Assembly: GCF_020991005.1 (NCBI RefSeq)
Contig: NZ_JAJLLW010000002.1
Span: 62,001 to 126,000, forward strand
DNA from: Halomonas sp. CUBES01
GTDB taxonomy: Bacteria > Pseudomonadota > Gammaproteobacteria > Pseudomonadales > Halomonadaceae
Direction of reading: 5' to 3'
DNA length: 64,000 nucleotides
Part shown: piece after piece, positions 1-64,000 of the stretch
How the letters are laid out: each line of letters opens with the position of its first letter
How positions within the stretch are numbered: position 1 is the stretch's first letter
The notes under the pieces: generated by a model
The model's input: the letters and a program-made list of their open reading frames with translations, nothing else
What the model was told of the DNA's origin: nothing
Database searches by the model: none
Translations under genes and position numbers: made by a program

Positions 1-5
1 AGGCT

Positions 6-36
6 TTGACCGGCAACCAAGGGTGGGTGCTAGTAT
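6..36 (+). promoter_or_regulatory. possible sigma70 promoter for doeABX
   Basis: A TTGACC box (6-11) and a TAGTAT box (31-36) lie about 110 bases before doeA. The 19-base spacer is longer than optimal, so the match is moderate. It is the best candidate in the short upstream sequence available, and the true promoter could lie further left, outside the window. Confidence 0.3.
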
Positions 37-147
37 CGGCTCAAGACGACGTTGGCGGGCCTACTGTGGCGGTGACCAGGTCGATCCTGTGGCCCAGCGA
101 CCTGTAATGGCGCTGGTTCTTGGTGATCCTTAATGGCGAGTTGCCCG

Positions 148-1347
148 ATGACTCAGGTGTCCCTGCCTTTCACTCGTGAAGAGTATGCAAACCGCCTCTG
201 GAAGGTGCGTGCTGAAATGGCCGGTCGCGGCATTGACGTCTTGATCGTCAGTGACCCCTCTAACATGGCCTGGCTGACCGGCTACGACGGTTGGTCGTTC
301 TATGTCCATCAGTGCGTGCTGGTGGGCCTCGAGGGTGAGCCTGTCTGGTTTGGCCGGCGCATGGATGCTAACGGCGCGTTGCGTACCTGCTGGATTGATC
401 CCGACAACATCACCTATTACCCGGATTATTACGTGCAGAATCCGGATATGCACCCGATGGAATACCTGGCCCAGTCGATCATGCCCGACCGAGGCTGGCA
501 CCTGGGCGTGGTGGGCATGGAAATGGACAACTACTACTTTTCCGCCAAGGCTTATCAGAGCTTGCTGCGTGAACTGCCCCATGCGCGCTTCATGGATGCC
601 AACGCCCTGGTAAACTGGTGCCGGTCGATCAAGTCGCCCCAGGAAATCAGCTATATGCGCACGGCCGCCAAGATCGTGGAAGGTATGCACACGCGTATAC
701 TGGAAGTCATCGAGCCAGGCCTGCCCAAGAGCAAGCTGGTCTCGGAGATTTACCGCGTCGGTATCGAAGGCTTTGTGGATGAAAACGGCAAGGTATTTGG
801 CGGCGACTATCCGGCGATCGTGCCTATGCTGCCCACCGGCAAGGACGCTGCGGCTCCCCACCTGACCTGGGACGATACGCCGTTTCGCGAAGGCGAGGGC
901 ACGTTTTTCGAGATTGCCGGGGTATTCAAGCGCTACCACGCGCCGATGTCGCGGACGGTATTCTTAGGCAAGCCGCCGGCGGATTTTATTCGGGCGGAGT
1001 CGGCGCTGCTGGAAGGCATCGAAAACGGCCTGGCGGTGGCCAAGCCCGGCAATGGTACTGCCGATATTGCCATGGCGCTGGGCGCTGCCATGGATAAATA
1101 CGGCTTTGACCGCGGCGGCGCCCGCTGTGGCTATTCGATCGGTATTTCCTACCCGCCGGACTGGGGCGAGCGCACCATGAGCCTGCGCCCCTCGGATGAC
1201 ACCATCCTGCAGCCGGGCATGACGTTTCACTTCATGCCCGGCCTGTGGGTTGAAGACTGGGGCCTGGAAATCACTGAAAGCATCTTGATCACCGAAGACG
1301 GCTGCGAAACGCTGGCCAACTTTCCGCGTCAGCTGTTTGTTAAGTAA
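148..1347 (+). CDS. doeA: ectoine hydrolase DoeA
   Basis: This is an M24 (creatinase/aminopeptidase-fold) hydrolase that opens the ectoine ring to N-alpha-acetyl-L-2,4-diaminobutyrate, the first step of ectoine catabolism in the cytoplasm. The 399 residues have the creatinase N-terminal domain (about 1-160) and the pita-bread domain (about 165-399). The protein closely matches what I know of Halomonas DoeA, including the segments SNMAWLTGYDGW and GGARCGYSIGISYP. I chose the ATG at 148 because it has a GGCGAG Shine-Dalgarno at 135-140 and gives the family's MTQVSLPF beginning; an in-frame ATG at 133 adds five residues. doeB follows 12 bases downstream. The family identity is secure, and the exact start is the only doubt. 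Confidence 0.95.
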   Translation: MTQVSLPFTREEYANRLWKVRAEMAGRGIDVLIVSDPSNMAWLTGYDGWSFYVHQCVLVGLEGEPVWFGRRMDANGALRTCWIDPDNITYYPDYYVQNPDMHPMEYLAQSIMPDRGWHLGVVGMEMDNYYFSAKAYQSLLRELPHARFMDANALVNWCRSIKSPQEISYMRTAAKIVEGMHTRILEVIEPGLPKSKLVSEIYRVGIEGFVDENGKVFGGDYPAIVPMLPTGKDAAAPHLTWDDTPFREGEGTFFEIAGVFKRYHAPMSRTVFLGKPPADFIRAESALLEGIENGLAVAKPGNGTADIAMALGAAMDKYGFDRGGARCGYSIGISYPPDWGERTMSLRPSDDTILQPGMTFHFMPGLWVEDWGLEITESILITEDGCETLANFPRQLFVK

Positions 1348-1359
1348 AAGGACGACACC

Positions 1360-2391
1360 ATGACGATACCCTCCCGCCAACAGCGGCCCAGCCCGATTTC
1401 GGCTACCGTGGACTTTGATGCCGACGGCGTCCAGCACGGCTTCTTGAAGCTGCCGATTTCCACCGATGAATCCGCCTGGGGCGCGGTGATGATACCCGTC
1501 ACCGTGGTGAAGAATGGCGACGGCCCCACGGCGCTTTTGACCGGCGGCAACCACGGCGATGAATACGAGGGCATCACTTCGCTGCTCAAACTGTCGTCAA
1601 CGCTCAAGGCAGAGGACGTCACCGGGCGGGTGATTATCGTGCCGTGCATGAACACCCCGGCGGTGATGGCCGGGAAACGCACCTCGCCGATGGACAAGGG
1701 CAACCTCAACCGCAGCTTTCCGGGCGACCCCAACGGCAGCGTCACGCCGCAGATTGCCGACTACTTCACCCGCGTGCTGGTGCCGATGAGCGACGTCGTG
1801 CTCGACCTGCATTCCGGCGGCCGCACGCTGGATATCCTGCCGTTCGGCGCCTCCCACGTGCTGGACGACAAAGCCCAGCAGCAGGCCGCCCTGGAGGGGG
1901 CCAAAGCCTTTGGCGCGCCCTACGCCATGGTGATGTTCGAGCTGGATGCAGAGAAACTCTTCGACACCGCCTGCGAGCGCCAGGGCAAGGTGTTTGTGGC
2001 CACCGAGCTTGGTGGGGGCGGCACCTCGACGCCCGAGAGCATCGCGATTGCCGAACGTGGCGTACGTAATTTCCTGATCCATTACGGTCTGGTAGCAGGC
2101 GAGGTGGAAATGCCTGCCGGTGGGCAGATGTATCTGGATATGCCCGACGCCAGTTGCTACGTGCAAAGCCAGCATTCAGGCGTGCTCGAACTGCTGGTGG
2201 CGCTGGGTGACGAGGTAAAAAAGGGCCAAACCATTGCCTACGTCTACGACATGACCCGCAGCGGCACCGAACCGGTGGCGTATCACGCCGAACGCGACGG
2301 CATTCTGATGGCCCGTCGCGCACCGTCGTTAATCAACATGGGCGACACCCTGGCGGTGATTGCCGATGTGGTTGAGCGTCTGGAGGCGTAA
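1360..2391 (+). CDS. doeB: N-alpha-acetyl-L-2,4-diaminobutyrate deacetylase DoeB
   Basis: DoeB removes acetate from N-alpha-acetyl-diaminobutyrate to give L-2,4-diaminobutyrate, the second step of ectoine degradation. It belongs to the succinylglutamate desuccinylase/aspartoacylase (AstE/AspA, M14-like) zinc family. The metal-site pattern is visible as GGNHGDEYEG near residue 65, a DLHSGG segment near residue 150, and a catalytic Glu in ATELGGGG near residue 217. The C-terminal third (about 245-343) forms the beta-rich domain seen in this family. The ATG at 1360 follows an AAAGGA Shine-Dalgarno just after the doeA stop, so the two genes are very probably co-transcribed. Confidence 0.95.
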   Translation: MTIPSRQQRPSPISATVDFDADGVQHGFLKLPISTDESAWGAVMIPVTVVKNGDGPTALLTGGNHGDEYEGITSLLKLSSTLKAEDVTGRVIIVPCMNTPAVMAGKRTSPMDKGNLNRSFPGDPNGSVTPQIADYFTRVLVPMSDVVLDLHSGGRTLDILPFGASHVLDDKAQQQAALEGAKAFGAPYAMVMFELDAEKLFDTACERQGKVFVATELGGGGTSTPESIAIAERGVRNFLIHYGLVAGEVEMPAGGQMYLDMPDASCYVQSQHSGVLELLVALGDEVKKGQTIAYVYDMTRSGTEPVAYHAERDGILMARRAPSLINMGDTLAVIADVVERLEA

Positions 2392-2402
2392 CCCCTGCCG
2401 TG

Positions 2403-2873
2403 ATGAAACTTGATCGTTACGACCTGAAAATTCTCGACATTTTGTCCCGCGACGGGCGAATCACCAAGTCGAAGCTGGCCGACGCCATCAACCTCTCGGT
2501 CAGCCCTTGCTGGGAGCGGGTCAAGCGGCTGGAAAACGCCGGCGTCATCCAGGGTTACAGCGCGCGCATCGATGCCGAGGTGCTGGTGCCGCGCAATCCC
2601 GTCTGGGTGCAAATCGAGCTCAAACAGCACAACGCCGACAGCTTTGCACGCTTTGAGGCGCTGGTGATGCAGACGCCGGAGGTGACCGAGTGCGTGGCGG
2701 TGGGCGGCGGCGTGGACTATCTGGTCAAGTTTGAAGCCCGCACCATCGACAGCTACCAGCGCCTGATGGACAAGTGGCTGGTCTCGGATGCAGGTATCGA
2801 GCGCTATTTCACCTATATCGTGACCAAGACCGTCAAGCGCGAGCCCATCGGTATCGATATCGGCGACGTGTAA
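2403..2873 (+). CDS. doeX: Lrp/AsnC-family regulator of ectoine degradation DoeX
   Basis: This 156-residue Lrp/AsnC regulator has an N-terminal winged helix-turn-helix (about 1-60, with LDRYDLKILDIL and the recognition-helix region NLSVSPCWERVKRL). A RAM ligand-binding domain follows (about 70-150, with ECVAVGGGVDYLVKF). DoeX of Halomonas controls the doe genes; here it is the third gene of doeABX, so it probably regulates its own operon. Translation could start at the GTG at 2400 or the ATG at 2403; only a distant GGAGG (2382-2386) inside the doeB end precedes them. A strong terminator follows directly, which sets the regulator at the end of its transcript and separates it from doeC. Confidence 0.93.
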   Translation: MKLDRYDLKILDILSRDGRITKSKLADAINLSVSPCWERVKRLENAGVIQGYSARIDAEVLVPRNPVWVQIELKQHNADSFARFEALVMQTPEVTECVAVGGGVDYLVKFEARTIDSYQRLMDKWLVSDAGIERYFTYIVTKTVKREPIGIDIGDV

Positions 2874-2894
2874 TGCCCTGATGCCGTTTACCCG

Positions 2895-2930
2895 CCAAAA
2901 AAAACCGCTGCTAAAGCGGTTTTGACAAAA
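2895..2930 (+). terminator. intrinsic terminator after doeX
   Basis: A perfect nine-base stem (AAAACCGCT, 2901-2909, with AGCGGTTTT, 2915-2923) and five-base loop sit 27 bases after doeX. A-tracts on one side and T-tracts on the other make it potentially bidirectional. It splits the doe cluster into doeABX and doeCD. Confidence 0.8.
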
Positions 2931-3005
2931 AAAGTTCCGCGATTGCCTGGCGCTTTCAAAAACACTTCGTGCGCCATCTCCTCTAGGCTAGACACATCGA
3001 AACAC

Positions 3006-3020
3006 GACGGCTCAGCCGTC
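3006..3020. promoter_or_regulatory. palindrome upstream of doeC, possible operator
   Basis: A perfect 7+1+7 inverted repeat (GACGGCT, one base, AGCCGTC) lies about 58 bases before the doeC start, in the gap after the doeX terminator. The one-base centre is too tight for an RNA hairpin loop, so a protein-binding site is more likely. I do not see a convincing promoter pair next to it. Which protein would bind, DoeX or another, is unknown. Confidence 0.3.
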
Positions 3021-3077
3021 ATTTTCAATGTTCAATGGCTTGTCGCCTGCCAAGGCGTGCAACCCGGGGAGGTGCCC

Positions 3078-4574
3078 ATGACCACACTATCGACGACGCT
3101 TGCCAAACGCCTGGAAGATCCGCGTCTGTTCCGTCAGTACGCCTACGTGAACGGTAAATGGACGCATGGCGAGGGCGGTCGTGAAGAAGCGGTCTACGAC
3201 CCCGCAACCAATGAAGCCATCGGCCATATCCCGCTGCTGGAAGCCAATCAGATTACTGCCGCCGTGGATGCGGCTGAAGACGCCTTTGGACAGTGGCGGG
3301 CGCTGCGCGCTGACGAACGCTGCGAGCGCCTGCTGGCCTGGTATGACCTGATTCAGGCCAACCGTGAAGACCTCGCCACCATCATGACGCTTGAGCAGGG
3401 AAAACCGCTGCCTGATTCCCGCGGCGAGGTGCAATACGGTGCCAGCTTCGTGCGTTGGTTCGCCGAAGAAGGCAAGCGTACCTACGGCGACACCATCCCC
3501 AGCCCGATTCCCAATGCCTCGCTCGGCACCCTCAAGGAGCCGGTGGGTATTTCGGCCATGATCACGCCTTGGAACTTTCCGCTGGCGATGATTACCCGCA
3601 AGGCCGCAGCGGCGCTGGCAGCCGGCTGCCCGGTGATCATCAAGCCGGCCAACGAAACGCCGTTTTCGGCGCTGGCGCTGGCAGAACTCGCCGAGCGGGC
3701 CGGCATTCCGGAAGGCATCTTCAACGTTGTGCTGGGTGACCCGCCCGAGGTGTCCAAGATTCTGTGCTCCGAGCCGCGTATCCGCGCGCTGTCGTTCACC
3801 GGCTCCACCCGCGTCGGGCGCATCCTGATCGAGCAGAGCGCCAACACCGTCAAGCGGCTCGCGTTGGAGCTGGGCGGGAACGCGCCGTTTATCGTAGGCC
3901 CGGATATGGATCCCAAGGAAGCCGCCTATGCAGCGGTGGCGGCCAAGTTCCAGACCGCCGGGCAGGACTGTCTGGCGGCCAACCGTATTCTGGTGCACGA
4001 ATCCATCCACGATGAATTCGTCGAGCAGTTTGCCGAGCGCATGTCCGCGCTGACCGTGGGTAACGGGCTGGAGAGTGAAATCGATCTGGGGCCGCTGATT
4101 CACCGCCAGGCGGTCGATAAAGCCGCCTCCATCGTCGACGACGCAGTGTCGAAAGGCGCCACCATGGTGGCGGGTGACCAGAGCCAGGCCCCCGGCGAGA
4201 ACTTCTTCATGCCGGTGCTGCTCACCAACGTCACCGCGAACATGAAAGTATGGCGGGAGGAAAACTTCGCGCCGGTTGCCGGGATTACCAAGTATTCCAG
4301 CGACGATGAAGTGATCGAAATGGCCAACGATACCGAGTATGGCCTGGCGGCGTATATCTACACCCACGATATTCGGCGTATCTGGAAGCTGATGCGCGCT
4401 CTGGAATACGGCATGGTCAGCGTCAACTCGGTTAAGATGACCGGCCCGCCGGTGCCCTTTGGCGGCGTGAAACAATCCGGCCTCGGCCGTGAGGGCGGCG
4501 CCACGGGTATCGATGAGTACCTGGAAACCAAGTATTACTGCCTGGGCGCGCTGGGTTCCGTCTCCGGCAGCTAG
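3078..4574 (+). CDS. doeC: aspartate-semialdehyde dehydrogenase DoeC (ALDH superfamily)
   Basis: DoeC oxidises L-aspartate-4-semialdehyde to aspartate, the last step of ectoine catabolism, using NAD(P)+. The 498 residues are a full-length GabD-type aldehyde dehydrogenase. ITPWNFPLAMI is near residue 170, the catalytic Glu is in LELGGNAPF near residue 268, and the catalytic Cys is in GQDCLAANR near residue 302. I chose the ATG at 3078, preceded by GGGGAGG (3066-3072); the open frame runs upstream to 2922 but would then start inside the doeX terminator. By sequence alone it resembles succinate-semialdehyde dehydrogenase, and the neighbours give the substrate. Confidence 0.93.
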   Translation: MTTLSTTLAKRLEDPRLFRQYAYVNGKWTHGEGGREEAVYDPATNEAIGHIPLLEANQITAAVDAAEDAFGQWRALRADERCERLLAWYDLIQANREDLATIMTLEQGKPLPDSRGEVQYGASFVRWFAEEGKRTYGDTIPSPIPNASLGTLKEPVGISAMITPWNFPLAMITRKAAAALAAGCPVIIKPANETPFSALALAELAERAGIPEGIFNVVLGDPPEVSKILCSEPRIRALSFTGSTRVGRILIEQSANTVKRLALELGGNAPFIVGPDMDPKEAAYAAVAAKFQTAGQDCLAANRILVHESIHDEFVEQFAERMSALTVGNGLESEIDLGPLIHRQAVDKAASIVDDAVSKGATMVAGDQSQAPGENFFMPVLLTNVTANMKVWREENFAPVAGITKYSSDDEVIEMANDTEYGLAAYIYTHDIRRIWKLMRALEYGMVSVNSVKMTGPPVPFGGVKQSGLGREGGATGIDEYLETKYYCLGALGSVSGS

Positions 4575-4614
4575 GAGCGCCTGGGTACCCAGCCGTCAGT
4601 CACTATTTAAATAC

Positions 4615-4635
4615 CCTCCCCGCTCTGTGGGGAGG
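4615..4635 (+). other. hairpin between doeC and doeD
   Basis: CCTCCCC (4615-4621) pairs perfectly with GGGGAGG (4629-4635) around a seven-base loop. It is followed by only three T residues, so it is a poor terminator. It sits 22 bases before doeD and could stabilise or partly attenuate the transcript. A separate 12-base palindrome, CTGGGTACCCAG, lies at 4581-4592. Confidence 0.45.
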
Positions 4636-4657
4636 TTTACCGTCTAGAGAGAACGCC

Positions 4658-6091
4658 ATGAGCTTGCATCAGGATCTGATCGAACGTGATCGTAACGTCA
4701 CCTTCCACGCCTCTACCCACCTGCGTGACTTCGCCCATGGCGATGCGCCGGGTCGGGTGATTACCGGTGGTCAGGGCATCAATATCGTGGACAAGGACGG
4801 CCGTGAATTTATCGATGGCTTTGCCGGACTCTACTGCGTCAACATCGGCTATGGGCGCACCGAAGTGGCCGAGGCCATCTACAAGCAGGCCCTGGAGCTC
4901 TCTTACTACCACACCTATGTGGGCCACTCGAACGAGCCGCAGATCGAGCTTTCCGAGCGCATTCTGAAAATCGCCGGCATGAACATGTCCAAGGTGTACT
5001 ACGGCATGTCCGGGTCGGATGCCAACGAAACCCAGCTCAAGATCGTGCGTTACTACAATAACGTCCTGGGGCGGCCGCAGAAGAAAAAGGTCATCTCGCG
5101 GATGCGCGGCTATCACGGTTCCGGCATTGCGTCGGGATCGCTGACCGGCCTGAAAGCCTTTCACGATCATTTCGACCTGCCGATCGATACTATTCGGCAT
5201 ACCGAAGCGCCGCACTATTACCTGCGGGCTGCCGAGCAGCACGGCATGACCGAGCTCGAGTTCTCTGCCTACTGTGCGGACAAGCTGGAAGCGATGATTC
5301 TGGAAGAAGGCCCGGATACCGTGGCGGCCTTCATCGGCGAGCCGGTACTCGGCACCGGCGGCATCGTACCGCCCCCCGAGGGTTACTGGGCAGCCATCCA
5401 GGCGGTGCTGGCCAAGTACGACGTGCTGTTGATTGCCGATGAAGTGGTGTGCGGCTTTGGGCGTACCGGCTCGGACTTCGGCAGCCATCACTATCAAATG
5501 AAGCCCGACCTGATCACCATCGCCAAGGGGTTAACCAGCGCCTACCAGCCCTTGTCCGGCGTGATTGTCGGCGAGAAAGTCTGGCAGGTGCTCGAGCAGG
5601 GCACCGGTGAATACGGCCCCATCGGCCACGGCTGGACCTACTCCGGCCACGCCCTTGGCTGTGCGGCCGGCCTTGCCAACCTGGACATCATCGAGCGTGA
5701 AAACCTGGTGGGCAACGCGGCGGAAACCGGCGGCTACTTTCAGCAGCAGCTCAAGGCCACGTTCGAAGGCCACCCGCTGCTGGGCGACGTGCGCGGCGTT
5801 GGCCTGATGGCCGCGCTCGAATTCTCGCCGGATGCCAAGCAGCGCCTGCACTTCGACCCGGCGCTCAAGGTCGGCCCCCGCGTGGCCGCCGCGGCCATGG
5901 AAGAGAACCTGATTGCCCGCGCCATGCCGCAGGGTGACATCCTCGGCTTTGCGCCGCCGCTGACCATCAACCGTGACGAAATCGACGACATGATTGGTCG
6001 TGCCAAGCGCGCCATCGACCGGGTCACCGACGAACTGGTACGCGCGGGCGATCTGAAAACCGGCGACAAAGAAGCCGCGTTCACAGTGTAA
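4658..6091 (+). CDS. doeD: L-2,4-diaminobutyrate transaminase DoeD
   Basis: DoeD is a class III PLP-dependent aminotransferase that converts 2,4-diaminobutyrate to aspartate-4-semialdehyde, feeding DoeC. The 477 residues carry the class III hallmarks: YYGMSGSDANETQLK near residue 115, the PLP-ring Asp in LLIADEVVCGFGRTG near residue 260, and the Schiff-base Lys in ITIAKGLTSAYQP near residue 290. The start ATG at 4658 follows a GAGAG Shine-Dalgarno. doeD is 83 bases behind doeC on the same strand, with a hairpin but no strong terminator between them, so doeCD probably form one transcript. A strong terminator follows. Confidence 0.94.
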   Translation: MSLHQDLIERDRNVTFHASTHLRDFAHGDAPGRVITGGQGINIVDKDGREFIDGFAGLYCVNIGYGRTEVAEAIYKQALELSYYHTYVGHSNEPQIELSERILKIAGMNMSKVYYGMSGSDANETQLKIVRYYNNVLGRPQKKKVISRMRGYHGSGIASGSLTGLKAFHDHFDLPIDTIRHTEAPHYYLRAAEQHGMTELEFSAYCADKLEAMILEEGPDTVAAFIGEPVLGTGGIVPPPEGYWAAIQAVLAKYDVLLIADEVVCGFGRTGSDFGSHHYQMKPDLITIAKGLTSAYQPLSGVIVGEKVWQVLEQGTGEYGPIGHGWTYSGHALGCAAGLANLDIIERENLVGNAAETGGYFQQQLKATFEGHPLLGDVRGVGLMAALEFSPDAKQRLHFDPALKVGPRVAAAAMEENLIARAMPQGDILGFAPPLTINRDEIDDMIGRAKRAIDRVTDELVRAGDLKTGDKEAAFTV

Positions 6092-6110
6092 AGAGAGCCT
6101 TTGCCGGATT

Positions 6111-6146
6111 AACGCCGCTGCCTGTGCAGCGGCGTTTTTGTTTTTC
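6111..6146 (+). terminator. intrinsic terminator after doeD
   Basis: An eleven-base perfect stem (AACGCCGCTGC, 6111-6121, with GCAGCGGCGTT, 6126-6136) and CTGT loop is followed by TTTGTTTTT. It closes the ectoine-degradation cluster. Confidence 0.88.
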
Positions 6147-6202
6147 AACGCCTCGACTATGCTTAATAGCCCCACGTTTCACTATTAATCCGAGGAGTTT
6201 CC

Positions 6203-6883
6203 ATGCAGCCCGTACTGGCATTTGATGTGTATGGCACGCTGATTGATACCCAAGGGGTCAAGGTTGAGCTTGAACGACGCCTGACCGAGCCGGATAAAGC
6301 CGCTGAATTTGCCCGCCGCTGGCGCGATAAGCAGCTGGAGTACAGCTTTCGTCACGGTCTGATGGGGGCCTATGTGCCGTTCTCGCAGTGCACACGGGAA
6401 GCCCTGGTGTTCACCGACCGCGCCCTGCAGACTGGGCTTTCGGATAACGACCAGGATCACCTGATGGCCGTGTATGCCGAGCTTCCCGCCTTCCCCGATG
6501 TGGTGCCTGCGCTTGATCAACTACGCGACGCGGGAATGCGCTGCGTGGCGTTTTCCAACGGCACCGCCGATGCGGTCTCTGCCTTGCTGAAGCGCGCGGG
6601 GGTCGATCAGCACATGGACGACGTGGTAAGCGTCGACGATATCAAACGCTTCAAACCCGACCCGTCGGTTTATGCATTTTTACGCAACCGCCTGGAAACC
6701 CGCCCCGAGCAGACCTGGCTGATTTCCAGCAACCCCTTCGATGTGATTGGTGCCACCCACGCCGGCTTGCGCAGTGCCTGGGTACGCCGCCACTCGGATG
6801 CGCCCTTCGACCCCTGGGGGGTAGAGCCCGATATGACGGTCACGGATCTCGAGTCATTGGCCGACCGCTTACTCAACGTATAG
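6203..6883 (+). CDS. haloacid dehalogenase, type II (HAD superfamily)
   Basis: This 226-residue HAD-superfamily hydrolase has the L-2-haloacid dehalogenase (type II) pattern. The nucleophile Asp8 is in AFDVYGTLID, motif II is AFSNGTADA near residue 117, the motif III Lys is in IKRFKPDPSVY near residue 150, and LISSNPFDVIGA is near residue 175. Enzymes of this group hydrolyse L-2-haloacids to D-2-hydroxyacids. Sequence alone does not rule out another small substrate such as a phosphate ester. The start has a GAGGAG Shine-Dalgarno at 6192-6197. It stands just after the doe terminator and 13 bases before the DUF302 gene, so those two are likely co-transcribed. Confidence 0.85.
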   Translation: MQPVLAFDVYGTLIDTQGVKVELERRLTEPDKAAEFARRWRDKQLEYSFRHGLMGAYVPFSQCTREALVFTDRALQTGLSDNDQDHLMAVYAELPAFPDVVPALDQLRDAGMRCVAFSNGTADAVSALLKRAGVDQHMDDVVSVDDIKRFKPDPSVYAFLRNRLETRPEQTWLISSNPFDVIGATHAGLRSAWVRRHSDAPFDPWGVEPDMTVTDLESLADRLLNV

Positions 6884-6896
6884 ACAAGGAAACAAT

Positions 6897-7349
6897 ATGC
6901 GCTTTTTACCTTTATTGGCGACGGTGGGTGGGTTGCTCAGTCAGCCGGCGCTGGCCGAAGGCGATAACGGCATTGAACACCTGACCAGCGAGACCAATTT
7001 TTCCACGGTCGTCAGGCAGCTTAACGACGCCCTGGATGACAACGGCCTGAGCCTGATGGCCACCGTGAACCATGGTCAAAATGCGGCGAACAACGACCTT
7101 GAGCTCGCCCCGACCATGACCTTCATCTTCGGCAATCCTAAGGCCGGTACGCCGATGATGCAGTGTCAGGGCAGCGTTGCGCTGGATTTGCCGCAGAAAA
7201 TGGTGGTGCGTGAAACCGATGACGGCGTGCGCCTGGAGTGGAACGACCCTCACTACCTGGCCGAGCGCCATGGGCTTGAGGGGTGTGATCTCCCACTCGA
7301 CAACATTGCGGGCGTACTGAACGATGTCGCCGAGCGTGCGGCTCAGTGA
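6897..7349 (+). CDS. periplasmic DUF302-family protein
   Basis: This 150-residue protein begins with a cleavable signal peptide (about 1-20, ending QPALA). The rest is a single DUF302 domain: FSTVVRQLNDALDDNGLSLMATVNHGQNA, then a central TFIFGNPKAGTPMM segment, and VRLEWNDPHYLAERHG near the end. DUF302 proteins are small alpha/beta proteins whose biochemical role is not established. The domain keeps the usual length and looks intact. It is 13 bases behind the haloacid dehalogenase gene, with the AAGGAA of the intergenic gap as Shine-Dalgarno, so co-expression is probable. A functional link between the two is not evident. Confidence 0.85.
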   Translation: MRFLPLLATVGGLLSQPALAEGDNGIEHLTSETNFSTVVRQLNDALDDNGLSLMATVNHGQNAANNDLELAPTMTFIFGNPKAGTPMMQCQGSVALDLPQKMVVRETDDGVRLEWNDPHYLAERHGLEGCDLPLDNIAGVLNDVAERAAQ

Positions 7350-7435
7350 AGGCGCTGAACGTTCACCAGGTCGCGTTGTCCAGACGCACCAGGTAAGCGC
7401 ATAATAGTGAGCGCTCAACGACTTAGGATGCCATC

Positions 7436-7783
7436 ATGTCAGAAAAGATCTATTGTATTGCCGGTTTCAAACCCAAGCCCGGAAAAGAAGAAGCCGTCTT
7501 CAAGGCGCTTCAGGCACTGGAGCCCAACGCGCATCGTGAAGATGCCTGTATTCACTATACCGTGACGCGTCAGATCGATAACCCCTTCGCCCAGGGCACC
7601 AGCTACCCGATTGTCTTCCATGAAATCTGGGCCAGCCGCGAAGAGTTCGAAGCCCATTGTCAGCGCAAGGAAATCCAGGATTTCTTCGCCCAGCAGGTTG
7701 AGGCGCCCGATGGCGATATCGAAGACGCCAACGTCTGTGTCTACACCGATGAACCCTGGAATTTCGACGCGCCCAAGGTGTAA
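7436..7783 (+). CDS. antibiotic-biosynthesis-monooxygenase (ABM) fold protein
   Basis: This 115-residue protein has the ferredoxin-like ABM fold: an opening strand IYCIAGFKPKPGKEEAVFKAL, HYTVTRQIDNP, then the family's FHEIWASREEFEAHCQRKEIQDFF. Relatives include quinol monooxygenase YgiN, haem-degrading enzymes and LsrG, which acts on phospho-AI-2. No signal peptide is seen, so it should be cytoplasmic. Its stop is 54 bases before luxS on the same strand with no terminator between, which suggests co-transcription and makes a role around AI-2 or LuxS products worth considering. That link is inference from position. Confidence 0.82.
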   Translation: MSEKIYCIAGFKPKPGKEEAVFKALQALEPNAHREDACIHYTVTRQIDNPFAQGTSYPIVFHEIWASREEFEAHCQRKEIQDFFAQQVEAPDGDIEDANVCVYTDEPWNFDAPKV

Positions 7784-7837
7784 TTCAAAGGTGTACAATA
7801 GGGCCAAGTCAGCTACGTACAGCGGAAAGGAGCCAAG

Positions 7838-8305
7838 ATGACCGAGCAAAAGATGAACGTCGAGAGCTTTAACCTGGATCACACCAAGGTAAAAGCACCC
7901 TACGTCCGTTTGGCCGATATCAAGGAAGGCCAGAACGGCGACCGGATTCATAAATACGATTTGCGCATTTGCCAGCCGAACAAAGGCCACATGGATATGC
8001 CGGCGCTCCATTCGTTGGAGCACCTGATGGCTGAGATGTCGCGCAATCATACCGATAAAGTGGTCGATATCAGCCCCATGGGCTGCCAGACCGGCTTTTA
8101 CATCGCGATGATCAACCACGACGATTACGACGGCGTGATCGAGATCCTCGAGAAAACCCTCAAAGATATTCTCGATGCCACCGAAGTGCCTGCCTGCAAT
8201 GAAATGCAGTGCGGCTGGGCGGCCAGTCACAGCCTTGAAGGCGCCCAGGAGCTTGCCAAGGCCTTGCTGGACAAGCGTAATGAGTGGACGCAGGTGTTTG
8301 CGTGA
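7838..8305 (+). CDS. luxS: S-ribosylhomocysteine lyase LuxS
   Basis: LuxS cleaves S-ribosylhomocysteine to homocysteine and 4,5-dihydroxy-2,3-pentanedione, the precursor of autoinducer AI-2, in the activated methyl cycle. The 155 residues show the metal-binding HSLEH motif near residue 54, the catalytic Cys in PMGCQTGFY near residue 84, and a third metal ligand in [18 protein letters not shown] near residue 126. The ATG at 7838 has a strong AAAGGAG at 7825-7831; a second ATG at 7853 is less well placed. The gene ends at a strong terminator. The ABM-fold protein upstream probably shares its transcript. Confidence 0.96.
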
Positions 8306-8335
8306 CCATGACGTAACGCTTTGATTGCATGTCTT

Positions 8336-8371
8336 CCAACGCCCCCTTGGTCAGGGGGCGTTGGTGTTTCA
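8336..8371 (+). terminator. terminator after luxS
   Basis: A twelve-base perfect stem (CCAACGCCCCCT, 8336-8347, with AGGGGGCGTTGG, 8353-8364) with TGGTC loop is followed by TGTTTC. It lies between luxS and the convergent diguanylate cyclase gene and could serve both strands, though the T-tract is weak. Confidence 0.72.
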
Positions 8372-10336
8372 ATGGCTCACCACAATACGATTTCGCCCAG
8401 TTTCCTTGGCTTCATAAAGGCCCTTGTCGGCACGCTTGAGCGCGGCTTTCAAGGTGGTTTCGTTCAGCTCTACATGGGTAACGCCGAAAGACGCGGTAAT
8501 ATGCAGCGTCTGATGATCACCCTCGTGTTCGATCGTCACCTCATGGGTGTCGATGGTAGTGCGAATGCGCTCCGCGATCTGCTCTGCCTGGGAGATGGCC
8601 GTGTTGGGCAGCAGAATGGCAAACTCCTCACCGCCTACCCGACACAGCAGGTCTTCCTGACGCAGCAGTCCGCTGACCACCGTCGTCAAGCGTTTCAGGA
8701 CTTCATCGCCGGCATCGTGCCCGTACTCGTCGTTGATCCGCTTGAAGTGGTCGATATCAATGGTAATCAATGAAAGCGGTGTGTTGCTCCTGAGGCCTCG
8801 CGATATTTCATTGGTGGCCTGGGACTGCAGATAGCGGCGGTTGAACACCCCGGTGAGCGGGTCGGTCATCGCCTGGGCGAGCAGCTTTTCTTCAAGCTGC
8901 TTGCGTTCGGTGAGATCGAACACGGTTGCGCGCGAATAGATGAAACGCCCGTGCCGACGGTAGCCGGAAGCCTGGATGACCACATGTCGCTGGTCGCCGT
9001 GACGCGTCAGCAGGGTGCATTCCGCCTCGCCCGGCTGGCCGGCGACGACCTGTGCAAAGGCTACATCGAAGGCGTCCTGGGTGTCGGGGGATATCACGTC
9101 GCGGTAGCGCAACTGGCCCACTACCTCGTCAGCGTCAAATCCCAGCCAGCGGCGCTCGGTGCGGTTCATCTTGATGACGATCCCGTCAGCGTTCAACGAG
9201 TGATAGCCGCAGGGGGCGCCTTCATACAGGCTGCGCACTTCGGCGGCTTGCTGCTGGGCATTTTGGCGCAGCTTATGCTGCTGGTGGCTGCTAAAAGCCC
9301 AATAGACGCCAAACGCAACGGCGGTGACATAAAGGAGTCCCAGGAACCAGAGCACCGACGTTTCTTCTTTCAGCAACGATCGCCAACTGGGCGTCGGCAA
9401 GGTCACGCCCATGACCCAGGGGAGCGTATCGCCGGTACTGAAGATCCGTCCCGCCAGGCTGTTGTAGAACTTGGTGCGAACGTCTTCCGTCTGAAAGTAG
9501 AGCATGCGGTCGTCAAGGCGGATGTCGCCTTCAAGCGTGCCCGATAGCAGGCTCCATGGATCCGGGGCGGCGTTGGCGTAATCATCGCCGAATGATAAGT
9601 CAGGAAGCTGGTGGGTGCCTCGGGTCAATAGCCAGCCACCCTGTGCATCGACAAGCAAGACCTTGGCCTGGGGGTTTACCTGCATGGATTGGTAAAGAGA
9701 CTGGGTTAAATGCTGCCAGTTGAGGCTGAGCAGCACGACCCCCTTGCGTTCTCGCTGGCTATTGAAGATAGGGGTGGCGACATTGACGACGGGAATGGCT
9801 TCGCCGCTTGCCATCTCATATTGCAGATTGCGCCCCGGCGGCGATAGATAGATATCTCGCGGGAACAGCTTGGAGGCGCCTTTGAAGTAATCCGTGTGGG
9901 CGTGATTATGCCTGCCCAAGTGTGGTTCGGCGTCGGTGTCCTGTGGAGCGCGAAGCATTTCATTGCCCTCATTATCGATGAGGACGAGTTTGCTGTAGCG
10001 AGGCGTATGATTAATGAAGGCATTCAAAAAAACGCTGAGTTGCGTCGGATCCCTGGACGACACGGCACCCTCACCAACCGGGAGATTGCCCTCCAACCGC
10101 TGTTGAAGGGTCGGCATTTCCGCAATGGCGAGCGCATAGTTGAGCGTTTCGTTGATCTCGCGAACCAGCGCCTCTTCGCCCACGCGCAAAATACCCTTGG
10201 CTTCATCCCGTACCCCGTCCAGGCGTGTTTCCATGTGCATATCCAACACAGGAAATAACGTGGACGTTACCAGGATCAATGGCAGGGTGGCCGCCAATAA
10301 CAAGCGGAGATAAAGGCGCGGCGAAGTCGATCGCAT
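8369..10336 (-). CDS. membrane diguanylate cyclase (dCache-like sensor, PAS, GGDEF)
   Basis: This 655-residue protein makes c-di-GMP from GTP. An N-terminal membrane segment (about 10-28, LRLLLAATLPLILVTSTLF) and a second one near residue 325 (WFLGLLYVTAVAFGVYWAF) flank a roughly 300-residue periplasmic Cache-like sensor. A PAS domain (about 360-470) and a C-terminal GGDEF domain (about 490-650) follow. The active site reads GGEEF, a functional variant, preceded by DPLTGVFNRRYL. I chose the ATG at 10336, with AGGA Shine-Dalgarno and a direct run into the membrane segment; the open frame extends to 10507 without a plausible start. The periplasmic ligand is unknown. Confidence 0.9.
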   Translation of the reverse strand: MRSTSPRLYLRLLLAATLPLILVTSTLFPVLDMHMETRLDGVRDEAKGILRVGEEALVREINETLNYALAIAEMPTLQQRLEGNLPVGEGAVSSRDPTQLSVFLNAFINHTPRYSKLVLIDNEGNEMLRAPQDTDAEPHLGRHNHAHTDYFKGASKLFPRDIYLSPPGRNLQYEMASGEAIPVVNVATPIFNSQRERKGVVLLSLNWQHLTQSLYQSMQVNPQAKVLLVDAQGGWLLTRGTHQLPDLSFGDDYANAAPDPWSLLSGTLEGDIRLDDRMLYFQTEDVRTKFYNSLAGRIFSTGDTLPWVMGVTLPTPSWRSLLKEETSVLWFLGLLYVTAVAFGVYWAFSSHQQHKLRQNAQQQAAEVRSLYEGAPCGYHSLNADGIVIKMNRTERRWLGFDADEVVGQLRYRDVISPDTQDAFDVAFAQVVAGQPGEAECTLLTRHGDQRHVVIQASGYRRHGRFIYSRATVFDLTERKQLEEKLLAQAMTDPLTGVFNRRYLQSQATNEISRGLRSNTPLSLITIDIDHFKRINDEYGHDAGDEVLKRLTTVVSGLLRQEDLLCRVGGEEFAILLPNTAISQAEQIAERIRTTIDTHEVTIEHEGDHQTLHITASFGVTHVELNETTLKAALKRADKGLYEAKETGRNRIVVSH

Positions 10337-10547
10337 GTTGTCCTGTGGTAGGCAGGGCCAGTTGGATGTCTTATGGAGGCTATAGTATAGGGTGTGGGGC
10401 AGGACGGCAAAATACACGCGACCATGGCCTGCCAAGCTCGGCCCAAGCGAGTGCCCGCTTACGCCCCGTCGGGAAGCGCTTGCCACGCATTGACATCGGC
10501 GTGTCATGTCCCTATAAACGCGTGATCATTCATCACCTCGGGTTCAC

Positions 10548-11600
10548 ATGGTCCTTCTTATTACGATCGCCGTCCTGTCTATCGGGTTCTCATTCCTGTG
10601 TTCCATCATGGAGGCAGCGCTGCTTTCGATCACGCCGAGCTATATCGCCAAGCAAAAAGAAGATAGACCCAAGCTGCACGCCTCGCTGTCGCAGCTGAAA
10701 GACAACATCGATCGCCCGCTGGCGGCCATTCTTACCCTCAATACCATTGCCCACACAGTGGGGGCGACCGCCGTCGGTGCCCAGGCCGCCGTGGTGTTCG
10801 GGGAGTCGTCGATCGGCATCGTGTCGGCGGTCATGACCATGTTGATCCTGGTGCTTTCCGAGATCATTCCGAAAACCATCGGGGCGACCTATTGGCGCGG
10901 GCTGTCGCCACTGCTGCCGCGCCTGCTCAAGCCGCTGATCGTCATTCTGCTGCCGTTCATCTGGATGTCCGAGCAAATTACCCGCCGTCTGGGCAAGTCC
11001 GAGCACGATGTCGACCTGCGCGACGAGATCAAGGTGCTGGCGCGGGTAGGGCTGGAAGAGAAGGTGCTCGATGCCGACGAAACGCGCACCATCGTCAATA
11101 TGCTCAACCTGCACGATATACCGGTGGGCAAGGCCATGACGCCGCGCACCGTCTGCCAGACGGTACTGCCGCACCTCACCGTGGCCGAGTTTGAAGCCGC
11201 CTACAGCGATACGCCGTTCACCCGCTTCCCGGTGATGGACAACGGCGAGCAGGCTTTCGGGTACGTGCACAAGGCTGACATGTATCACGCCGACGCCGAC
11301 AAGACCATGAAGGACATGATGCACCCGATTGCCAGCGTGGATGTGTCGCATAACGTGGAGCAGGTATTCGCCTCCATGCTGCATGACCGGCTGCACATGC
11401 GGGTAATCTACGATGAGCACGGTACCTTTGTCGGCCTGATTACCCTGGAAGACATCATCGAAACGATTCTGGGGCAGGACATTGTCGACGAAACTGACAA
11501 CGTCGATAACCTGCGCAGCTACGCCAAACAGGTGTGGCTCAAGCGGGTCAAGCGTGAAAATAAAGGTGATCCAAAACCGGCGAGGTCGGACAGCGCCTAG
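10548..11600 (+). CDS. CNNM (DUF21) transmembrane protein with CBS pair
   Basis: This 350-residue inner-membrane protein belongs to the CNNM/CorB/hemolysin-C-like family, linked to Mg2+ and divalent-cation homeostasis. The CNNM/DUF21 domain (about 1-170) holds the hydrophobic helices and the family's SEIIPKTIGA motif near residue 107. Two CBS domains follow (about 185-310, with AMTPRTVCQTV and GLITLEDIIETILGQDIVDE). It has no CorC/HlyC C-terminal domain and ends in a basic tail. The Shine-Dalgarno before the ATG at 10548 is weak. It is divergent from the diguanylate cyclase. Transport substrate and direction cannot be read from the sequence. Confidence 0.85.
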   Translation: MVLLITIAVLSIGFSFLCSIMEAALLSITPSYIAKQKEDRPKLHASLSQLKDNIDRPLAAILTLNTIAHTVGATAVGAQAAVVFGESSIGIVSAVMTMLILVLSEIIPKTIGATYWRGLSPLLPRLLKPLIVILLPFIWMSEQITRRLGKSEHDVDLRDEIKVLARVGLEEKVLDADETRTIVNMLNLHDIPVGKAMTPRTVCQTVLPHLTVAEFEAAYSDTPFTRFPVMDNGEQAFGYVHKADMYHADADKTMKDMMHPIASVDVSHNVEQVFASMLHDRLHMRVIYDEHGTFVGLITLEDIIETILGQDIVDETDNVDNLRSYAKQVWLKRVKRENKGDPKPARSDSA

Positions 11601-11768
11601 TCGATTCATCGACCCAGCGAACCGTTGCCCCTGCTATGTTCGGCGGTGGGCATGTTTATATGCTGATTAGCCGGTTTGGAATTGGCTTGCTTAGCACTTT
11701 ATGTTCTATAGTGAAGGGTCTGAAAGACGCATAAAGCATTAGGGTATTTCAACCCACAGGAGGAAGGC

Positions 11769-12419
11769 ATGTCACTACGTATCAATGCAGTGGTTCCCGA
11801 TTTCGAGGCTGAAACCAGCCACGGCACTATCCACTTCCATGACTGGATTGGCGATAGCTGGGCGATCCTGTTCTCTCACCCGAAAGATTTCACCCCAGTC
11901 TGCACGACCGAGTTCGGCGCCGTTGCCACGCTCAGCGACGAGTGGAAGAAGCGCGGCACCAAGGTGATTGGTGTCTCGGTAGACGGTGTCGAAGATCACA
12001 AACGCTGGGGCGACGATATCAAGACCGTCAGCGGCAGCGATGTCGACTTTCCGATCATCGCCGACGACGGACTCAAGGTCTCCAAGCTCTACGACATGCT
12101 GCCCGAAGACGCCTACCTGCCGGACGGCCGGACACCCGCCGACAGCGCCACGGTTCGCTCGGTATTTATCATCGGCCCGGACAAGCAGCTCAAGCTGTCC
12201 ATGACCTATCCCATGACCGTCGGGCGTAATTTCGCCGAAATCCTGCGCGCGCTTGACGCTCTTCAGGCGACCACCCAGCACGGCGTGGCGACCCCGGCTG
12301 ACTGGACGGTCGGCCAGGACGTCATCATTCCGCCCAGCGTCTCGGACGAAGACGCCAGGCAGAAATTCGGTGACTTTGAGGCGGTACTGCCGTACCTGCG
12401 CAAAACAACGCTGCGTTAA
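11769..12419 (+). CDS. 1-Cys peroxiredoxin (Prx6 class)
   Basis: This 216-residue peroxiredoxin reduces hydrogen peroxide and organic peroxides. The peroxidatic Cys is in FTPVCTTEFGA near residue 47, and I see no other Cys in the protein, so it is a true 1-Cys enzyme needing an external thiol partner. The length and the C-terminal dimer region (about 160-216) match the Prx6/AhpC-TSA 1-Cys class. The ATG at 11769 follows a perfect AGGAGG at 11759-11764. It appears monocistronic, with a strong terminator behind it. A TATAGT box at 11707-11712 may be its -10 element, but no well-spaced -35 is visible. Confidence 0.93.
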   Translation: MSLRINAVVPDFEAETSHGTIHFHDWIGDSWAILFSHPKDFTPVCTTEFGAVATLSDEWKKRGTKVIGVSVDGVEDHKRWGDDIKTVSGSDVDFPIIADDGLKVSKLYDMLPEDAYLPDGRTPADSATVRSVFIIGPDKQLKLSMTYPMTVGRNFAEILRALDALQATTQHGVATPADWTVGQDVIIPPSVSDEDARQKFGDFEAVLPYLRKTTLR

Positions 12420-12453
12420 TCGCTTCAGGCGTCGTCTTTACACGCGGCACGTC

Positions 12454-12487
12454 AACGCCAGCGCATGATGCGCTGGCGTTTTGGTTT
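12454..12487 (+). terminator. terminator after peroxiredoxin gene
   Basis: AACGCCAGCGCA and its exact complement (ending at 12480) form a long GC-rich hairpin with a very small loop, followed by TTGGTTT. It lies 35 bases after the stop. Confidence 0.8.
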
Positions 12488-12529
12488 GCGAGAGAGGTGT
12501 TATCGAGCGAAGGCTGGGGGAAAGGCAAC

Positions 12530-13801
12530 CTAACTTGCGGCCTCGAGCGCTAACTGATCAATGGACGTCGAGACATTGCGCGAGCCCGTTAGTATCTCGT
12601 TCACGATCGTTTCAATTTCCCCGATACTTGTCTGACTGGACTGGCTGCGGTCGATCACCTGCTTCATGGTCTCGGTGGTGCGGTCGACCAGCTCGCTATT
12701 ATCCTTGAGCACACGGGTAATCTCGGCCACGGCATCGTTGGATCCTTTGGCCAGTTGTCGGACTTCGTTGGCGACCACGGCAAAGCCGCGCCCCTGCTCG
12801 CCGGCGCGCGCCGCCTCGACGGCGGCATTCAGCGACAGCAGATTGGTTTGATTGGCAATCTTGGCGATGGCATCGGTAATCATGTTGATGCTTTTGGCCT
12901 GTTCGTTAAGCGATTCAACCAATTGCTGAGCTTCTTTGAGCGCCTGAGCCGATTGTTGGGCGTCGTCCAGTACGTGCTGCAGGTGCGATAGTCCGTTCTG
13001 GGCGATTTGTTCGGTTTGCGACGACGTCTGCTGTGCGGCCAGGACGGCTTCCTTCGCCTGATTGGCTTCCTGCACGGCGGTGGTAATGTCGGTGGCAAAC
13101 TTGACCACCTTGTAGACCTGACCTTCGGCATCGACAATCGGGTTATAGGTCGCCTCCAGCCAGATACTGTTGCCCTTGGCATCCAGTCGTTCGAACTTGC
13201 CCTGCTTGAACTCTCCGTTGGCGAGCTCTTGCCAAAAGTGCGGGTGCTGCTGTTCGAAAGCGTCCGTGCAGAACCGGCGGTGATGGGTGCCTACCAGTTG
13301 CTCGTTACGATACCCCATGGCCCGCTCGAAATTGGCGTTGGCATTGAGGATCTCGCCCGTTGGCGTGAATTCGATCACCGCCATGGAGCTGTCAAGGGCC
13401 TGGAGGACAGCATCTTTACGCCACGCTTCCTGATGGGCCTCGGTAATATCGTTGGCGACCTTGAAGACCTTCGTCACGCGTCCATTACGGTTGCGGATAG
13501 GGAAGTAGCTGGCCTCGAGCCAAACGTTCTTCCCTTCTGCAGTCACGCGCTTGAATTTGCCCTGCACGCTTTCGCCACCGGCAAGCGTTTGCCAGAAAGC
13601 CGTATAAGCCGAGCTGCTGGCGTCTTCATGGCGACAGAACATACGGTGGTGCTGGCCTTCGATCTCGTCAAGCCGGTAGCCCATGACGTCCAGGAAGCGT
13701 TGACTCGCCGTTTTAATAATGCCCGTTGGGGTGAACTCGATACAGGCCGTATGCGCCATCAGCGCCTGGCGAGTGGGTGACATGCGTGACGTCAACTTCA
13801 T
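12530..13801 (-). CDS. soluble PAS-PAS methyl-accepting chemotaxis protein, BdlA-like
   Basis: This 423-residue chemoreceptor has two PAS domains (about 15-125 and 135-245, sharing a repeated pattern such as WLEASYFPI and WLEATYNPI) and a short MCP signalling domain (about 260-423). The MCP domain contains the conserved hairpin tip [21 protein letters not shown]. No membrane segment is present, so it is cytoplasmic. The layout and length match BdlA, the biofilm-dispersion receptor of Pseudomonas, and Aer-type soluble receptors. It should couple to CheA/CheW, whose genes are not in the window. The start ATG at 13801 has a GGGAG Shine-Dalgarno. The ligand or cofactor (FAD, haem) cannot be told. 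Confidence 0.88.
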
Positions 13802-13834
13802 TCATTGGCTCCCAAAACATGACTAAACAGATCT

Positions 13835-13842
13835 CAGTCGGC
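13835..13842 (-). promoter_or_regulatory. possible FliA (sigma28) -10 box for the chemoreceptor
   Basis: Read on the minus strand this is GCCGACTG, matching the first five bases of the sigma28 -10 consensus GCCGATAA. It is placed 34 bases before the start codon. The -35 region at the expected 15-base distance is poor (TATT against TAAA). Chemoreceptors are commonly FliA-dependent, which supports the call weakly. Confidence 0.28.
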
Positions 13843-14021
13843 ACTCTTTTATAGTTGAATAGTGCTTCCTGATACAGTAGTTGTATAAATAATAACAAGT
13901 GTTTCTTTTTTGTACAGCATGAGTCTTCTTTATAGTAAATATGTCTATGGTTAAAAGCTAAAGAATTTACGCCTTCATTTGCCTGTAGCCTGCCTGAACA
14001 TTCAACGCTTGCCAGAGGAGG

Positions 14022-14678
14022 TCAGGGGCAGGGGGGAGGGGTGTTGCTGGAGGAAAAGCCCAGTTGGGCGAACCAAGCGGTGGCATCATTGCCTGAGTTG
14101 TCGCCGTCGCTCATCAAGGCGACCCCGTCGACGGCGGTCACGGCGTCACCGAACAAGGTGGCAAAGTCGTCACGCACGTTGCGTACTTCAGCGACCCATT
14201 CGCCGACTTTCGATGGGCCGCCTTGCAGGGCCATGAGTTCGGCGCGGTCGGTAAACGCATTGGTCCAGGTGCTGCCGGCGTCTTGTGTGGACGACCATAC
14301 GTAGTTGACAGACTGTACCTGCCAGGGGAGCAGCCCCGTTTTGCGGGCCACGTAGACGCGGGCAGGGTAGTCGTCGCCCGCCTTGGTGGTCTCATCGAGT
14401 CCCGGGTAGGTGGAATCCACCTGCCAGCACCAGTGCAAGTAAGGGGTTTCGTCCAGGTCGATCTCGCGCTCCAGGTAGCGCGCAGATGCCTGCCCCCGGG
14501 ACTGGGCTTCGATGACCTGCGTCCCGTCTTTGTCGACGATGGCGTAGCGCGTCTCGCCGTCAAAGCTGCGGGTGGGCCAGGTCATGATCTGGTTGGGCGT
14601 CAGGCGGATCTCGGCCATGGCTGTGTCGCTGGCGAGCACCAGGCCTGCGATCGCTATCGCGTGATGGAATGGGCGCAC
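14022..14678 (-). CDS. secreted DUF3047-family protein
   Basis: This 218-residue protein has an N-terminal signal peptide (about 1-22, ending TAMA). The single DUF3047 domain follows: GETRYAIVDKDGTQVIEAQS, the YLHWCWQVDSTYPGLDET segment near residue 88, and a C-terminal part ending in a WFAQLGFSSS strand. DUF3047 is a secreted beta-rich domain without an established function. I chose the GTG at 14678 because GAGGAG ends the anti-sigma gene just upstream, leaving four bases between stop and start; this also gives a normal signal peptide. It is the third gene of a sigma/anti-sigma operon, so it may be a target or sensor component. Confidence 0.82.
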   Translation of the reverse strand: MRPFHHAIAIAGLVLASDTAMAEIRLTPNQIMTWPTRSFDGETRYAIVDKDGTQVIEAQSRGQASARYLEREIDLDETPYLHWCWQVDSTYPGLDETTKAGDDYPARVYVARKTGLLPWQVQSVNYVWSSTQDAGSTWTNAFTDRAELMALQGGPSKVGEWVAEVRNVRDDFATLFGDAVTAVDGVALMSDGDNSGNDATAWFAQLGFSSSNTPPPCP

Positions 14679-14682
14679 GGCG

Positions 14683-14901
14683 TTACTCCTCACGCGTCTG
14701 CTTATCATCGGACGTCGGCGGGGTTTTTAACGCCGCAGGATGGTGGTCGCCAACGGCATGCAGAAGATCGAACTGACGCGCACAGGCGCGGCAGGCACCG
14801 CACATGGATAGATGAAAACGGAGCGACGCTCTCTCGCGAAGTGTCAACGCTCTGTCCTGTTTTAACGACATCAGGCGCGTCGCTTCACGGCACATGATCA
14901 T
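14683..14901 (-). CDS. small zinc-finger anti-sigma factor (zf-HC2 type)
   Basis: This 72-residue cytoplasmic protein has the zinc-binding anti-sigma pattern: an N-terminal CREATRLMSLKQDRAL helix, then the H-x3-C-x2-C set in HLSMCGACRACARQF near residue 30. It has no membrane segment, unlike the larger transmembrane anti-sigma factors. It should bind and silence the sigma factor encoded 107 bases upstream, with release perhaps through the Zn/Cys site (redox or metal). That mechanism is known for the ZAS family and is inferred here. The ATG at 14901 has GAGAGGG seven bases upstream; a second ATG at 14895 is possible. The stop is four bases before the DUF3047 start. Confidence 0.82.
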   Translation of the reverse strand: MIMCREATRLMSLKQDRALTLRERASLRFHLSMCGACRACARQFDLLHAVGDHHPAALKTPPTSDDKQTREE

Positions 14902-15008
14902 ACAATAACCCTCTCGCGAATATCGGCAGGCATGGCACCAGACATGATGGATCGTTACGCATTGCTGATGGCTGTCTCATGTTCAGTGCGCTCCAGGCCA
15001 GGTTCCTT

Positions 15009-15575
15009 TCAGGCCAACCAGCCTTTTTCGATACAGTGGCGCAGCTTCAGTCGCGCGCGGTGCAGGATGACCCAGCAGTTGGCCTCGGTGATCTCGAGAA
15101 CCTCACAGATCTCCGGTGTTGAAAGCCCCATCAGCTCACGCATCGTGAACACGCGGGCGGTGTTGTCCGGTAGTGCGATCAGGCAGGTATCCAGCACTTT
15201 CCAGAAGGCCTTGTTTTCGAGCACCTGGTCGGGCTCGCCCCAGGGCTTGGGTCGCGTCGTCGCCTGCCAGCGTCCATTGTCCTGAAACAGGCTGTCCAGC
15301 GCGTCTTCGTCGCTCTGGTCGTCGCTCTGCCATGCCACGTAACGACCCTGCTGGCGAAGCCTCTCGAGCATCTTGTTCTTGAGAATACCAAAGACCCAGG
15401 TTTCAAACGCGGAACGTCCGCCAAAGGTATCGTGCTTTTCCAGTGCGGTGACCAGCGTGTCCTGCACGGTATCCTCGGCCGCCGCATTATCGCGAAGCTG
15501 TAGGCGAGCAAAGGCGACGAGCTTGGGTCGCAGCGCCGCAATATGTTCATCGGGTGAGTGCGTGGCAGTTGTCAC
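15009..15575 (-). CDS. ECF-type sigma-70 family sigma factor
   Basis: This 188-residue alternative sigma factor has sigma region 2 (about 12-85, with AAAEDTVQDTLVTALEKHDTF and AFETWVFGILKNKMLERLR). A linker with a tryptophan-rich segment follows, then region 4 (about 125-182, with FTMRELMGLSTPEICEVLEI and NCWVILHRARLKLRHCI). It should direct RNA polymerase to a small stress regulon. The GTG at 15575 is preferred because GAGGA lies just upstream; the frame also opens at a TTG at 15593. Anti-sigma and DUF3047 genes follow on the same strand. The inducing signal is unknown, although neighbouring AhpD-like and peroxiredoxin genes would fit oxidative stress. Confidence 0.9.
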   Translation of the reverse strand: MTTATHSPDEHIAALRPKLVAFARLQLRDNAAAEDTVQDTLVTALEKHDTFGGRSAFETWVFGILKNKMLERLRQQGRYVAWQSDDQSDEDALDSLFQDNGRWQATTRPKPWGEPDQVLENKAFWKVLDTCLIALPDNTARVFTMRELMGLSTPEICEVLEITEANCWVILHRARLKLRHCIEKGWLA

Positions 15576-15640
15576 GTTAGTCCTCAACGACAAGGTCTGA
15601 TAGCAGAAAAGTGTTCATGCTCATACTCGCCTCTGATCCC

Positions 15641-16198
15641 TTATGACGCGGGTGCTTCCCACGCAAGCGGCTTGAGCGCTTCGTTGAGCGGTGTGCCGGC
15701 AAGGTGGTTGGTGTAGTTCGAGAGTGTTTTCAGCGCGCAGGCAATGACCAGCTCCAGCACCTGCTGATGGGTGAAACCTGCTTCAAGGAAGGCATCCAGC
15801 TCGGCTTGCTCAGCCCAGCCACGCTGAGCGTTCAAGTGGCGTGCAAAACGCGTCACGGCCGCCAGCTTGGCATCGTTAGGTGTCTTGCGTTCGCGCAGAT
15901 CCTTGACGGTCTCGTCGTCGGCACCGGCTTGTTTAATGCCACCGGTATGGGCAGCGACGCAGAACGCACAGTGGTTATCGGCACTGATGGCAAGCAAGGC
16001 CGCCTGCTGTTCCACCGGGCTCAGGCTGGTCTTGGCATAGATGCCGTCAAGGGTCATATAGGCTTCGAGAAGCGTCGGTGCTTCGGCCATCTTGGCAAAG
16101 ATATTCGGCAGGAAGCCCATTTTCTTTTCGGCGGCTTTCAGGTTTGCCTGCGCGGCTTCGGGTGCGCTATCGGCGGTGTGTAAGGGGAAATCGGCCAT
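15641..16198 (-). CDS. carboxymuconolactone decarboxylase / AhpD-like protein
   Basis: This 185-residue protein of the CMD/AhpD family has the redox motif CAFCVAAH near residue 77 (C-x2-C-x3-H), the signature of alkylhydroperoxidase AhpD rather than of true decarboxylases. The all-helical fold is visible across the length, with SPVEQQAALLAISADN before the motif and LELVIACALKTLSNYTNHLA near the end. It probably takes part in peroxide or thiol redox chemistry. The start ATG at 16198 has an AAAGAGAG Shine-Dalgarno. A good promoter lies 60-90 bases upstream, so it seems to be transcribed separately from the DinB-like gene, although both lie on the minus strand. Confidence 0.87.
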   Translation of the reverse strand: MADFPLHTADSAPEAAQANLKAAEKKMGFLPNIFAKMAEAPTLLEAYMTLDGIYAKTSLSPVEQQAALLAISADNHCAFCVAAHTGGIKQAGADDETVKDLRERKTPNDAKLAAVTRFARHLNAQRGWAEQAELDAFLEAGFTHQQVLELVIACALKTLSNYTNHLAGTPLNEALKPLAWEAPAS

Positions 16199-16258
16199 GT
16201 CGCTCTCTTTGGGTTGATAAAAAACGGTTGCTGCAGTATCGCTGCATTGTACTCATTG

Positions 16259-16288
16259 ATTATGGAACAATTGGTTCAGAATTGACAA
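16259..16288 (-). promoter_or_regulatory. sigma70 promoter for the AhpD-like gene, with internal dyad
   Basis: On the minus strand, TTGTCA (16283-16288) and CATAAT (16259-16264) are 18 bases apart, each matching five of six consensus positions. The spacer contains GAAC and GTTC arms (16265-16277), an interrupted dyad that could be an operator for a regulator, for example a redox regulator. The regulator is not identified. Confidence 0.55.
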
Positions 16289-16455
16289 CAGGCGCGATGA
16301 GGGTTCTGTCATGTATCTTTCGTTGAGCGTTGGTGGCCGGAATCTTTGTTACCACGCAAAGGCAATCGTGTGGTGTTCCACTGGAATTGAACAGGGATCG
16401 AGTAGGTGATGTGGCGGATGGAAACGTGCTTGGAAGTGGGGTGGCGCGTAGATTC

Positions 16456-17007
16456 TCAAGAGCCTGAATGCTGTAGCTCCCAGTAACGCAACGTCGATGG
16501 GTGAACGCCGAAGTGCTCGGGTAGCGCGATGCCCAGCTGTTCGCAGAGCAGGCCCAGCAGCGCCATGTGGTGAATGCTGTGGCTGGTTAAAAACGCCAGT
16601 TCCCGGCCCAGGCTGGTGGGCAGGGCCACCGAATCGTCGGCGCCATCCACCTCAACAGGGTAGCTCAGCGTCAGGGCGGCGTCGTGGGGCCTGTCTGCCA
16701 GTGCCTCGAGCTCCGCCTGCAACGCTTCGACGCGCTCACCCGCGTAACCGGGCCGGGTTTCCAGCGCCGCTTCCCGCAGGCGTTCTTCATAGTCCAATAC
16801 CGCCTGGGTGGGTGCCGTCGCGCAGGCATCCAGCAGCGTCTGGTAGTGCTCAAGAATATGTCGGATGTGTTTGCCCAGCGACTGAGTACCCTTGGCGCCA
16901 AGCGGGCGCTGGTAGTCGTGTGCCGAGACGCGGCCAAGCAATTGGGCGAGTTGCGCGAGCGTTTGCACGTTTTCGTCTATCAGTGGCGACAGTGATGATG
17001 TCGACAT
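16456..17007 (-). CDS. DinB-like four-helix metalloprotein
   Basis: This 183-residue protein has the DinB/YfiT superfamily pattern: four helices, with His residues in LGKHIRHILEHYQTLL near residue 47 and the second metal-site His group HSIHHMALLGLL near residue 143. DinB-fold proteins include thiol S-transferases and metal-dependent hydrolases; the substrate cannot be told here. I chose the ATG at 17007, nine bases after GGGAGG on the minus strand; longer reading back to 17052 would run through a 10-base hairpin. It lies 77 bases behind the Glu/Gly-rich peptide gene on the same strand, so it may be the third gene of that operon. Confidence 0.72.
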   Translation of the reverse strand: MSTSSLSPLIDENVQTLAQLAQLLGRVSAHDYQRPLGAKGTQSLGKHIRHILEHYQTLLDACATAPTQAVLDYEERLREAALETRPGYAGERVEALQAELEALADRPHDAALTLSYPVEVDGADDSVALPTSLGRELAFLTSHSIHHMALLGLLCEQLGIALPEHFGVHPSTLRYWELQHSGS

Positions 17008-17029
17008 GGTCATTAGCCTCCCGGTGAAG

Positions 17030-17053
17030 TGTGCCGGTGCGTACACCGGCACA
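17030..17053 (-). other. perfect 10-bp hairpin between peptide gene and DinB-like gene
   Basis: TGTGCCGGTG (17030-17039) and CACCGGCACA (17044-17053) are exact complements around a four-base loop that reads TACG on the minus strand. There is no T-tract after it in that direction, so it is not a standard terminator. It sits just before the DinB-like Shine-Dalgarno and may set relative expression of the two genes through RNA processing or partial termination. Confidence 0.6.
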
Positions 17054-17084
17054 GAAGCAGTTAGTTTGACGGGCAGGGCCGGTG

Positions 17085-17342
17085 TTAGCCGGCTTCGGCA
17101 CCGCCTTCGCCTTCTGCTTCTCCCTCGCCTTCACCTTCGCCTTCCGCTTCAGCTTCGCCCTCAGAGCCACCTTCGGCCAGCATCATGGGCGCTTCCTGCA
17201 TCGAGGTGAATCCTTCGGTGGGCTCGTCGGCCTGGGCCTGAAAGGCCAGACCACCCGCGACCAGCGCCAGGGCAGGGGCGGTATAGCCGAACCGGCGGCC
17301 AAGGCGGCTCAGTAAACGACGTTTCGCTTCGTGTTGAGACAT
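17085..17342 (-). CDS. secreted small protein with Glu/Gly/Ala tail, probable substrate of adjacent ligase
   Basis: The 85 residues start with a basic stretch (MSQHEAKRRLLSRLGRR) and a hydrophobic segment (about 20-34). A likely signal-peptidase site follows at AFQAQA/DE, after residue 38. A short middle, PTEGFTSMQEAPMMLA, leads to residues 57-85, composed only of Glu, Gly, Ala and one Ser, mostly as EG and EA pairs. There is no Cys. I chose the ATG at 17342 because AGGAG lies just upstream; the frame runs on to 17465 inside the ligase gene. The tail resembles the acidic Glu/Gly tails of tubulin, substrates of TTL-family ligases, and the gene directly upstream encodes a TTL-type ligase with a peptide-binding domain. 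The role as substrate is inference. Confidence 0.7.
   Translation of the reverse strand: MSQHEAKRRLLSRLGRRFGYTAPALALVAGGLAFQAQADEPTEGFTSMQEAPMMLAEGGSEGEAEAEGEGEGEGEAEGEGGAEAG
17088..17174 (-). repeat. degenerate hexanucleotide repeat encoding the Glu/Gly/Ala tail
   Basis: The 3' end of the small-protein gene is built from about fourteen six-base units of the form CCTTCN or GCTTCN on the plus strand, each coding for Gly-Glu or Ala-Glu. The unit is a multiple of three, so slippage would change tail length without a frameshift. Confidence 0.7.
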
Positions 17343-17400
17343 GAGGCTTCTCCTTAATAGTGTCATAAGCAAATGCGCCAGATGGCGCGACTTCCTGCCG

Positions 17401-19692
17401 CTATACCGCGGCCTGGGAAGAGGGTAAAAGTGGTGTCTGTTTAAGCCACTGGTTAACAGCATCAACTGACGTGCTGGCCAGCCGCGCGCCGTGCGCGCCC
17501 TGGGCCATGTGCTGCAGCGCGGCCAAGGCGTCAGGGCTTAACCCTTGCGGTTGATCTGCTGTTTCCTGGGCCCTGGTCAGCAGGGCGCCGAGCAACTCGA
17601 GCGACGACGGTGCTTCGGAGCTGTCGCTCGGGGCGTCATCAAGCCATAAAAGCCCAACGCAAGGGCCGCGCTCCTGAAACAGGAACCCGGCATCCCCAAG
17701 CGGTAGATTAAGCGGCTCCAGGGTGTCCGGTGCGGCCAGCGACAGGCGTGCCCCACGCGTCAGGGCAAGGCCGTTCTGTGCCGCCACCGCCTTCAGCGTG
17801 TCCGTCGCCTGGGTAGACTGCTGGGCGGGCACCACGCAGACGACATGCCCCTCCGGCCGACTCAGCAGGGCGACATCGAGCACCAACTGGCCGTTACTGG
17901 CAGCGTGGGACAGGCAGAACTGGGTGATGGCGGGGACGATGTCGTCGAGGCGCAGGCGCGAGCGAATCACCCGGCTGTCGCTGGTCAGGCAATAACCGTT
18001 GGCGCTTTCCAGGACATGCAGTGATGTGTCGGCGGTGTTGCCGTCGGTGTCCAGCAGCGGCGTCAGTGTCTCGGTAATCATGGCTGACACGGGGCCCTCG
18101 GGCGCGCTGATCGACCAGCGGCGCTGATCGAAGAACAGCGTACCGCGCCAGGTGGCGGGACGCTCGCGAGCGGAAGATGTCGTGTCGGGCACTGAAATGT
18201 CGCGATCCCCGGGCGCCAGCAGCCCATGTTGCCACCATAGCGAGAGCGTCGCCCACAGATCGCTGGACAGGGTGTCGGTATCGGCCTGCCCGCCGCTTGC
18301 CTCTTGGAGCTGTTCAATTACGCTTTTGATCGGCGCGCCGTCGCTGACCAGCAGCCAGATCAGCGCTGCGCTGTCGTTGAGCTGAAAATAGTGCCCGCTG
18401 GGGTGGTGATAAAGCGCCAGACGATCGTCGTCGATCAGCTCGCTGACGCCCTGGCCGTGGAAAGACAGGCTCAGCGGAGCGAGCTCGGTCGCCAGCCGGT
18501 AATCGGCAAGGCTGGGTAGCCCGACGAAGGGCAGGTAGCGATGGCCGTCCCGGGTCGGGTAGAGCGGTACAAAGCCACCCGCCCGTTCACGCTCGGCCGC
18601 CAGCGCCGCGGCATCGAAGGTGGCCTCGTCGCGGGGCGGCTGATCAAGCCCGGTCAGGGCGATCATGTCCTGCACCAGGCCGGTTTTGACGGCCTCTTCG
18701 ACTACGCCGCCGTGCTCGGGCTTGGCGCAGGTGCCAAGCGAAGGGCTCAGGTTGCACTCCAGAATCCATGGCTTTAGCTGGTCGTCGACCAGACAGTCCA
18801 GGCCGATCAGCTCGTAGCAGCCCCGCGGGTCGGCGCCGTCTTCCCGGGAGCGGGCGCGCATCGCCTCGACGCCGGAGAGCGCGGTCAGCGTGGCCAGATC
18901 CTGCAGCTGGCTAAACAACGCCTGGTCGTCGTGGCCCTGTTCGCGAAGCCAGTGGCGATAGCGGTCAAGGTCGATAAACTCCACCGGAATCTCGGCGTCC
19001 AGGTTGAGCGCGTTGATGTCGGGGTTGGTCAACTGGCTAAAGGGGTTGTCGATGTCATCCGGGCTCCACGGCGCCGAGGCCAGCTTGGCAAAGCCCTGGT
19101 CGTAGAGATACACGCGTAGCGGGTCGATGCTGGCGATCAGCATATACAGGCGCAGCACGTACTTGTGGCCGCGGATGGTATGCGGGTTGGCAACGTATTC
19201 CTGCACCAGCCAGTTGGGTTCCAGCGGGGCACGGACCGGGTCGCGCAACACCTGAACCCCTTGGCCCTTGGACGCATTGGTCGGCTTCAAGATCCAGCGC
19301 TTATCGGGATGCGCGGCGGCGTCTTCGACCAGCGCCGGGTAGTCGTGGGGCATTTCATAGGCGCGCGGGAAGAAATTCAGCCGTTCCGTGTTGGGATGCG
19401 CCTCCCCAAAGTGGCGCCGGGTGCGTTCGCGCAGCCCACTCAACCCCGCATGCAGGCGGCTTTTGACCGTGAGCGCGGCGTTGCCGGGAATGTGGTTCAT
19501 CACGCGGCTGGGAGACGTCGCCTGGAATGCCGCCCTGGGCGGCATGCCGGTCACCCAGGCTGCCTGCCACTGCGCGTCGTCGCCTTGCTGCCAGCCCTTG
19601 GCTTCCAGCGTCTGGCGGAAAAAAACATCCTGCTCGGCATGGCGTTTGCCGCTCAGCCAGAAGCGTGGTGGGGGAGTAGTGTGCGCGCTCAT
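17401..19692 (-). CDS. TTL-type ATP-grasp ligase fused to PqqD-like and HprK-like domains
   Basis: This 763-residue fusion has three parts. Residues about 1-345 are a tubulin-tyrosine-ligase-like ATP-grasp domain: Lys136 in RWILKPTNASKGQGVQVL, QEYV at 164, RGHKYVLRLY at 174, and the Mg2+-binding DCLVDDQLKPWILECNLSPSL (Glu312, Asn314). Residues about 405-495 resemble PqqD, the peptide-leader binding (RRE) fold: YHHPSGHYFQLNDSAALIWLLV. Residues about 510-700 resemble HprK-related proteins, but the P-loop position reads VPAQQSTQATDTL without the GK[ST] needed for nucleotide binding. TTL enzymes ligate amino acids to peptide carboxylates with ATP. The 85-residue Glu/Gly/Ala-tailed peptide is encoded 58 bases downstream and is the likely target. 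The start ATG has AAGGAG upstream. No signal peptide is seen. Confidence 0.8.
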   Translation of the reverse strand: MSAHTTPPPRFWLSGKRHAEQDVFFRQTLEAKGWQQGDDAQWQAAWVTGMPPRAAFQATSPSRVMNHIPGNAALTVKSRLHAGLSGLRERTRRHFGEAHPNTERLNFFPRAYEMPHDYPALVEDAAAHPDKRWILKPTNASKGQGVQVLRDPVRAPLEPNWLVQEYVANPHTIRGHKYVLRLYMLIASIDPLRVYLYDQGFAKLASAPWSPDDIDNPFSQLTNPDINALNLDAEIPVEFIDLDRYRHWLREQGHDDQALFSQLQDLATLTALSGVEAMRARSREDGADPRGCYELIGLDCLVDDQLKPWILECNLSPSLGTCAKPEHGGVVEEAVKTGLVQDMIALTGLDQPPRDEATFDAAALAAERERAGGFVPLYPTRDGHRYLPFVGLPSLADYRLATELAPLSLSFHGQGVSELIDDDRLALYHHPSGHYFQLNDSAALIWLLVSDGAPIKSVIEQLQEASGGQADTDTLSSDLWATLSLWWQHGLLAPGDRDISVPDTTSSARERPATWRGTLFFDQRRWSISAPEGPVSAMITETLTPLLDTDGNTADTSLHVLESANGYCLTSDSRVIRSRLRLDDIVPAITQFCLSHAASNGQLVLDVALLSRPEGHVVCVVPAQQSTQATDTLKAVAAQNGLALTRGARLSLAAPDTLEPLNLPLGDAGFLFQERGPCVGLLWLDDAPSDSSEAPSSLELLGALLTRAQETADQPQGLSPDALAALQHMAQGAHGARLASTSVDAVNQWLKQTPLLPSSQAAV

Positions 19693-19945
19693 ACCGGGCT
19701 CCTTGTCGGGTCATTACCAGTGAGTGGTGGATCAGCGCGATTGCTTACACATGATTTTCAGCAATTGCCAAAAGCAAGCCTCGCACCGATGCCACGACCA
19801 TTGGGGCGTTTATCTATACGTTTATGCCAAAAAAGCATTTTAATAATGGTTTTATATCACCCATTATCATATTAATGTACCAATCGTTCTTTTTCCTGTT
19901 TTACTCAGGTCGATGAGCGTTGCTCGCGACCGCAATGGAGGTTTT

Positions 19946-20917
19946 ATGTCCCGCTTACTATTGGGCCTGATCGGCGCCCTGGGGTTTTCCGCCCAGGCCC
20001 TAGCACTTGAAGAAACGCCGTTTGAAATGACGCCGCTGGTGGATGCCCAGTGGCTAAACGAGCATCTCGATGAAGAGGAATTGGTGGTGTTGGACGTGCG
20101 CTCGTCCATCGACGATGGCGGCGATGCCGAGAGCTTTGCCGAGGCCCGCATTCCGGGCAGCCGCTATTCAAGCTACACCGATGACGGCTGGCGCGAAACC
20201 CGCGACAGCGTAGCGGGCTTGATGCCCGAGGTGGGCGATCTTGAAGCGCTGGTCGGCGACCTGGGGATCGATAACGACAGCGCGGTGGTGATTGTGCCCG
20301 CCGGTACCGGCGCCACCGACTTCGGCAGTGCAGCGCGGGTGTATTGGACGCTTAAAATCCTCGGCCACGACGAGGTTGCCATCCTCAACGGCGGCTTTGC
20401 GGGCTGGGAGCAGCAGGGCTTTGACGTGGCAAGCGGCGAGCCTGAGCCATACGATGCCGCAGAATTCGACGCCACGCTTCGCGAGGAACTGATCGCGTCA
20501 ACCGAGGACGTGGAAGCCGCCCGGGAAAGTCAGGCGCAGCTGGTCGACGCCCGGCCCGCCGACTATTTTGCCGGTGACAACCAATCCTCCGCGGCACGGG
20601 TCGCCGGTACGATTCCGGGCGCGCGGAGCCTGCCCCACCAGTCGCACCTGAACGACCAGAACGGCGCTTACTATCTGGACGTCGAGGGTCTGCAGTCGCG
20701 CATCAATGCCGTGGAGCTGGATAGCAGCGAGCGCACGATTGCCTTCTGCAACACCGGTCATTGGGCCGCGACCGACTGGTTCGTGCTCAGCGAAGTCGCC
20801 GAGTTCGACAACATCGCCATGTATGACGGCTCGATGGCCGCCTGGACCCTCAGCGATTCCCGCCCGGTGCAGCTTGCCCGCGAAGGCATCAAGCAGGTGA
20901 GAGAACTGCTGAACTAA
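19946..20917 (+). CDS. periplasmic tandem-rhodanese sulfurtransferase
   Basis: This 323-residue protein has a signal peptide (about 1-21, LLLGLIGALGFSAQALA) and two rhodanese domains (about 25-165 and 175-320). The second holds the active-site Cys in AFCNTGHWAATDW near residue 268. The first has no Cys at the matching place (VPAGTGATDF) and is structural. Such enzymes move sulfane sulfur from thiosulfate or 3-mercaptopyruvate to a thiophilic acceptor. The ATG at 19946 follows a TGGAGG and fits the signal peptide; the frame opens 33 bases earlier. It is divergent from the TTL-type ligase across an AT-rich 250-base gap that should hold both promoters. Confidence 0.9.
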   Translation: MSRLLLGLIGALGFSAQALALEETPFEMTPLVDAQWLNEHLDEEELVVLDVRSSIDDGGDAESFAEARIPGSRYSSYTDDGWRETRDSVAGLMPEVGDLEALVGDLGIDNDSAVVIVPAGTGATDFGSAARVYWTLKILGHDEVAILNGGFAGWEQQGFDVASGEPEPYDAAEFDATLREELIASTEDVEAARESQAQLVDARPADYFAGDNQSSAARVAGTIPGARSLPHQSHLNDQNGAYYLDVEGLQSRINAVELDSSERTIAFCNTGHWAATDWFVLSEVAEFDNIAMYDGSMAAWTLSDSRPVQLAREGIKQVRELLN

Positions 20918-21138
20918 GCCTCAAGCTTTTCTTCATGCGTCTCATCCCTGGTGTGGTTCGGCTACGCCAGGGACAAGCGTTGCTGTGTCCTTAACGGGCT
21001 TCCCCGTGTCGCTTTTTCCTTGCCCTGCGATCGATAGGGACGCTGGCTCCCCTAATGCCCCTGCGGCATGTTAAATTGATTCTTTAGATAGTGATTGTCC
21101 CGCCTATGGGCGGGCGACAGCTTCCAAGAGTGGTGACG

Positions 21139-21723
21139 ATGGCCATTGGCAGACCCCTACAGCATCAGCCAGAGGAAGCGCTAAAGGCGGCGATTAATAC
21201 CTTCTGGCGCTCCGGCTACTATCATACGTCCATGCGTGACCTGCTTGACGCCATGGCGCTGTCGCGCAGCAGCCTGTACCAGTCGTTCGGCAATAAAGAG
21301 GCGCTGTTCCTGTTAGCCCTGCAGAATTATCGTGACGAACTGCTGGCGACGCTGTCCGAGCAGCTGGACGCCGCCGACAGCGCCTGGTCGTTTATTGAGC
21401 AGCTTCTATATTCAGCCGCCGAGACCGATAGCCAGCAGGCATCGCTTGGCTGCCTGCTGTTCAATTCCGCCACTGAGCTGGGCGGTGAAGATTCGCCGCC
21501 GGCGCAGACCGCCCGGGACAGCGTGGCCAGCATCAATGCGTTCTTCTCGGACGTCATCAAGCGTGCCCAGCAGGAAGGCAGCATTGCCGATACCCGCGAC
21601 CCCGACAGCGCCGCGCAGTTTTTGACGCTGTCCATGTCCGGCCTGCGGCTGTTGATGAAAAACGGCGCCTCGCAGCATCAGGCGCAGCAAACGGTAGACT
21701 TCATTCTGCGCGGGCTGGGCTAG
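21139..21723 (+). CDS. TetR/AcrR-family transcriptional regulator
   Basis: This 194-residue repressor-type regulator has the TetR N-terminal helix-turn-helix (about 8-55: ALKAAINTFWRSGYYHTSMRDLLDAMALSRSSLYQSFGNKEALF). A helical ligand-binding domain follows (about 70-194). The segment LGCLLFNSATELG near residue 110 resembles the C-terminal domain common in regulators of efflux and detoxification genes. I chose the ATG at 21139, which gives the family's usual short lead; a GTG at 21091 would add 16 residues and run through a CCCGCC/GGCGGG inverted repeat (21099-21114). The ZIP transporter gene starts 48 bases downstream, so it could be a target. The effector is unknown. Confidence 0.88.
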   Translation: MAIGRPLQHQPEEALKAAINTFWRSGYYHTSMRDLLDAMALSRSSLYQSFGNKEALFLLALQNYRDELLATLSEQLDAADSAWSFIEQLLYSAAETDSQQASLGCLLFNSATELGGEDSPPAQTARDSVASINAFFSDVIKRAQQEGSIADTRDPDSAAQFLTLSMSGLRLLMKNGASQHQAQQTVDFILRGLG

Positions 21724-21771
21724 GCATTACCCCAGCGCGCTGACCCTATTGAAACAAGGCCCACTTGGCGC

Positions 21772-22551
21772 ATGGAAAATACATTTTTACTCGGTTTCCT
21801 GGGCAGCCTTGCCGCCGGGTCGTTGACGGCCGTCGGCGCGCTACCGGTACTGCTGGGCAAAACCCCTGACCGTGGCTTTCGTGATCTGGCGCTGGGGTTT
21901 GCCGCCGGCGTCATGCTGGCGGCGTCGTTCTTTTCGCTGATCATCCCGGCGCTGGACGCCGCCGAAATCTATTACGCTGGTGGGCCGGTGCCCGCTGCCA
22001 TTGTCTGTGCGGCGATCCTGCTGGGCATGGGGGCGATAGCGCTGCTCAATGAACGCCTGCCCCACGAGCATTTCCAGCAGGGCCGCGAAGGCCCCGAAGC
22101 CGCCTCGCTGCGGCGGGTATGGCTGTTCGTCTTTGCCATTGCCATTCACAACCTGCCCGAGGGCATGGCGGTGGGCGTGGGGTTCGGTGCCAACGGTCTC
22201 GAAGGCGGCATGCCGTTGGCGATCGGCATTGGCCTGCAAAACATGCCGGAAGGGCTGGCCGTGGCGATTGCGCTAATGGGGGAGGGCTATTCCCGATGGC
22301 GGTCGTGGTCGATTGCCGCGCTCACTGGACTGATCGAGCCCATCGGCGGCCTGTTCGGCGCCAGCATTATCAGCGTCTCGCAGATATTGCTGCCCTGGGG
22401 CATGGCCTTTGCCGCCGGGGCGATGCTCTATGTGATCAGCCATGAAATCATTCCCGAGACGCACCGCTGTGGCCACCAGAAGAAGGCGACCTTTGGTCTG
22501 GCCATTGGCCTGGTGATCATGCTGTTCCTCGACGTATGGCTGGGGGCATGA
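21772..22551 (+). CDS. ZIP-family divalent metal transporter (ZupT-like)
   Basis: This 259-residue inner-membrane protein has about eight hydrophobic helices and both ZIP metal-site motifs: HNLPEGMAVGVG in helix 4 near residue 126 and NMPEGLAVAIA in helix 5 near residue 153, plus SHEIIPETHR near residue 223. ZIP proteins of the ZupT/GufA type import Zn2+ and other divalent metals. The loop before helix 4 contains HEHF, a possible metal ligand cluster. The Shine-Dalgarno is weak. It follows the TetR gene closely and is convergent with the MerR regulator, so a zinc-import gene lies next to a zinc/cadmium-export pair. Confidence 0.9.
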   Translation: MENTFLLGFLGSLAAGSLTAVGALPVLLGKTPDRGFRDLALGFAAGVMLAASFFSLIIPALDAAEIYYAGGPVPAAIVCAAILLGMGAIALLNERLPHEHFQQGREGPEAASLRRVWLFVFAIAIHNLPEGMAVGVGFGANGLEGGMPLAIGIGLQNMPEGLAVAIALMGEGYSRWRSWSIAALTGLIEPIGGLFGASIISVSQILLPWGMAFAAGAMLYVISHEIIPETHRCGHQKKATFGLAIGLVIMLFLDVWLGA

Positions 22552-22563
22552 CGCGCCGCCGCA

Positions 22564-23028
22564 TTAACGTAGCGCCTCCGCACCGCCGTGGGCGGTATCG
22601 TGGCCGCACAGCCGGTGATCGCTCAACACTTCAATAATCCGGCACTGGGCGACGCTGTCGCCGTCGCACTGGGCGACCGTCCGCTGCAGTTCGTCGCGTA
22701 GCACGGTCAGCCGCTGGAGGCGCGACTCCACCTCCGCCAGGTGCCGACGTGCCAGCTGATCGACCTGGTCGCACGGCTGGCTTGGGTGGTCGGCCATGTC
22801 GAGTAGCTCCCGCACGGCCTCCACCGAGAAGCCGAAATCCCGCGCATGACGAATGAACATCAAGCGCTGCACCGTTGCCTCGCTGTAACGCCGCTGATTG
22901 CCCTCATTACGCAGGGCGGCGGGCAGCAGGCCGATCTTCTCGTAATAGCGCACGGTCTCCGGCTTGCAGTGGGTCCGGCTGGCGAGTTCGCCGATGCCAA
23001 TGGCGGCATGGCTGGACGTGCTGGTCAT
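22564..23028 (-). CDS. MerR-family metal sensor (CadR/PbrR/ZntR-like)
   Basis: This 154-residue MerR activator has the winged helix-turn-helix (about 10-45: IGELASRTHCKPETVRYYEKIGLL) and a long dimerisation helix. A C-terminal metal loop carries Cys121, Cys129 and Cys141 with nearby His residues. Cys86 lies 35 residues before Cys121, the spacing of the metal Cys pair in CadR and ZntR. It should sense Zn, Cd or Pb and activate the divergent P-type ATPase gene. The shared 68-base gap contains a perfect MerR-type operator with 19-base spacer. The exact metal cannot be told from sequence. Confidence 0.92.
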   Translation of the reverse strand: MTSTSSHAAIGIGELASRTHCKPETVRYYEKIGLLPAALRNEGNQRRYSEATVQRLMFIRHARDFGFSVEAVRELLDMADHPSQPCDQVDQLARRHLAEVESRLQRLTVLRDELQRTVAQCDGDSVAQCRIIEVLSDHRLCGHDTAHGGAEALR

Positions 23029-23031
23029 GGC

Positions 23032-23062
23032 TTGAACCTCTAGTGACTACAGGTATTAGGCT
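23032..23062 (+). promoter_or_regulatory. MerR-type promoter/operator of the metal ATPase gene
   Basis: TTGAAC (23032-23037) and TAGGCT (23057-23062) are 19 bases apart, the stretched spacer typical of MerR-activated promoters. Between them lies the dyad ACCTCTAG-TGA-CTACAGGT (23036-23054), with one mismatch between arms. MerR regulators untwist such promoters when metal is bound. Confidence 0.85.
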
Positions 23063-23096
23063 AATCCCAAGATAGCCGACTGGAAAGGATGATGCC

Positions 23097-25202
23097 ATGA
23101 CGACCCGCCAGGATACCCCCCGCGATACGCTGCGCCTGAACGTTCAGGGCATGGACTGCGGTGGCTGCGAACGCAACGTCGAAACGGCGCTTAACCGCCT
23201 GCCCCAGGTGGAGCAAGTCAGCGCTTCAAGCATGAACGGCACGGTGAGCGTTACCGGTCATGCGCTGGACCACGACACCCTGTCGCAAACGCTGGCAAAG
23301 CTGGGCTACCCCGTGGTGGACGCCTCGCCAGAGGCGTCATCGACGCCACCTTGGTGGCGCACGCCCAAAGGGCAACTGGTAGTGTTTAGCGGGGCGCTGC
23401 TGGCGATCGCAGGGCTGCTGACGATGAGCTTCCCGCTGGTGGGTAGCTGGCCGTTTGTCGTGGCGACGCTGGTGGGCTGGGTGCCGATTGGCCAGGCCGC
23501 CTGGCGCGCGCTGCGCATGGGTAATCCGCTGACCATTGAAATGCTGATGACGATTGCAGCACTTGGCGCCCTGATTATCGGCGCGGCGGCCGAGGCGGCC
23601 GTGGTGGTGTTTCTGTTTGCCGTGGGTGAGTTGCTCGAGGGCGTGGCCGCCGGGCAGGCGCGTCGGCGCATTGCTGCCCTTGCCAATCTGGCCCCGGCCA
23701 TGGCGCGGCTGCTTGAGGGCGACGCCATCCGTGACGTGCCGGCGGACTGGTTAACGCCCGGCCAGCGGGTCCTGGTGCGGCCGGGCGATCGCGTGCCCTG
23801 CGACGGGCGGATCGTCTCGGGGACCTCGCACCTCGATGAGTCGCCTATCAACGGTGAGTCGGTGCCCCGGCAGCGTGCCACCGGCGAGGATATCTGGGCG
23901 GGCACGGTCAATCTCGACGCGGCGTTAGAGGTGGAAGTCACTCGGGGGGCTGCTGACAATACCATTGCCCGGATTATTCACCTGGTCGAAGAAGCACAGG
24001 CCGCCAAAGCCCCAGTGGCGCGCTTTATCGACCGGTTTGCCCGCTGGTACATGCCATTTGTCGTCGGTGTGGCCGTGCTGGTGGCGGTGGTGCCGCCCTG
24101 GCTGACCGACCTGGCCTGGTCCGAGTCGGTCTACCGGGCGCTGGCACTTCTGTTGATTGCCTGCCCGTGCGCGCTGGTCATCTCGACGCCGGCGGCCATT
24201 GCCGCGGGGCTTTCAACCGCCGCGCGGCGTGGTCTTTTGATCAAGGGCGGTGCCGTGCTTGAACAGCTGGGCAAGCTCCAGCGCGTGGCGGTGGATAAAA
24301 CCGGGACCCTGACCGCTGGTGCGCCCAGCGTGACCGATGTTGAAGCATGGACCGAGTCGAGCGAGGACGAGGTGGTCAGGTTGGCCGCCGCGCTGGAGCA
24401 GGACTCGAGCCACCCGGTGGCGCAGGCCATTGTGCAGCATGCAGAGCAGTTGGGGCTGTCGCTGGGCAGGGCATCCGAGGGGCAGGCTCAGGCCGGGCAG
24501 GGTGTCAGCGGTCGGTTCGAGGGCCGGCAGTTAACCCTCACAAGCCCGCGCCATTGGCAGGGGACCGAGACCCAGTCAGCGCGAATTGCCGCGCTTGAAG
24601 CAGAGGGTAAAACGGTGGTTCTGTTGCTGGCTGAAGGAAGCGCGCTTGGCGTGCTGGCGCTGCGCGACGAACCCCGTGAGGATACCCCTGCAGCAATCGA
24701 CGCGCTCAACCGCCTGGGCGTCAGCGTGGTGATGCTCAGCGGCGACAACGCGCGCACGGTGGCCGCCATGGGTAAGCAGTTGGGTATTGAGGCCGAAGGC
24801 GAGCTGATGCCCGAGGACAAGGCCCAGCGGGTGCGGGACTGGCAGGCCCAGGGTCTGGGGCCCGTGGGTAAAGTGGGTGACGGTATCAACGATGCCCCGG
24901 CGCTGGCGGCCGCCGACGTGGGGGTTGCCATGGGCGGCGGTACCGACGTGGCGCTGGAAACCGCCGATGCGGCGCTGCTCAAGAATCGCGTGATGGGCGT
25001 CGCCGAGCTGATCGGGCTATCGCGAGCCACGCTACGCAACGTCAAGACCAATGTGGTGCTGGCGCTGGGCTTCAAGGCGATATTTCTGGTGTCGACGCTT
25101 GCAGGCGTGACCGGGATGTGGGTGGCGGTCATGGCGGATACCGGTGCCACCGTGCTGGTGACTCTCAATGCGATGCGTCTGCTCGGCTACCGGTTCCGTT
25201 AA
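23097..25202 (+). CDS. zntA: Zn/Cd/Pb-exporting P1B-type ATPase (ZntA/CadA-like)
   Basis: This 701-residue inner-membrane pump exports soft divalent metals using ATP. The order of domains is an N-terminal HMA domain with GMDCGGCERNV near residue 18, membrane helices, and an actuator domain with SPINGESVP near residue 250. The metal-site motif IACPCALVIS near residue 355, phosphorylation site DKTGTLTAG near residue 400, and GDGINDAPAL near residue 597 follow. A CPC motif with a single HMA domain fits the Zn/Cd/Pb class, and the MerR regulator of CadR/ZntR type supports this over copper. Expression should rise with metal through the divergent promoter. Confidence 0.93.
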   Translation: MTTRQDTPRDTLRLNVQGMDCGGCERNVETALNRLPQVEQVSASSMNGTVSVTGHALDHDTLSQTLAKLGYPVVDASPEASSTPPWWRTPKGQLVVFSGALLAIAGLLTMSFPLVGSWPFVVATLVGWVPIGQAAWRALRMGNPLTIEMLMTIAALGALIIGAAAEAAVVVFLFAVGELLEGVAAGQARRRIAALANLAPAMARLLEGDAIRDVPADWLTPGQRVLVRPGDRVPCDGRIVSGTSHLDESPINGESVPRQRATGEDIWAGTVNLDAALEVEVTRGAADNTIARIIHLVEEAQAAKAPVARFIDRFARWYMPFVVGVAVLVAVVPPWLTDLAWSESVYRALALLLIACPCALVISTPAAIAAGLSTAARRGLLIKGGAVLEQLGKLQRVAVDKTGTLTAGAPSVTDVEAWTESSEDEVVRLAAALEQDSSHPVAQAIVQHAEQLGLSLGRASEGQAQAGQGVSGRFEGRQLTLTSPRHWQGTETQSARIAALEAEGKTVVLLLAEGSALGVLALRDEPREDTPAAIDALNRLGVSVVMLSGDNARTVAAMGKQLGIEAEGELMPEDKAQRVRDWQAQGLGPVGKVGDGINDAPALAAADVGVAMGGGTDVALETADAALLKNRVMGVAELIGLSRATLRNVKTNVVLALGFKAIFLVSTLAGVTGMWVAVMADTGATVLVTLNAMRLLGYRFR

Positions 25203-25226
25203 TCAAGCGGATCATGGCGTAAAGTA

Positions 25227-25248
25227 CTGGCCGCTCAAGAGCGGCCAG
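25227..25248. terminator. hairpin between convergent zntA and idh genes
   Basis: CTGGCCGCT (25227-25235) and AGCGGCCAG (25240-25248) are perfect complements with a CAAG loop. It lies 25-32 bases from either stop. No clear T-tract follows on either side, so termination may be weak or bidirectional. Confidence 0.5.
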
Positions 25249-25280
25249 GTAGCCAGGTCGTGATCGAGAGGTATGGTGGG

Positions 25281-26294
25281 TTACCGGCCGACGTACTCGA
25301 CCAGCGCCTCTGCGAAGGAATCGGTGTTACCGGTGCCGCCCATGTCCGGGGTGACCATGTCGCTGCGGGTTTCCAGTACGGTACGAATTCCCTGACGGAT
25401 GGCGGTGCCTTTCTCGGGCATGCCAAGGTGGTCGAGCATTTGCGCCGCGGCGAGCAGCAGGGCGCAGGGGTTGGCGATTTTCTTGCCGGCAATGTCCGGC
25501 GCCGAGCCGTGTACCGCTTCAAAAATCGCCGCTTTCTCGCCGATGTTGGCGCCCGGTGCCAGGCCAAGGCCGCCCACCAGGCCCGCACACAGGTCTGACA
25601 GGATATCGCCGAACAGGTTGGTGGTGACCACCACGTCGAACTGGTGCGGGTTCATCACCAACTGCATGCAGGCGTTATCGACGATCATTTCCTGGAATTC
25701 GATTTCCGGATATTCCTCGGCGATTTCCCGGGCGATGTCCAGAAACAGCCCCGAGCTGGTCTTGATGATGTTGGCCTTGTGCACCGCCGTGACCTTCTTG
25801 CGGCCCTGGCTGCGCGCCAGTTCAAAGGCGTAGCGCACGATGCGCTCGGAGCCCTTGCGCGTCACCTTGATGACCGACAGTGCGGTATTGCCATCGTCGG
25901 TATATTCCTGGCCATCGGCGAGGTAGGCCCCTTCGGTGTTTTCGCGCACGGTGATCATGTCGATGTCGTCGTAGCGCGAACGCGTGCCGGGGAAGCTGAT
26001 GGCCGGGCGCACGTTGGCGTAGAGATCAAAATGACGGCGAAGCTGCACGTTGATGGAAGAGAAGCCTTTGCCGATCGGCGTGGTGAGCGGGCCCTTGAGC
26101 GCGATACCGTGCTTTTCGATGGCGTCCAGCGATGCCTGGGGAATCAGCGTGCCGTGTTTTTCCAGCGCGCCAAGACCTGCATCGATAAATTCGTACTCCA
26201 AACCGCAATCCAGGGCGTCCAGCACGCGTAGCGTGGCGTCCATGATTTCGGGGCCGATACCGTCGCCTTTGATCACTGCTATGGAATGGCTCAT
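25281..26294 (-). CDS. NAD-dependent isocitrate dehydrogenase
   Basis: This 337-residue member of the isocitrate/isopropylmalate dehydrogenase family catalyses oxidative decarboxylation of isocitrate to 2-oxoglutarate in the TCA cycle. Motifs are VIKGDGIGPE at the start, TVRENTEGAY near residue 115, HKANIIK near residue 170, and the metal site NLFGDILSDLCAGLVGGLG near residue 227. The coenzyme loop EAVHGSAPDIAGKKIANP contains Asp-Ile-Ala where NADP enzymes have Lys-Tyr, which indicates NAD+. The short monomer length matches the bacterial NAD-IDH type close to the eukaryotic enzyme. A homoisocitrate or tartrate dehydrogenase role is less likely. It stands alone. Confidence 0.87.
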   Translation of the reverse strand: MSHSIAVIKGDGIGPEIMDATLRVLDALDCGLEYEFIDAGLGALEKHGTLIPQASLDAIEKHGIALKGPLTTPIGKGFSSINVQLRRHFDLYANVRPAISFPGTRSRYDDIDMITVRENTEGAYLADGQEYTDDGNTALSVIKVTRKGSERIVRYAFELARSQGRKKVTAVHKANIIKTSSGLFLDIAREIAEEYPEIEFQEMIVDNACMQLVMNPHQFDVVVTTNLFGDILSDLCAGLVGGLGLAPGANIGEKAAIFEAVHGSAPDIAGKKIANPCALLLAAAQMLDHLGMPEKGTAIRQGIRTVLETRSDMVTPDMGGTGNTDSFAEALVEYVGR

Positions 26295-26819
26295 CTACTG
26301 CTCCTCTTCTCTCGGCGGGGGTGCCGCTTCAACGTGGAAAGTTGGGACTCGATCAGTCGATATATGCGCTGTAATGGTACGCCAAAGTGGTGGGCTTGGG
26401 CACCCTGCGGTCGTCGTACATGGCGCCTGCCTGACGGCCGTCAAGGAACGCCAACGGCGATGGGCGGGTGCAGCGTGGTAAAATTACTGTTAGAATCTCG
26501 CGCCTTCTGCTGCCCTTATCGTTAAGAGCAGGCACATCGACGTATTCGTGTAGATGACACAGTGGCCTTTTTTATGACGTTACCGGCATTTGCCACCCAA
26601 GGGCTGATGACTCCACCCTAGGCTTCCCTTCCTATTGCTGTGCATGACGCCTTCACCCGGCTGTCATCGCCTGACGGTATCCTTGCATACCGCCTTTGCT
26701 ATGTCCTGACGTTGCCGTACGTCGATCTCTCAAACATCGTTTGTACTACCCAAGCGCTTCACGTGCCGCTGTCGGGCGTTTTACGCCCCACGCTTGCGGC
26801 CTGTCGTTAACCCTTAACT
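26295..26819. other. long intergenic leader before the SulP gene
   Basis: No credible gene was found in these 525 bases. The left part is the idh upstream region. An extended -10 promoter lies at 26488-26496. The sequence from there to the SulP start forms a leader of about 315 bases with short hairpins: CGGTAT/ATACCG (26675-26692) and GGGCGT/ACGCCC (26774-26788), the second about 30 bases before the start codon. No known riboswitch was recognised. Confidence 0.5.
26488..26496 (+). promoter_or_regulatory. extended -10 promoter for SulP-uspA
   Basis: TG, one base, then TAGAAT matches the extended -10 consensus with five of six positions. No good -35 is present, as is usual for extended -10 promoters. 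It would give a 5' leader of more than 300 bases. Confidence 0.45.
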
Positions 26820-28322
26820 ATGGATCCCCGCATGTACGAAAAATTTAAACAGTCTTGGCTCTCGAACCTCAAGGGCGACACCCTGGCGGGTATCGTGGTG
26901 GCGCTCGCCCTGATTCCCGAGGCCATCGCCTTCTCCATCATTGCGGGGGTCGACCCCAAGGTTGGCCTTTACGCCTCCTTTGCGATCTGTGTGATTATCG
27001 CCTTTACCGGCGGCCGCTCGGGCATGATCTCGGCCGCCACGGGGGCCATGGCGCTGCTGATGATCACCCTGGTCAAGGAGCACGGCCTCGAGTATCTGCT
27101 GGCCGCCACGCTGCTGACCGGCGTATTCCAGATTATTGCCGGCTATCTGAGGCTTGCCGACCTGATGCGCTTTGTCTCGCGCTCGGTGGTCACGGGGTTT
27201 GTCAACGCCCTGGCGATTCTGATTTTCATGGCCCAGCTGCCTGAACTGACCGATGTTACCTGGCACGTTTACGCCATGACGGCGGCGGGTCTGGCAATCA
27301 TCTACGGCTTCCCCTATATGCCGGTGCTGGGTAGGACGATTCCCTCCCCGCTGGTGTGTATCGTCGTGCTGACGGCGGTGTACATGATCACCGGCATGGA
27401 GATTCGCAGCGTGGGCGATATGGGCGAACTCCCCGACAGCCTGCCGATCTTCCTGTGGCCGGACGTGCCGCTGAACCTTGAAACCCTGATGATCATCCTG
27501 CCGTACTCGCTGATGCTGACCGTGGTGGGGCTGCTGGAATCCATGATGACCGCGACGATCATCGATGATTTGACCGATACCAAGAGCGATAAAAATCGCG
27601 AGTGTAAAGGCCAGGGCATTGCCAATATCGGCTCGGGCCTGATCGGCGGCATGGCGGGCTGTGCGATGATCGGCCAGTCGGTGATCAACGTGAAATCCGG
27701 CGGCCGTCGCCGCACGTCAACGTTAATTGCCGGTATTGCGCTCTTGTTTATGGTCGTTTTCCTCGCCGACTGGGTCTCGCAGATTCCCATGGCGGCGCTG
27801 GTCGCGGTCATGATCATGGTGTCGGTGGGTACCTTCAGTTGGGAGTCGATCCGCGACCTCAAGAAACACCCGATGAGCACCAATATCGTGATGGTGGCGA
27901 CCGTGGCGGTGACCGTGGGCACCCACAACCTGGCGATTGGCGTTTTCGTGGGCGTGCTGCTGGCAGCGATGTTCTTCGCCAACAAGGTCGGCAACATCAT
28001 GTACATTGGCTCGAAGGAAGTCACGCCGGGCAGCGAGCGCGAATATCAGGTCGTAGGCCAGGTGTTCTTTGCCTCCTCCGAGCGCTTTATCGAAGCATTT
28101 GATTTCAAGGAAAGCATCGACAAGGTCACCATCAATCTTTCGCGGGCCCACTTCTGGGATATCACCGCCGTGCAAGCGCTGGATCGGGTGGTGATCAAGT
28201 TCCGCCGCGAAGGCACCGAGGTTGAAATGATCGGCCTCAACGAAGCAAGTGCTACCGTGGTGGATCGCTACGCCGTACACGACGACCCCGTGGCGGTGGA
28301 AAAACTCATGGGCGGCCACTAA
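26820..28322 (+). CDS. SulP-family anion permease with STAS domain
   Basis: This 500-residue inner-membrane transporter of the SulP/SLC26 family moves anions such as sulfate, bicarbonate or dicarboxylates. The N-terminal signature [36 protein letters not shown] is near residue 20, followed by about twelve to fourteen hydrophobic helices to residue 390. A C-terminal STAS domain occupies about 405-495 ([21 protein letters not shown]). Start is uncertain: the ATG at 26820 lacks a Shine-Dalgarno, and the ATG at 26832 is a fair alternative. The UspA gene follows after 18 bases, so the pair is one operon. Substrate cannot be told. Confidence 0.9.
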
Positions 28323-28340
28323 CGAGGCAAGGAGTGCACA

Positions 28341-29219
28341 ATGTCTGATCAATTCACGATGTCCGGTCAAGTACTAGCCGCGATCGACGGCTCGTCGTTT
28401 TCCGAAAGCGTCTGCGATTACGCTGCCTGGGCTAGCCAGGCGCTGAACGCGCCGCTGGTGTTCGTCCACGTGGTGGATAACCATCCGCAAACCAGCGAGG
28501 ACGCTAACCTGTCGGGGAGCCTGCGCCTCGGTGCGCGGGAAAAGCTCATGGAAGAGCTTTCCGACCTTGACGAGCAGCGGGCCAGGGTCAACCGCGAGCA
28601 GGGCAAACTGATGCTCGAGGCGGCCAAGGCGCGTGCCGTTGAAGACGGCATCGCTGACCCGGCCACCCGCCAGCGTAACGGCACCCTGGTGGAAACCCTG
28701 GTGGAGCTTGAAAACGACGTGCGTCTGCTGGTCGTGGGCAAGCGCGGTGAAACCGCCGACCAGGCCAGCGGCCACCTGGGTTCAAACCTTGAGCGCGTGG
28801 TGCGCGAAATGCACCGGCCGATTCTGATGGTGCCACGAGGTGGCTTCAAAGCCCCGGCAAAGGCCATGATGGCGTTCGATGGCAGCAAGACGGCGCGCAA
28901 GGGCATTGAAATGCTCGCCAAGAGCCCGCTGTTCAGCGGTATTGCCTGCCATGTGGTCATCGTCGGCGCCGATACCGGCGAGAACAGCTCGCAGCTCGAG
29001 TGGGCGCTTTCCACCCTGCGCGAGGCCGGCCACGAGGCCGAAGGGGCTATTCGCGCCGGTGAAGTGGAAGCCACGCTGCATGCGTATGCAGAAGATAACG
29101 ACATCGACATGATGGTGATGGGCGCCTACGGCCATTCGCGCATTCGCCATCTGCTGGTAGGCAGTACCACCACCGACATGCTGCGCAAGAGCACGATTCC
29201 CGTGCTCATATTGCGCTAA
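28341..29219 (+). CDS. tandem-domain universal stress protein (UspA family)
   Basis: This 292-residue cytoplasmic protein has two Usp domains (about 8-160 and 165-292). The second has a full ATP-binding pattern G-x2-G-x9-GS in GAYGHSRIRHLLVGST near residue 265. The first has GKRG then GHLGSN with ten residues between, one more than usual. It follows the SulP gene by 18 bases with a Shine-Dalgarno at CAAGGAG, so the two should be co-translated from one mRNA. A paralogue of the same layout lies at 32507-33361, sharing blocks such as FDGSKTARKGIEMLAKSP. Coupling of Usp domains to SulP transporters suggests regulation of transport by stress or ATP, which is inference. Confidence 0.92.
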   Translation: MSDQFTMSGQVLAAIDGSSFSESVCDYAAWASQALNAPLVFVHVVDNHPQTSEDANLSGSLRLGAREKLMEELSDLDEQRARVNREQGKLMLEAAKARAVEDGIADPATRQRNGTLVETLVELENDVRLLVVGKRGETADQASGHLGSNLERVVREMHRPILMVPRGGFKAPAKAMMAFDGSKTARKGIEMLAKSPLFSGIACHVVIVGADTGENSSQLEWALSTLREAGHEAEGAIRAGEVEATLHAYAEDNDIDMMVMGAYGHSRIRHLLVGSTTTDMLRKSTIPVLILR

Positions 29220-29228
29220 GCGCAGCTC

Positions 29229-29264
29229 AAGCCGGCCTTCTTCGCGAGTGGCTGGCTTTTTTTT
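29229..29264 (+). terminator. intrinsic terminator after SulP-uspA
   Basis: AAGCCGGCC (29229-29237) pairs with GGCTGGCTT (29250-29258) with one G-U pair, followed by eight T residues (29257-29264). Confidence 0.85.
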
Positions 29265-29290
29265 GCCTTGATATAAATAGGGCGGTCGAT

Positions 29291-29320
29291 TTCACCAAAC
29301 GGCGACGTTGATTCTATGCT
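29291..29320 (+). promoter_or_regulatory. possible promoter for cfa
   Basis: TTCACC (29291-29296) and TATGCT (29315-29320) are 18 bases apart. The context CTATGCTTAG resembles the C-TATACT form of sigmaS -10 elements, and cfa is a known sigmaS target in E. coli. The match is moderate. Confidence 0.35.
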
Positions 29321-29370
29321 TAGTGGAAAGGTGTTACCTATTCACTCACTAGCATAGGCGGGGTGTTACC

Positions 29371-30531
29371 TTGAATTTATCAACCCTCGACAGGCAACGA
29401 GCCGTCTTTGACGAACGCTCATCATCCCATCGCTTCGTCGCTGATTTATTGAAACAGGCGGATATTGTGATCAACGGCCACCGGCCATGGGATATTCAAC
29501 TGAAAGCGCCAGGCGTTATCGATAGCGCCCTTTCGCGAGGCAATCTGGGGCTTGGCGAAAGTTACATGAATGGCGACTGGGACGCCAAGTCGCTGGATCA
29601 GTTCTTTTATCGCCTGATGCGCGCCCAGCTCCACCAGCGGATCCGGCCGACGCAGCTTGTCTATCATTCGCTACGCGCCCGGCTGCTCAACCGCCAAAGC
29701 GCCAAGCGCGCCTGGGAAGTGGGCGAAAAACACTATGATCTGGGCAATGAGTTCTACGCTGCCATGCTCGACAAGCGTATGACCTATACCTGCGGGTACT
29801 GGAAAGACGTTGACAGTCTGGACGACGCCCAAGAAGCCAAGCTCGATCTCATCTGCCGTAAACTGGGCTTGCAGCCCGGTATGCGAGTGCTGGATATCGG
29901 CTGCGGTTGGGGCAGTTTCATGGCCTACGCCGCCGAGCATTATGGCGTCGAATGCGTTGGCCTGACCATCTCCAGAGAACAGGCAGAGTTTGGCCAGCGG
30001 CTGATGAGAAGCGGGCTGCCCGTCGAGTTTCGCCTGCGGGACTATCGCGACGAAACCGAGCAGTTTGATCGCATCGTCAGCATCGGCATGTTCGAGCACG
30101 TCGGGCATAAAAACTATCGCCAGTACATGGAGGTGGCAAGCCGCTGTCTGAAAGACGACGGGCTGTTTCTGCTCCACACCATCGGCAAGAACCTTTCCGC
30201 CACGGCTTCTGACCCATGGATTGACAAGTACATTTTCCCCAACGGCGAATTGCCGACCCTCGGCCAGGTCATCGAGGCTTCCGAGTCGCTCTTCGTGGTG
30301 GAAGATGTGCACAACTTTGGGGCCGATTACGACAAGACCCTGATGGCCTGGCATGCCAACTTCGACGCCAACTGGCCAAACTTCCGCGACCGCTTCGATG
30401 ATACCTTTTACCGCATGTGGCGTTACTATCTGCTCAGCTGTGCCGGTGCCTTCCGCGCCCGGGAAATTCAGCTCTGGCAGTTCGTGCTGAGCAAGAAAGG
30501 CGTGGTAGATGGCTATGAACGCGTGAGCTGA
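29371..30531 (+). CDS. cfa: cyclopropane-fatty-acyl-phospholipid synthase
   Basis: Cfa adds a methylene group from S-adenosylmethionine to unsaturated acyl chains of membrane phospholipids, which stabilises membranes under salt, acid and stationary-phase stress. The 386 residues have an N-terminal lipid-binding part (about 1-110). The methyltransferase domain follows, with KHYDLGNEFY near residue 120, the SAM motif VLDIGCGWGSFM near residue 173, and catalytic-region segments FEHVGHKNY and YIFPNGELP. The length matches the E. coli enzyme. The start is a TTG at 29371, giving MNLSTLDRQ; no better ATG is available upstream. It appears to have its own promoter and could be under RpoS, which is encoded in this window. 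Confidence 0.94.
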   Translation: MNLSTLDRQRAVFDERSSSHRFVADLLKQADIVINGHRPWDIQLKAPGVIDSALSRGNLGLGESYMNGDWDAKSLDQFFYRLMRAQLHQRIRPTQLVYHSLRARLLNRQSAKRAWEVGEKHYDLGNEFYAAMLDKRMTYTCGYWKDVDSLDDAQEAKLDLICRKLGLQPGMRVLDIGCGWGSFMAYAAEHYGVECVGLTISREQAEFGQRLMRSGLPVEFRLRDYRDETEQFDRIVSIGMFEHVGHKNYRQYMEVASRCLKDDGLFLLHTIGKNLSATASDPWIDKYIFPNGELPTLGQVIEASESLFVVEDVHNFGADYDKTLMAWHANFDANWPNFRDRFDDTFYRMWRYYLLSCAGAFRAREIQLWQFVLSKKGVVDGYERVS

Positions 30532-30599
30532 GCCATCACCCGTTTCCGCCGTGTTAGCTTAGGCACTAACTTTTTTATCTAGCACGAGCGGATGGCGGC

Positions 30600-31559
30600 A
30601 TGCGAGAAACGCTGGAGAAGTATCAGGTTGGCTGCTATCTGGTGGCTATTGTGGCCGGCATCGGCACGGGGGCGCGTTGGGAAGCGTTACACGCCTGGGA
30701 GACAGCACTCTGGCCGTTACTCGGCGCCCTGCTGTATGCGACCTTCACCCAGGTGCCGTTGTTGCCTATCTGTAAGGCGCTCAACGACCGGCGATTCATC
30801 GCCGCACTGATCGCAGGCAACTTCGTGGTGATGCCGCTGGTCGTGTGGGGACTGGTCACGCTGTTTGCGCTGGAAACCAGCCTGATGCTCGGCGTCCTGC
30901 TGGTGTTGCTGGTGCCCTGCACCGACTGGTTTATCAGCTTTACGCACCTGGGGCAGGGCGATAGCGCCCGGGCGATTGCCGCCACGCCGGTCTTGCTGTT
31001 GCTGCAGATCCTGCTGCTGCCGCTGTATGTCACGCTGATAATGGGCGAACAGCTGGTCGCGTCCCAGCTGTTCAGCGAATTATTGCCCGCCTTTGCCGGG
31101 CTCATTGTGACCCCGCTGTTGCTTGCCTGGCTGACGGAAAAAGGCGCTGAGCGTTACGCGGTGCTAAAGAAAGGCGTCAGCGTCATGGGCTGGTTGCCCG
31201 TGCCGCTGTTGACGGCGGTGGTATTCCTGATTGCCGCCTCGCAGGTACACGTCATCATGGAAGCGCGCGAAACCCTGTGGCGGGTAGCGGCGATCTTTGT
31301 CCTTTACCTGCTTGTTGCCGCCGTGGTCGCCAGGGTGCTTTACCGACTGGCCAAGCTACCCGTGGCCGCCGGCCGGACACTGGCCTTCAGCCTGGGCACC
31401 CGTAACTCTTTTGTGGTGCTACCGCTGGCAATGGCGCTGCCGGATATCTGGGCCGCGGCAGTGGTGGTCATTGTCATGCAGTCGCTCATCGAGCTACTGG
31501 GCATGGTGGTTTACCTGACCTGGGTGCCGCGGCTGATCAAGTCGCCGCCGACCCGGTAA
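30600..31559 (+). CDS. ACR3/bile-acid-sodium-symporter-like transporter
   Basis: This 319-residue inner-membrane protein has about ten hydrophobic helices and belongs to the BASS/ACR3 superfamily, whose members include the arsenite exporter Acr3. The segment VPCTDWFISFTHLGQGD near residue 103 corresponds to the Cys-containing helix-loop of Acr3 relatives, and LAFSLGTRNSFVVLPLAMALP near residue 260 matches the second conserved core. No arsR, arsC or other ars gene is nearby, so an arsenite role is not supported by context. The substrate may be another anion or organic acid. The start ATG at 30600 has weak upstream signals. Confidence 0.78.
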   Translation: MRETLEKYQVGCYLVAIVAGIGTGARWEALHAWETALWPLLGALLYATFTQVPLLPICKALNDRRFIAALIAGNFVVMPLVVWGLVTLFALETSLMLGVLLVLLVPCTDWFISFTHLGQGDSARAIAATPVLLLLQILLLPLYVTLIMGEQLVASQLFSELLPAFAGLIVTPLLLAWLTEKGAERYAVLKKGVSVMGWLPVPLLTAVVFLIAASQVHVIMEARETLWRVAAIFVLYLLVAAVVARVLYRLAKLPVAAGRTLAFSLGTRNSFVVLPLAMALPDIWAAAVVVIVMQSLIELLGMVVYLTWVPRLIKSPPTR

Positions 31560-31588
31560 CCGTGGAGCGTGGCGCACAGGCGACAGGC

Positions 31589-31972
31589 TTAACGCCCGAT
31601 GGCACAGCGCTGACCCAGCCATACCGCCGCAAGCCACAGCGGCAGGCTGCCGAGGGTATATACCAAGGCCAACGCCAGGTCGCTCTGCGCAAGCAGAGCG
31701 ACTTCCAGGCTGAACAGGGAGAAGGTGGTGAAGCCACCGCAAACCCCGGCGATCAGAAACGGCTGCCAGCCTGCCAGGCGCGCTTCCGGGGCCTTGGCAA
31801 TTTGCGCCGCCAGCCAGCCGATCAGCCAGCAACCCGCCACGTTGACCAGCAAAGTGCCCCAGGGAAAGTCGCTGGCGAAGGCGTCGATCATCATTAACGA
31901 GATCACATAGCGCAGCGCGCTGCCGAGCCCACTGCCGATGCCTATCGCGGCGTAGGTGGTTAAGGTTTTCAC
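31589..31972 (-). CDS. crcB: fluoride channel CrcB/Fluc, second subunit
   Basis: This 127-residue four-helix membrane protein is a Fluc fluoride channel. It has IGIGSGLGSALRYVIS at the N-terminus, FPWGTLLVNVAGCWLIGWL near residue 37, and the pore motif GVCGGFTTFSLFS near residue 76. Fluc channels export toxic fluoride as dual-topology homodimers or as heterodimers of paired genes. The GTG at 31972 is chosen because it overlaps the previous crcB stop by four bases (GTGA), a sign of translational coupling; the frame extends further but without a Shine-Dalgarno. Together with the upstream copy it probably forms a heterodimer. Confidence 0.9.
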   Translation of the reverse strand: MKTLTTYAAIGIGSGLGSALRYVISLMMIDAFASDFPWGTLLVNVAGCWLIGWLAAQIAKAPEARLAGWQPFLIAGVCGGFTTFSLFSLEVALLAQSDLALALVYTLGSLPLWLAAVWLGQRCAIGR

Positions 31973-32358
31973 AGCCCGCCCCCCAGCCAGGCGCCGACGG
32001 CGAGGGCGACAACCCCCAAGGTGACGGTGGTAATGATATTGGCTAGCGCCTTGCCGCCCTGGCCGCTTTCCCACAGGCCCAACGTCTGCAGGCTGAATGA
32101 CGAAACGGTGGTAAAACCACCGAGCAGCCCCACGGCGAGCATTAGCCAGGGGCCGCCCGTGGGCGCGACGCTATCGGTTGTGAGGGTGGCCGCCAGCCAG
32201 CCAAGCGCCAAGGCCCCTAGCAGGTTGACGGCCAGGGTGCCCCAGGGAAAGGCGCTGCCCAGCCATCGGGCGGCGAGCTGGGAAACGCCGACGCGTGCCA
32301 TGCCCCCAATGGCCCCGCCCACGGCTACCAGCGTAATGCTTGCCAAGCCCATGCCCAC
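31969..32358 (-). CDS. crcB: fluoride channel CrcB/Fluc, first subunit
   Basis: This 129-residue Fluc family protein has VAVGGAIGGMARVGVSQ near residue 11, FPWGTLAVNLLGALALGWL near residue 37, and GLLGGFTTVSSFSLQT near residue 76. The usual Thr-Thr-Phe-Ser is changed to Thr-Thr-Val-Ser, a difference from its partner gene that fits specialised subunits. The start is a GTG at 32358 with GGAGG seven bases upstream; an ATG two codons later is possible. The stop overlaps the second crcB start. No fluoride riboswitch was recognised in the 148-base gap to the divergent uspA gene. Confidence 0.9.
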   Translation of the reverse strand: MGMGLASITLVAVGGAIGGMARVGVSQLAARWLGSAFPWGTLAVNLLGALALGWLAATLTTDSVAPTGGPWLMLAVGLLGGFTTVSSFSLQTLGLWESGQGGKALANIITTVTLGVVALAVGAWLGGGL

Positions 32359-32506
32359 GGATTTACCTCCCTTGCCAGCGCAACCTGTTGGTTACCAAGC
32401 TTATCATGGGCCGCCGTTGGGGCGCTGTTGTCGGTGAACGACTTCGTGTAGAAAGGAAGGCGAATAACAACAATCCCTCGACTCGCCGTTCAAGGAGACG
32501 CACGCC

Positions 32507-33361
32507 ATGACTGACCATGTATTAGCGGCCGTTGATAGCTCACAGTTTTCCACCGGCGTCTGTGACTATGCGGAATGGGCCGCCCAGCGCCTTGATGCCC
32601 CACTGGCGTTTATCCATGTCATCGATAACCACCCGCAGATCTCGGAGCCTGACCTGACCGGCAACCTGGGCCTTGGCACCCGCGAGCATCTGCTCGAGAA
32701 GCTGTCCGACATCGAGGAGCAGCATGCCAAGCTGGCCCGCGAGCAAGGTCGGCTGTTGCTTGACGACGCCAAGCAGCGCGCCCTGCACGCGGGTATCGAG
32801 GCGCCGGCAACCATGCAGCGCAACGGCACGCTGGTGGAAACGCTGGTGGAGCAGGAAAATGACGTGCGGCTGCTGGTGGTCGGCAAGCGCGGTGAAACAG
32901 CGCACCAGGCCAGCGGGCATCTGGGCTCGAACCTCGAGCGCGTGGTGCGTGAAATGCATCGCCCGATTCTCATGGTGCCCAAGGCCTTTACGGCGCCCAG
33001 GGCGGTGATGATGGCCTTCGACGGCAGCAAGACGGCGCGTAAAGGCATCGAGATGCTGGCCAAGAGCCCGTTATTCAACGGCGTGACCTGCCATGTGGTG
33101 ATTGTCGGTGCGGAAACCGCCGAGCATCGCTCGCAGCTGGAATGGGCGCTGAGCACCCTTGAAACGGCGGGCCATGCCGCCGAAGGCGCGATTCGGGCGG
33201 GTGACGTCGAAGAAACGCTACGCGCCTACAAGGAAGAACGCGCCATCGATATGCTAGTGATGGGGGCCTACGGCCATTCGCGTATCCGTCACCTGCTGGT
33301 GGGCAGCACCACGACCGCGATGTTACGCAGAGCCCAACTGCCGGTGCTGATCCTGCGCTAG
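32507..33361 (+). CDS. tandem-domain universal stress protein, second copy
   Basis: This 284-residue protein is a paralogue of the one at 28341-29219, with the same two Usp domains (about 3-150 and 158-284) and blocks such as RNGTLVETLVE and HVVIVGAETAEHRSQLEWALSTL. The ATP motif G-x2-G-x9-GS is present in domain 2 (GAYGHSRIRHLLVGST). The N-terminus is shorter, starting directly at TDHVLAAVDSS. An AAGGAG precedes the ATG. It is divergent from the crcB pair and its stop is shared with the convergent MFS gene through CTAG, so no terminator separates them. Confidence 0.92.
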   Translation: MTDHVLAAVDSSQFSTGVCDYAEWAAQRLDAPLAFIHVIDNHPQISEPDLTGNLGLGTREHLLEKLSDIEEQHAKLAREQGRLLLDDAKQRALHAGIEAPATMQRNGTLVETLVEQENDVRLLVVGKRGETAHQASGHLGSNLERVVREMHRPILMVPKAFTAPRAVMMAFDGSKTARKGIEMLAKSPLFNGVTCHVVIVGAETAEHRSQLEWALSTLETAGHAAEGAIRAGDVEETLRAYKEERAIDMLVMGAYGHSRIRHLLVGSTTTAMLRRAQLPVLILR

Positions 33362-34551
33362 CGGCGTGGCGCTCGGCTAGCCACCTGCAGCACGCGCTGG
33401 GCCAGGCACCAGGCGGCGATGATAAACGCCAGCATCGTGGCAAGGATGGCCTGAAACGCCATGCCCGCGCTGAGCGCGAGCCCGATAGCGGCGGGGGCGA
33501 TGCCCGTGGAAAATACCATGGCGGCGCTGAGCGCCGAGCGTACGCGCCCCAGGTGCTCGATGCCCCACAGCTTGATCAACAGCCCCGATGCAATCAGCTC
33601 CTGGGCGCCCATGGCCAGTCCGCCGCCGACCATCAGCGCCCAGACGCTGGCGTCTCCGCCGACAAAGGCGGCAAACAGCATGGCACTTGCGTAAGGCAGC
33701 AGGTAGACGCGGGCCAGGCGTACCGGGCCGATCTTGTCGATCCAGCGGCCGCCGAGCAGCGCTCCCGGCAGCTTGGCGACGCCCATGCCGGCAAGCGCCA
33801 GCGCGTAGACGCCAAGCGAGCTGTCCAGGGACTCGGTCAGTTGGGCCTGGTAGATGAACAGCCCCGTCATGGTAATCGGCAGCGACATGAGTAGTGGCAA
33901 CAGGGCCCAGAAGCGTGGCTCGCGAAAAGGTCTCGGCCCCTGCAGATCGTGGTCGGCGGGTTTGTTACCCGGCGCGATGGACCACGGCGCGCTTATCAGC
34001 AGCAACAGCCACGGCAGGGCGAGTAGCGCACACAGCAGCCACCAGAAGGACTGCCAGCTGAGCCACACCAGCGTCGCGGCGACCAGCGGTGGCAGCAGCG
34101 CTTCGCCGAGCGGGATTCCCAGGCTGGCCAGTCCCATGGCCCGGCCGCGCAGCGTGGTGAATTCACGGGCGGCAAGGGTGTTGCCGAGGTGCGTCAGCAT
34201 GCCCTGCCCGCATAAACGCACCAGCCCGAGACCCAGCACGCCCAGCCCCCACCAGGGTGACAGCGTCATCAGCGCTACGCCGGCGAGCAGGGCAAGCAGT
34301 ATCGTTATCGCAAACCGGCGTGGGGCAACCCAGTCGATGGAGGGGCCCACGCGCAGCATGACACATCCCGCTGCCAGTGTTACCACGGTGTAGGCGGTAC
34401 CAAATTGCCCGGCACTCAGCTGCCAATGCGCGGCCAGCGGTGCCTGAAACAACCCCACAAAAAAACTTTGTCCCAGGCTTGAACTGAACATCGCCAAGAA
34501 CGCGATACTCAATACGCTGCGGTGGTCGCGCAGCAGGGTGCGGTAGCCCAT
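33358..34551 (-). CDS. MFS transporter
   Basis: This 397-residue inner-membrane protein of the major facilitator superfamily has twelve predicted helices in two halves around a cytoplasmic loop (about 190-215). The loop after helix 2 reads LRVGPSIDWVAPRRF, the position of the MFS motif A, and the region REFTTLRGRAMGLASLGIPLGE near residue 128 is typical of helix 4-5. The second half contains GGRWIDKIGPVRLAR near residue 267, a repeat of motif A. Substrate is not identifiable. Its stop codon overlaps that of uspA on the other strand. It is divergent from the DksA-like gene. Confidence 0.85.
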   Translation of the reverse strand: MGYRTLLRDHRSVLSIAFLAMFSSSLGQSFFVGLFQAPLAAHWQLSAGQFGTAYTVVTLAAGCVMLRVGPSIDWVAPRRFAITILLALLAGVALMTLSPWWGLGVLGLGLVRLCGQGMLTHLGNTLAAREFTTLRGRAMGLASLGIPLGEALLPPLVAATLVWLSWQSFWWLLCALLALPWLLLLISAPWSIAPGNKPADHDLQGPRPFREPRFWALLPLLMSLPITMTGLFIYQAQLTESLDSSLGVYALALAGMGVAKLPGALLGGRWIDKIGPVRLARVYLLPYASAMLFAAFVGGDASVWALMVGGGLAMGAQELIASGLLIKLWGIEHLGRVRSALSAAMVFSTGIAPAAIGLALSAGMAFQAILATMLAFIIAAWCLAQRVLQVASRAPRR

Positions 34552-34647
34552 GATGGCTTATCCTTTGCGAAACAAGCAGGCGGAGAAAACGCCCAAAAGG
34601 TAGTAATCCTGCTAAGTGTAACAGCAGATCATAAGGAGACGACGGTG

Positions 34648-34989
34648 ATGAACCATCCAGACATCGACGCGGCGGCCATGAAGACGCGGTTGTTGACCCT
34701 GCGTGAAACACTTCTTGACGAGAGCGCTGACAGTGCCGGAGCCCGGGATACCGTAACCCTCGACCAAACCTCGGTAGGCCGCCTGTCCCGGATGGACGCC
34801 CTGCAGGGTCAGGCGATGGCCAAGGCCGAAGAGGAGCGCCGCCAGTTGAACGTCACGCGCATCGCCGGTGCACTGCAACGTCTCGAGCAAGGGGGGTTCG
34901 GCGAATGTATCGAGTGCGGCGAGTGGATCAACGTCAAGCGCCTGGAAAGCGATCCGCTGGTACTCAAGTGTATCGACTGCGCCGAATAG
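34648..34989 (+). CDS. DksA/TraR-family zinc-finger protein
   Basis: This 113-residue protein has a helical N-terminal part (about 1-75, coiled-coil-like) and a C-terminal four-Cys zinc finger, CIECGEWINVKRLESDPLVLKCIDC (written here only as C-x2-C-x17-C-x2-C, residues about 86-110). It is shorter than DksA and resembles the YbiI/TraR group that binds the RNA polymerase secondary channel. The ATG at 34648 has AAGGAG at 34633-34638, with a GTG one codon earlier; the frame extends to 34522 inside the MFS gene's start. Whether it affects transcription with ppGpp or has another role cannot be told. Confidence 0.85.
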   Translation: MNHPDIDAAAMKTRLLTLRETLLDESADSAGARDTVTLDQTSVGRLSRMDALQGQAMAKAEEERRQLNVTRIAGALQRLEQGGFGECIECGEWINVKRLESDPLVLKCIDCAE

Positions 34990-35034
34990 TGCCGACCTGG
35001 CGGAGGCTGAGGCCGGCGACCACGCCTTGACCCG

Positions 35035-35895
35035 TCAGGTGATCTTGTTCACGGGGAAGCGCGTTTCGCGCAGGCTGTCCTTGATTTTCTTGAGGTGCGG
35101 CAGAAAATCCTCGCCGCGCCTGAGCGTCACGCCGGTGGCCAGGGCGTCGATCAGCGTCAACTGGATTACCCGCGAGGTCATCGGCATGTAATGGTCAGTG
35201 TCTTCCGGCGTGGCGACCTCCAGAGTGGCGGTACATTCCTGGGAAAGCGGTGAATCCGGCGCGGTAATGCCCAGCACCACCGCGCCCGCTTCGCGGGCGA
35301 CGCGAGCAATGTCGACCAGCTCGCGGGTGCGCCCGGTATAGGAAATGATCACCACCACATCGCCAGTGTGGCAGGCCGCCGCCACCATGCGTTGCATCAG
35401 CACATCGATATGCACCATGACCGGCAGGTTGAAACGGAAGAACTTGTGCTGGGCGTCCTGGGCCACCGCACCGGAGGCCCCAAGGCCGAAGAAGTGGATC
35501 TGCTTGGCCTGGGTCAGGTAGTCCACCATGCGCTCCACGGCGCCCATGTCGACCTCGCGCTGGGCCTCGTCCAGGGCGGCAATGGTGGCGCCGAAGATCT
35601 TGTGGGTGTACTGGGTAGCGGTATCGCCAGGCTCCACCGCGCGCGTCACGTAGGGGGTGCCGCCGGCCAGGCTCTGGGCCAGCTTGATCTTGAAATCCGG
35701 GTAACCTTTAGCACCGAAGTTACGGCAAAAACGGTTGACCGTAGGCTCGCTGACGCTTGCCGCTTGAGCCAGGCTGGCGATGCTCAGGCTGGTGGCGGCG
35801 GCCGGATCGTCGATAATCACGTTGGCGACTTTACGCTCCGAGCGGTTGAGGTCTTCCAGGCGTTCGCGTATCCGGGCTAGCAAATCGTGAGCCAT
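35035..35895 (-). CDS. hexR: HexR transcriptional regulator (RpiR family, SIS domain)
   Basis: This 286-residue RpiR-family repressor has an N-terminal helix-turn-helix domain (about 1-77, with [12 protein letters not shown] and [15 protein letters not shown]). A C-terminal SIS sugar-phosphate-binding domain follows (about 115-260, with [22 protein letters not shown] and [14 protein letters not shown]). The sequence is close to HexR, which represses glucose and Entner-Doudoroff genes and is released by KDPG. The ATG at 35895 overlaps the stop of the REC-EAL gene by one base, which argues for coupled translation. Finding HexR behind c-di-GMP signalling genes rather than next to zwf/edd is unusual. 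Confidence 0.93.
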
Positions 35896-37652
35896 TAAAC
35901 GGTCTCCGTGGCAGTAGGTGGCAGGTGCGACTGCCAATGATCGCACCAATCAATAAAGTCGTCGGCCGCTAGCGGGCGTGAGTAATAGTAGCCCTGGGCG
36001 ATTTCACAGCCAATATGGCGTAAGTACTGGGCCTGGCCAGAGGTTTCAATGCCTTCGGCCACCACGTCACAGCCGACACTATGGGCGAGCTGGGTAATGG
36101 TGCGCGCCAGTTGGCGATCCACATCGCTTTCTTCCAGGTCCATCACGAAGGCACGATCGATCTTCAACGTCGAAAACGGCAGCGTCTTGATGTATGCCAG
36201 CGACGAATGGCCGGTGCCAAAATCGTCAATGGCGACGGCAATACTCGCCTGGCTGAGCTGCGCCAGTTGCTGACGGGCATTCTGCATGTCGCTCATCAGG
36301 CCGGACTCGGTGACTTCGATGGCGAAGAAATGAGGGGGAATCTGCCGCGCTGCCAGCTGGTGCAGCAGGCCATCGGCGAAATCCCGGCGAGCCAGCTGGC
36401 GAGCCGCCACGTTAACGGCTACATGGAAGTCATTGCCCATCACCTGCTGTTCGCGCCAGCGGGTGATGGTGCGCATGGCTTCTTCCATCACCCACTCGCC
36501 AATGGCGAAAATATCCCCGCTGGCTTCAGCCAGTGGTATGAACATGCCCGGGGAAATCTGCCCAAGCTCGGGGTGGTGCCAGCGCAGCAGTGCCTCGGCG
36601 CCGACGACACGCTGATCCATCAGCGATAGTTTGGGCTGAAAGGCGAGCGACATTTCACCCCGTTCGATAGCGCCGCGCAGGGCCTGCTGGACGTGCAGGC
36701 GATGGCGTTGCCGGGCCTCAAGGTCTTCATTGTAACACTGTACCTCAACGCTCTGACGGCCCGGTAGCGCCAGGGCGGCCATGTGTACCAGGCGCTCGGT
36801 ATCAAACGCGTCCCGGGCGCTGCTGATGCCGATCCGCGCCGCCAGGGGCAGCAGCATGCCGTCAAGCTGCTGGTCGTGCTCGAAGACGGCCAGCAAATGG
36901 TGGGCCAGCGTCAGCAGCTCACCGTCGTCATCGCTATTGCGGATCACCAGCAGTTCGCTGCCGCCCCACAAACCCAGGGTGTCGGTGTCGCTCAGGCGTT
37001 CGTTCAGGCGCTGGGCAATGTGCCGGAGGAGTCGCTCGGCAATCCGGTAGCCATGCAGCCGGATAACGTCGTCCAGGCGATCCAGGGCGATGAACAGAAG
37101 CCCCGTGGCCTTGCGCAGCGCGGCCGCCTCGTTGAGCGTCTGGGTCAGCCCGCGCCGATTGGGCAACAGGGTGATCGGGTCGGTGCGCGATTGACGGTTG
37201 AGCGCCCGGGTTCGCTTGCCCACCAAGCGTTCGAGGGAGTCGGCCTGCTGGTCGCGAATACGGAAGCGCTGCTCGACGCTCAGCACGTTGTGAATGCGCT
37301 GTATTACCTCGTCGTGCTGAAACGGCTTGGTGACGAAGTCGCGCACGCCCAGGGCCAGCGCGCGCTGCTTGGTGTCGTTATCGATTTGCGCCGTCAACAC
37401 GATCACCGGCGGCGCCTGACGCTCGAAGGCGTGATGCAGCCGTTCGATGACCGCGTAGCCGTCCAGGTGCGGCATGCGGATGTCCAGCAACAGCAGGTCG
37501 GGCAACTGCTGCTGGCAGTAGCCTACCACCTCCCGGGGGTCGCTGATGCCATGGCTATTGTCAAAGCCGTGGTCATCGAGCAAGTCGAGCATCAGCTCGA
37601 TATTGATCGGGTTGTCGTCAACAACCAGTATGTGTTTATCGTGAGATGTCAT
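35895..37652 (-). CDS. response regulator with degenerate GGDEF and EAL domains
   Basis: This 585-residue protein has a REC domain (about 1-125, phospho-acceptor Asp57 in [12 protein letters not shown]), a GGDEF domain (about 155-310) and an EAL domain (about 330-570). The GGDEF active site reads GGSEL, so cyclase activity is probably lost. The EAL domain keeps [28 protein letters not shown] and VVAEGIET, so c-di-GMP phosphodiesterase activity is likely. It starts with a four-base ATGA overlap behind the hybrid kinase gene and ends one base inside hexR. It is the natural phosphorylation partner of the kinase. Confidence 0.92.
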
Positions 37653-40255
37653 GGCTCCTGCCTGGTGGGCGCTCCCAGCAAATGGTGAAGGGTGTCGGAA
37701 AGCTGTGCAATATCGATGGGTTTTTTCAGGTAGTCATCAAACCCGGCGTTGAGGCCCTGTCTTACGTCGCGGGGCAGTGCGTTGGCCGAAAGGGCGATCA
37801 CCGGTAGATGCCGGTAGCGCGGATCCCGACGCAGATGGGCCAGCGCCTCATAGCCGCCCATGCCCGGCAGGTGGAGATCCATCAACACCACGGCGGGCCT
37901 CTCTGCCTGCAGCATGTCCAGCCCCAACTCGGCGCTTGACGCGGTGCGCAGGGTAATGCCCTCCATCGCGTCGACGATGTCTTCCATCAGGCGCTGATTG
38001 GCGGGGTTGTCCTCGATATACAGCAGCGTGGGCGACGATAGTGGCGCTGATGACGCGTCGGGCTGAGGTTCGCGTGGCGATGATGCAGCGGCCGGTGTCG
38101 CCACCGGCAGCGTGAACCAGAAGGTGGCACCCTGGCCCGGCTGACTGTCGACCCCGATCCGGCCGTGCATCTGTTCGACCAGCTCGCGGGTGATGGACAG
38201 GCCAATGCCGGTTCCTTCCACGGTGCTATCCTCGGCGTCGAGCCGGTTAAACGGCTCAAACAGCTCATCAAGGCGCGCGGGGTCGACGCCAGGCCCCGTA
38301 TCACGCACGCGAATCTTGATCTGCTCCTGCTGGTGCTCGGCACTGAGCTCGATACGTCCATGGGCGACGTTATATTTCATGGCGTTGGACAGCAGGTTGA
38401 GCAGGATCTGCTTGGTGCGCGTGTAGTCGGCATGCACACGCCAGGCGGCGTCGGGCAATGTGCAGCTCAGGGCAATGCCTGCGTTCTTAGTGCTCGCTTC
38501 CAGGGTGCTGCAGGCGTCGTCGAACACGCCGGCAAGCGAGATGGTTTCAATGGACAGCGATAGCTGGCGGGCCTCGATCTTGGCCAGATCCAGCACGTCG
38601 TTGATCAGGCTGAGCAGGTGCTGGCCGCTCTTCTCGATCTGGCGAACCTGTCGCTGCTGTTTGGCGTTGAGCGGCGTTCGCGTGTTGCTGGCGAGCAGCT
38701 GGGCAAAGCCCAGGATGGCGTTGAGCGGGGTGCGCAGCTCGTGGCTCATCGACGACAGAAAGTCGCTCTTGGCCTGGTTGGCCTGTTCCGCCTGATCGCG
38801 AGCCGCTGCCAGGTCCTGCATGACCTGTTCGCGCTCAGCCATCTGGCGGTACAGGTTGATCAGCAGCACGCAGGTGTCGGTGAAAGGCTGTAGCCAGTCC
38901 AGGAGGCCCCGGTTCAGCGGCTGGCGGCTGTTGGCGATGGCGTACATGCCGATCAGCTGACCGTGGCTGAAAATCGGCACGCCCAGGTAGTTATCAAACT
39001 GCACTTGTCCCAGTGGGAACTCGCTGCGCTGGGTCGACGCATTCACATTGTTGTCGATGACCACTTTACCCCGGGAAAAGACGCGGCCCAACAAAGAGTT
39101 AGGGTTCTTGAGCACCATGTCGCCGCTGGCCAGTTGCTCCATCACCTGTTGCGACTCGCTGCTCCACGACAGGTCGGTAATGGCATGCAGTTTCAGCGCA
39201 TTACCGGTGTCTCCCTGAATGACCTCGCCAATCAAGGCGTAGTCGCTGTCGGTCAGCTCGCGCAGGGCTTCCATGAGAAATATCCACAGCCGTTTGCCCG
39301 ACATCAGCGCTGGATAGTCGGTAATCCCCTGGTGCAATACCTTGAGCAGGCTCTGTTCCTTTTGGATGCGCTGGTTGGCGGCGTGGATCTGACGCAGGTC
39401 GGTCAGAATGCCGATAAACTCCGCTACCTGATGATGCTCATCGTCGATGGCGTTGACCGCCAGATGGACAGGCACGCGGTGGCCGGCCTTGTGTTGCGCC
39501 TCGACTTCGCGGCCGCGCCCCACCACCTGGGGACGCCCGCCGGCCAAAAACCGGGCGATGAAGCTGTCGTGCCGGTCGTGCAGGTCGGGAGGGGTCAGCA
39601 TTGCCACGTTGCGGCCGAGCACTTCATCCCGGGTGTAGCCGAGCAGCTTCAGGGCAAAGGGGTTGATGCCGAGCACCGTGCCGTCGCGGTTGATCCGCAC
39701 GATGCCGGTGGCGCTTTCGTTGAACAACGCTTCATAGCGGCGGGTGGTTTGCGCCAGGGTATAGCGCATCTGGTGCTGTCGCAGTAGCTCTTCTACCTGG
39801 CCTGCCAGGCTTTTCAACAGCCCCATGTCGCGCTCGCTGAATTCGCGGGGCTGGTGGTCGAGCAGGCACAGGCTACCCACGGCCAGCTGGTCGTGAGGGC
39901 GCAGCGGGTAGCCGGCGTAAAAGCGAATGTGGGGTGGCTCAACGACCAGCCGGTTGTCCATGAAGCGAACGTCACGATGTGTATCGGGCACGACCAGCGG
40001 CGCATCGGCGGTGATGGTATGGTCACAAAACGCGATGTCGCGCGGGGTCTGGCAGATGTCGAAGCCGGGGTGCGACTTGAACCACTGGCGTTGTTCGTCG
40101 AGCAGAGTAATCAGCGCAACGGGGACGTCAAACAGCTCCCGGGCAAGCTGAGCCAGCCGGTCGAAGGCCTCCTCGGCGGGCGTGTCCAGCACATGCAAGG
40201 CGTGCACCGCGGCCAGTCGCTGCGGCTCGTTGTCAGGGGGTGCTGATGCTGGCAT
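37649..40255 (-). CDS. hybrid sensor histidine kinase (GAF-PAS-GAF-HisKA-HATPase-REC)
   Basis: This 868-residue cytoplasmic sensor kinase has an N-terminal GAF domain (about 20-160), a PAS domain (165-290) and a second GAF domain (310-470). A HisKA domain carries phospho-His505 in MSHELRTPLN, followed by an HATPase domain (610-720, with LLNLLSNAMKYN and GTGIGLSI). The C-terminal REC domain (745-865) has its acceptor Asp in VVLMDLHLPGMGG. No membrane segment is seen, so the signal is intracellular. The gene overlaps the REC-EAL gene by four bases, so both should act in one pathway that lowers c-di-GMP. A GAF domain of the first type often binds a small molecule or chromophore; none can be assigned. 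Confidence 0.92.
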   Translation of the reverse strand: MPASAPPDNEPQRLAAVHALHVLDTPAEEAFDRLAQLARELFDVPVALITLLDEQRQWFKSHPGFDICQTPRDIAFCDHTITADAPLVVPDTHRDVRFMDNRLVVEPPHIRFYAGYPLRPHDQLAVGSLCLLDHQPREFSERDMGLLKSLAGQVEELLRQHQMRYTLAQTTRRYEALFNESATGIVRINRDGTVLGINPFALKLLGYTRDEVLGRNVAMLTPPDLHDRHDSFIARFLAGGRPQVVGRGREVEAQHKAGHRVPVHLAVNAIDDEHHQVAEFIGILTDLRQIHAANQRIQKEQSLLKVLHQGITDYPALMSGKRLWIFLMEALRELTDSDYALIGEVIQGDTGNALKLHAITDLSWSSESQQVMEQLASGDMVLKNPNSLLGRVFSRGKVVIDNNVNASTQRSEFPLGQVQFDNYLGVPIFSHGQLIGMYAIANSRQPLNRGLLDWLQPFTDTCVLLINLYRQMAEREQVMQDLAAARDQAEQANQAKSDFLSSMSHELRTPLNAILGFAQLLASNTRTPLNAKQQRQVRQIEKSGQHLLSLINDVLDLAKIEARQLSLSIETISLAGVFDDACSTLEASTKNAGIALSCTLPDAAWRVHADYTRTKQILLNLLSNAMKYNVAHGRIELSAEHQQEQIKIRVRDTGPGVDPARLDELFEPFNRLDAEDSTVEGTGIGLSITRELVEQMHGRIGVDSQPGQGATFWFTLPVATPAAASSPREPQPDASSAPLSSPTLLYIEDNPANQRLMEDIVDAMEGITLRTASSAELGLDMLQAERPAVVLMDLHLPGMGGYEALAHLRRDPRYRHLPVIALSANALPRDVRQGLNAGFDDYLKKPIDIAQLSDTLHHLLGAPTRQEP

Positions 40256-40553
40256 GGCCGCTCCGCGATTAAACGTATGTGTTAGTTATATCGGCCGAGA
40301 TTAGCATTGCTTAAGCCAGAGAGCGCATTTTCAGTGAACAGTGTCGTTGCGGGGACTAGCCGCGTGATCGGCGAGCGCTTTGGCGGATGGAAAAAACGGC
40401 GTAAGTAACTGAAACGGTAGAGCCGGCGTTAAAAGACGTGGCATGGCGTGCCCCCGTGATAGGCGCTTGTGGGCAGCGTTTCCCCTAGCGTAGAAGGGCA
40501 ACCGGCCAGCATAGTGTAGAGTCGTTCAATTAACCCAATGTACGGGAGATGCC
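40256..40553. other. intergenic region between hybrid kinase and GNAT gene
   Basis: These 298 bases separate divergent genes and hold no credible gene. A possible promoter for the kinase operon on the minus strand is TTAAGC (40309-40314) with TATAAC (40285-40290), 18 bases apart; the -35 match is weak. A GGGAG Shine-Dalgarno precedes the plus-strand gene. Confidence 0.4.
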
Positions 40554-41699
40554 ATGCCAGCTTCGCTATCGGTGGCGGTGATATCCACCATGGAGGCCGT
40601 ATCGGCCAGCCAGTGGGACGCGCTGGTGGATCCGGACCAGCCTTTTTTGCGTCACGCTTTTCTTCATGCGCTGGAGGCGAGCGGGTCGGTTAGCCCGGCG
40701 ACTGGCTGGCAGCCGTGCCATCTGACCGTATGGCAAGGCGCGCAGCTGGTCGGCGCCATGCCCCTCTATGAAAAGTCTCATTCCTACGGCGAGTATGTGT
40801 TTGACTGGGGGTGGGCCGATGCCTTTGAGCGCGCCGGGGGCGACTATTATCCCAAGGCGCTCAGCGCGATACCGTTTACCCCGGTGCCCGGCTCGCGCGC
40901 GCTGGTGGGGCCGGGCAACGATACGCAAGCGATTTACGCCGCGCTGGCCGAGGGCTGGCAAGCGCAGTGCCAGCGCCAGGGGTTGTCGAGCTGGCATCTG
41001 CTGTTTGCCGAGACGCCCGAGGTCGAGGCGTGGCAGGCGCAATGCCCGGCGCTGATCAGCCGAGAGGGCGTACAGTTTCAGTGGCGTGATACAGGCTTCG
41101 GTGATTTCGACGGCTTTCTTGCCGCGCTGACCTCCAAGCGTCGCAAGATGATCAAGCGCGAGCGCCGCCTGGTCGCCGAACAGGGCCTTGACATGGTGCG
41201 CTTGTCCGGCGAGCAGATCACCCCCGACGCCCTTGCGCATTTCTACCGCTGCTACGCGATTACCTATCAGGAGCGCGGTCGGCCGCCCTATCTGAACAAG
41301 GACTTTTTTGAGCGCCTCTACCGCGACATGCCCGACTCGCTGCTGCTCGTCCAGGCGCATCTCGACGGGCGACCGGTGGCGGCGGCGCTGTATTTTAAGG
41401 GTACCCGTACGCTTTACGGGCGCTACTGGGGTAGCGAGGTCATGGCCGACTGCCTGCATTTTGAGGCGTGCTATTACCAGGGCATAGAGGTGTGCCTCGC
41501 GCAGGGACTGACGCTGTTTGACCCCGGCACTCAGGGCGAGCACAAGCTGCTGCGCGGGTTTGCGCCGCAGCGCGTACGCTCCCTGCACTACCTTGCTCAT
41601 CCGGGCCTGGCCAATGCGGTGGCGACCTTTTGCCAGGATGAGGGGCGTCAGGTGGCGGCCTATCGTGAGGCCGCCTCCAGCGCCTTGCCGTATAAATGA
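40554..41699 (+). CDS. GNAT/FemAB-like acyltransferase (DUF482 family)
   Basis: This 381-residue cytoplasmic protein matches the DUF482/FemAB-like branch of the GNAT acyltransferase fold. It has an N-terminal GNAT half with FLRHAFLHALEASGS and MPLYEKSHSYGEYVFDWGWADAF. The second half contains KRRKMIKRERRLVAEQGL near residue 200, GRPVAAALYFKGTRTLYGRYWGS near residue 275, and a C-terminal DPGTQGEHKLLRGFAPQ near residue 323. Relatives are described as peptidoglycan-biosynthesis or aminoacyl-transfer-like proteins, but substrates are unproven. The ATG at 40554 has a GGGAG Shine-Dalgarno. It precedes ftsB but a weak terminator lies between. Confidence 0.85.
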   Translation: MPASLSVAVISTMEAVSASQWDALVDPDQPFLRHAFLHALEASGSVSPATGWQPCHLTVWQGAQLVGAMPLYEKSHSYGEYVFDWGWADAFERAGGDYYPKALSAIPFTPVPGSRALVGPGNDTQAIYAALAEGWQAQCQRQGLSSWHLLFAETPEVEAWQAQCPALISREGVQFQWRDTGFGDFDGFLAALTSKRRKMIKRERRLVAEQGLDMVRLSGEQITPDALAHFYRCYAITYQERGRPPYLNKDFFERLYRDMPDSLLLVQAHLDGRPVAAALYFKGTRTLYGRYWGSEVMADCLHFEACYYQGIEVCLAQGLTLFDPGTQGEHKLLRGFAPQRVRSLHYLAHPGLANAVATFCQDEGRQVAAYREAASSALPYK

Positions 41700-41733
41700 A
41701 AGCCACTCGCTGGGTGGGCGGCATGATGGCATA

Positions 41734-41766
41734 ATGCGCGCCACTTTAGGCGCATCGGTTTTTTGA
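41734..41766 (+). terminator. weak terminator between GNAT gene and ftsB
   Basis: ATGCGC (41734-41739) pairs with GCGCAT (41750-41755), extended by one pair past a bulged base, and TTTTTT follows after a CGG spacer. Stem is short, so read-through into ftsB is possible. Confidence 0.4.
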
Positions 41767-41803
41767 AAAAGCCCAGGCAATTGTCAAGGAAAGGAGAGCG
41801 GTC

Positions 41804-42145
41804 ATGCGCAGATGGCTATTACTCGCGCTGCTGCTGGTGTTGGGCGTACTGCAATACCAGCTGTGGCTGGGCGAGGGCGGCTGGCGCGACCTCCAGCAGC
41901 TTGAGCAGCGCGTCGCTGCACAGGAAGCTCATAACGTGCCCCTGCGCGAGCGCAACGCCCGGATGGCGGCTGAAGTGACCGACCTGAAAAACGGCCTTAA
42001 TGCGATCGAAGAGCGTGCGCGCAGCGATATGGGCATGGTGCGTACCGACGAGCAGTTCTTCTGGGTGCCGGGCGTGGCTATCGAGCACGCGCTAATCGGC
42101 ATCAACGCTCGCATGGTGACCTCGCCGGAGTCGGCCGATGAATAA
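41804..42145 (+). CDS. ftsB: cell division protein FtsB
   Basis: FtsB is a small bitopic inner-membrane protein of the divisome, bridging FtsQ and FtsL. The 113 residues have a short cytoplasmic start, one membrane helix (about 4-20), and a periplasmic coiled coil (about 28-70, with LRERNARMAAEVTDLKNGLNAIEERARSDMGM). The C-terminal extension has the conserved FFWVP motif. The length is near the usual 90-105. An AAAGGAGAG Shine-Dalgarno precedes the ATG. Its last eight bases overlap ispD, the conserved ftsB-ispD arrangement of gammaproteobacteria. Confidence 0.94.
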   Translation: MRRWLLLALLLVLGVLQYQLWLGEGGWRDLQQLEQRVAAQEAHNVPLRERNARMAAEVTDLKNGLNAIEERARSDMGMVRTDEQFFWVPGVAIEHALIGINARMVTSPESADE

Positions 42146-42845
42146 CCGCTTATGGCTGGTCGTGCCCGCCGCTGGGCAGGGGCGCCGCATGGCAGCGGAC
42201 AGGCCCAAGCAGTACCTGTCGCTGCTGGACCGCCCGATTCTTGCGCACACGCTTGCCCGCTTACACAGTGCCTTCCCCGATGCGCGGCTGGTGCTCTGCC
42301 TGGATGACGATGACCGTTGGTTCTCACCCGAGTGGGTGCCGTTTACCGACTGGCAGCGCGTGACGGGCGGCGCTGAACGCATGGAGAGCGTGTTCAATGC
42401 GCTCGGTGCCATCGACGCGTGCGACGACGACCTGGTGCTGGTTCACGATGTCGCGAGACCCTGCGTCACCTGCGACGACCTGCTGGCGCTCCATCAGGCG
42501 ACGCAGCAACACGCCTCGGGCGCGCTGCTGGCGATGCCGGTGGCGGATACCATGAAGCGTGCCAGTGCCGCCGGTACCAGCCTGCATACCGAGCCCCGGG
42601 AAGCCCTATGGCATGCGCTGACCCCCCAGGGCTTCCGCTATCGTCAGCTTTATCGGGCGCTGGATGAGGCGCGTAGGCGCGGGACATTGCTGACTGACGA
42701 GGCCTCAGCGGTGGAAGCACTTGGCGAAGCCCCAAAACTGGTGCCCGGCCGGCGCGATAACCTGAAAGTGACCCACCCTGATGACCTGGCGCTGGCGGCC
42801 GCGATTCTCACTGCCCAGCGGGATACCCTCGAAAGGAGCCTGTAA
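42138..42845 (+). CDS. ispD: 2-C-methyl-D-erythritol 4-phosphate cytidylyltransferase IspD
   Basis: IspD transfers CMP to methylerythritol 4-phosphate in the MEP pathway of isoprenoid precursor synthesis. The 235 residues contain the nucleotide-binding [22 protein letters not shown] at the N-terminus, LVHDVARPC near residue 102, and [11 protein letters not shown] with the substrate-binding segment [17 protein letters not shown] near the end. It overlaps ftsB by eight bases and ispF by one base, so the three are translated together. Confidence 0.96.
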
Positions 42846-43333
42846 TGCGAATTGGCCACGGATTTGACGTACATCGGTTTGGCCCCGGCGACCACCTGAT
42901 GCTTGGCGGGGTCAAGGTAGCGTTTGAACAAGGATTCGTTGCCCACTCCGACGGCGATGTGCTGCTCCACGCGGTAAGCGATGCACTGCTGGGGGCCTGC
43001 GCGCTGGGGGATATCGGCCATCACTTCCCCGACACCGACCCGGCCTGGAAGGGCGCGGATAGCCGTGACCTCCTGCGTCAGGTGATGGCGTTGGTGCGAG
43101 GGGAAGGGTATACCGTCGTCAATATCGACGCGACGGTCATGGCCCAGGTGCCCAAGCTGGCGCCCTTTGTGGGCGCCATGCGCGAGGCCATCGCGGCGGA
43201 TCTGGCGCTGTCAACAGGCCAGGTGAACGTCAAGGCGACCACCACGGAACGGCTCGGTTTCACCGGTCGCGGAGAGGGCATTGCCGCCGAGGCCGTTGTA
43301 TTGCTTGGCTCGCTCGAGGCGCCCCATGCTTGA
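42845..43333 (+). CDS. ispF: 2-C-methyl-D-erythritol 2,4-cyclodiphosphate synthase IspF
   Basis: IspF cyclises CDP-methylerythritol 2-phosphate with loss of CMP, two steps after IspD in the MEP pathway. The 162 residues carry the zinc-site [10 protein letters not shown] near residue 4, LMLGGVKV, the [19 protein letters not shown] segment near residue 35, and the CMP-site [21 protein letters not shown] near the end. Its start overlaps the ispD stop (TAATG) and its end overlaps truD by eight bases. Confidence 0.97.
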
Positions 43334-44396
43334 GCTTCCCCACTGGCAGCGCGGCCTGGATGCCGACCTGGGGCCGCCCAGGCCCGGTCATTTTCGTCTC
43401 ACGCCCGACGACTTCCTGGTCGACGAGGCACTGGATTTTGCCCCGGAAGGCCACGGCGAACACCTTTGGCTGAACATTGAAAAGCGCAACCTGACAACCC
43501 TCGAGGTCGTCAAACTGCTCAGCCAGCGCTGCGGCGTGTCGCCCCGCGACGTGGGCTATTCGGGGATGAAGGACCGCATCGCCGTGACCCGCCAGTGGCT
43601 GAGCGTACACCTGCCGGGCAAGGAAGCCCCCGAGGGCCTGATGAGGGGCCTCGCCGAGGGCGGCGTGAAGGTACTGGCGCATGCCCGCCACCCGCGAAAG
43701 CTGAAGCGCGGCGTGCATCGCTTTAACCGTTTTCAGCTGCGGCTCGGCGGCGAGGCGGTGGCCGCCGATGACTTTGAGACGCGCTGGCAGGCGCTCTGCC
43801 AAGCGGGGGTGCCCAACTACGTGGGGCCACAGCGCTTCGGGCCGTCGGGGCGGAACCTGCAGCGTGCCGAAGCGCTGCTGGCGCGCGGCTGGCGCAAGCG
43901 CGATGATCGCCACGGCATCCTGTTGTCCACGGCGCGCAGCTTTCTGTTCAACGAGCTGCTCAGCGACAGGGTCAAGCAAAAGCAATGGCATCAGCCCCTT
44001 GACGGCGATACGCTGATGCTCGAGGGCACCCATAGCGTGTTCAGCGTCGACCAGGTGGACGACACGCTGCGCGCTCGCGCCGCCGCGCTCGATCTGCATC
44101 CGACCGGCCCGCTGTGGGGCGTCGGTCGCACCAGTCAGCAGGCGGCGGGCGAGTTCGAGGCCGCGCTGCACAGCCGTTATCCGGCCCTCTGCGAGGGCCT
44201 GCTGCACAGCGGCGTCAAGCGCAGCCAGAGGGCATTGCGCATGTGCCTGAGCGAGCCGTCGCTGACCCGGGACGCGCAGGGCGTGGTACTCTCATTCGGC
44301 CTGCCGCGCGGCAGCTTCGCCACGGCGGTGGTCAGCGAGCTGCTGACCACCGCTGACTCGGGTGGCGAACGCGTCGGCGCGGACGCAATCCATTAA
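43326..44396 (+). CDS. truD: tRNA pseudouridine(13) synthase TruD
   Basis: TruD makes pseudouridine 13 in tRNA-Glu and others. The 356 residues show the family's [12 protein letters not shown] start, the catalytic Asp in [18 protein letters not shown] near residue 82, and NYVGPQRFG near residue 163. The inserted TRUD domain follows, then [11 protein letters not shown]. The ATG at 43326 is chosen because it overlaps the ispF end and starts at MLELPHWQ. Position between ispF and surE is conserved in gammaproteobacteria. Confidence 0.95.
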
Positions 44397-44406
44397 GGAG
44401 ACTTCC

Positions 44407-45153
44407 ATGCGGCGTTTGCTGCTATCCAACGACGATGGTGTTCATGCGCCGGGACTCAAGGCGCTTTACGATGCGCTCACCCAGCATGCCAACTTGCGAG
44501 TGGTGGCGCCGGATCGCGACCGTAGCGGGGCGAGCAACTCGCTGACGCTGTCGCGCCCGCTGGCAATGACGGCTCTGGAGAGCGGTTTCTACAGCGTGGA
44601 TGGCACGCCTGCGGACTGCGTCTACCTGGGCGTCAACGGCGTATGGGACGAAAAGCCCGACCTGGTGATTTCCGGCATCAACCATGGCGGCAACCTGGGT
44701 GATGACGTGCTCTATTCGGGCACCGTCGCCGCCGCCATGGAAGGCCGTAACCTGGGCATGTCGGCGATTGCCATGTCGCTATGCGGCCAGCATCACTTTG
44801 CCACTGCCGGCCATGTGGCCGCGAGCCTCGTCGGCGCCGTGGATCAGCTGTCGCTGCCGCCGCGTACGCTGCTCAACGTCAACGTGCCCGACCTTCCCTG
44901 GGATGAAGTCAAGGGCGTCAAGGTGACCCGGCTTGGCTATCGGGGCCCGGCGGAGCAGCCGTTGGCCGTCAAGGACCCGCGCGGACGCACCCGCTACTGG
45001 ATTGCCCCGGTCTCGGCCAACGCTGACGACGGTGATGATACCGACTTTGCTGCGGTGGAAGCCGGCTATGTGTCGATTACTCCGCTGCAGACCGATTTAA
45101 CGCGCCATCAGGCGCTCAACGACGTTCGAGACTGGTTGGATGCGTTTGCCTGA
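44407..45153 (+). CDS. surE: 5'-nucleotidase SurE
   Basis: SurE is a metal-dependent 5'/3'-nucleotidase and exopolyphosphatase important for stationary-phase survival. The 248 residues start with the metal-binding [13 protein letters not shown] (Asp8, Asp9), followed by [16 protein letters not shown] near residue 35, [13 protein letters not shown] near residue 65 and [26 protein letters not shown] near residue 89. The ATG at 44407 has AAGGAG upstream. The end overlaps pcm by 14 bases, so translation is coupled. Confidence 0.96.
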
Positions 45154-45817
45154 ACTGTCGCCGGAGGAGCTGCGCGGTACGGGAATGACCTCGCAGCGTA
45201 CCCGGGATCGCATGGTCAAGCGCCTGATGCAGCAAGGGATTCGCGATGCACGGGTGCTGGAGGTCATGGCCGGTGAGCCGCGTCATCTGTTCGTGGATGA
45301 AGCGTTGGCCCATCGCGCCTACGAAGATACCGCCTTACCCATCGGCTTTGGTCAGACTCTGTCCCAGCCGCTCATCGTGGCCCGCATGACCGAGCTGGTA
45401 CTGCGCGCTGAACCTCGTCGGGTATTGGAACTTGGCACCGGCTCCGGGTATCAGACGCTTATTCTGGCGCGGCTGGTGGACAGGCTGTTTTCTCTCGAGC
45501 GGATCGAGGCGCTGCATCGGCGTGCAGCTTTTCGCCTGAGCCGCCTGGGCGCGCGGGCCTCGCTGGCCGTTGCCGACGGTGGCGAAGGCTGGCCCGGCGC
45601 GGCACCTTTCGACGTCATTCTGCTCACCGCCTGCGCGCAAACGCTGCCCGAGGCGCTGCTCGAACAGTTGAGCCCCGACGGCGTCCTGATTGCGCCGCTC
45701 GAGTCGCCCGACGGCAGCCAGTGGCTCACCCAGATAAAGCGCATCGGCAATGCGTTTGAGAAACGCCGCCTGGAGCCGGTGCGGTTTGTCCCCCTATTGC
45801 AAGGAGTGGTCGATTGA
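45140..45817 (+). CDS. pcm: protein-L-isoaspartate O-methyltransferase Pcm
   Basis: Pcm methylates damaged L-isoaspartyl residues with S-adenosylmethionine so they can revert to aspartate. The 225 residues contain [21 protein letters not shown] near residue 68, the SAM motif [19 protein letters not shown] near residue 95, and [22 protein letters not shown] near residue 155. The usual TAAA of post-motif II reads TACA here. It overlaps surE by 14 bases and the DUF368 gene by four. A shorter start at a later ATG is possible. Confidence 0.93.
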
Positions 45818-46785
45818 AGCGTCAACCCGTACGATTGTTATTAACCGGTGCCGGGATGGGCGCCGCCGACGCGGTGCCGGGCGTGTCCGGGGGAACCATT
45901 GCCTTTATCAGCGGCATCTACGAAGAGCTGATCCTGACCATCAAGCAGTTTGGCCCCGGCGCTTTTGGTGCCTGGCGCCAGGGGGGATGGAGCGGGCTTG
46001 TCGAGCACCTTAACCTGGCGTTTCTGGTGCCGCTTTTCGCTGGCATCGTGGTCAGCCTCTTCAGCGTGGCGCATCTGGCGCTCTGGCTGATGGACGCGCA
46101 CCCGCTGTTACTGGATGGCTTCTTTTTCGGGCTGGTCGCCGCCTCGGCGATTGTCGTGAGCGACTCGGGCACCCGCTTCAAGTTGCGCTACCTATTCCCG
46201 CTGGGCGTCGGCTTGTTGTTGGCCCAATGGTTGCCTGGCTTGATGCCGCTGGTGTCAACATTGGGTAATGAATCACTGATATTGGTAGTGGCCGGGAGCA
46301 TTGCCATCAGCGCCATGCTGCTGCCGGGCGTATCAGGCAGTTTTTTACTGTTGACCATGGGGCTTTACAGTACGGTAATGGAAGCGATTCGTGGCCTTGA
46401 TGTGACCACCATGGCGTTGTTCGGCGGGGGGTGCCTGATCGGCCTGGCGCTGTTTTCACGGTTGCTGTCGTGGTTGCTTACACATCACCGTGGTTCAACG
46501 CTCCAATTATTGTTAGGTTTTATTATCGGTTCACTGCCCGTGCTCTGGCCGTGGCGTGAGCTGTTACGCTACCAGTTGGGTGGCGAAGGTGAAATGATTC
46601 CGCTGGACTATCGCTATTTATTGCCCGGTGACTATGCACAATTGACGGGTGAATCCGCACAGTTAATCGGTGTGATCGCGTTGATGGCGTTTGGCGCGTT
46701 ACTGGTTGTCATGTTGCACCGGCGTGGGCTTGCGCGCACGACGCCAACGTCACCCCAGACCGCCTCCGCCGTTGAGAAGGAGTAG
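45814..46785 (+). CDS. DUF368 membrane protein, PopT-like undecaprenyl-phosphate translocase
   Basis: This 323-residue inner-membrane protein has about nine hydrophobic helices and two DUF368 repeats marked by GAGMGAADAVPGVSGGTIAFISGIYEEL near residue 11 and AMLLPGVSGSFLLLTMGLY near residue 168. DUF368 proteins (PopT) have been shown to recycle undecaprenyl phosphate across the membrane, with strongest need at alkaline pH. The start is a TTG at 45814 overlapping the pcm stop, with AAGGAG upstream. It is inserted between pcm and nlpD, which are adjacent in E. coli. A role in cell-wall carrier recycling fits nearby wall genes. Confidence 0.88.
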   Translation: MKRQPVRLLLTGAGMGAADAVPGVSGGTIAFISGIYEELILTIKQFGPGAFGAWRQGGWSGLVEHLNLAFLVPLFAGIVVSLFSVAHLALWLMDAHPLLLDGFFFGLVAASAIVVSDSGTRFKLRYLFPLGVGLLLAQWLPGLMPLVSTLGNESLILVVAGSIAISAMLLPGVSGSFLLLTMGLYSTVMEAIRGLDVTTMALFGGGCLIGLALFSRLLSWLLTHHRGSTLQLLLGFIIGSLPVLWPWRELLRYQLGGEGEMIPLDYRYLLPGDYAQLTGESAQLIGVIALMAFGALLVVMLHRRGLARTTPTSPQTASAVEKE

Positions 46786-46792
46786 GCTTTGC

Positions 46793-47818
46793 ATGCGTAA
46801 GATAGTAATGATGTCCGCACTGGCGCTGGCCGTGGCCGGCTGTGCCAATCAGCAGGGGGGCGGCCCCTTGGTGCGCGATCTGAGCGATGCCAGTAACGCG
46901 GTGGAGCGCTCCCCCGAGTACCAGGTGAAAGAAGGCGACACGCTGTACGGCATCGCCTGGCAACATAATCTCGATTACCGTGACCTGGCGGCGATCAATG
47001 ACATTGATCCCCCGTATCGTATCTATCCCGGGCAGACGATTGCCCTGCGCGAGGGGGCGGAGATGTCGTCGGCGAGCGCTTCGGCCGCGTCGGGCTCGAG
47101 CGGCGCCGTGGCCCGAGGCCTGGCCCCCGATGCGTCGGCGTCCAGCGACGGCCAGCAGATGGACTGGCTGTTGCCTGATGAGTCCGCCATCGAGCGTAAT
47201 CAACGACTCAGCGCCGAGCGCGAGGCCGTTGATGCGGCAGATGACGCCGCGACCGAGGCACCGCGTGAGGACGTCGTGGCTGCCGAAAACGCGCCAGAAT
47301 CTGAGCCCGAGCCGGAAAGCGAACCCCGTCAGACCGAGCAGGTGCAGGCGGATACCGAGTCGGCACCCGAGTCCGCCGAGCAAACCGCTGCTGCGAGCGA
47401 GGACTCGTCCTCCGAACGCGAAGAGCGAACCTATACGCCCGCCGAGACGATTGACTGGCAGTGGCCCAGCGACGGTGATGTGGTAGGCGAGTTCGGCCAG
47501 GGCGACAGCATCACCGCCGGGATTGATATCGCGGGTGAAAAGGGGCAACCTGTAAGAGCGGCCGGCCCTGGCATCGTGGTATATGCAGGCAGCGGCGTAC
47601 GTGGTTACGGTAACCTCATTCTGCTCAAGCACAACGATCAATTTCTCAGCGCGTACGCGCATAACGACAGCCTGAATGTCAGCGAGAACGACGTTGTGGA
47701 AGCCGGTGAAGTGATTGCCGCCATGGGCGATAGTGACGCGGAAGACGTGAGACTGCATTTCGAGGTTCGCCGGGAAGGCCAGCCGCAAGATCCCCTGGAG
47801 TTTCTGCCGTCACGCTAA
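46793..47818 (+). CDS. nlpD: LysM/M23 lipoprotein NlpD
   Basis: NlpD is an outer-membrane lipoprotein that activates the amidase AmiC for septal peptidoglycan splitting. The 341 residues have a lipobox LAVAGC (lipidated Cys17), a LysM domain (about 42-85, [23 protein letters not shown]), and a long acidic, Glu/Pro/Ser-rich linker (about 95-220). A C-terminal M23/LytM domain follows (about 230-340, with [21 protein letters not shown] and [14 protein letters not shown]). The LytM metal site looks degenerate, as expected for an activator. The ATG at 46793 has AAGGAG upstream. rpoS transcription often starts inside nlpD. Confidence 0.94.
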
Positions 47819-47972
47819 CCGATATCAGCCATGTGTAATGTCCGTTACCCAGACCATTGCGATAGGTAACGGCGTCAACGCTTTAGATAATAATAACGAT
47901 GGGAATCGGACCTGGGTGTCTCGTTCCGGATTTTTTAACGGGCGGATAGGCGATATAACGGGGGTAAGACGC

Positions 47973-48944
47973 ATGAGTATGCTGGAAAAAGATCTACAGG
48001 AAGTAGACCTCAACGCAGTGGAAGAGGCGCTTGACGGCGGCGAGGAGGTGGCCGCCGCCGAAGACGCTTTTGAGAAGGCGTTAGGACGCGAGGACCGTCA
48101 GCAGCATCAAAGCCTTGATGCCACGCAGATCTACCTCAACGAAATCGGCTTTTCGCCGCTGCTGACGCCCGAAGAGGAAGTATATTACGGCCGGCTGGCG
48201 CGCAAGGGTGATCCCCTCGGGCGCTCGCGGATGATCGAGTCCAACCTGCGTCTGGTGGTCAAGATTGCCCGCCGCTACCTGAACCGCGGGCTGACCCTGC
48301 TGGATCTGATCGAGGAGGGCAATCTCGGTCTGATTCGCGCCGTTGAGAAGTTTGATCCCGAGCGGGGGTTCCGCTTCTCGACCTATGCCACCTGGTGGAT
48401 TAGGCAAACCATCGAACGGGCGCTGATGAACCAGACGCGCACCATTCGACTGCCCATCCACGTGGTCAAGGAGCTCAACATCTATCTGCGCGCGGCCCGC
48501 GAGCTGACCCAGAAGCTGGATCACGAGGCCACGGCCGAGGAAATCGCCGACCACCTCGACAAGCCGGTAGAAACGGTGAAAAAGATGCTCGGGCTCAACG
48601 AGCGTGTCTCATCGGTCGACTATCCGATGGGCGGCGAAAGCGACAAGCCGCTTATCGATACGCTCAGCGACGATGATGACCACGGCCCCGAGGCGAGCCT
48701 GGTCGACGGTGACGTCAAGGAGCACGTCGATTACTGGCTCGATGAGCTCAATGAGAAGCAGCGCGAAGTGGTGGTGCGCCGTTTCGGGTTGCGCGGCCAC
48801 GAGGCGGCCACCCTGGAGGAAGTCGGCGCCGAGATTGGCCTTACCCGCGAGCGCGTTCGTCAGATCCAGGTGGAAGCGCTCAAGAAACTGCGCCGATCCC
48901 TCGAGAAGCAGGGCCTGTCGCTGTCGTCGATCTTCGAGAGCTAG
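47973..48944 (+). CDS. rpoS: RNA polymerase sigma factor RpoS
   Basis: RpoS is the general stress and stationary-phase sigma factor. The 323 residues have the acidic N-terminus, region 1.2 (about 48-75, [26 protein letters not shown]), and region 2 with [39 protein letters not shown] near residue 112. Region 3 follows, then region 4.2 (about 270-315, [30 protein letters not shown]). The ATG at 47973 gives MSMLEKDL and has GGGGTAAGA upstream; the frame opens at 47838, and a second ATG lies two codons in. It follows nlpD by 154 bases, a leader where post-transcriptional control usually acts. Confidence 0.96.
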
Positions 48945-48978
48945 CGAGCGCTCGTTCACCATTGTGGTACCCAGCAGA

Positions 48979-49008
48979 CACCGGGCCAAGCGCCCGGTGA
49001 CTTTATTG
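48979..49008 (+). terminator. weak terminator after rpoS
   Basis: CACCGGGC (48979-48986) and GCCCGGTG (48992-48999) form a perfect eight-base stem with a five-base loop. ACTTTATT follows, a poor T-tract. Confidence 0.5.
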
Positions 49009-49064
49009 GGCATAATCGGGCATAGCCTCCAACCTGACCGTTCAGCAACAAGCGAGACACCCTC

Positions 49065-50165
49065 ATGCGCCCGCTGGTGGCCCATATCGATCTGGACGCG
49101 TTGCGTCATAACTATCGGCTGGCGTGTCAGTGCGCGCCACACAGCCATTCAGTGGCGGTCATCAAGGCCGACGCCTACGGGCACGGCGCGCTCGACTGTG
49201 CCCGGGCCCTGGCAGCCGATGCGTCGGCATTCGCCGTCGCCAGCCTGGACGAAGCCCTGGCGCTGCGTGAAGGCGGCATCACCGTGCCGATTGTCTTACT
49301 GGAGGGTATCTTCAACGCGGATGAGTTGGCGCAGGTCGATCAGCATCGGCTGTGGATGGCGGTGCACAGCGCCTGGCAGGTAGACGCGCTGCTGGCTTTC
49401 TCGCCGCGCGCGCCGATTCCCGTCTGGGTCAAGGTCGATTCGGGCATGCATCGCCTGGGATTTGCTCCCGACACCGTCAGCGCCGTCTGGCAGCGGCTCA
49501 GCGAGGCGCCCCAGGCCACCGCGCTGCACCTGATGAGCCACTTTGCCACCGCCGACGCAGCGGAGAGCCGCTATTTCCACCAGCAGATGGAATGCTTGCA
49601 GGCGCTTGGCGATCGCCTGGACGCACCGCTATGCCTGGCCAACTCCCCCGCCACCCTGGCCTGGCCGGTGGCTCACGGCGCCTGGAACCGGCCGGGCATC
49701 ATGCTCTACGGCAGCAATCCGCTGGAAACCACCACAACGGCTGCTGACACGTTGCGCCCGGTCATGACGCTGCGATCCGAGATCATCGCCCTGCGCGATG
49801 TAGAGGCCGGTGAGCCGGTGGGCTATGGCGGCCGATGGCGGGCACCGCGTCGCTCAAGAATCGCGGTGGTTGCGGCGGGCTACGGCGACGGCTACGACCG
49901 CCACGCGCAGGACGGCACCCCGGTACTGGTGAACGGGCAGCGCTGTCCGCTGGCGGGCAAGGTGTCCATGGATATGCTCACGGTGGATGTGAGTGACGTG
50001 GCTGATGCGACCATCGGCAGTGAGGTGGTGCTGTGGGGGTGCGCCGCCAATGGCGCGGTGCTGTCGGTCGACGAGGTGGCCCGCGGCTGCGACACCATCA
50101 GCTACACCCTGCTGACGGGGGTGTTGCCTCGGGTGCCGCGCCGCTATCATGGCGCTTTTGGTTAA
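49065..50165 (+). CDS. alr: alanine racemase
   Basis: Alr interconverts L- and D-alanine with PLP, supplying D-alanine for peptidoglycan. The 366 residues have Lys34 in AVIKADAYGHGALDCA as PLP ligand and VKVDSGMHRLGF near residue 125. The C-terminal domain has VGYGGRWRAPRRSRIAVVAAGYGDGY, which contains the catalytic Tyr region near residue 265, and LAGKVSMDMLTVDVSD near residue 300. The length matches. It follows rpoS by 120 bases. Its end is 13 bases before the LpxL-type start used here. Confidence 0.95.
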   Translation: MRPLVAHIDLDALRHNYRLACQCAPHSHSVAVIKADAYGHGALDCARALAADASAFAVASLDEALALREGGITVPIVLLEGIFNADELAQVDQHRLWMAVHSAWQVDALLAFSPRAPIPVWVKVDSGMHRLGFAPDTVSAVWQRLSEAPQATALHLMSHFATADAAESRYFHQQMECLQALGDRLDAPLCLANSPATLAWPVAHGAWNRPGIMLYGSNPLETTTTAADTLRPVMTLRSEIIALRDVEAGEPVGYGGRWRAPRRSRIAVVAAGYGDGYDRHAQDGTPVLVNGQRCPLAGKVSMDMLTVDVSDVADATIGSEVVLWGCAANGAVLSVDEVARGCDTISYTLLTGVLPRVPRRYHGAFG

Positions 50166-50178
50166 AAGGGCGAACCGC

Positions 50179-51093
50179 ATGTCACGATCCACCTATCCAC
50201 GCTCTTTTGCGCACCCGCGCTTCTGGCTGACCTGGCTGGGCATTGCCTCCATGTACGTGGTGGCCTGGTTCCCCTGGCGTCTGAACATAGCCATTGGCTC
50301 GGCAATCGGCCGACTAGCCTGGCGCTTTGCCAAGCGCCGTCGGCACATTACCGACGTCAACATCAAGCTCTGCTTTCCCGACAAAAGCCCTGCGGAACAG
50401 CGTCGGCTGGTCAAGCAGACGTTCATCGCCAATGGCATTGGCCTACTGGAAACCGCCGTGGCGTGGTGCCGCAGTCCCGAGGACTTTCGCCATCGCGTCG
50501 CCTGTGTCGGTGAAGAAAACCTCGCCAGGGCCCAGGCGCAGGGGAAAGGGGTGCTGATTATCGGCGTGCACTTTTCGCCGTTGGATTTGGGCGGTGCATT
50601 ACACTCACTGTTTTTTACCTCGGACGCCGTCTACCGGCCACACAACAACCCACTGTTCGACCGCTTCATGACCCGGGCCCGCTTGCGAGTGTTTGATCAA
50701 ATGATTCACCGCCATGACCTGAGAAGCGTTGTGCGACGGCTGAAAGCGGGCTATTCGGTGTGGTATTCCCCCGACCAGGACTTTGGTCGCGACGCCAGCG
50801 TGTTCGCGCCGTTTTTCGGCCAGCAGGCGGCGACGGTGCGGCTGACCGCCAAGATTGCGCGGATGACCGGCGCTGAGGTGGTGCCGCTGATTTTCTACCG
50901 CAACCCGGATAACCGTACCTACACCTACGAGTGGCTCCCTGCGCTGGAGAACTATCCAAGCCGCGATGAAGTTGCCGATGCCACGCGGGTCAATGCCTTT
51001 ATCGAGCAGGCCATTCGTCGCCATCCCGAGCAGTACTTATGGCTGCATCGACGCTTCAAGACGCGACCGGAAGGTGAGCCGGGCGTTTACTAG
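50179..51093 (+). CDS. LpxL/HtrB-family lipid A acyltransferase
   Basis: This 304-residue inner-membrane enzyme transfers a secondary acyl chain to lipid A in LPS synthesis. The N-terminal membrane anchor is near residues 12-32 (FWLTWLGIASMYVVAWFPW). The catalytic H-x4-D is in GVHFSPLDLGGAL near residue 130, followed by VYRPHNNPLFDR near residue 154 and SVWYSPDQDFGRDASVFAPFFG near residue 190, all typical of LpxL/LpxM/LpxP. Which acyl position it serves cannot be told. The ATG at 50179 was chosen for its AAAAGGG Shine-Dalgarno; the frame also opens at 50149, overlapping alr. Confidence 0.91.
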   Translation: MSRSTYPRSFAHPRFWLTWLGIASMYVVAWFPWRLNIAIGSAIGRLAWRFAKRRRHITDVNIKLCFPDKSPAEQRRLVKQTFIANGIGLLETAVAWCRSPEDFRHRVACVGEENLARAQAQGKGVLIIGVHFSPLDLGGALHSLFFTSDAVYRPHNNPLFDRFMTRARLRVFDQMIHRHDLRSVVRRLKAGYSVWYSPDQDFGRDASVFAPFFGQQAATVRLTAKIARMTGAEVVPLIFYRNPDNRTYTYEWLPALENYPSRDEVADATRVNAFIEQAIRRHPEQYLWLHRRFKTRPEGEPGVY

Positions 51094-51136
51094 CCAGCTT
51101 GACCCTATTACCGCCAACAAAAGCGTACCGCCACCA

Positions 51137-51168
51137 AAAAGCCGACGCATGACGTCGGCTTTTGGTTT
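51137..51168. terminator. bidirectional terminator between lpxL and speD
   Basis: AAAAGCCGACG (51137-51147) and CGTCGGCTTTT (51153-51163) form an eleven-base perfect stem with a five-base loop. T-tracts on both strands let it serve both convergent genes. Confidence 0.88.
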
Positions 51169-51181
51169 GCGTGTCACCCGG

Positions 51182-51976
51182 TCAGTCGAGATTGCGCGAG
51201 TAGAAAATTTCCAGCATTTCCTTGCGCAGGCGGCTTTCAATATCGCGCGCTTCTTCGAAGCTGATATCTTTCTGCGTGGTGCCGAACAGGTAGTTATCCA
51301 GCTCGAAGTTCTTGAGCAGCATCTTGGTGTGGAACATGTTTTCCTGATACACGTTCACGTCGATCATCTGATAGGAATGCTTGGTATCCTCGGCCAGATA
51401 ATCCTGGATCGAGGTGATGTCATGGTCGATGAACAGCTTCTTGCCGTCGACGTCGCGGGTAAAGCCGCGCACCCGGTAGTCCATGGTCACGATGTCGGAG
51501 TCAAAGCTGTGGATCAGGTAGTTCAGCGCCTTGAGGGGGCTGATATGGCCACAGGTCGACACGTCAATGTCCAGTCGGAAGGTGCTGATGCCGTTGTCCG
51601 GGTGTGACTCGGGGTAGCTGTGGACGGTGACGTGGCTCTTGTCCAGGTGGGCGACCACGGTCTCCGGCAGCGGGCCGGGGCCCGGTTCCGTTTGCTCGGG
51701 GTCGGTCTCGTCCAGCTCGTGTTCGGCAATCAGAATGGTCACGCTGGCGCCGTGGGGCTCGTAATCCTGGCGCGAGATATTCAGTACGTGCGCGCCGATG
51801 ATGTTGGTCACGTCCTTGAGGATCTGCGTCAACCGTTCGGCGTTGTAAAGCTCATCGATATAATCGATATAAGCCCCACGCTGCTCTTCCGTCTTGGCGT
51901 AACAGATGTCGTAAATGTTGAAGCTTAGCGAACTGGTCAGGTTGTTAAACCCGTGGAGTCGGAGATTATCTGACAC
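51182..51976 (-). CDS. speD: S-adenosylmethionine decarboxylase proenzyme SpeD
   Basis: SpeD decarboxylates S-adenosylmethionine to supply aminopropyl groups for spermidine synthesis. The 264 residues match the E. coli-type proenzyme in length. It self-cleaves before Ser114 in [17 protein letters not shown], and the Ser becomes the pyruvoyl group. The Cys in [17 protein letters not shown] near residue 143 is the expected catalytic donor. The AGGTTCGGACGTGTC run before the ATG at 51976 contains a GGAGG-like site. No speE is next to it. Confidence 0.95.
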
Positions 51977-52166
51977 GTCCGAACCTCCCTATGGCAGATG
52001 AAAACACCCCGACGAGCCAACGCCGGAACCGATCATGGGCACAGTGCCGGCCGGGGAGGCACCGACGTCCCATGGTGAGGAGCACGCATTCCAGCGCCTT
52101 TTGACACAAGGCGCCATAGAAAAGCGGACGTATTATGCCCGCCTCGATCCCGTGATGCATACGGCC

Positions 52167-52192
52167 AGGCAAGTTTTTTCGCGACTTGCCCG
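52167..52192. other. hairpin downstream of osmC-like gene
   Basis: GGCAAGT and ACTTGCC pair around a nine-base loop, 27 or more bases from the osmC-like stop on the minus strand. No T-tract follows on the minus strand, so it is a weak or non-standard terminator. The remaining gap up to speD shows no gene. Confidence 0.35.
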
Positions 52193-52218
52193 GCCTGAAC
52201 GCCTGCCTGGTGCGCCGG

Positions 52219-52638
52219 TTACGCCTCGACTATCTCGAACGAATGAGTGATTTCAACGCCGCCGTTGGTCAGCATGATCGAGGCGCTGCAGTACTTCTCC
52301 GCCGACAGCTCGACGGCGCGCTGAACCTGTTTCTCTTTCAGGGCGCGGCCGGTCACTACAAAGTGCACGTGGATGCGGGTAAACACCGACGGCACGCTAT
52401 CGGCGCGTTCGGCCTCCAGTTCGGCCACGCAATCGGTCACGTCGGCCCGGGCCTTGTCGAGAATATTAAGGATATCGAAGGCTGTGCAGCTGCCCATGCC
52501 CATCAGCAGCATTTCCATCGGCCGAGGGCCGGTGTTGCGACCGCCATGATCCGGTGGGCCGTCGATCACGACGCTGTGACCGCTGCCCGACTCGGCGACG
52601 AACTGGCGACCGTCTGTCCATTGTACCCGTGCTTTCAC
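52219..52638 (-). CDS. OsmC-family protein (YhfA-like)
   Basis: This 139-residue OsmC/Ohr-fold protein has two conserved regions: GPPDHGGRNTGPRPMEMLLMGMGSCTAFDILNIL with the reactive Cys near residue 51, and YCSASIMLTNGGVEITHSFEIVEA at the C-terminus. The second Cys is at residue 117 (KYCSA), matching the two-Cys arrangement of OsmC/YhfA thiol peroxidase relatives. Its exact activity, peroxide reduction or other, is untested in the YhfA group. The GAGGAG before the ATG at 52638 is a good Shine-Dalgarno. It lies 70 bases behind the GGCT-fold gene on the same strand. Confidence 0.89.
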   Translation of the reverse strand: MKARVQWTDGRQFVAESGSGHSVVIDGPPDHGGRNTGPRPMEMLLMGMGSCTAFDILNILDKARADVTDCVAELEAERADSVPSVFTRIHVHFVVTGRALKEKQVQRAVELSAEKYCSASIMLTNGGVEITHSFEIVEA

Positions 52639-52708
52639 GTTGCTCTCCTCGTCCTGGCGACTCCACTAAGTTGCGCAGCATAACATCTCTTGCCCGAGGC
52701 GCACTGCC

Positions 52709-53104
52709 TCATTGTGGCAGCCAGCCGCCCTGGGCAATCATCCGGCGTCCTGCCACGCTTGGGTTGTAAACGTAGACCCAGGCGGTGCCGAAGCGCGTGG
52801 CAAGCAGCCGCCGCTGGTACTCGCCCTGGGCCGGCGCCTGCGGGCGGTGATCTTCCAGGACGTCGAGATCGGCGAGCTGGTTTGCCGTCACGCGATAGAC
52901 TTCAAGCGTGATACCGCGCGACCTTTGCCATTTGGCGCCGGGGTAGGGGCCGATGTCGTAGAGGGTCAGGTCGGTGCTGGTGTCGGCCCCCAGCCAGGTC
53001 GCCGCCGACAGCCAGTGGGCGTTGTTCAGGCCTTTCTTCAGCGTGCCGTATACCGCCACCAGCGGCGTGGTGGCAATGGCGGCGTTCAAATCGTCGGCGC
53101 TCAT
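52709..53104 (-). CDS. gamma-glutamylcyclotransferase-fold protein (YtfP/GGCT-like)
   Basis: This 131-residue protein carries the GGCT signature VAVYGTLKKGLNNAHWL near residue 17, YDIGPYPGAKWQ near residue 50, and the acidic catalytic Glu in LADLDVLEDHRP near residue 82. YVYNP closes the barrel. Members cyclise gamma-glutamyl amines to 5-oxoproline, but bacterial YtfP proteins have no firm substrate. It starts two bases after the murU stop on the same strand, so it belongs to the amgK-murU operon and may act on gamma-glutamyl compounds from wall turnover. That is inference from position. Confidence 0.86.
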   Translation of the reverse strand: MSADDLNAAIATTPLVAVYGTLKKGLNNAHWLSAATWLGADTSTDLTLYDIGPYPGAKWQRSRGITLEVYRVTANQLADLDVLEDHRPQAPAQGEYQRRLLATRFGTAWVYVYNPSVAGRRMIAQGGWLPQ

Positions 53105-53106
53105 CC

Positions 53107-54782
<1,676 letters not shown>

Positions 54783-54852
54783 GCAAGCTCCTGGCTGGTC
54801 GGGCATGATGCGGACTGTATAATACCGATTCTCGATGCCAAGGATAACGACG

Positions 54853-57285
54853 ATGGGCAAGCGATTTTCGCGCGCGGCGCCAATGGCGCAAACATTGATG
54901 GGCAGTTTGCTGGCAGGTGCCTCGTTTTCAGCCGTGGCGCAAAGTGAGCCGCTCTCGGCCGACGCGCTGGACTGGGAACCCTGGGGGAAGGAGGAGGCGG
55001 CGACGCAGCTCTGTCGTGGCCGTTACGTCATGCCCGGTTACCGCTTGGCAGAGCAGGAAAATCCCGACACGCTGGCGGCCGAGGCCACCGAAGCGGACTA
55101 CGCCACCGACGGAAAAACGATTCTGCGTGGCGACGTGGTATTGCGGCGAGCCAACGAAGAGGTTGAGGCGGAGCAGATCACCATGCCCGCCGACCGCGAG
55201 CGTGTACACGCCGAGGGCAATATCGCCCTGCGCGACGGCACCGCCCTGGTGCGTGGCGATACGGCCGACATCATGCTCAACGAAGACCGCACCCAACTGG
55301 ATAACAGCCAGTTCGTGCTTTACGACCAGCATCTGCGCGGTCAGGCCGTCCAACTGGAACAGCTGGAAAAGGATCAGTACCGCCTCAAGGATGCCAGCTT
55401 CACCACCTGCGATCCCGGCGAAAACACCTGGCAACTGGTGAGCAGCGATATTCGCCTGGATCAGGCGGCGGGTTTCGGCACCGCGCGTCATGCGCGGCTG
55501 GAAATAAAGGACGTGCCCGTGATGTACGTGCCCTGGGTGCGCTTCCCGATCGATGACCGTCGCCATACCGGCTTGTTGACGCCGGCGATTGCAGTGTCCG
55601 GTGACGGGGTCGACTATACCCAGCCGTTCTACTGGAACATTGCGCCCAACCGCGATGCGACCATCACCCCGCGCTGGATGACCGACCACGGCCTGCTGCT
55701 CAACGGCGAGTTCCGCTATCTGGAAGATAATGTTGCCGGCACGGTGGAGGCGGGCTATCTAAACAGCGATGACGGCGGCTCGGGCGGCGCAGAAGGGCGC
55801 TACGCGGGGCAGGATCGCTGGTATTTTGAGACCCAAAACGCCGGGCGTATCAATCCGCGCAGCCGCTATCGCTTGAATTACGGCGCCGCCAGCGACGGGC
55901 GATACTTCGATGATTTTGGTGGCGAGTTTGGCAGCAGCGACCGCGTCAGCATGGAACGCCTCGCGCAGGTGGACTATCGCGGCGAGCGCTGGCAGCTGGA
56001 TGCCCGGGCCCAGGGCTTCCAGCGCCTGGACGATCCGCTCAATGACCGCGACAAGCCGTTCTATCGCCTGCCGAGCCTGACCGCCAATGCCGATTGGCAG
56101 CTGGGCAGCGGCGTCTACAGCCAGTGGCGATCCAACGCCACTTACTTCTGGCGGGACGTCAACGAGCAGCGGATCATCGAGCGCGAAGCCGCCACGGGTA
56201 GCCGGGTGCACCTGACACCGGCGCTGGGCTGGCGATTTGACCGGCCTTGGGGCTATATCGAGCCGCGCACGGAACTCTGGCACACCGACTACCAGCTGGA
56301 TTACGGCGATCGCGCGACGACCAACAGCGAGTCGCCAAGCCGCACCGTGGCGATAACCTCGGTGGACAGCGGCCTGGTGTTCGAGCGTGAGCTGGCGCTG
56401 GGCGGCCGCGACTACCGCCAAACCCTGGAGCCGCGCTTGAACTACGCCTTCGTGCCGCGCACCGACCAGAGCGAACTGCCGGATTTTGACAGCAGCGAGC
56501 GAGCTTTTTCATGGAACCAGCTCTGGTCTCCCAATCGCTTTTCCGGCGCCGACCGGGTGGGTGATCTGAACCGACTGTCGTTTGGTGTCGAATCGCGGCT
56601 GCTCGAGGACGAGACCGGCCGCGACCGACTCTCCGTGGGCGTTGGTCAAAGCGTCTACTTCGACGAGCGACGGATCGATATCGAGGGCGATGCTGATACG
56701 CTGCCGCCGCGCACGAATGACGAGGAATATTATCAAGCCACTCGGGATCGTTCGCCGCTGGTCACGCGGATCGACTGGCAGATCAGCGACCGTTGGAGCA
56801 CCGGCTACGAGTGGCTTTATGACGACAAGCGCGAGCGTACCGAAAGCGCCACCGCCGACCTGCGCTACCGTCATCCGCAGGGCCACGTCGTGAACCTTGG
56901 CTACCGTTGGGAAATCGAAGACTTCGACCCTGGGGTAGAGCCGAGCGATGACAGCTTCCGCAACTACGATCGCGAAGAGTGGGATCTGTCCTTTGCGTGG
57001 AAAGCCAGCCCGCAGATTGATCTGATCGGCCGTTACCTTCACGATCAAACCAATGGCCGCGCGCTGGAACAGCTGGCGGGTGTCCAATGGAGCGACTGTT
57101 GCTATGGCCTGCAGGTGGTATGGCGCGAATGGATCGACGACAACGACAGCGCGCGTATCGACGACGACTTCAACGATCGCGGTATTTTCCTGCGCTTCGT
57201 ATTCCGCGGTTTAGGCGGCGTTGGTCAGAATGCCGATGGATTCTTTGAGCAAGCTATTCCGGGTTACCGCCCGACGCCTTTATAA
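54853..57285 (+). CDS. lptD: LPS-assembly protein LptD
   Basis: LptD is the outer-membrane beta-barrel that, with LptE, inserts LPS in the outer leaflet. The 810 residues have a signal peptide (about 1-30), the N-terminal jellyroll (OstA/LptA-like, about 60-220), and a large barrel (about 225-810). Cys residues near 50 (LCRGRYVMPG) and 185 (TTCDPGE) and the pair in SDCCYGLQVVW near residue 750 match the four conserved Cys of the LptD disulfides. The ATG at 54853 has AAGGA upstream; another lies at 54835. surA follows after 37 bases. Confidence 0.95.
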   Translation: MGKRFSRAAPMAQTLMGSLLAGASFSAVAQSEPLSADALDWEPWGKEEAATQLCRGRYVMPGYRLAEQENPDTLAAEATEADYATDGKTILRGDVVLRRANEEVEAEQITMPADRERVHAEGNIALRDGTALVRGDTADIMLNEDRTQLDNSQFVLYDQHLRGQAVQLEQLEKDQYRLKDASFTTCDPGENTWQLVSSDIRLDQAAGFGTARHARLEIKDVPVMYVPWVRFPIDDRRHTGLLTPAIAVSGDGVDYTQPFYWNIAPNRDATITPRWMTDHGLLLNGEFRYLEDNVAGTVEAGYLNSDDGGSGGAEGRYAGQDRWYFETQNAGRINPRSRYRLNYGAASDGRYFDDFGGEFGSSDRVSMERLAQVDYRGERWQLDARAQGFQRLDDPLNDRDKPFYRLPSLTANADWQLGSGVYSQWRSNATYFWRDVNEQRIIEREAATGSRVHLTPALGWRFDRPWGYIEPRTELWHTDYQLDYGDRATTNSESPSRTVAITSVDSGLVFERELALGGRDYRQTLEPRLNYAFVPRTDQSELPDFDSSERAFSWNQLWSPNRFSGADRVGDLNRLSFGVESRLLEDETGRDRLSVGVGQSVYFDERRIDIEGDADTLPPRTNDEEYYQATRDRSPLVTRIDWQISDRWSTGYEWLYDDKRERTESATADLRYRHPQGHVVNLGYRWEIEDFDPGVEPSDDSFRNYDREEWDLSFAWKASPQIDLIGRYLHDQTNGRALEQLAGVQWSDCCYGLQVVWREWIDDNDSARIDDDFNDRGIFLRFVFRGLGGVGQNADGFFEQAIPGYRPTPL

Positions 57286-57322
57286 ATGAGCCTTTTGAAT
57301 GGCGACTGACAGAGACGATGTT

Positions 57323-58339
57323 ATGACGATGAGAAAGACCCTGCGTGTCCGCGCGACCCTGCTATCGGTAGGCGGCGTCCTGGCCCTGTGCATGGCGGCT
57401 GCCGTTCCGCTGAGTGCCCAGGCGCAAACCTCGGCGCCTGCCGAGCGCCAGACCCTCGACCGGGTGGTCGCGGTGGTCAACGATGGCGTGATCATGCGCA
57501 GCGAGCTGAACGACCGCATGGCCCAGGTCGAGCGCCAGGCCAAATCCCGTGGCGAGTCGCTTCCCGTCGGTGATCAGATCGAGCGGCAGGTGCTTGAGCG
57601 CATGATCCTGGAAGAAATCCAGCTGCAGATGGCGCGCGATGCCAATATCACCGTCGACGACACCGAGCTTAACCGGCAGGTGCGCTCGATCGCCGAGTCG
57701 AACGACATTACCCTGGACGAGTTTGCCGATGCGGTGGAAGCCGACGGCATGACGCTGGCCAGCGTGCGGGACAACGTGCGTCGCGAAATGCTCATGCGCC
57801 AGGTACAGCAGCGCCAGGTCGGCAGCCGGGTCAATATCAGCGACAGCGAAGTTGACCGCCTGCTGAGCCAGCAGACCGGCCGGTCGGGGGAGCAGGCCGT
57901 GATCCCCGAAACCCGTGCGCGCCACATCCTCATCGAGCTGACCCCGACCCGCGACGATGAGCAGGCACGCGCCATGGCTGAAGAGGCTCGCGAGCGGCTG
58001 GCGCAGGGCGATGACTTTGCCACTGTGGCCCGTGAAATGAGCGATGATGACGGCAGCGCGCTCAATGGCGGTGACCTTGGCTGGGTACGCCCCGGGCAGA
58101 CCGTCCCCGCCTTTGAAGAGGCCATGCGCGAGCTCTCGGTGAATCAGGTGTCCGAGCCGGTTCGCTCGCCGTTCGGCTATCACGTTATCGAAGTCTTGGA
58201 GCGCCGCCAGCAGGACGTGACCCAGGAAGCCCAGCGTGAAGAGATTCGCCAGGCTATCTTCCAGCGCCGCGCCAACCAGGAGCTGGAAACCTGGCAGCAG
58301 CAAATCCGCTCGCAAGCCTTCGTCGATGTCCGCCTGTAA
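57323..58339 (+). CDS. surA: periplasmic chaperone SurA, short form with one PPIase domain
   Basis: SurA is a periplasmic chaperone for outer-membrane proteins, including LptD. The 338 residues have a signal peptide (about 1-34), the SurA N-terminal domain (about 40-165, with LDRVVAVVNDGVIMRSELNDRM), and one parvulin domain (about 190-290: ARHILIEL, GGDLGWVRPGQTVPAFEEAM, SPFGYHVIEVL). A C-terminal helix follows. E. coli SurA has two parvulin domains and about 428 residues, so one domain is missing here. Start is uncertain among ATGs at 57299, 57323 and 57329. pdxA overlaps its stop by one base. Confidence 0.92.
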   Translation: MTMRKTLRVRATLLSVGGVLALCMAAAVPLSAQAQTSAPAERQTLDRVVAVVNDGVIMRSELNDRMAQVERQAKSRGESLPVGDQIERQVLERMILEEIQLQMARDANITVDDTELNRQVRSIAESNDITLDEFADAVEADGMTLASVRDNVRREMLMRQVQQRQVGSRVNISDSEVDRLLSQQTGRSGEQAVIPETRARHILIELTPTRDDEQARAMAEEARERLAQGDDFATVAREMSDDDGSALNGGDLGWVRPGQTVPAFEEAMRELSVNQVSEPVRSPFGYHVIEVLERRQQDVTQEAQREEIRQAIFQRRANQELETWQQQIRSQAFVDVRL

Positions 58340-59394
58340 TGAGCCCTGACCATGCGTCACCGATGGTGATCACCACCGGTGAACCCGCCGGTATCGGGCC
58401 CGAGCTTGTGCTGATGCTGGCCGCCCGGGGCGTCTTGCCTGCAGGCACCGTGGCGATTGGCGACCCGCGCATGCTGCGTCAGCGCGCCGATGCCCTGTCG
58501 CTCGAGGTGGCAGTTGTCGAAGCGTCGCCGGGCCAGGTGCTGCCGGCACCCCAGGCGCCGACGCTGCCGGTCTGGCCGGTGGCGCTGAAGGAACCCGCGG
58601 TGCCCGGTACGCTCAATCCGGCGAACAGCCATTATGTACTCGATACCCTGGCGCTCGCGGTGGCTGCCTGTCGATCGGGGCAGGCAGCGGCCATGGTTAC
58701 CGCGCCGCTGCACAAAGGGGTGATCATCGAGGCTGGCATCGCCGGGTTCACCGGGCATACCGAGTGGCTGCGCGATGCCTGCGGCGTTGACGAGGTGGTC
58801 ATGATGCTGGCGACCGACAATGCCTTGCATGCACAAGCCCCAGGCTGGCAGGGCAGCGGCGACCTGCGTGTGGCGCTGGTGACGACCCATTTGCCGCTGC
58901 GCGAAGTGGCCGAGGCCATCACCCATGAGCGCGTGATGCGTATCAGCCGCCTGCTGGAGGCCGATCTGCGCCACCAGTTCGGCCTGGTGTCGCCGCGCAT
59001 TGCGGTGTGCGGGCTGAATCCCCATGCCGGGGAAGACGGCCACCTCGGGCGCGAGGAGCTGGATATCATCATGCCCGCCCTTGATGCGCTGCGTCAGGAG
59101 GGCATGGCGATCAGCGGGCCTTTCCCCGCCGATACCCTGTTTACCCCGCGCCATCTGGCCGACGTCGATGCGGTGCTTGCCATGTATCATGACCAGGGCT
59201 TGGCGGTGTTAAAATACGCCGGCTTCGGTCAGGCCGCCAATATCACCCTGGGTCTGCCGCTGGTGCGCACGTCCGTGGATCACGGTACGGCGCTGGCGCT
59301 GGCGGGCAAGGGCGTGGCCGACGCCGGGAGTCTGCAGGTGGCCCTCTCGCTCGCCAGGCGGCTTGCCGACCAGCGCACCGCGTCGCGTCGCTGA
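58339..59394 (+). CDS. pdxA: 4-hydroxythreonine-4-phosphate dehydrogenase PdxA
   Basis: PdxA oxidises 4-phosphohydroxy-L-threonine in pyridoxal-phosphate synthesis. The 351 residues begin VITTGEPAGIGPELVL, carry VTAPLHKGVIIEAGIAGFTGHTEWL near residue 120, the metal-binding His in VALVTTHLPLREV near residue 180, and CGLNPHAGEDGHLG near residue 218. AMYHDQGLAVLKYAGF follows near residue 283. It overlaps surA by one base (TAATG). The surA-pdxA-rsmA-apaG-apaH order is conserved in enterobacteria. Confidence 0.96.
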   Translation: MSPDHASPMVITTGEPAGIGPELVLMLAARGVLPAGTVAIGDPRMLRQRADALSLEVAVVEASPGQVLPAPQAPTLPVWPVALKEPAVPGTLNPANSHYVLDTLALAVAACRSGQAAAMVTAPLHKGVIIEAGIAGFTGHTEWLRDACGVDEVVMMLATDNALHAQAPGWQGSGDLRVALVTTHLPLREVAEAITHERVMRISRLLEADLRHQFGLVSPRIAVCGLNPHAGEDGHLGREELDIIMPALDALRQEGMAISGPFPADTLFTPRHLADVDAVLAMYHDQGLAVLKYAGFGQAANITLGLPLVRTSVDHGTALALAGKGVADAGSLQVALSLARRLADQRTASRR

Positions 59395-59462
59395 CCCGGC
59401 GACGTGCCGAATTGATGGTTCAACCCTTTTGCCCAACGATAGCCCCCAAGGAAACGTGCTTG

Positions 59463-60278
59463 ATGTCTCACGCGCCCCAGCAGCACCGCGCTCGCAAACG
59501 CTTCGGTCAGAACTTTCTCCGTGACCTGGGGATCATTTCGCGCATCGTTCGCGCCATCGGCCCGCGTGAAGGCGACCGGCTGGTCGAGATTGGCCCCGGC
59601 CAGGGCGCCTTGACCGAGCCGCTGCTCGAAGCGGCCGGGTCGCTGGAGGTCATCGAGCTCGATCGCGATCTGATCCCGGGGCTTAGGGTACAGTTCTTCA
59701 ACTACCCGGATTTCGTCATCCACGAAGGCGATGCGCTGACGTTCGACTTCACCGCGCTGAAAGGCGAAGGGCCTGGGTTACGCGTGGTAGGCAATCTGCC
59801 CTACAACATCTCGACGCCCTTGATCGTGCATCTGCTGACCATGGGCGATGCCATTGCCGATATGCACTTCATGCTGCAAAAGGAAGTCGTCGAGCGGCTG
59901 GCGGCCGCGCCGGGGGGAGCTGACTGGGGGCGCTTGTCGATCATGGCGCAGTATTACTGTCAGGTCGAGCAGCTGTTCATTGTGCCGCCTGAGGCCTTTG
60001 TGCCCCGCCCCAGTGTGGATTCGGCCATCGTGCGCCTGACCCCCCACGCCGCGCTGCCGCATCCCGCCGACGATCCCGCGCTTTTGTTCGAGCTCGTCAA
60101 GCTGGCTTTCGGTCAGCGCCGCAAGACCCTGCGCAACAACCTGAAAGGGCGCGTCAGCGCCGAGGTGCTGGAAGCGCTGGGCATCGACCCCGCGCGTCGC
60201 CCGCAAACGCTCACCGTCGCCGAGTATGTGGCGATCGCCAACCGCTTGGCAGCCGATGAAGGAGGAGCAACCCCGTGA
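59463..60278 (+). CDS. rsmA: 16S rRNA (adenine1518/1519-N6)-dimethyltransferase RsmA (KsgA)
   Basis: RsmA dimethylates two adjacent adenines at the 3' end of 16S rRNA, a late 30S assembly step. The 271 residues contain HRARKRFGQNFLRD at the start, the SAM motif LVEIGPGQGALTEPLLE near residue 40, the catalytic NLPYNISTPLI near residue 110, and VPPEAFVPRPSVDSAIV near residue 178. The ATG at 59463 has AAGGAA upstream and gives the family's start; the frame opens at 59412. It overlaps apaG by four bases. Confidence 0.96.
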   Translation: MSHAPQQHRARKRFGQNFLRDLGIISRIVRAIGPREGDRLVEIGPGQGALTEPLLEAAGSLEVIELDRDLIPGLRVQFFNYPDFVIHEGDALTFDFTALKGEGPGLRVVGNLPYNISTPLIVHLLTMGDAIADMHFMLQKEVVERLAAAPGGADWGRLSIMAQYYCQVEQLFIVPPEAFVPRPSVDSAIVRLTPHAALPHPADDPALLFELVKLAFGQRRKTLRNNLKGRVSAEVLEALGIDPARRPQTLTVAEYVAIANRLAADEGGATP

Positions 60279-60652
60279 GTGACCTGGCGATTGAGGTGAC
60301 GGTGACGCCCGAATACCGTGCCGACGAGTCCAGCGAGGCGGAATCACGCTACGTATTCAGCTACGCCGTGAGCGTCCGCAACAACAGCCCCCACAGCGTT
60401 CAGTTGATGGCGCGTTACTGGAAGATCACCCAGGGCGGTGGGGAGTATCAGGAGGTGCGTGGCAAAGGCGTGGTGGGCCAGCAGCCGCTGATCGGTCCGG
60501 GCCAGCAGTTCCGCTACACCAGTCGTGCCATGCTGCAGACGCCGGTGGGGGTCATGGAGGGCGTCTACACCCTGCTGGATACCTCAACCCAGCGCGTCTT
60601 TGAAGTGGCGATTGCCCCCTTCAGGCTGGCGGTGCCCCTGCAGCTGCATTAG
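60275..60652 (+). CDS. apaG: ApaG protein
   Basis: ApaG is a small fibronectin-III-like protein of unclear function, linked to Co2+ resistance and Mg efflux in enterobacteria and often coupled to ApaH. The 125 residues match the usual length and motifs: YVFSYAVSVRNNSPHSVQLMARYWKIT, VRGKGVVGQQPLIGPGQQFRYTS, and GVMEGVYTLLD. It starts at a GTG at 60275 overlapping the rsmA stop (GTGA), with AAGGAGGAG upstream. A seven-base hairpin (60660-60684) lies before apaH. Confidence 0.94.
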   Translation: MSDLAIEVTVTPEYRADESSEAESRYVFSYAVSVRNNSPHSVQLMARYWKITQGGGEYQEVRGKGVVGQQPLIGPGQQFRYTSRAMLQTPVGVMEGVYTLLDTSTQRVFEVAIAPFRLAVPLQLH

Positions 60653-60727
60653 GAGACACCAACGCCAGGCATGATAAGGCGTTGAAATACGCGTATTTGA
60701 TGCATTCATTTTTTATAGGCTCCCTGC

Positions 60728-61552
60728 ATGAGTACTTACGCCATCGGTGATGTGCACGGCTGCCACGCCGAATTTGTGACGCTGCTGGAGCAGCTTAGCT
60801 TCGACCCCAGACGCGATACGCTCTGGCTGGTCGGTGACCTGGTCAACCGCGGGCCCGATTCGCTCGCCTGTCTACGCGAAGCCGAACGCCTGGGCAGTGC
60901 CGTGCAGTGCGTGCTGGGTAACCACGACTTTCATTTGCTGGTGGCCGCGCGGGGCGGCGGCAAGCTCAAGAAGAACGACAGCCTCAAGGCGGTGCTTGAG
61001 GCACCCGACCGTGAGCGACTGCTCGACTGGTTGCAGAGCCGTCCTTTAGCGGTTCGCCATGACGCCTGGCTGATGACCCATGCGGGGCTGTTACCCCAAT
61101 GGGGGCTTGATCAGGTGGAAACGCTGTCGCAAGAGGTGCAGGCCGCGTTAACCGGCGAGCAGTCGGGTGACTTTTTGCGCCAGCTGTATGGTAACCACCC
61201 CGACCGCTGGGACGATGCGCTTGACGGCATGGAGCGGCTGCGCTGTGTGGTCAACGTGCTGACCCGCATGCGTTTTATCGACGCTGAAGGGCGCCTGGAT
61301 TTCACTGCCAATAAGGGAATGGATAGCGCTCCTGCGGGGTTTGCGCCCTGGTTTCAGTTCCCGCGTGACGATGACCCACAGCTGCTGTTCGGCCACTGGG
61401 CGGCCCTTGAGGGACGTACGCCCGATGCCCGGGTGCGTGTCAACGCCCTGGATACCGGCTGCGCCTGGGGAGGCGCGCTGACCGCGCTAGACCTGGCGAC
61501 CGGCGAGCGGATCCGGGTGCCCGGCCGTGCATCGGCGGGCGTGGCGCGATGA
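60728..61552 (+). CDS. apaH: diadenosine tetraphosphatase ApaH
   Basis: ApaH symmetrically hydrolyses Ap4A to two ADP, and also removes NpnN RNA caps. The 274 residues are a calcineurin-type metallophosphatase with GDVHGC near residue 7, [10 protein letters not shown] near residue 37, GNHDFHLL near residue 64, and [11 protein letters not shown] near residue 117. The C-terminal FGHWAALEG and [16 protein letters not shown] segments complete the site. Length matches E. coli ApaH. It overlaps cca by four bases. Confidence 0.96.
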
Positions 61553-62673
61553 CAACAGTGCAAAACGACCCGCGGATCGCCGGGCTCGAGGTCTACCGGG
61601 TGGGCGGCGCCGTGCGCGACCGGCTGCTGGGCTGGCCAGTTTACGACAACGACTGGGTGGTCGTGGGCGCGACGCCCGAGGTCATGCTGCAGCGAGGGTT
61701 CAAGCCGGTAGGCCGAGACTTTCCGGTATTTCTTCATCCCGACAGCGCCGAAGAGTACGCCCTGGCGCGCACCGAGCGTAAAGCCGGGCATGGCTACGCC
61801 GGGTTTCAGGTGATTGCCAGCCCCGAGGTGACGCTGGAAGACGACCTGCTGCGCCGCGACCTGACCATCAATGCGATTGCCGAAGCGCCCGACGGCACCC
61901 TGATCGACCCCTTTCACGGACAGCAGGATATACAGGCGCGGCGGCTGCGGCATGTCTCGCCCGCCTTCAGCGAAGATCCGCTCCGAGTGCTGCGCACCGC
62001 GCGCTTTCTGGCCCGTTACCAGCCGCTGGATTTTGCCATTGCCCCGGAGACGCTGGCGCTGATGGCGGAGGTCAGCACAAGCGGCGAGATGGCCTTCCTG
62101 GCCGCTGAGCGGGTCTGGCAGGAAACCGCCAAGGCGCTGGGCGAGGCGGCGCCGGCGAGCTACTTTGTGGCGCTCGAAGACTGCGGCGCCTCGACCACGT
62201 GGTGGCCGGAGCTATCCGGTGACGCTTTGCGTACAGGCATCGCCGCCATGACGCCAGCGCTGGAAAGGGACGCCCTGGCCCATGGCGACTGGCGTTACGC
62301 GCTGATGGCGTCGCCCTTGAGCGAGGCCCAGCGTGACTCGCTCGCCCAGCGGTTGCGTCTGCCCAATGCCGTTGCAGCGTTGGCCCGCCATGTGGCGCTT
62401 ACCCAGACCATGCTGGCGGGGAGTCGGGCGCCGTCGGCGGTCGCGGATTGGCTAGAACGTCTCGATGCCTGGCGCAAGCCCGGGCAGGTGGACGCGCAGT
62501 TGATGCTGGTCGGGGAACTGGCCCCCGCGCAGCTAGAAACGCTGCAGGCGGCCTGGCAGGCCGCACGTCAGGTAAGCCCGCAAACGCTGATGGCGGAAGG
62601 CTATCGGGGGGCTGCGCTGGGCGCGGCGCTCAAGGAGCGCCGACGGTTGGCGATCGCCGAGGCGCTGGGGTAA
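61549..62673 (+). CDS. cca: tRNA CCA-adding nucleotidyltransferase lacking the HD domain motif
   Basis: Cca adds or repairs the 3' CCA of tRNAs. The 374 residues are a class II nucleotidyltransferase: [11 protein letters not shown] near residue 18, catalytic Asp pair in YDNDWVVVG near residue 32, [12 protein letters not shown] near residue 77, [11 protein letters not shown] near residue 105, and [16 protein letters not shown] near residue 145. In E. coli the C-terminal part carries an HD phosphohydrolase motif (CHDLGKG); the matching stretch here, around residues 230-260, has no HD or His-Asp pair. So phosphatase and phosphodiesterase activities are probably absent. It overlaps apaH by four bases. 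Confidence 0.94.
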
Positions 62674-62679
62674 GGCGCC

Positions 62680-63225
62680 CTAGCGGGCCATCGCCTGGCG
62701 TGGTAGCGGGTCGGCCTGGGACACCCAGCGATCCTGCCAGACAAAATCAATTGCCCACAGGCGCTGGCTGCCCAGCGAAAAGCCCGCCCACAGCGTAGCG
62801 TAGGGCGTCTGGCAGCGGGGATGCGGTGTCGTCGGTAGCAGTTCAGCCAGCGGCTGCAACACAAAGGCGTTATAGTTGATTTCGGCGCGGGGCAGGGAAA
62901 TGTTGTCGATAACGCCGCAGGCGTCGCCCACAGTCAGCAGATCGATGTCCAGCGCGCGGGGGCTATACTTGGTCATGGCCGGGGTTCGGCCATGGTCGAT
63001 TTCCAGCTGTTTGGCCCACGCCTGAAGCGCGCCCGGCGTCCAGTCGCTGTGAAACGCCACCACCAGATTATAGAAATTACGCTGGTCGTCGAAGCCGACG
63101 GGTTCGCTTTCGAATACCCGCGAGATGGCCAGGCGGCCAAAGGTCTCGGCCAGCGCATCGAGGCACAGGCGAATATGTCGGGCAGGTTCGATATTGCTGC
63201 CCAGGCTAACGGTCACTAAGCTCAT
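62680..63225 (-). CDS. folK: 2-amino-4-hydroxy-6-hydroxymethyldihydropteridine pyrophosphokinase FolK
   Basis: FolK transfers pyrophosphate from ATP to 6-hydroxymethyl-dihydropterin in folate synthesis. The 181 residues show VTVSLGSNIEPARHIRLCLDAL at the start, FYNLVVAF near residue 51, HGRTPA near residue 78, and the metal-binding RALDIDLLTVG near residue 88. The C-terminus is longer than usual, with a segment containing WAGFSLGSQRLWAIDFVWQ of unknown role. It overlaps folB by four bases and ends six bases from cca. Confidence 0.93.
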   Translation of the reverse strand: MSLVTVSLGSNIEPARHIRLCLDALAETFGRLAISRVFESEPVGFDDQRNFYNLVVAFHSDWTPGALQAWAKQLEIDHGRTPAMTKYSPRALDIDLLTVGDACGVIDNISLPRAEINYNAFVLQPLAELLPTTPHPRCQTPYATLWAGFSLGSQRLWAIDFVWQDRWVSQADPLPRQAMAR

Positions 63226-63602
63226 GGTTGCGGCGCTCCATGGGTCTCGGGTAGCGTGCCACGGGTGATTTCAAGGCCGACGCTGGCGGCGCTGGGCACC
63301 GCGCCGGGCTTGCGTACGGTGAGGCGTAGCCAGCTGATGGGGAAGTCGTTGCGCAGGCAGTCGGTCAGCCGTTCGGCAAAGGTTTCTACCAGGGCAAAGT
63401 CATGGGTATCGGCGAACTGCTGGATCCGTTGGCAAATGGCCGCGTAATCCAGCGTCAGGCGCAGGTCATCGGTGGCCGCCGCCGAGCGTATGTCGGTGGC
63501 CAGGATCAAATCGAGCCGCAGTGACTGATGAATGGTGCGCTCCCAATCGTAGACACCGATGATGGTGTCGACCTCAAGGGCTTCGATGAAAATGCGGTCC
63601 AT
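63222..63602 (-). CDS. folB: dihydroneopterin aldolase FolB
   Basis: FolB converts dihydroneopterin to 6-hydroxymethyl-dihydropterin and glycolaldehyde, supplying FolK. The 126 residues contain DRIFIEALEVDTIIGVYDWER at the start, LTLDYAAICQRIQQF near residue 60, the catalytic-region VETFAERLTDCL near residue 77, and LRLTVRKPGAV near residue 95. The ATG at 63602 gives the family's length; the frame continues upstream without support. folB-folK overlap by four bases, so the two sequential enzymes are co-translated. Confidence 0.94.
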   Translation of the reverse strand: MDRIFIEALEVDTIIGVYDWERTIHQSLRLDLILATDIRSAAATDDLRLTLDYAAICQRIQQFADTHDFALVETFAERLTDCLRNDFPISWLRLTVRKPGAVPSAASVGLEITRGTLPETHGAPQP

Positions 63603-63692
63603 GGGCCTTCCCCAAACGCCAACGAGCGAGCGATTGTACGTGAGCAAAGCGCCGAGCAACAGTCGCTGCGGGGGCAAAGTGAGCACAATGGC

Positions 63693-64000
63693 ATGATATG
63701 GATAGTGGTGGGGTATGTCAGCGGCAGCTGGCTGGCGGCGCTAAGCGTCTGCCGGTGGTCGGGCGTGCCCGATCCGCGCCGGCATGGCTCGCGTAATCCC
63801 GGCGTTTCCAACGTGCTGCGCCTGTACGGCCCGCGTCTGGCCGCGATGACCCTGCTGCTGGATGCGCTGAAAGGCATGCCGGCGGTGCTCGCGGCCAAGC
63901 TGTCGGGGTTGCCGGTATGGCTGCAGGGGTTGGTCGGGCTGGCCGTGCTGCTGGGGCACAGCTACCCGCTATGGTATGGCTTTCGCGGCGGCAAGGCCGT
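63693..64000 (+). CDS. plsY: glycerol-3-phosphate acyltransferase PlsY (truncated at window end)
   Basis: PlsY transfers acyl groups from acyl-phosphate to glycerol-3-phosphate, the first step of phospholipid synthesis, in the inner membrane. About 102 residues are visible from the ATG at 63693. They show the first helix (IWIVVGYVSGSWLAALSV) and the DPRRHGSRNPGVSNVLRLYGP active-site loop (RHGSRNPGVSN against the usual REGSGNIGATN). LTLLLDALKG follows (as MTLLLDALKGMP), then GHSYPLWYGFRGGKAV, the second conserved motif. The gene continues beyond the right edge. It is divergent from folB, 90 bases away. Confidence 0.92.
   Translation, partial: MIWIVVGYVSGSWLAALSVCRWSGVPDPRRHGSRNPGVSNVLRLYGPRLAAMTLLLDALKGMPAVLAAKLSGLPVWLQGLVGLAVLLGHSYPLWYGFRGGKA

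What the first reader, a model, noticed from the sequence alone, without database searches (positions are those of the whole stretch)
17085..19692. Putative bacterial peptide-tail ligation system: TTL-type ATP-grasp/PqqD/HprK-like fusion with a Glu/Gly-tailed secreted peptide
Seen: a 763-residue protein whose N-terminal half has the full TTL ATP-grasp motif set (ILKP with Lys136, QEYV, RGHKYVLRLY, and PWILECN with Glu312/Asn314). It is followed by a PqqD-like segment and a degenerate HprK-like segment. Directly downstream is an 85-residue gene with a basic N-terminus, signal sequence and a tail of only Glu, Gly, Ala and one Ser. Known: TTL-family ligases add Tyr, Glu or Gly to acidic Glu/Gly-rich tubulin tails, and PqqD-like domains bind leader peptides of ribosomally made modified peptides. 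Inferred: the large protein binds the basic leader through its PqqD part and ligates amino acids or amines to Glu side chains or the C-terminus of the tail. The product is then exported. I know of no characterised system with this combination.
Basis: partly seen in the sequence, partly recalled or inferred. Interest (0 to 1): 0.85.

Follow-up and report, generated by a model that had tools for sequence, protein, structure and literature searches.

The report
Bacterial tubulin-ligase-like peptide tagging system
A halophilic bacterium carries an enzyme built like the ones that decorate animal tubulin tails, fused to a peptide-gripping domain, and it appears to tag secreted proteins that carry tubulin-like glutamate/glycine-rich stretches, which would be an undescribed kind of bacterial protein modification.

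Summary
The fusion (17401-19692, minus strand) has a TTL ATP-grasp domain (Pfam E 2.5e-49; nearest solved relatives TTLL6 and TTLL7 polyglutamylases) and a PqqD/RRE domain (E 6e-7; nearest solved relatives lasso-peptide RREs). Directly downstream is an 85-aa secreted-looking peptide with a Glu/Gly/Ala tail. The HprK-like claim is not supported.

The pairing is general. In 201 Halomonadaceae genomes the fusion is in 46, the peptide's leader in 47, both in 45. In 293 genomes of the order, both are in the same 3. The leader is a signal-peptide-like segment holding YxxPxL, the lasso leader motif. The same leader heads c-type cytochromes whose Glu/Gly/Ala segment is internal; one stands beside an alphaproteobacterial fusion. 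In 435 kb of fetched DNA, 35 of 35 ORFs with such a segment carry the leader pattern, against 71 of 1806 others.

Best reading: a RiPP-like, leader-guided TTL ligase adds amino acids, most likely Glu on Glu side chains, to these segments before Sec export, as TTLL5 does on RPGR Glu-Gly repeats. Binding, ligation, amino acid and function are inferred; no structure model could be made (server busy). No paper on such a system was found in six searches.

The parts
17401..19692 (-). TTL-RRE fusion, 763 aa: candidate leader-guided amino-acid ligase
18700..19509 (-). TTL ATP-grasp domain, residues 62-331
   Evidence: Pfam TTL E 2.5e-49; TTLL6 profile match 1.2e-54; 19 checked positions identical in 64 of 64 rows
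18217..18414 (-). PqqD/RRE domain, residues 427-492: candidate leader-binding part
   Evidence: Pfam PqqD E 6.2e-7; lasso RREs TbiB1 0.0013 and TfuB1 0.0032 by profile
17404..18195 (-). C-terminal part, residues 500-763, poorly conserved, no family match, no Walker A
17085..17342 (-). 85-aa candidate client peptide
17229..17342 (-). Leader/signal-like segment, residues 1-38, ending in A-x-A
   Evidence: sequence; leader profile A2 E 1.3e-22 in own genome; no signal-peptide predictor was available
17268..17285 (-). YxxPxL motif (YTAPAL), residues 20-25
   Evidence: YxxPx[LFMV] in 74 of 80 relatives, HxxPxL in 6; lasso leader motif in PMC10368454
17088..17174 (-). Glu/Gly/Ala tail, residues 57-85: candidate modified segment
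   Evidence: sequence; mixed codons in the tail
16456..17013 (-). DinB-like gene, conserved next to the pair; role unknown
   Evidence: Pfam DinB_2 8e-7; recurs beside fusion loci
15009..15593 (-). ECF sigma factor of the conserved neighbourhood, possible regulator
   Evidence: Pfam Sigma70_r2 1.3e-14; recurs
14683..14901 (-). zf-HC2 protein, possible anti-sigma factor
   Evidence: Pfam zf-HC2 3.8e-9; recurs
19913..20917 (+). Divergent rhodanese-domain protein, conserved neighbour in Halomonadaceae loci
   Evidence: Pfam Rhodanese 1.7e-21; recurs

Best explanation
A leader-guided protein-modification system of RiPP type. The fusion's RRE grips the YxxPxL motif inside the signal-like leader of a client protein; the TTL ATP-grasp domain then activates carboxylates in the client's Glu/Gly/Ala-rich segment and ligates amino acids to them, most likely glutamate onto Glu side chains. 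The client is then exported by Sec and the leader removed. Clients are the adjacent peptide, a second peptide beside DoxX and, in many relatives, a c-type cytochrome with an internal E/G/A segment. Shown here: domains, intact catalytic residues, leader motif, linkage of leader with segment, co-occurrence with the enzyme. Inferred: binding, ligation, which amino acid and where, export order, and the role outside (an acidic, perhaps cation-binding or redox-related coat, perhaps under the ECF sigma factor).
For: TTL domain and conserved catalytic positions; solved relatives ranked TTLL6, TTLL7, TTLL11 glutamylases before the glycylase-type 5vlq and TTL; RRE closest to lasso RREs TbiB1 and TfuB1, and leader motif YxxPx[LFMV] in 74 of 80 equals the lasso leader motif (PMC10368454); 45 of 201 genomes with both, 1 with the fusion only, 2 with the leader only; same 3 of 293 in the order; E/G/A ORF beside the fusion in 42 of 46 loci, 36 of 40 after removing re-fetched contigs; 35 of 35 E/G/A ORFs carry the leader pattern against 71 of 1806 other ORFs (5 of 1806 with a stricter pattern); cytochrome clients with internal segments, 9 of 9 long leader ORFs read, and an alphaproteobacterial fusion next to a leader-like cytochrome. 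Parallel: TTLL5 glutamylates RPGR Glu-Gly repeats (PMC13052805).
Against: No activity, binding or structure data. The leader could be only an export signal. In Marinobacter and Robiginitomaculum cytochromes the Tyr of the motif is V or L, and in 6 of 80 peptides it is His. Pfam sees no PqqD in the Robiginitomaculum fusion and only a sub-threshold one in two of ten homologues scanned. One genome (G508) has a leader cytochrome without a detected fusion. The glutamate preference rests on sequence rank alone.
Confidence: 0.6

Rival explanations
1. Same guided system, but glycine or another amine, not glutamate, is ligated to the Glu side chains (polyglycylation-like).
For: TTL-family glycylases act on Glu side chains of similar tails (PMC12340829, search listing); 5vlq, which I recall as Xenopus TTLL3, matches at 1.5e-13.
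Against: TTLL6, TTLL7 and TTLL11 match far better (1.2e-54, 1.4e-43, 8.1e-27), though rank does not prove specificity.
Confidence: 0.14
2. The enzyme extends the C-terminus of the peptide, as TTL does with Tyr or TTLL11 with Glu, and the tail is the handle.
For: 11 of 80 relatives end in Tyr, one of them a truncated cytochrome; TTLL11 initiates on a C-terminal carboxyl (PMC11574253, abstract).
Against: In the cytochromes read the E/G/A segment is internal and the C-terminus is usually not E/G/A-rich; the Robiginitomaculum cytochrome has both an internal and a C-terminal segment.
Confidence: 0.12
3. The E/G/A segments are plain acidic spacers; the fusion binds the leader for another purpose or modifies another molecule, and the genes travel together for regulation.
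For: No modification is shown; adjacency and co-occurrence alone do not prove a substrate; G508 has a leader cytochrome with no fusion found.
Against: Near one-to-one co-occurrence, also where the peptide hit lies on another contig (G560, G564), and leader-segment linkage.
Confidence: 0.1
4. Graspetide-like ring formation between Glu side chains and Lys, Ser or Thr of the tail.
For: ATP-grasp enzymes make such links in graspetides (PMC8939145, start of abstract); Marinobacter tails hold Lys.
Against: The domain matches the TTL model, not a graspetide-type one; the window's tail has no Lys or Thr and one Ser.
Confidence: 0.04

Closest known systems
Eukaryotic TTLL glutamylases, above all TTLL5 acting on RPGR-ORF15 Glu-Gly repeats
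   Same: Same enzyme family; Glu/Gly-rich low-complexity target; a separate docking site steers the enzyme (PMC13052805, passages)
   Different: Bacterial; docking part is an RRE fused to the enzyme; target is a signal-peptide-bearing secreted protein; activity not shown here
Bufferins and other MNIO-modified RiPPs with Sec signal peptides
   Same: Small or larger precursors whose signal peptide stands in for a leader; clusters with DoxX and sigma factors (PMC12452194, passages)
   Different: No MNIO enzyme among the neighbours scanned, and no Cys in the window's peptide; the enzyme is a TTL ligase
Lasso peptides (RRE B1 and YxxPxL leader)
   Same: RRE subtype and leader motif
   Different: No lasso cyclase or protease among the neighbours scanned; leader also looks like a Sec signal
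Graspetides
   Same: ATP-grasp enzyme modifying Glu-bearing precursor peptides
   Different: Other ATP-grasp family (TTL); PMC8939145 has no hit for 'tubulin' or 'TTL' (passages)
SidJ-type bacterial glutamylases
   Same: Bacterial proteins that glutamylate proteins (PMC6858067, PMC8548325; search listing)
   Different: Pseudokinase fold and injected effectors, not ATP-grasp

Membership tests
TTL/TTLL ATP-grasp ligases | TTL domain above the curated cut-off | tested here: met
   E 2.5e-49, 168.5 bits against 20.1; E<=2.5e-49 also in 10 of 10 homologues
TTL/TTLL ATP-grasp ligases | Conserved ATP/metal residues | tested here: met
   19 positions identical in 64 of 64 rows, incl. K136, D299, E312, N314; their roles are recalled
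TTLL polyglutamylases | Closer to glutamylases than to glycylases or TTL | tested here: inconclusive
   Best solved matches are TTLL6, 7, 11; no tree with eukaryotic TTLLs was built
TTLL polyglutamylases | Ligates Glu to Glu | not testable with these tools
   Needs enzyme assay
RRE-dependent RiPP systems | PqqD/RRE domain | tested here: met
   30.1 bits against cut-off 23.4; in 10 homologues above cut-off in 7, weaker in 2, none in the Robiginitomaculum one
RRE-dependent RiPP systems | Conserved leader motif in a linked precursor | tested here: met
   YxxPx[LFMV] 74 of 80, HxxPxL 6 of 80; linkage
RRE-dependent RiPP systems | Leader bound, core modified, leader cleaved | not testable with these tools
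   Needs binding and mass data
Lasso peptides | B2 protease and C cyclase genes nearby | tested here: not met
   None among the 7 window proteins scanned or the 7; other window genes not scanned
Bufferins (MNIO RiPPs) | MNIO enzyme and Cys-bearing precursor | tested here: not met
   No MNIO among proteins scanned; no Cys in the peptide
Graspetides | Graspetide-type ATP-grasp ligase | tested here: not met
   Match is to TTL
HprK-like kinases | HprK domain with Walker A | tested here: not met
   No model hit; Walker A beyond residue 480 in 1 of 234

The most novel reading that the evidence does not exclude
A bacterial counterpart of the tubulin code: a TTLL-type enzyme with a built-in RRE writes glutamate chains on Glu/Gly-rich segments of exported peptides and cytochromes c, whose signal peptide doubles as the RiPP leader. 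It would be a new RiPP class defined by a TTL ligase and the first bacterial TTLL-type glutamylation known to me.
Probability: 0.45. Interest if true: 0.93.

Novelty: new variant of a known kind. Interest (0 to 1): 0.83.

Why it matters
TTLL enzymes and Glu-Gly tails are studied as eukaryotic cytoskeleton biology. A bacterial pair with the same enzyme family, the same kind of tail and a portable leader would give a simple system for TTLL specificity, add a ligase chemistry to leader-guided peptide modification, extend such guidance to a redox protein, and give a testable function to proteins that databases now call 'amylase', 'PqqD family peptide modification chaperone' or 'tubulin polyglutamylase TTLL5'.

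Tried and rejected
HprK-like kinase in the C-terminal part: rejected for lack of a family match or Walker A. Chance neighbour: rejected by adjacency and co-occurrence. Plasmid-borne system: no match among 72,556 plasmid records. DNA-repeat artefact of the tail: codons are mixed in the window's tail and in the last 20 residues of 46 leader peptides without CxxCH, some of them re-fetched or longer-start copies; the count also ran over cytochrome domains and is not used. Leader hits judged chance: own-genome C25 (E 0.67, 12 residues), G454 (E 0.009, still counted in the 47) and G103 (E 6e-4, inside a 443-aa frame, still counted in the 3). L091 (G772) matches only the TTL part and was not followed. 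Papers: six searches gave no bacterial TTL-RRE or TTL-RiPP system in what they listed (one search listed 10 of 16, one search listed 25 of 59; none of those 25 holds either tubulin-ligase term). A 2009 survey of ATP-grasp amidoligases that I recall was not held, so a prediction there is not excluded.
Full report
What is there. On the minus strand lie a 763-aa gene (17401-19692) and, 58 nt downstream, an 85-aa gene (17085-17342) with an AAGGAG 7 nt before its ATG. The large protein has a TTL domain at residues 62-331 (E 2.5e-49) and a PqqD domain at 427-492 (E 6.2e-7). The remaining C-terminal part matches nothing in Pfam or NCBIfam at E<=1; ten homologues scanned with Pfam at a loose limit gave no HprK match, and Walker A occurs beyond residue 480 in 1 of 234 full-length homologues. 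The small protein has a basic start, a hydrophobic stretch, an A-x-A end (AFQAQA) and a tail of E, G, A and one S; no signal-peptide predictor was at hand.

The enzyme. With a profile of 64 fusions, the best solved matches are TTLL6 (1.2e-54), TTLL7 (1.4e-43) and TTLL11 (8.1e-27); then 5vlq (1.5e-13; I recall it as Xenopus TTLL3, a glycylase) and TTL (2.2e-11). The 19 TTL positions checked are identical in 64 of 64 rows. The PqqD part matches lasso-peptide RREs (TbiB1 0.0013, TfuB1 0.0032; NCBIfam lasso PqqD 3.1e-5, below its cut-off). Against this: in ten homologues PqqD was above Pfam's cut-off in 7, weaker in 2 and absent in the Robiginitomaculum one. Between the window and that homologue the TTL part is 54% identical, the 405-495 part 26% and the rest 13%.

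The peptide family. A search for the peptide gave 80 relatives (sequences). 74 have YxxPx[LFMV] and 6 HxxPxL inside the hydrophobic segment; the last 30 residues are on average 38% E, 28% G and 19% A; 11 end in Tyr, one of these a truncated cytochrome. YxxPxL is the conserved leader motif of lasso precursors (PMC10368454, passages). The relatives were found partly through the leader, so its conservation is not independent evidence.

Adjacency. Forty-six fusion loci were fetched. An ORF with an E/G/A tail lay beside the fusion in 42 of 46. Of the four misses, L013 has the peptide with a short tail; L016 has a leader-like cytochrome as divergent neighbour; L036 and L039 (G560, G564) have a long leader ORF about 5 kb downstream (read as a cytochrome in G560; not read in G564) and a further leader hit on another contig. 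Sixteen further family matches were not among the loci; by coordinates, 15 of 16 have a leader hit within 0.7 kb and G413, a fusion fragment, has none.

Co-occurrence. In the same 201 Halomonadaceae genomes the fusion is in 46 and the leader profile in 47: both in 45, fusion only in G413, leader only in G508 and G454 (the latter E 0.009, probably chance). Fisher p is 2.8e-41, uncorrected for relatedness. In 293 genomes of the order the same 3 have both, the window's own genome being one. In the small order around G735, 3 of 3 have both. In phylum samples the fusion was in 3 of 398 and the leader in 3 of 249, one of them chance-looking. In the class 4 of 350 match the fusion profile, one by its TTL part only. 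Most genomes, including close relatives in the same genus, lack both.

More likely clients. The own genome has a second leader peptide on another contig, after a DoxX gene; no leader cytochrome was found there. In L004 and L007 a DoxX-peptide pair sits between the ECF sigma and zf-HC2 genes. All nine long leader ORFs read hold an internal E/G/A segment and a CxxCH domain; three cytochromes scanned match Pfam SoxA-TsdA_cyt-c. In Robiginitomaculum the protein divergent from the fusion is such a cytochrome, with Lys and Pro in its segment and a second E/G/A stretch at its end. Over 25 loci and the window (435,031 bases), 35 ORFs have an E/G/A stretch and 35 of 35 carry the leader pattern, against 71 of 1806 other ORFs, or 5 of 1806 with a stricter pattern; 21 of the 35 come from loci chosen by the fusion or from the window, 14 from loci chosen by a leader hit. 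The stretch uses mixed codons, so the composition is held at protein level.

Neighbourhood. A divergent rhodanese, DinB, CMD, ECF sigma, zf-HC2, DUF3047 and the cytochrome recur around the fusion in Halomonadaceae, and DinB and the cytochrome also in two Marinobacter loci. In L089 and L090, DoxX stands between fusion and peptide (DoxX scanned in L089 only). A tree of 21 TTL domains, midpoint-rooted, puts Halomonadaceae with Marinobacter, Alkalilimnicola and two MAGs, and Aquisalimonas, Natronocella, Sediminicurvatus, Robiginitomaculum and others on the other side; 6 of 18 inner forks are open. Whether the fusion is old or has moved between lineages was not tested.

How it most likely works. 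The RRE binds the leader through YxxPxL, the TTL domain ligates amino acids to the E/G/A segment, and the product leaves by Sec. Side-chain ligation is favoured because the cytochrome segments are internal; glutamate because the nearest solved relatives are glutamylases. The closest functional parallel is TTLL5, which glutamylates the Glu-Gly repeats of RPGR and is steered by a separate docking site (PMC13052805, passages). The closest organisational parallel is the bufferins, whose precursors carry Sec signal peptides and whose clusters include DoxX and sigma factors (PMC12452194, passages). A structure-based survey of RREs lists its RiPP marker enzymes without TTL and has no hit for 'tubulin' (PMC12710340, passages). 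I found no paper on a TTL-RRE system in six searches of an open-licence library; subscription papers are mostly missing from it.

Limits. No structure model could be obtained (18 requests answered 'busy'), so fold and docking are untested. The ligated amino acid, the site and the periplasmic role are inferences. C-terminal extension, glycylation and a spacer-only role of the segment remain open.

Noticed in passing
L079 8152-8418 minus and 8452-8880 minus (own genome, contig C30): A second leader + E/G/A peptide of the same genome follows a DoxX gene, far from the fusion.
   Followed up: yes
G437 C9, G453 C8, G451 C1, G474 C3, G489 C1: Two leader-bearing genes lie in tandem within a few hundred bases of each other beside the fusion in these genomes.
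   Followed up: no
G413 C12:523071-523697 minus: Only the first 210 residues of the fusion match and no leader protein was found in this genome: enzyme and clients may have been lost together, or the contig is cut.
   Followed up: no
L083 6780-7487 (G508): A leader cytochrome in a genome where no fusion was detected: lost, unassembled, or a leader that works without the enzyme.
   Followed up: no
L016 3789-4676 minus: Next to the leader-like cytochrome lies another CxxCH protein with a long Lys/Glu/Ala-rich stretch but no such leader.
   Followed up: no
window 19913-25202: Beyond the rhodanese lie TetR, a ZIP-like transporter, MerR and a heavy-metal P-type ATPase; the rhodanese, TetR and ZIP-like genes recur at related loci. 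The names TetR, ZIP-like, MerR and P-type ATPase are read from the sequence, not from a search.
   Followed up: partly
homologues of the fusion: Public records name this protein 'amylase', 'PqqD family peptide modification chaperone' or 'tubulin polyglutamylase TTLL5'; the first looks like a spread mis-annotation.
   Followed up: no
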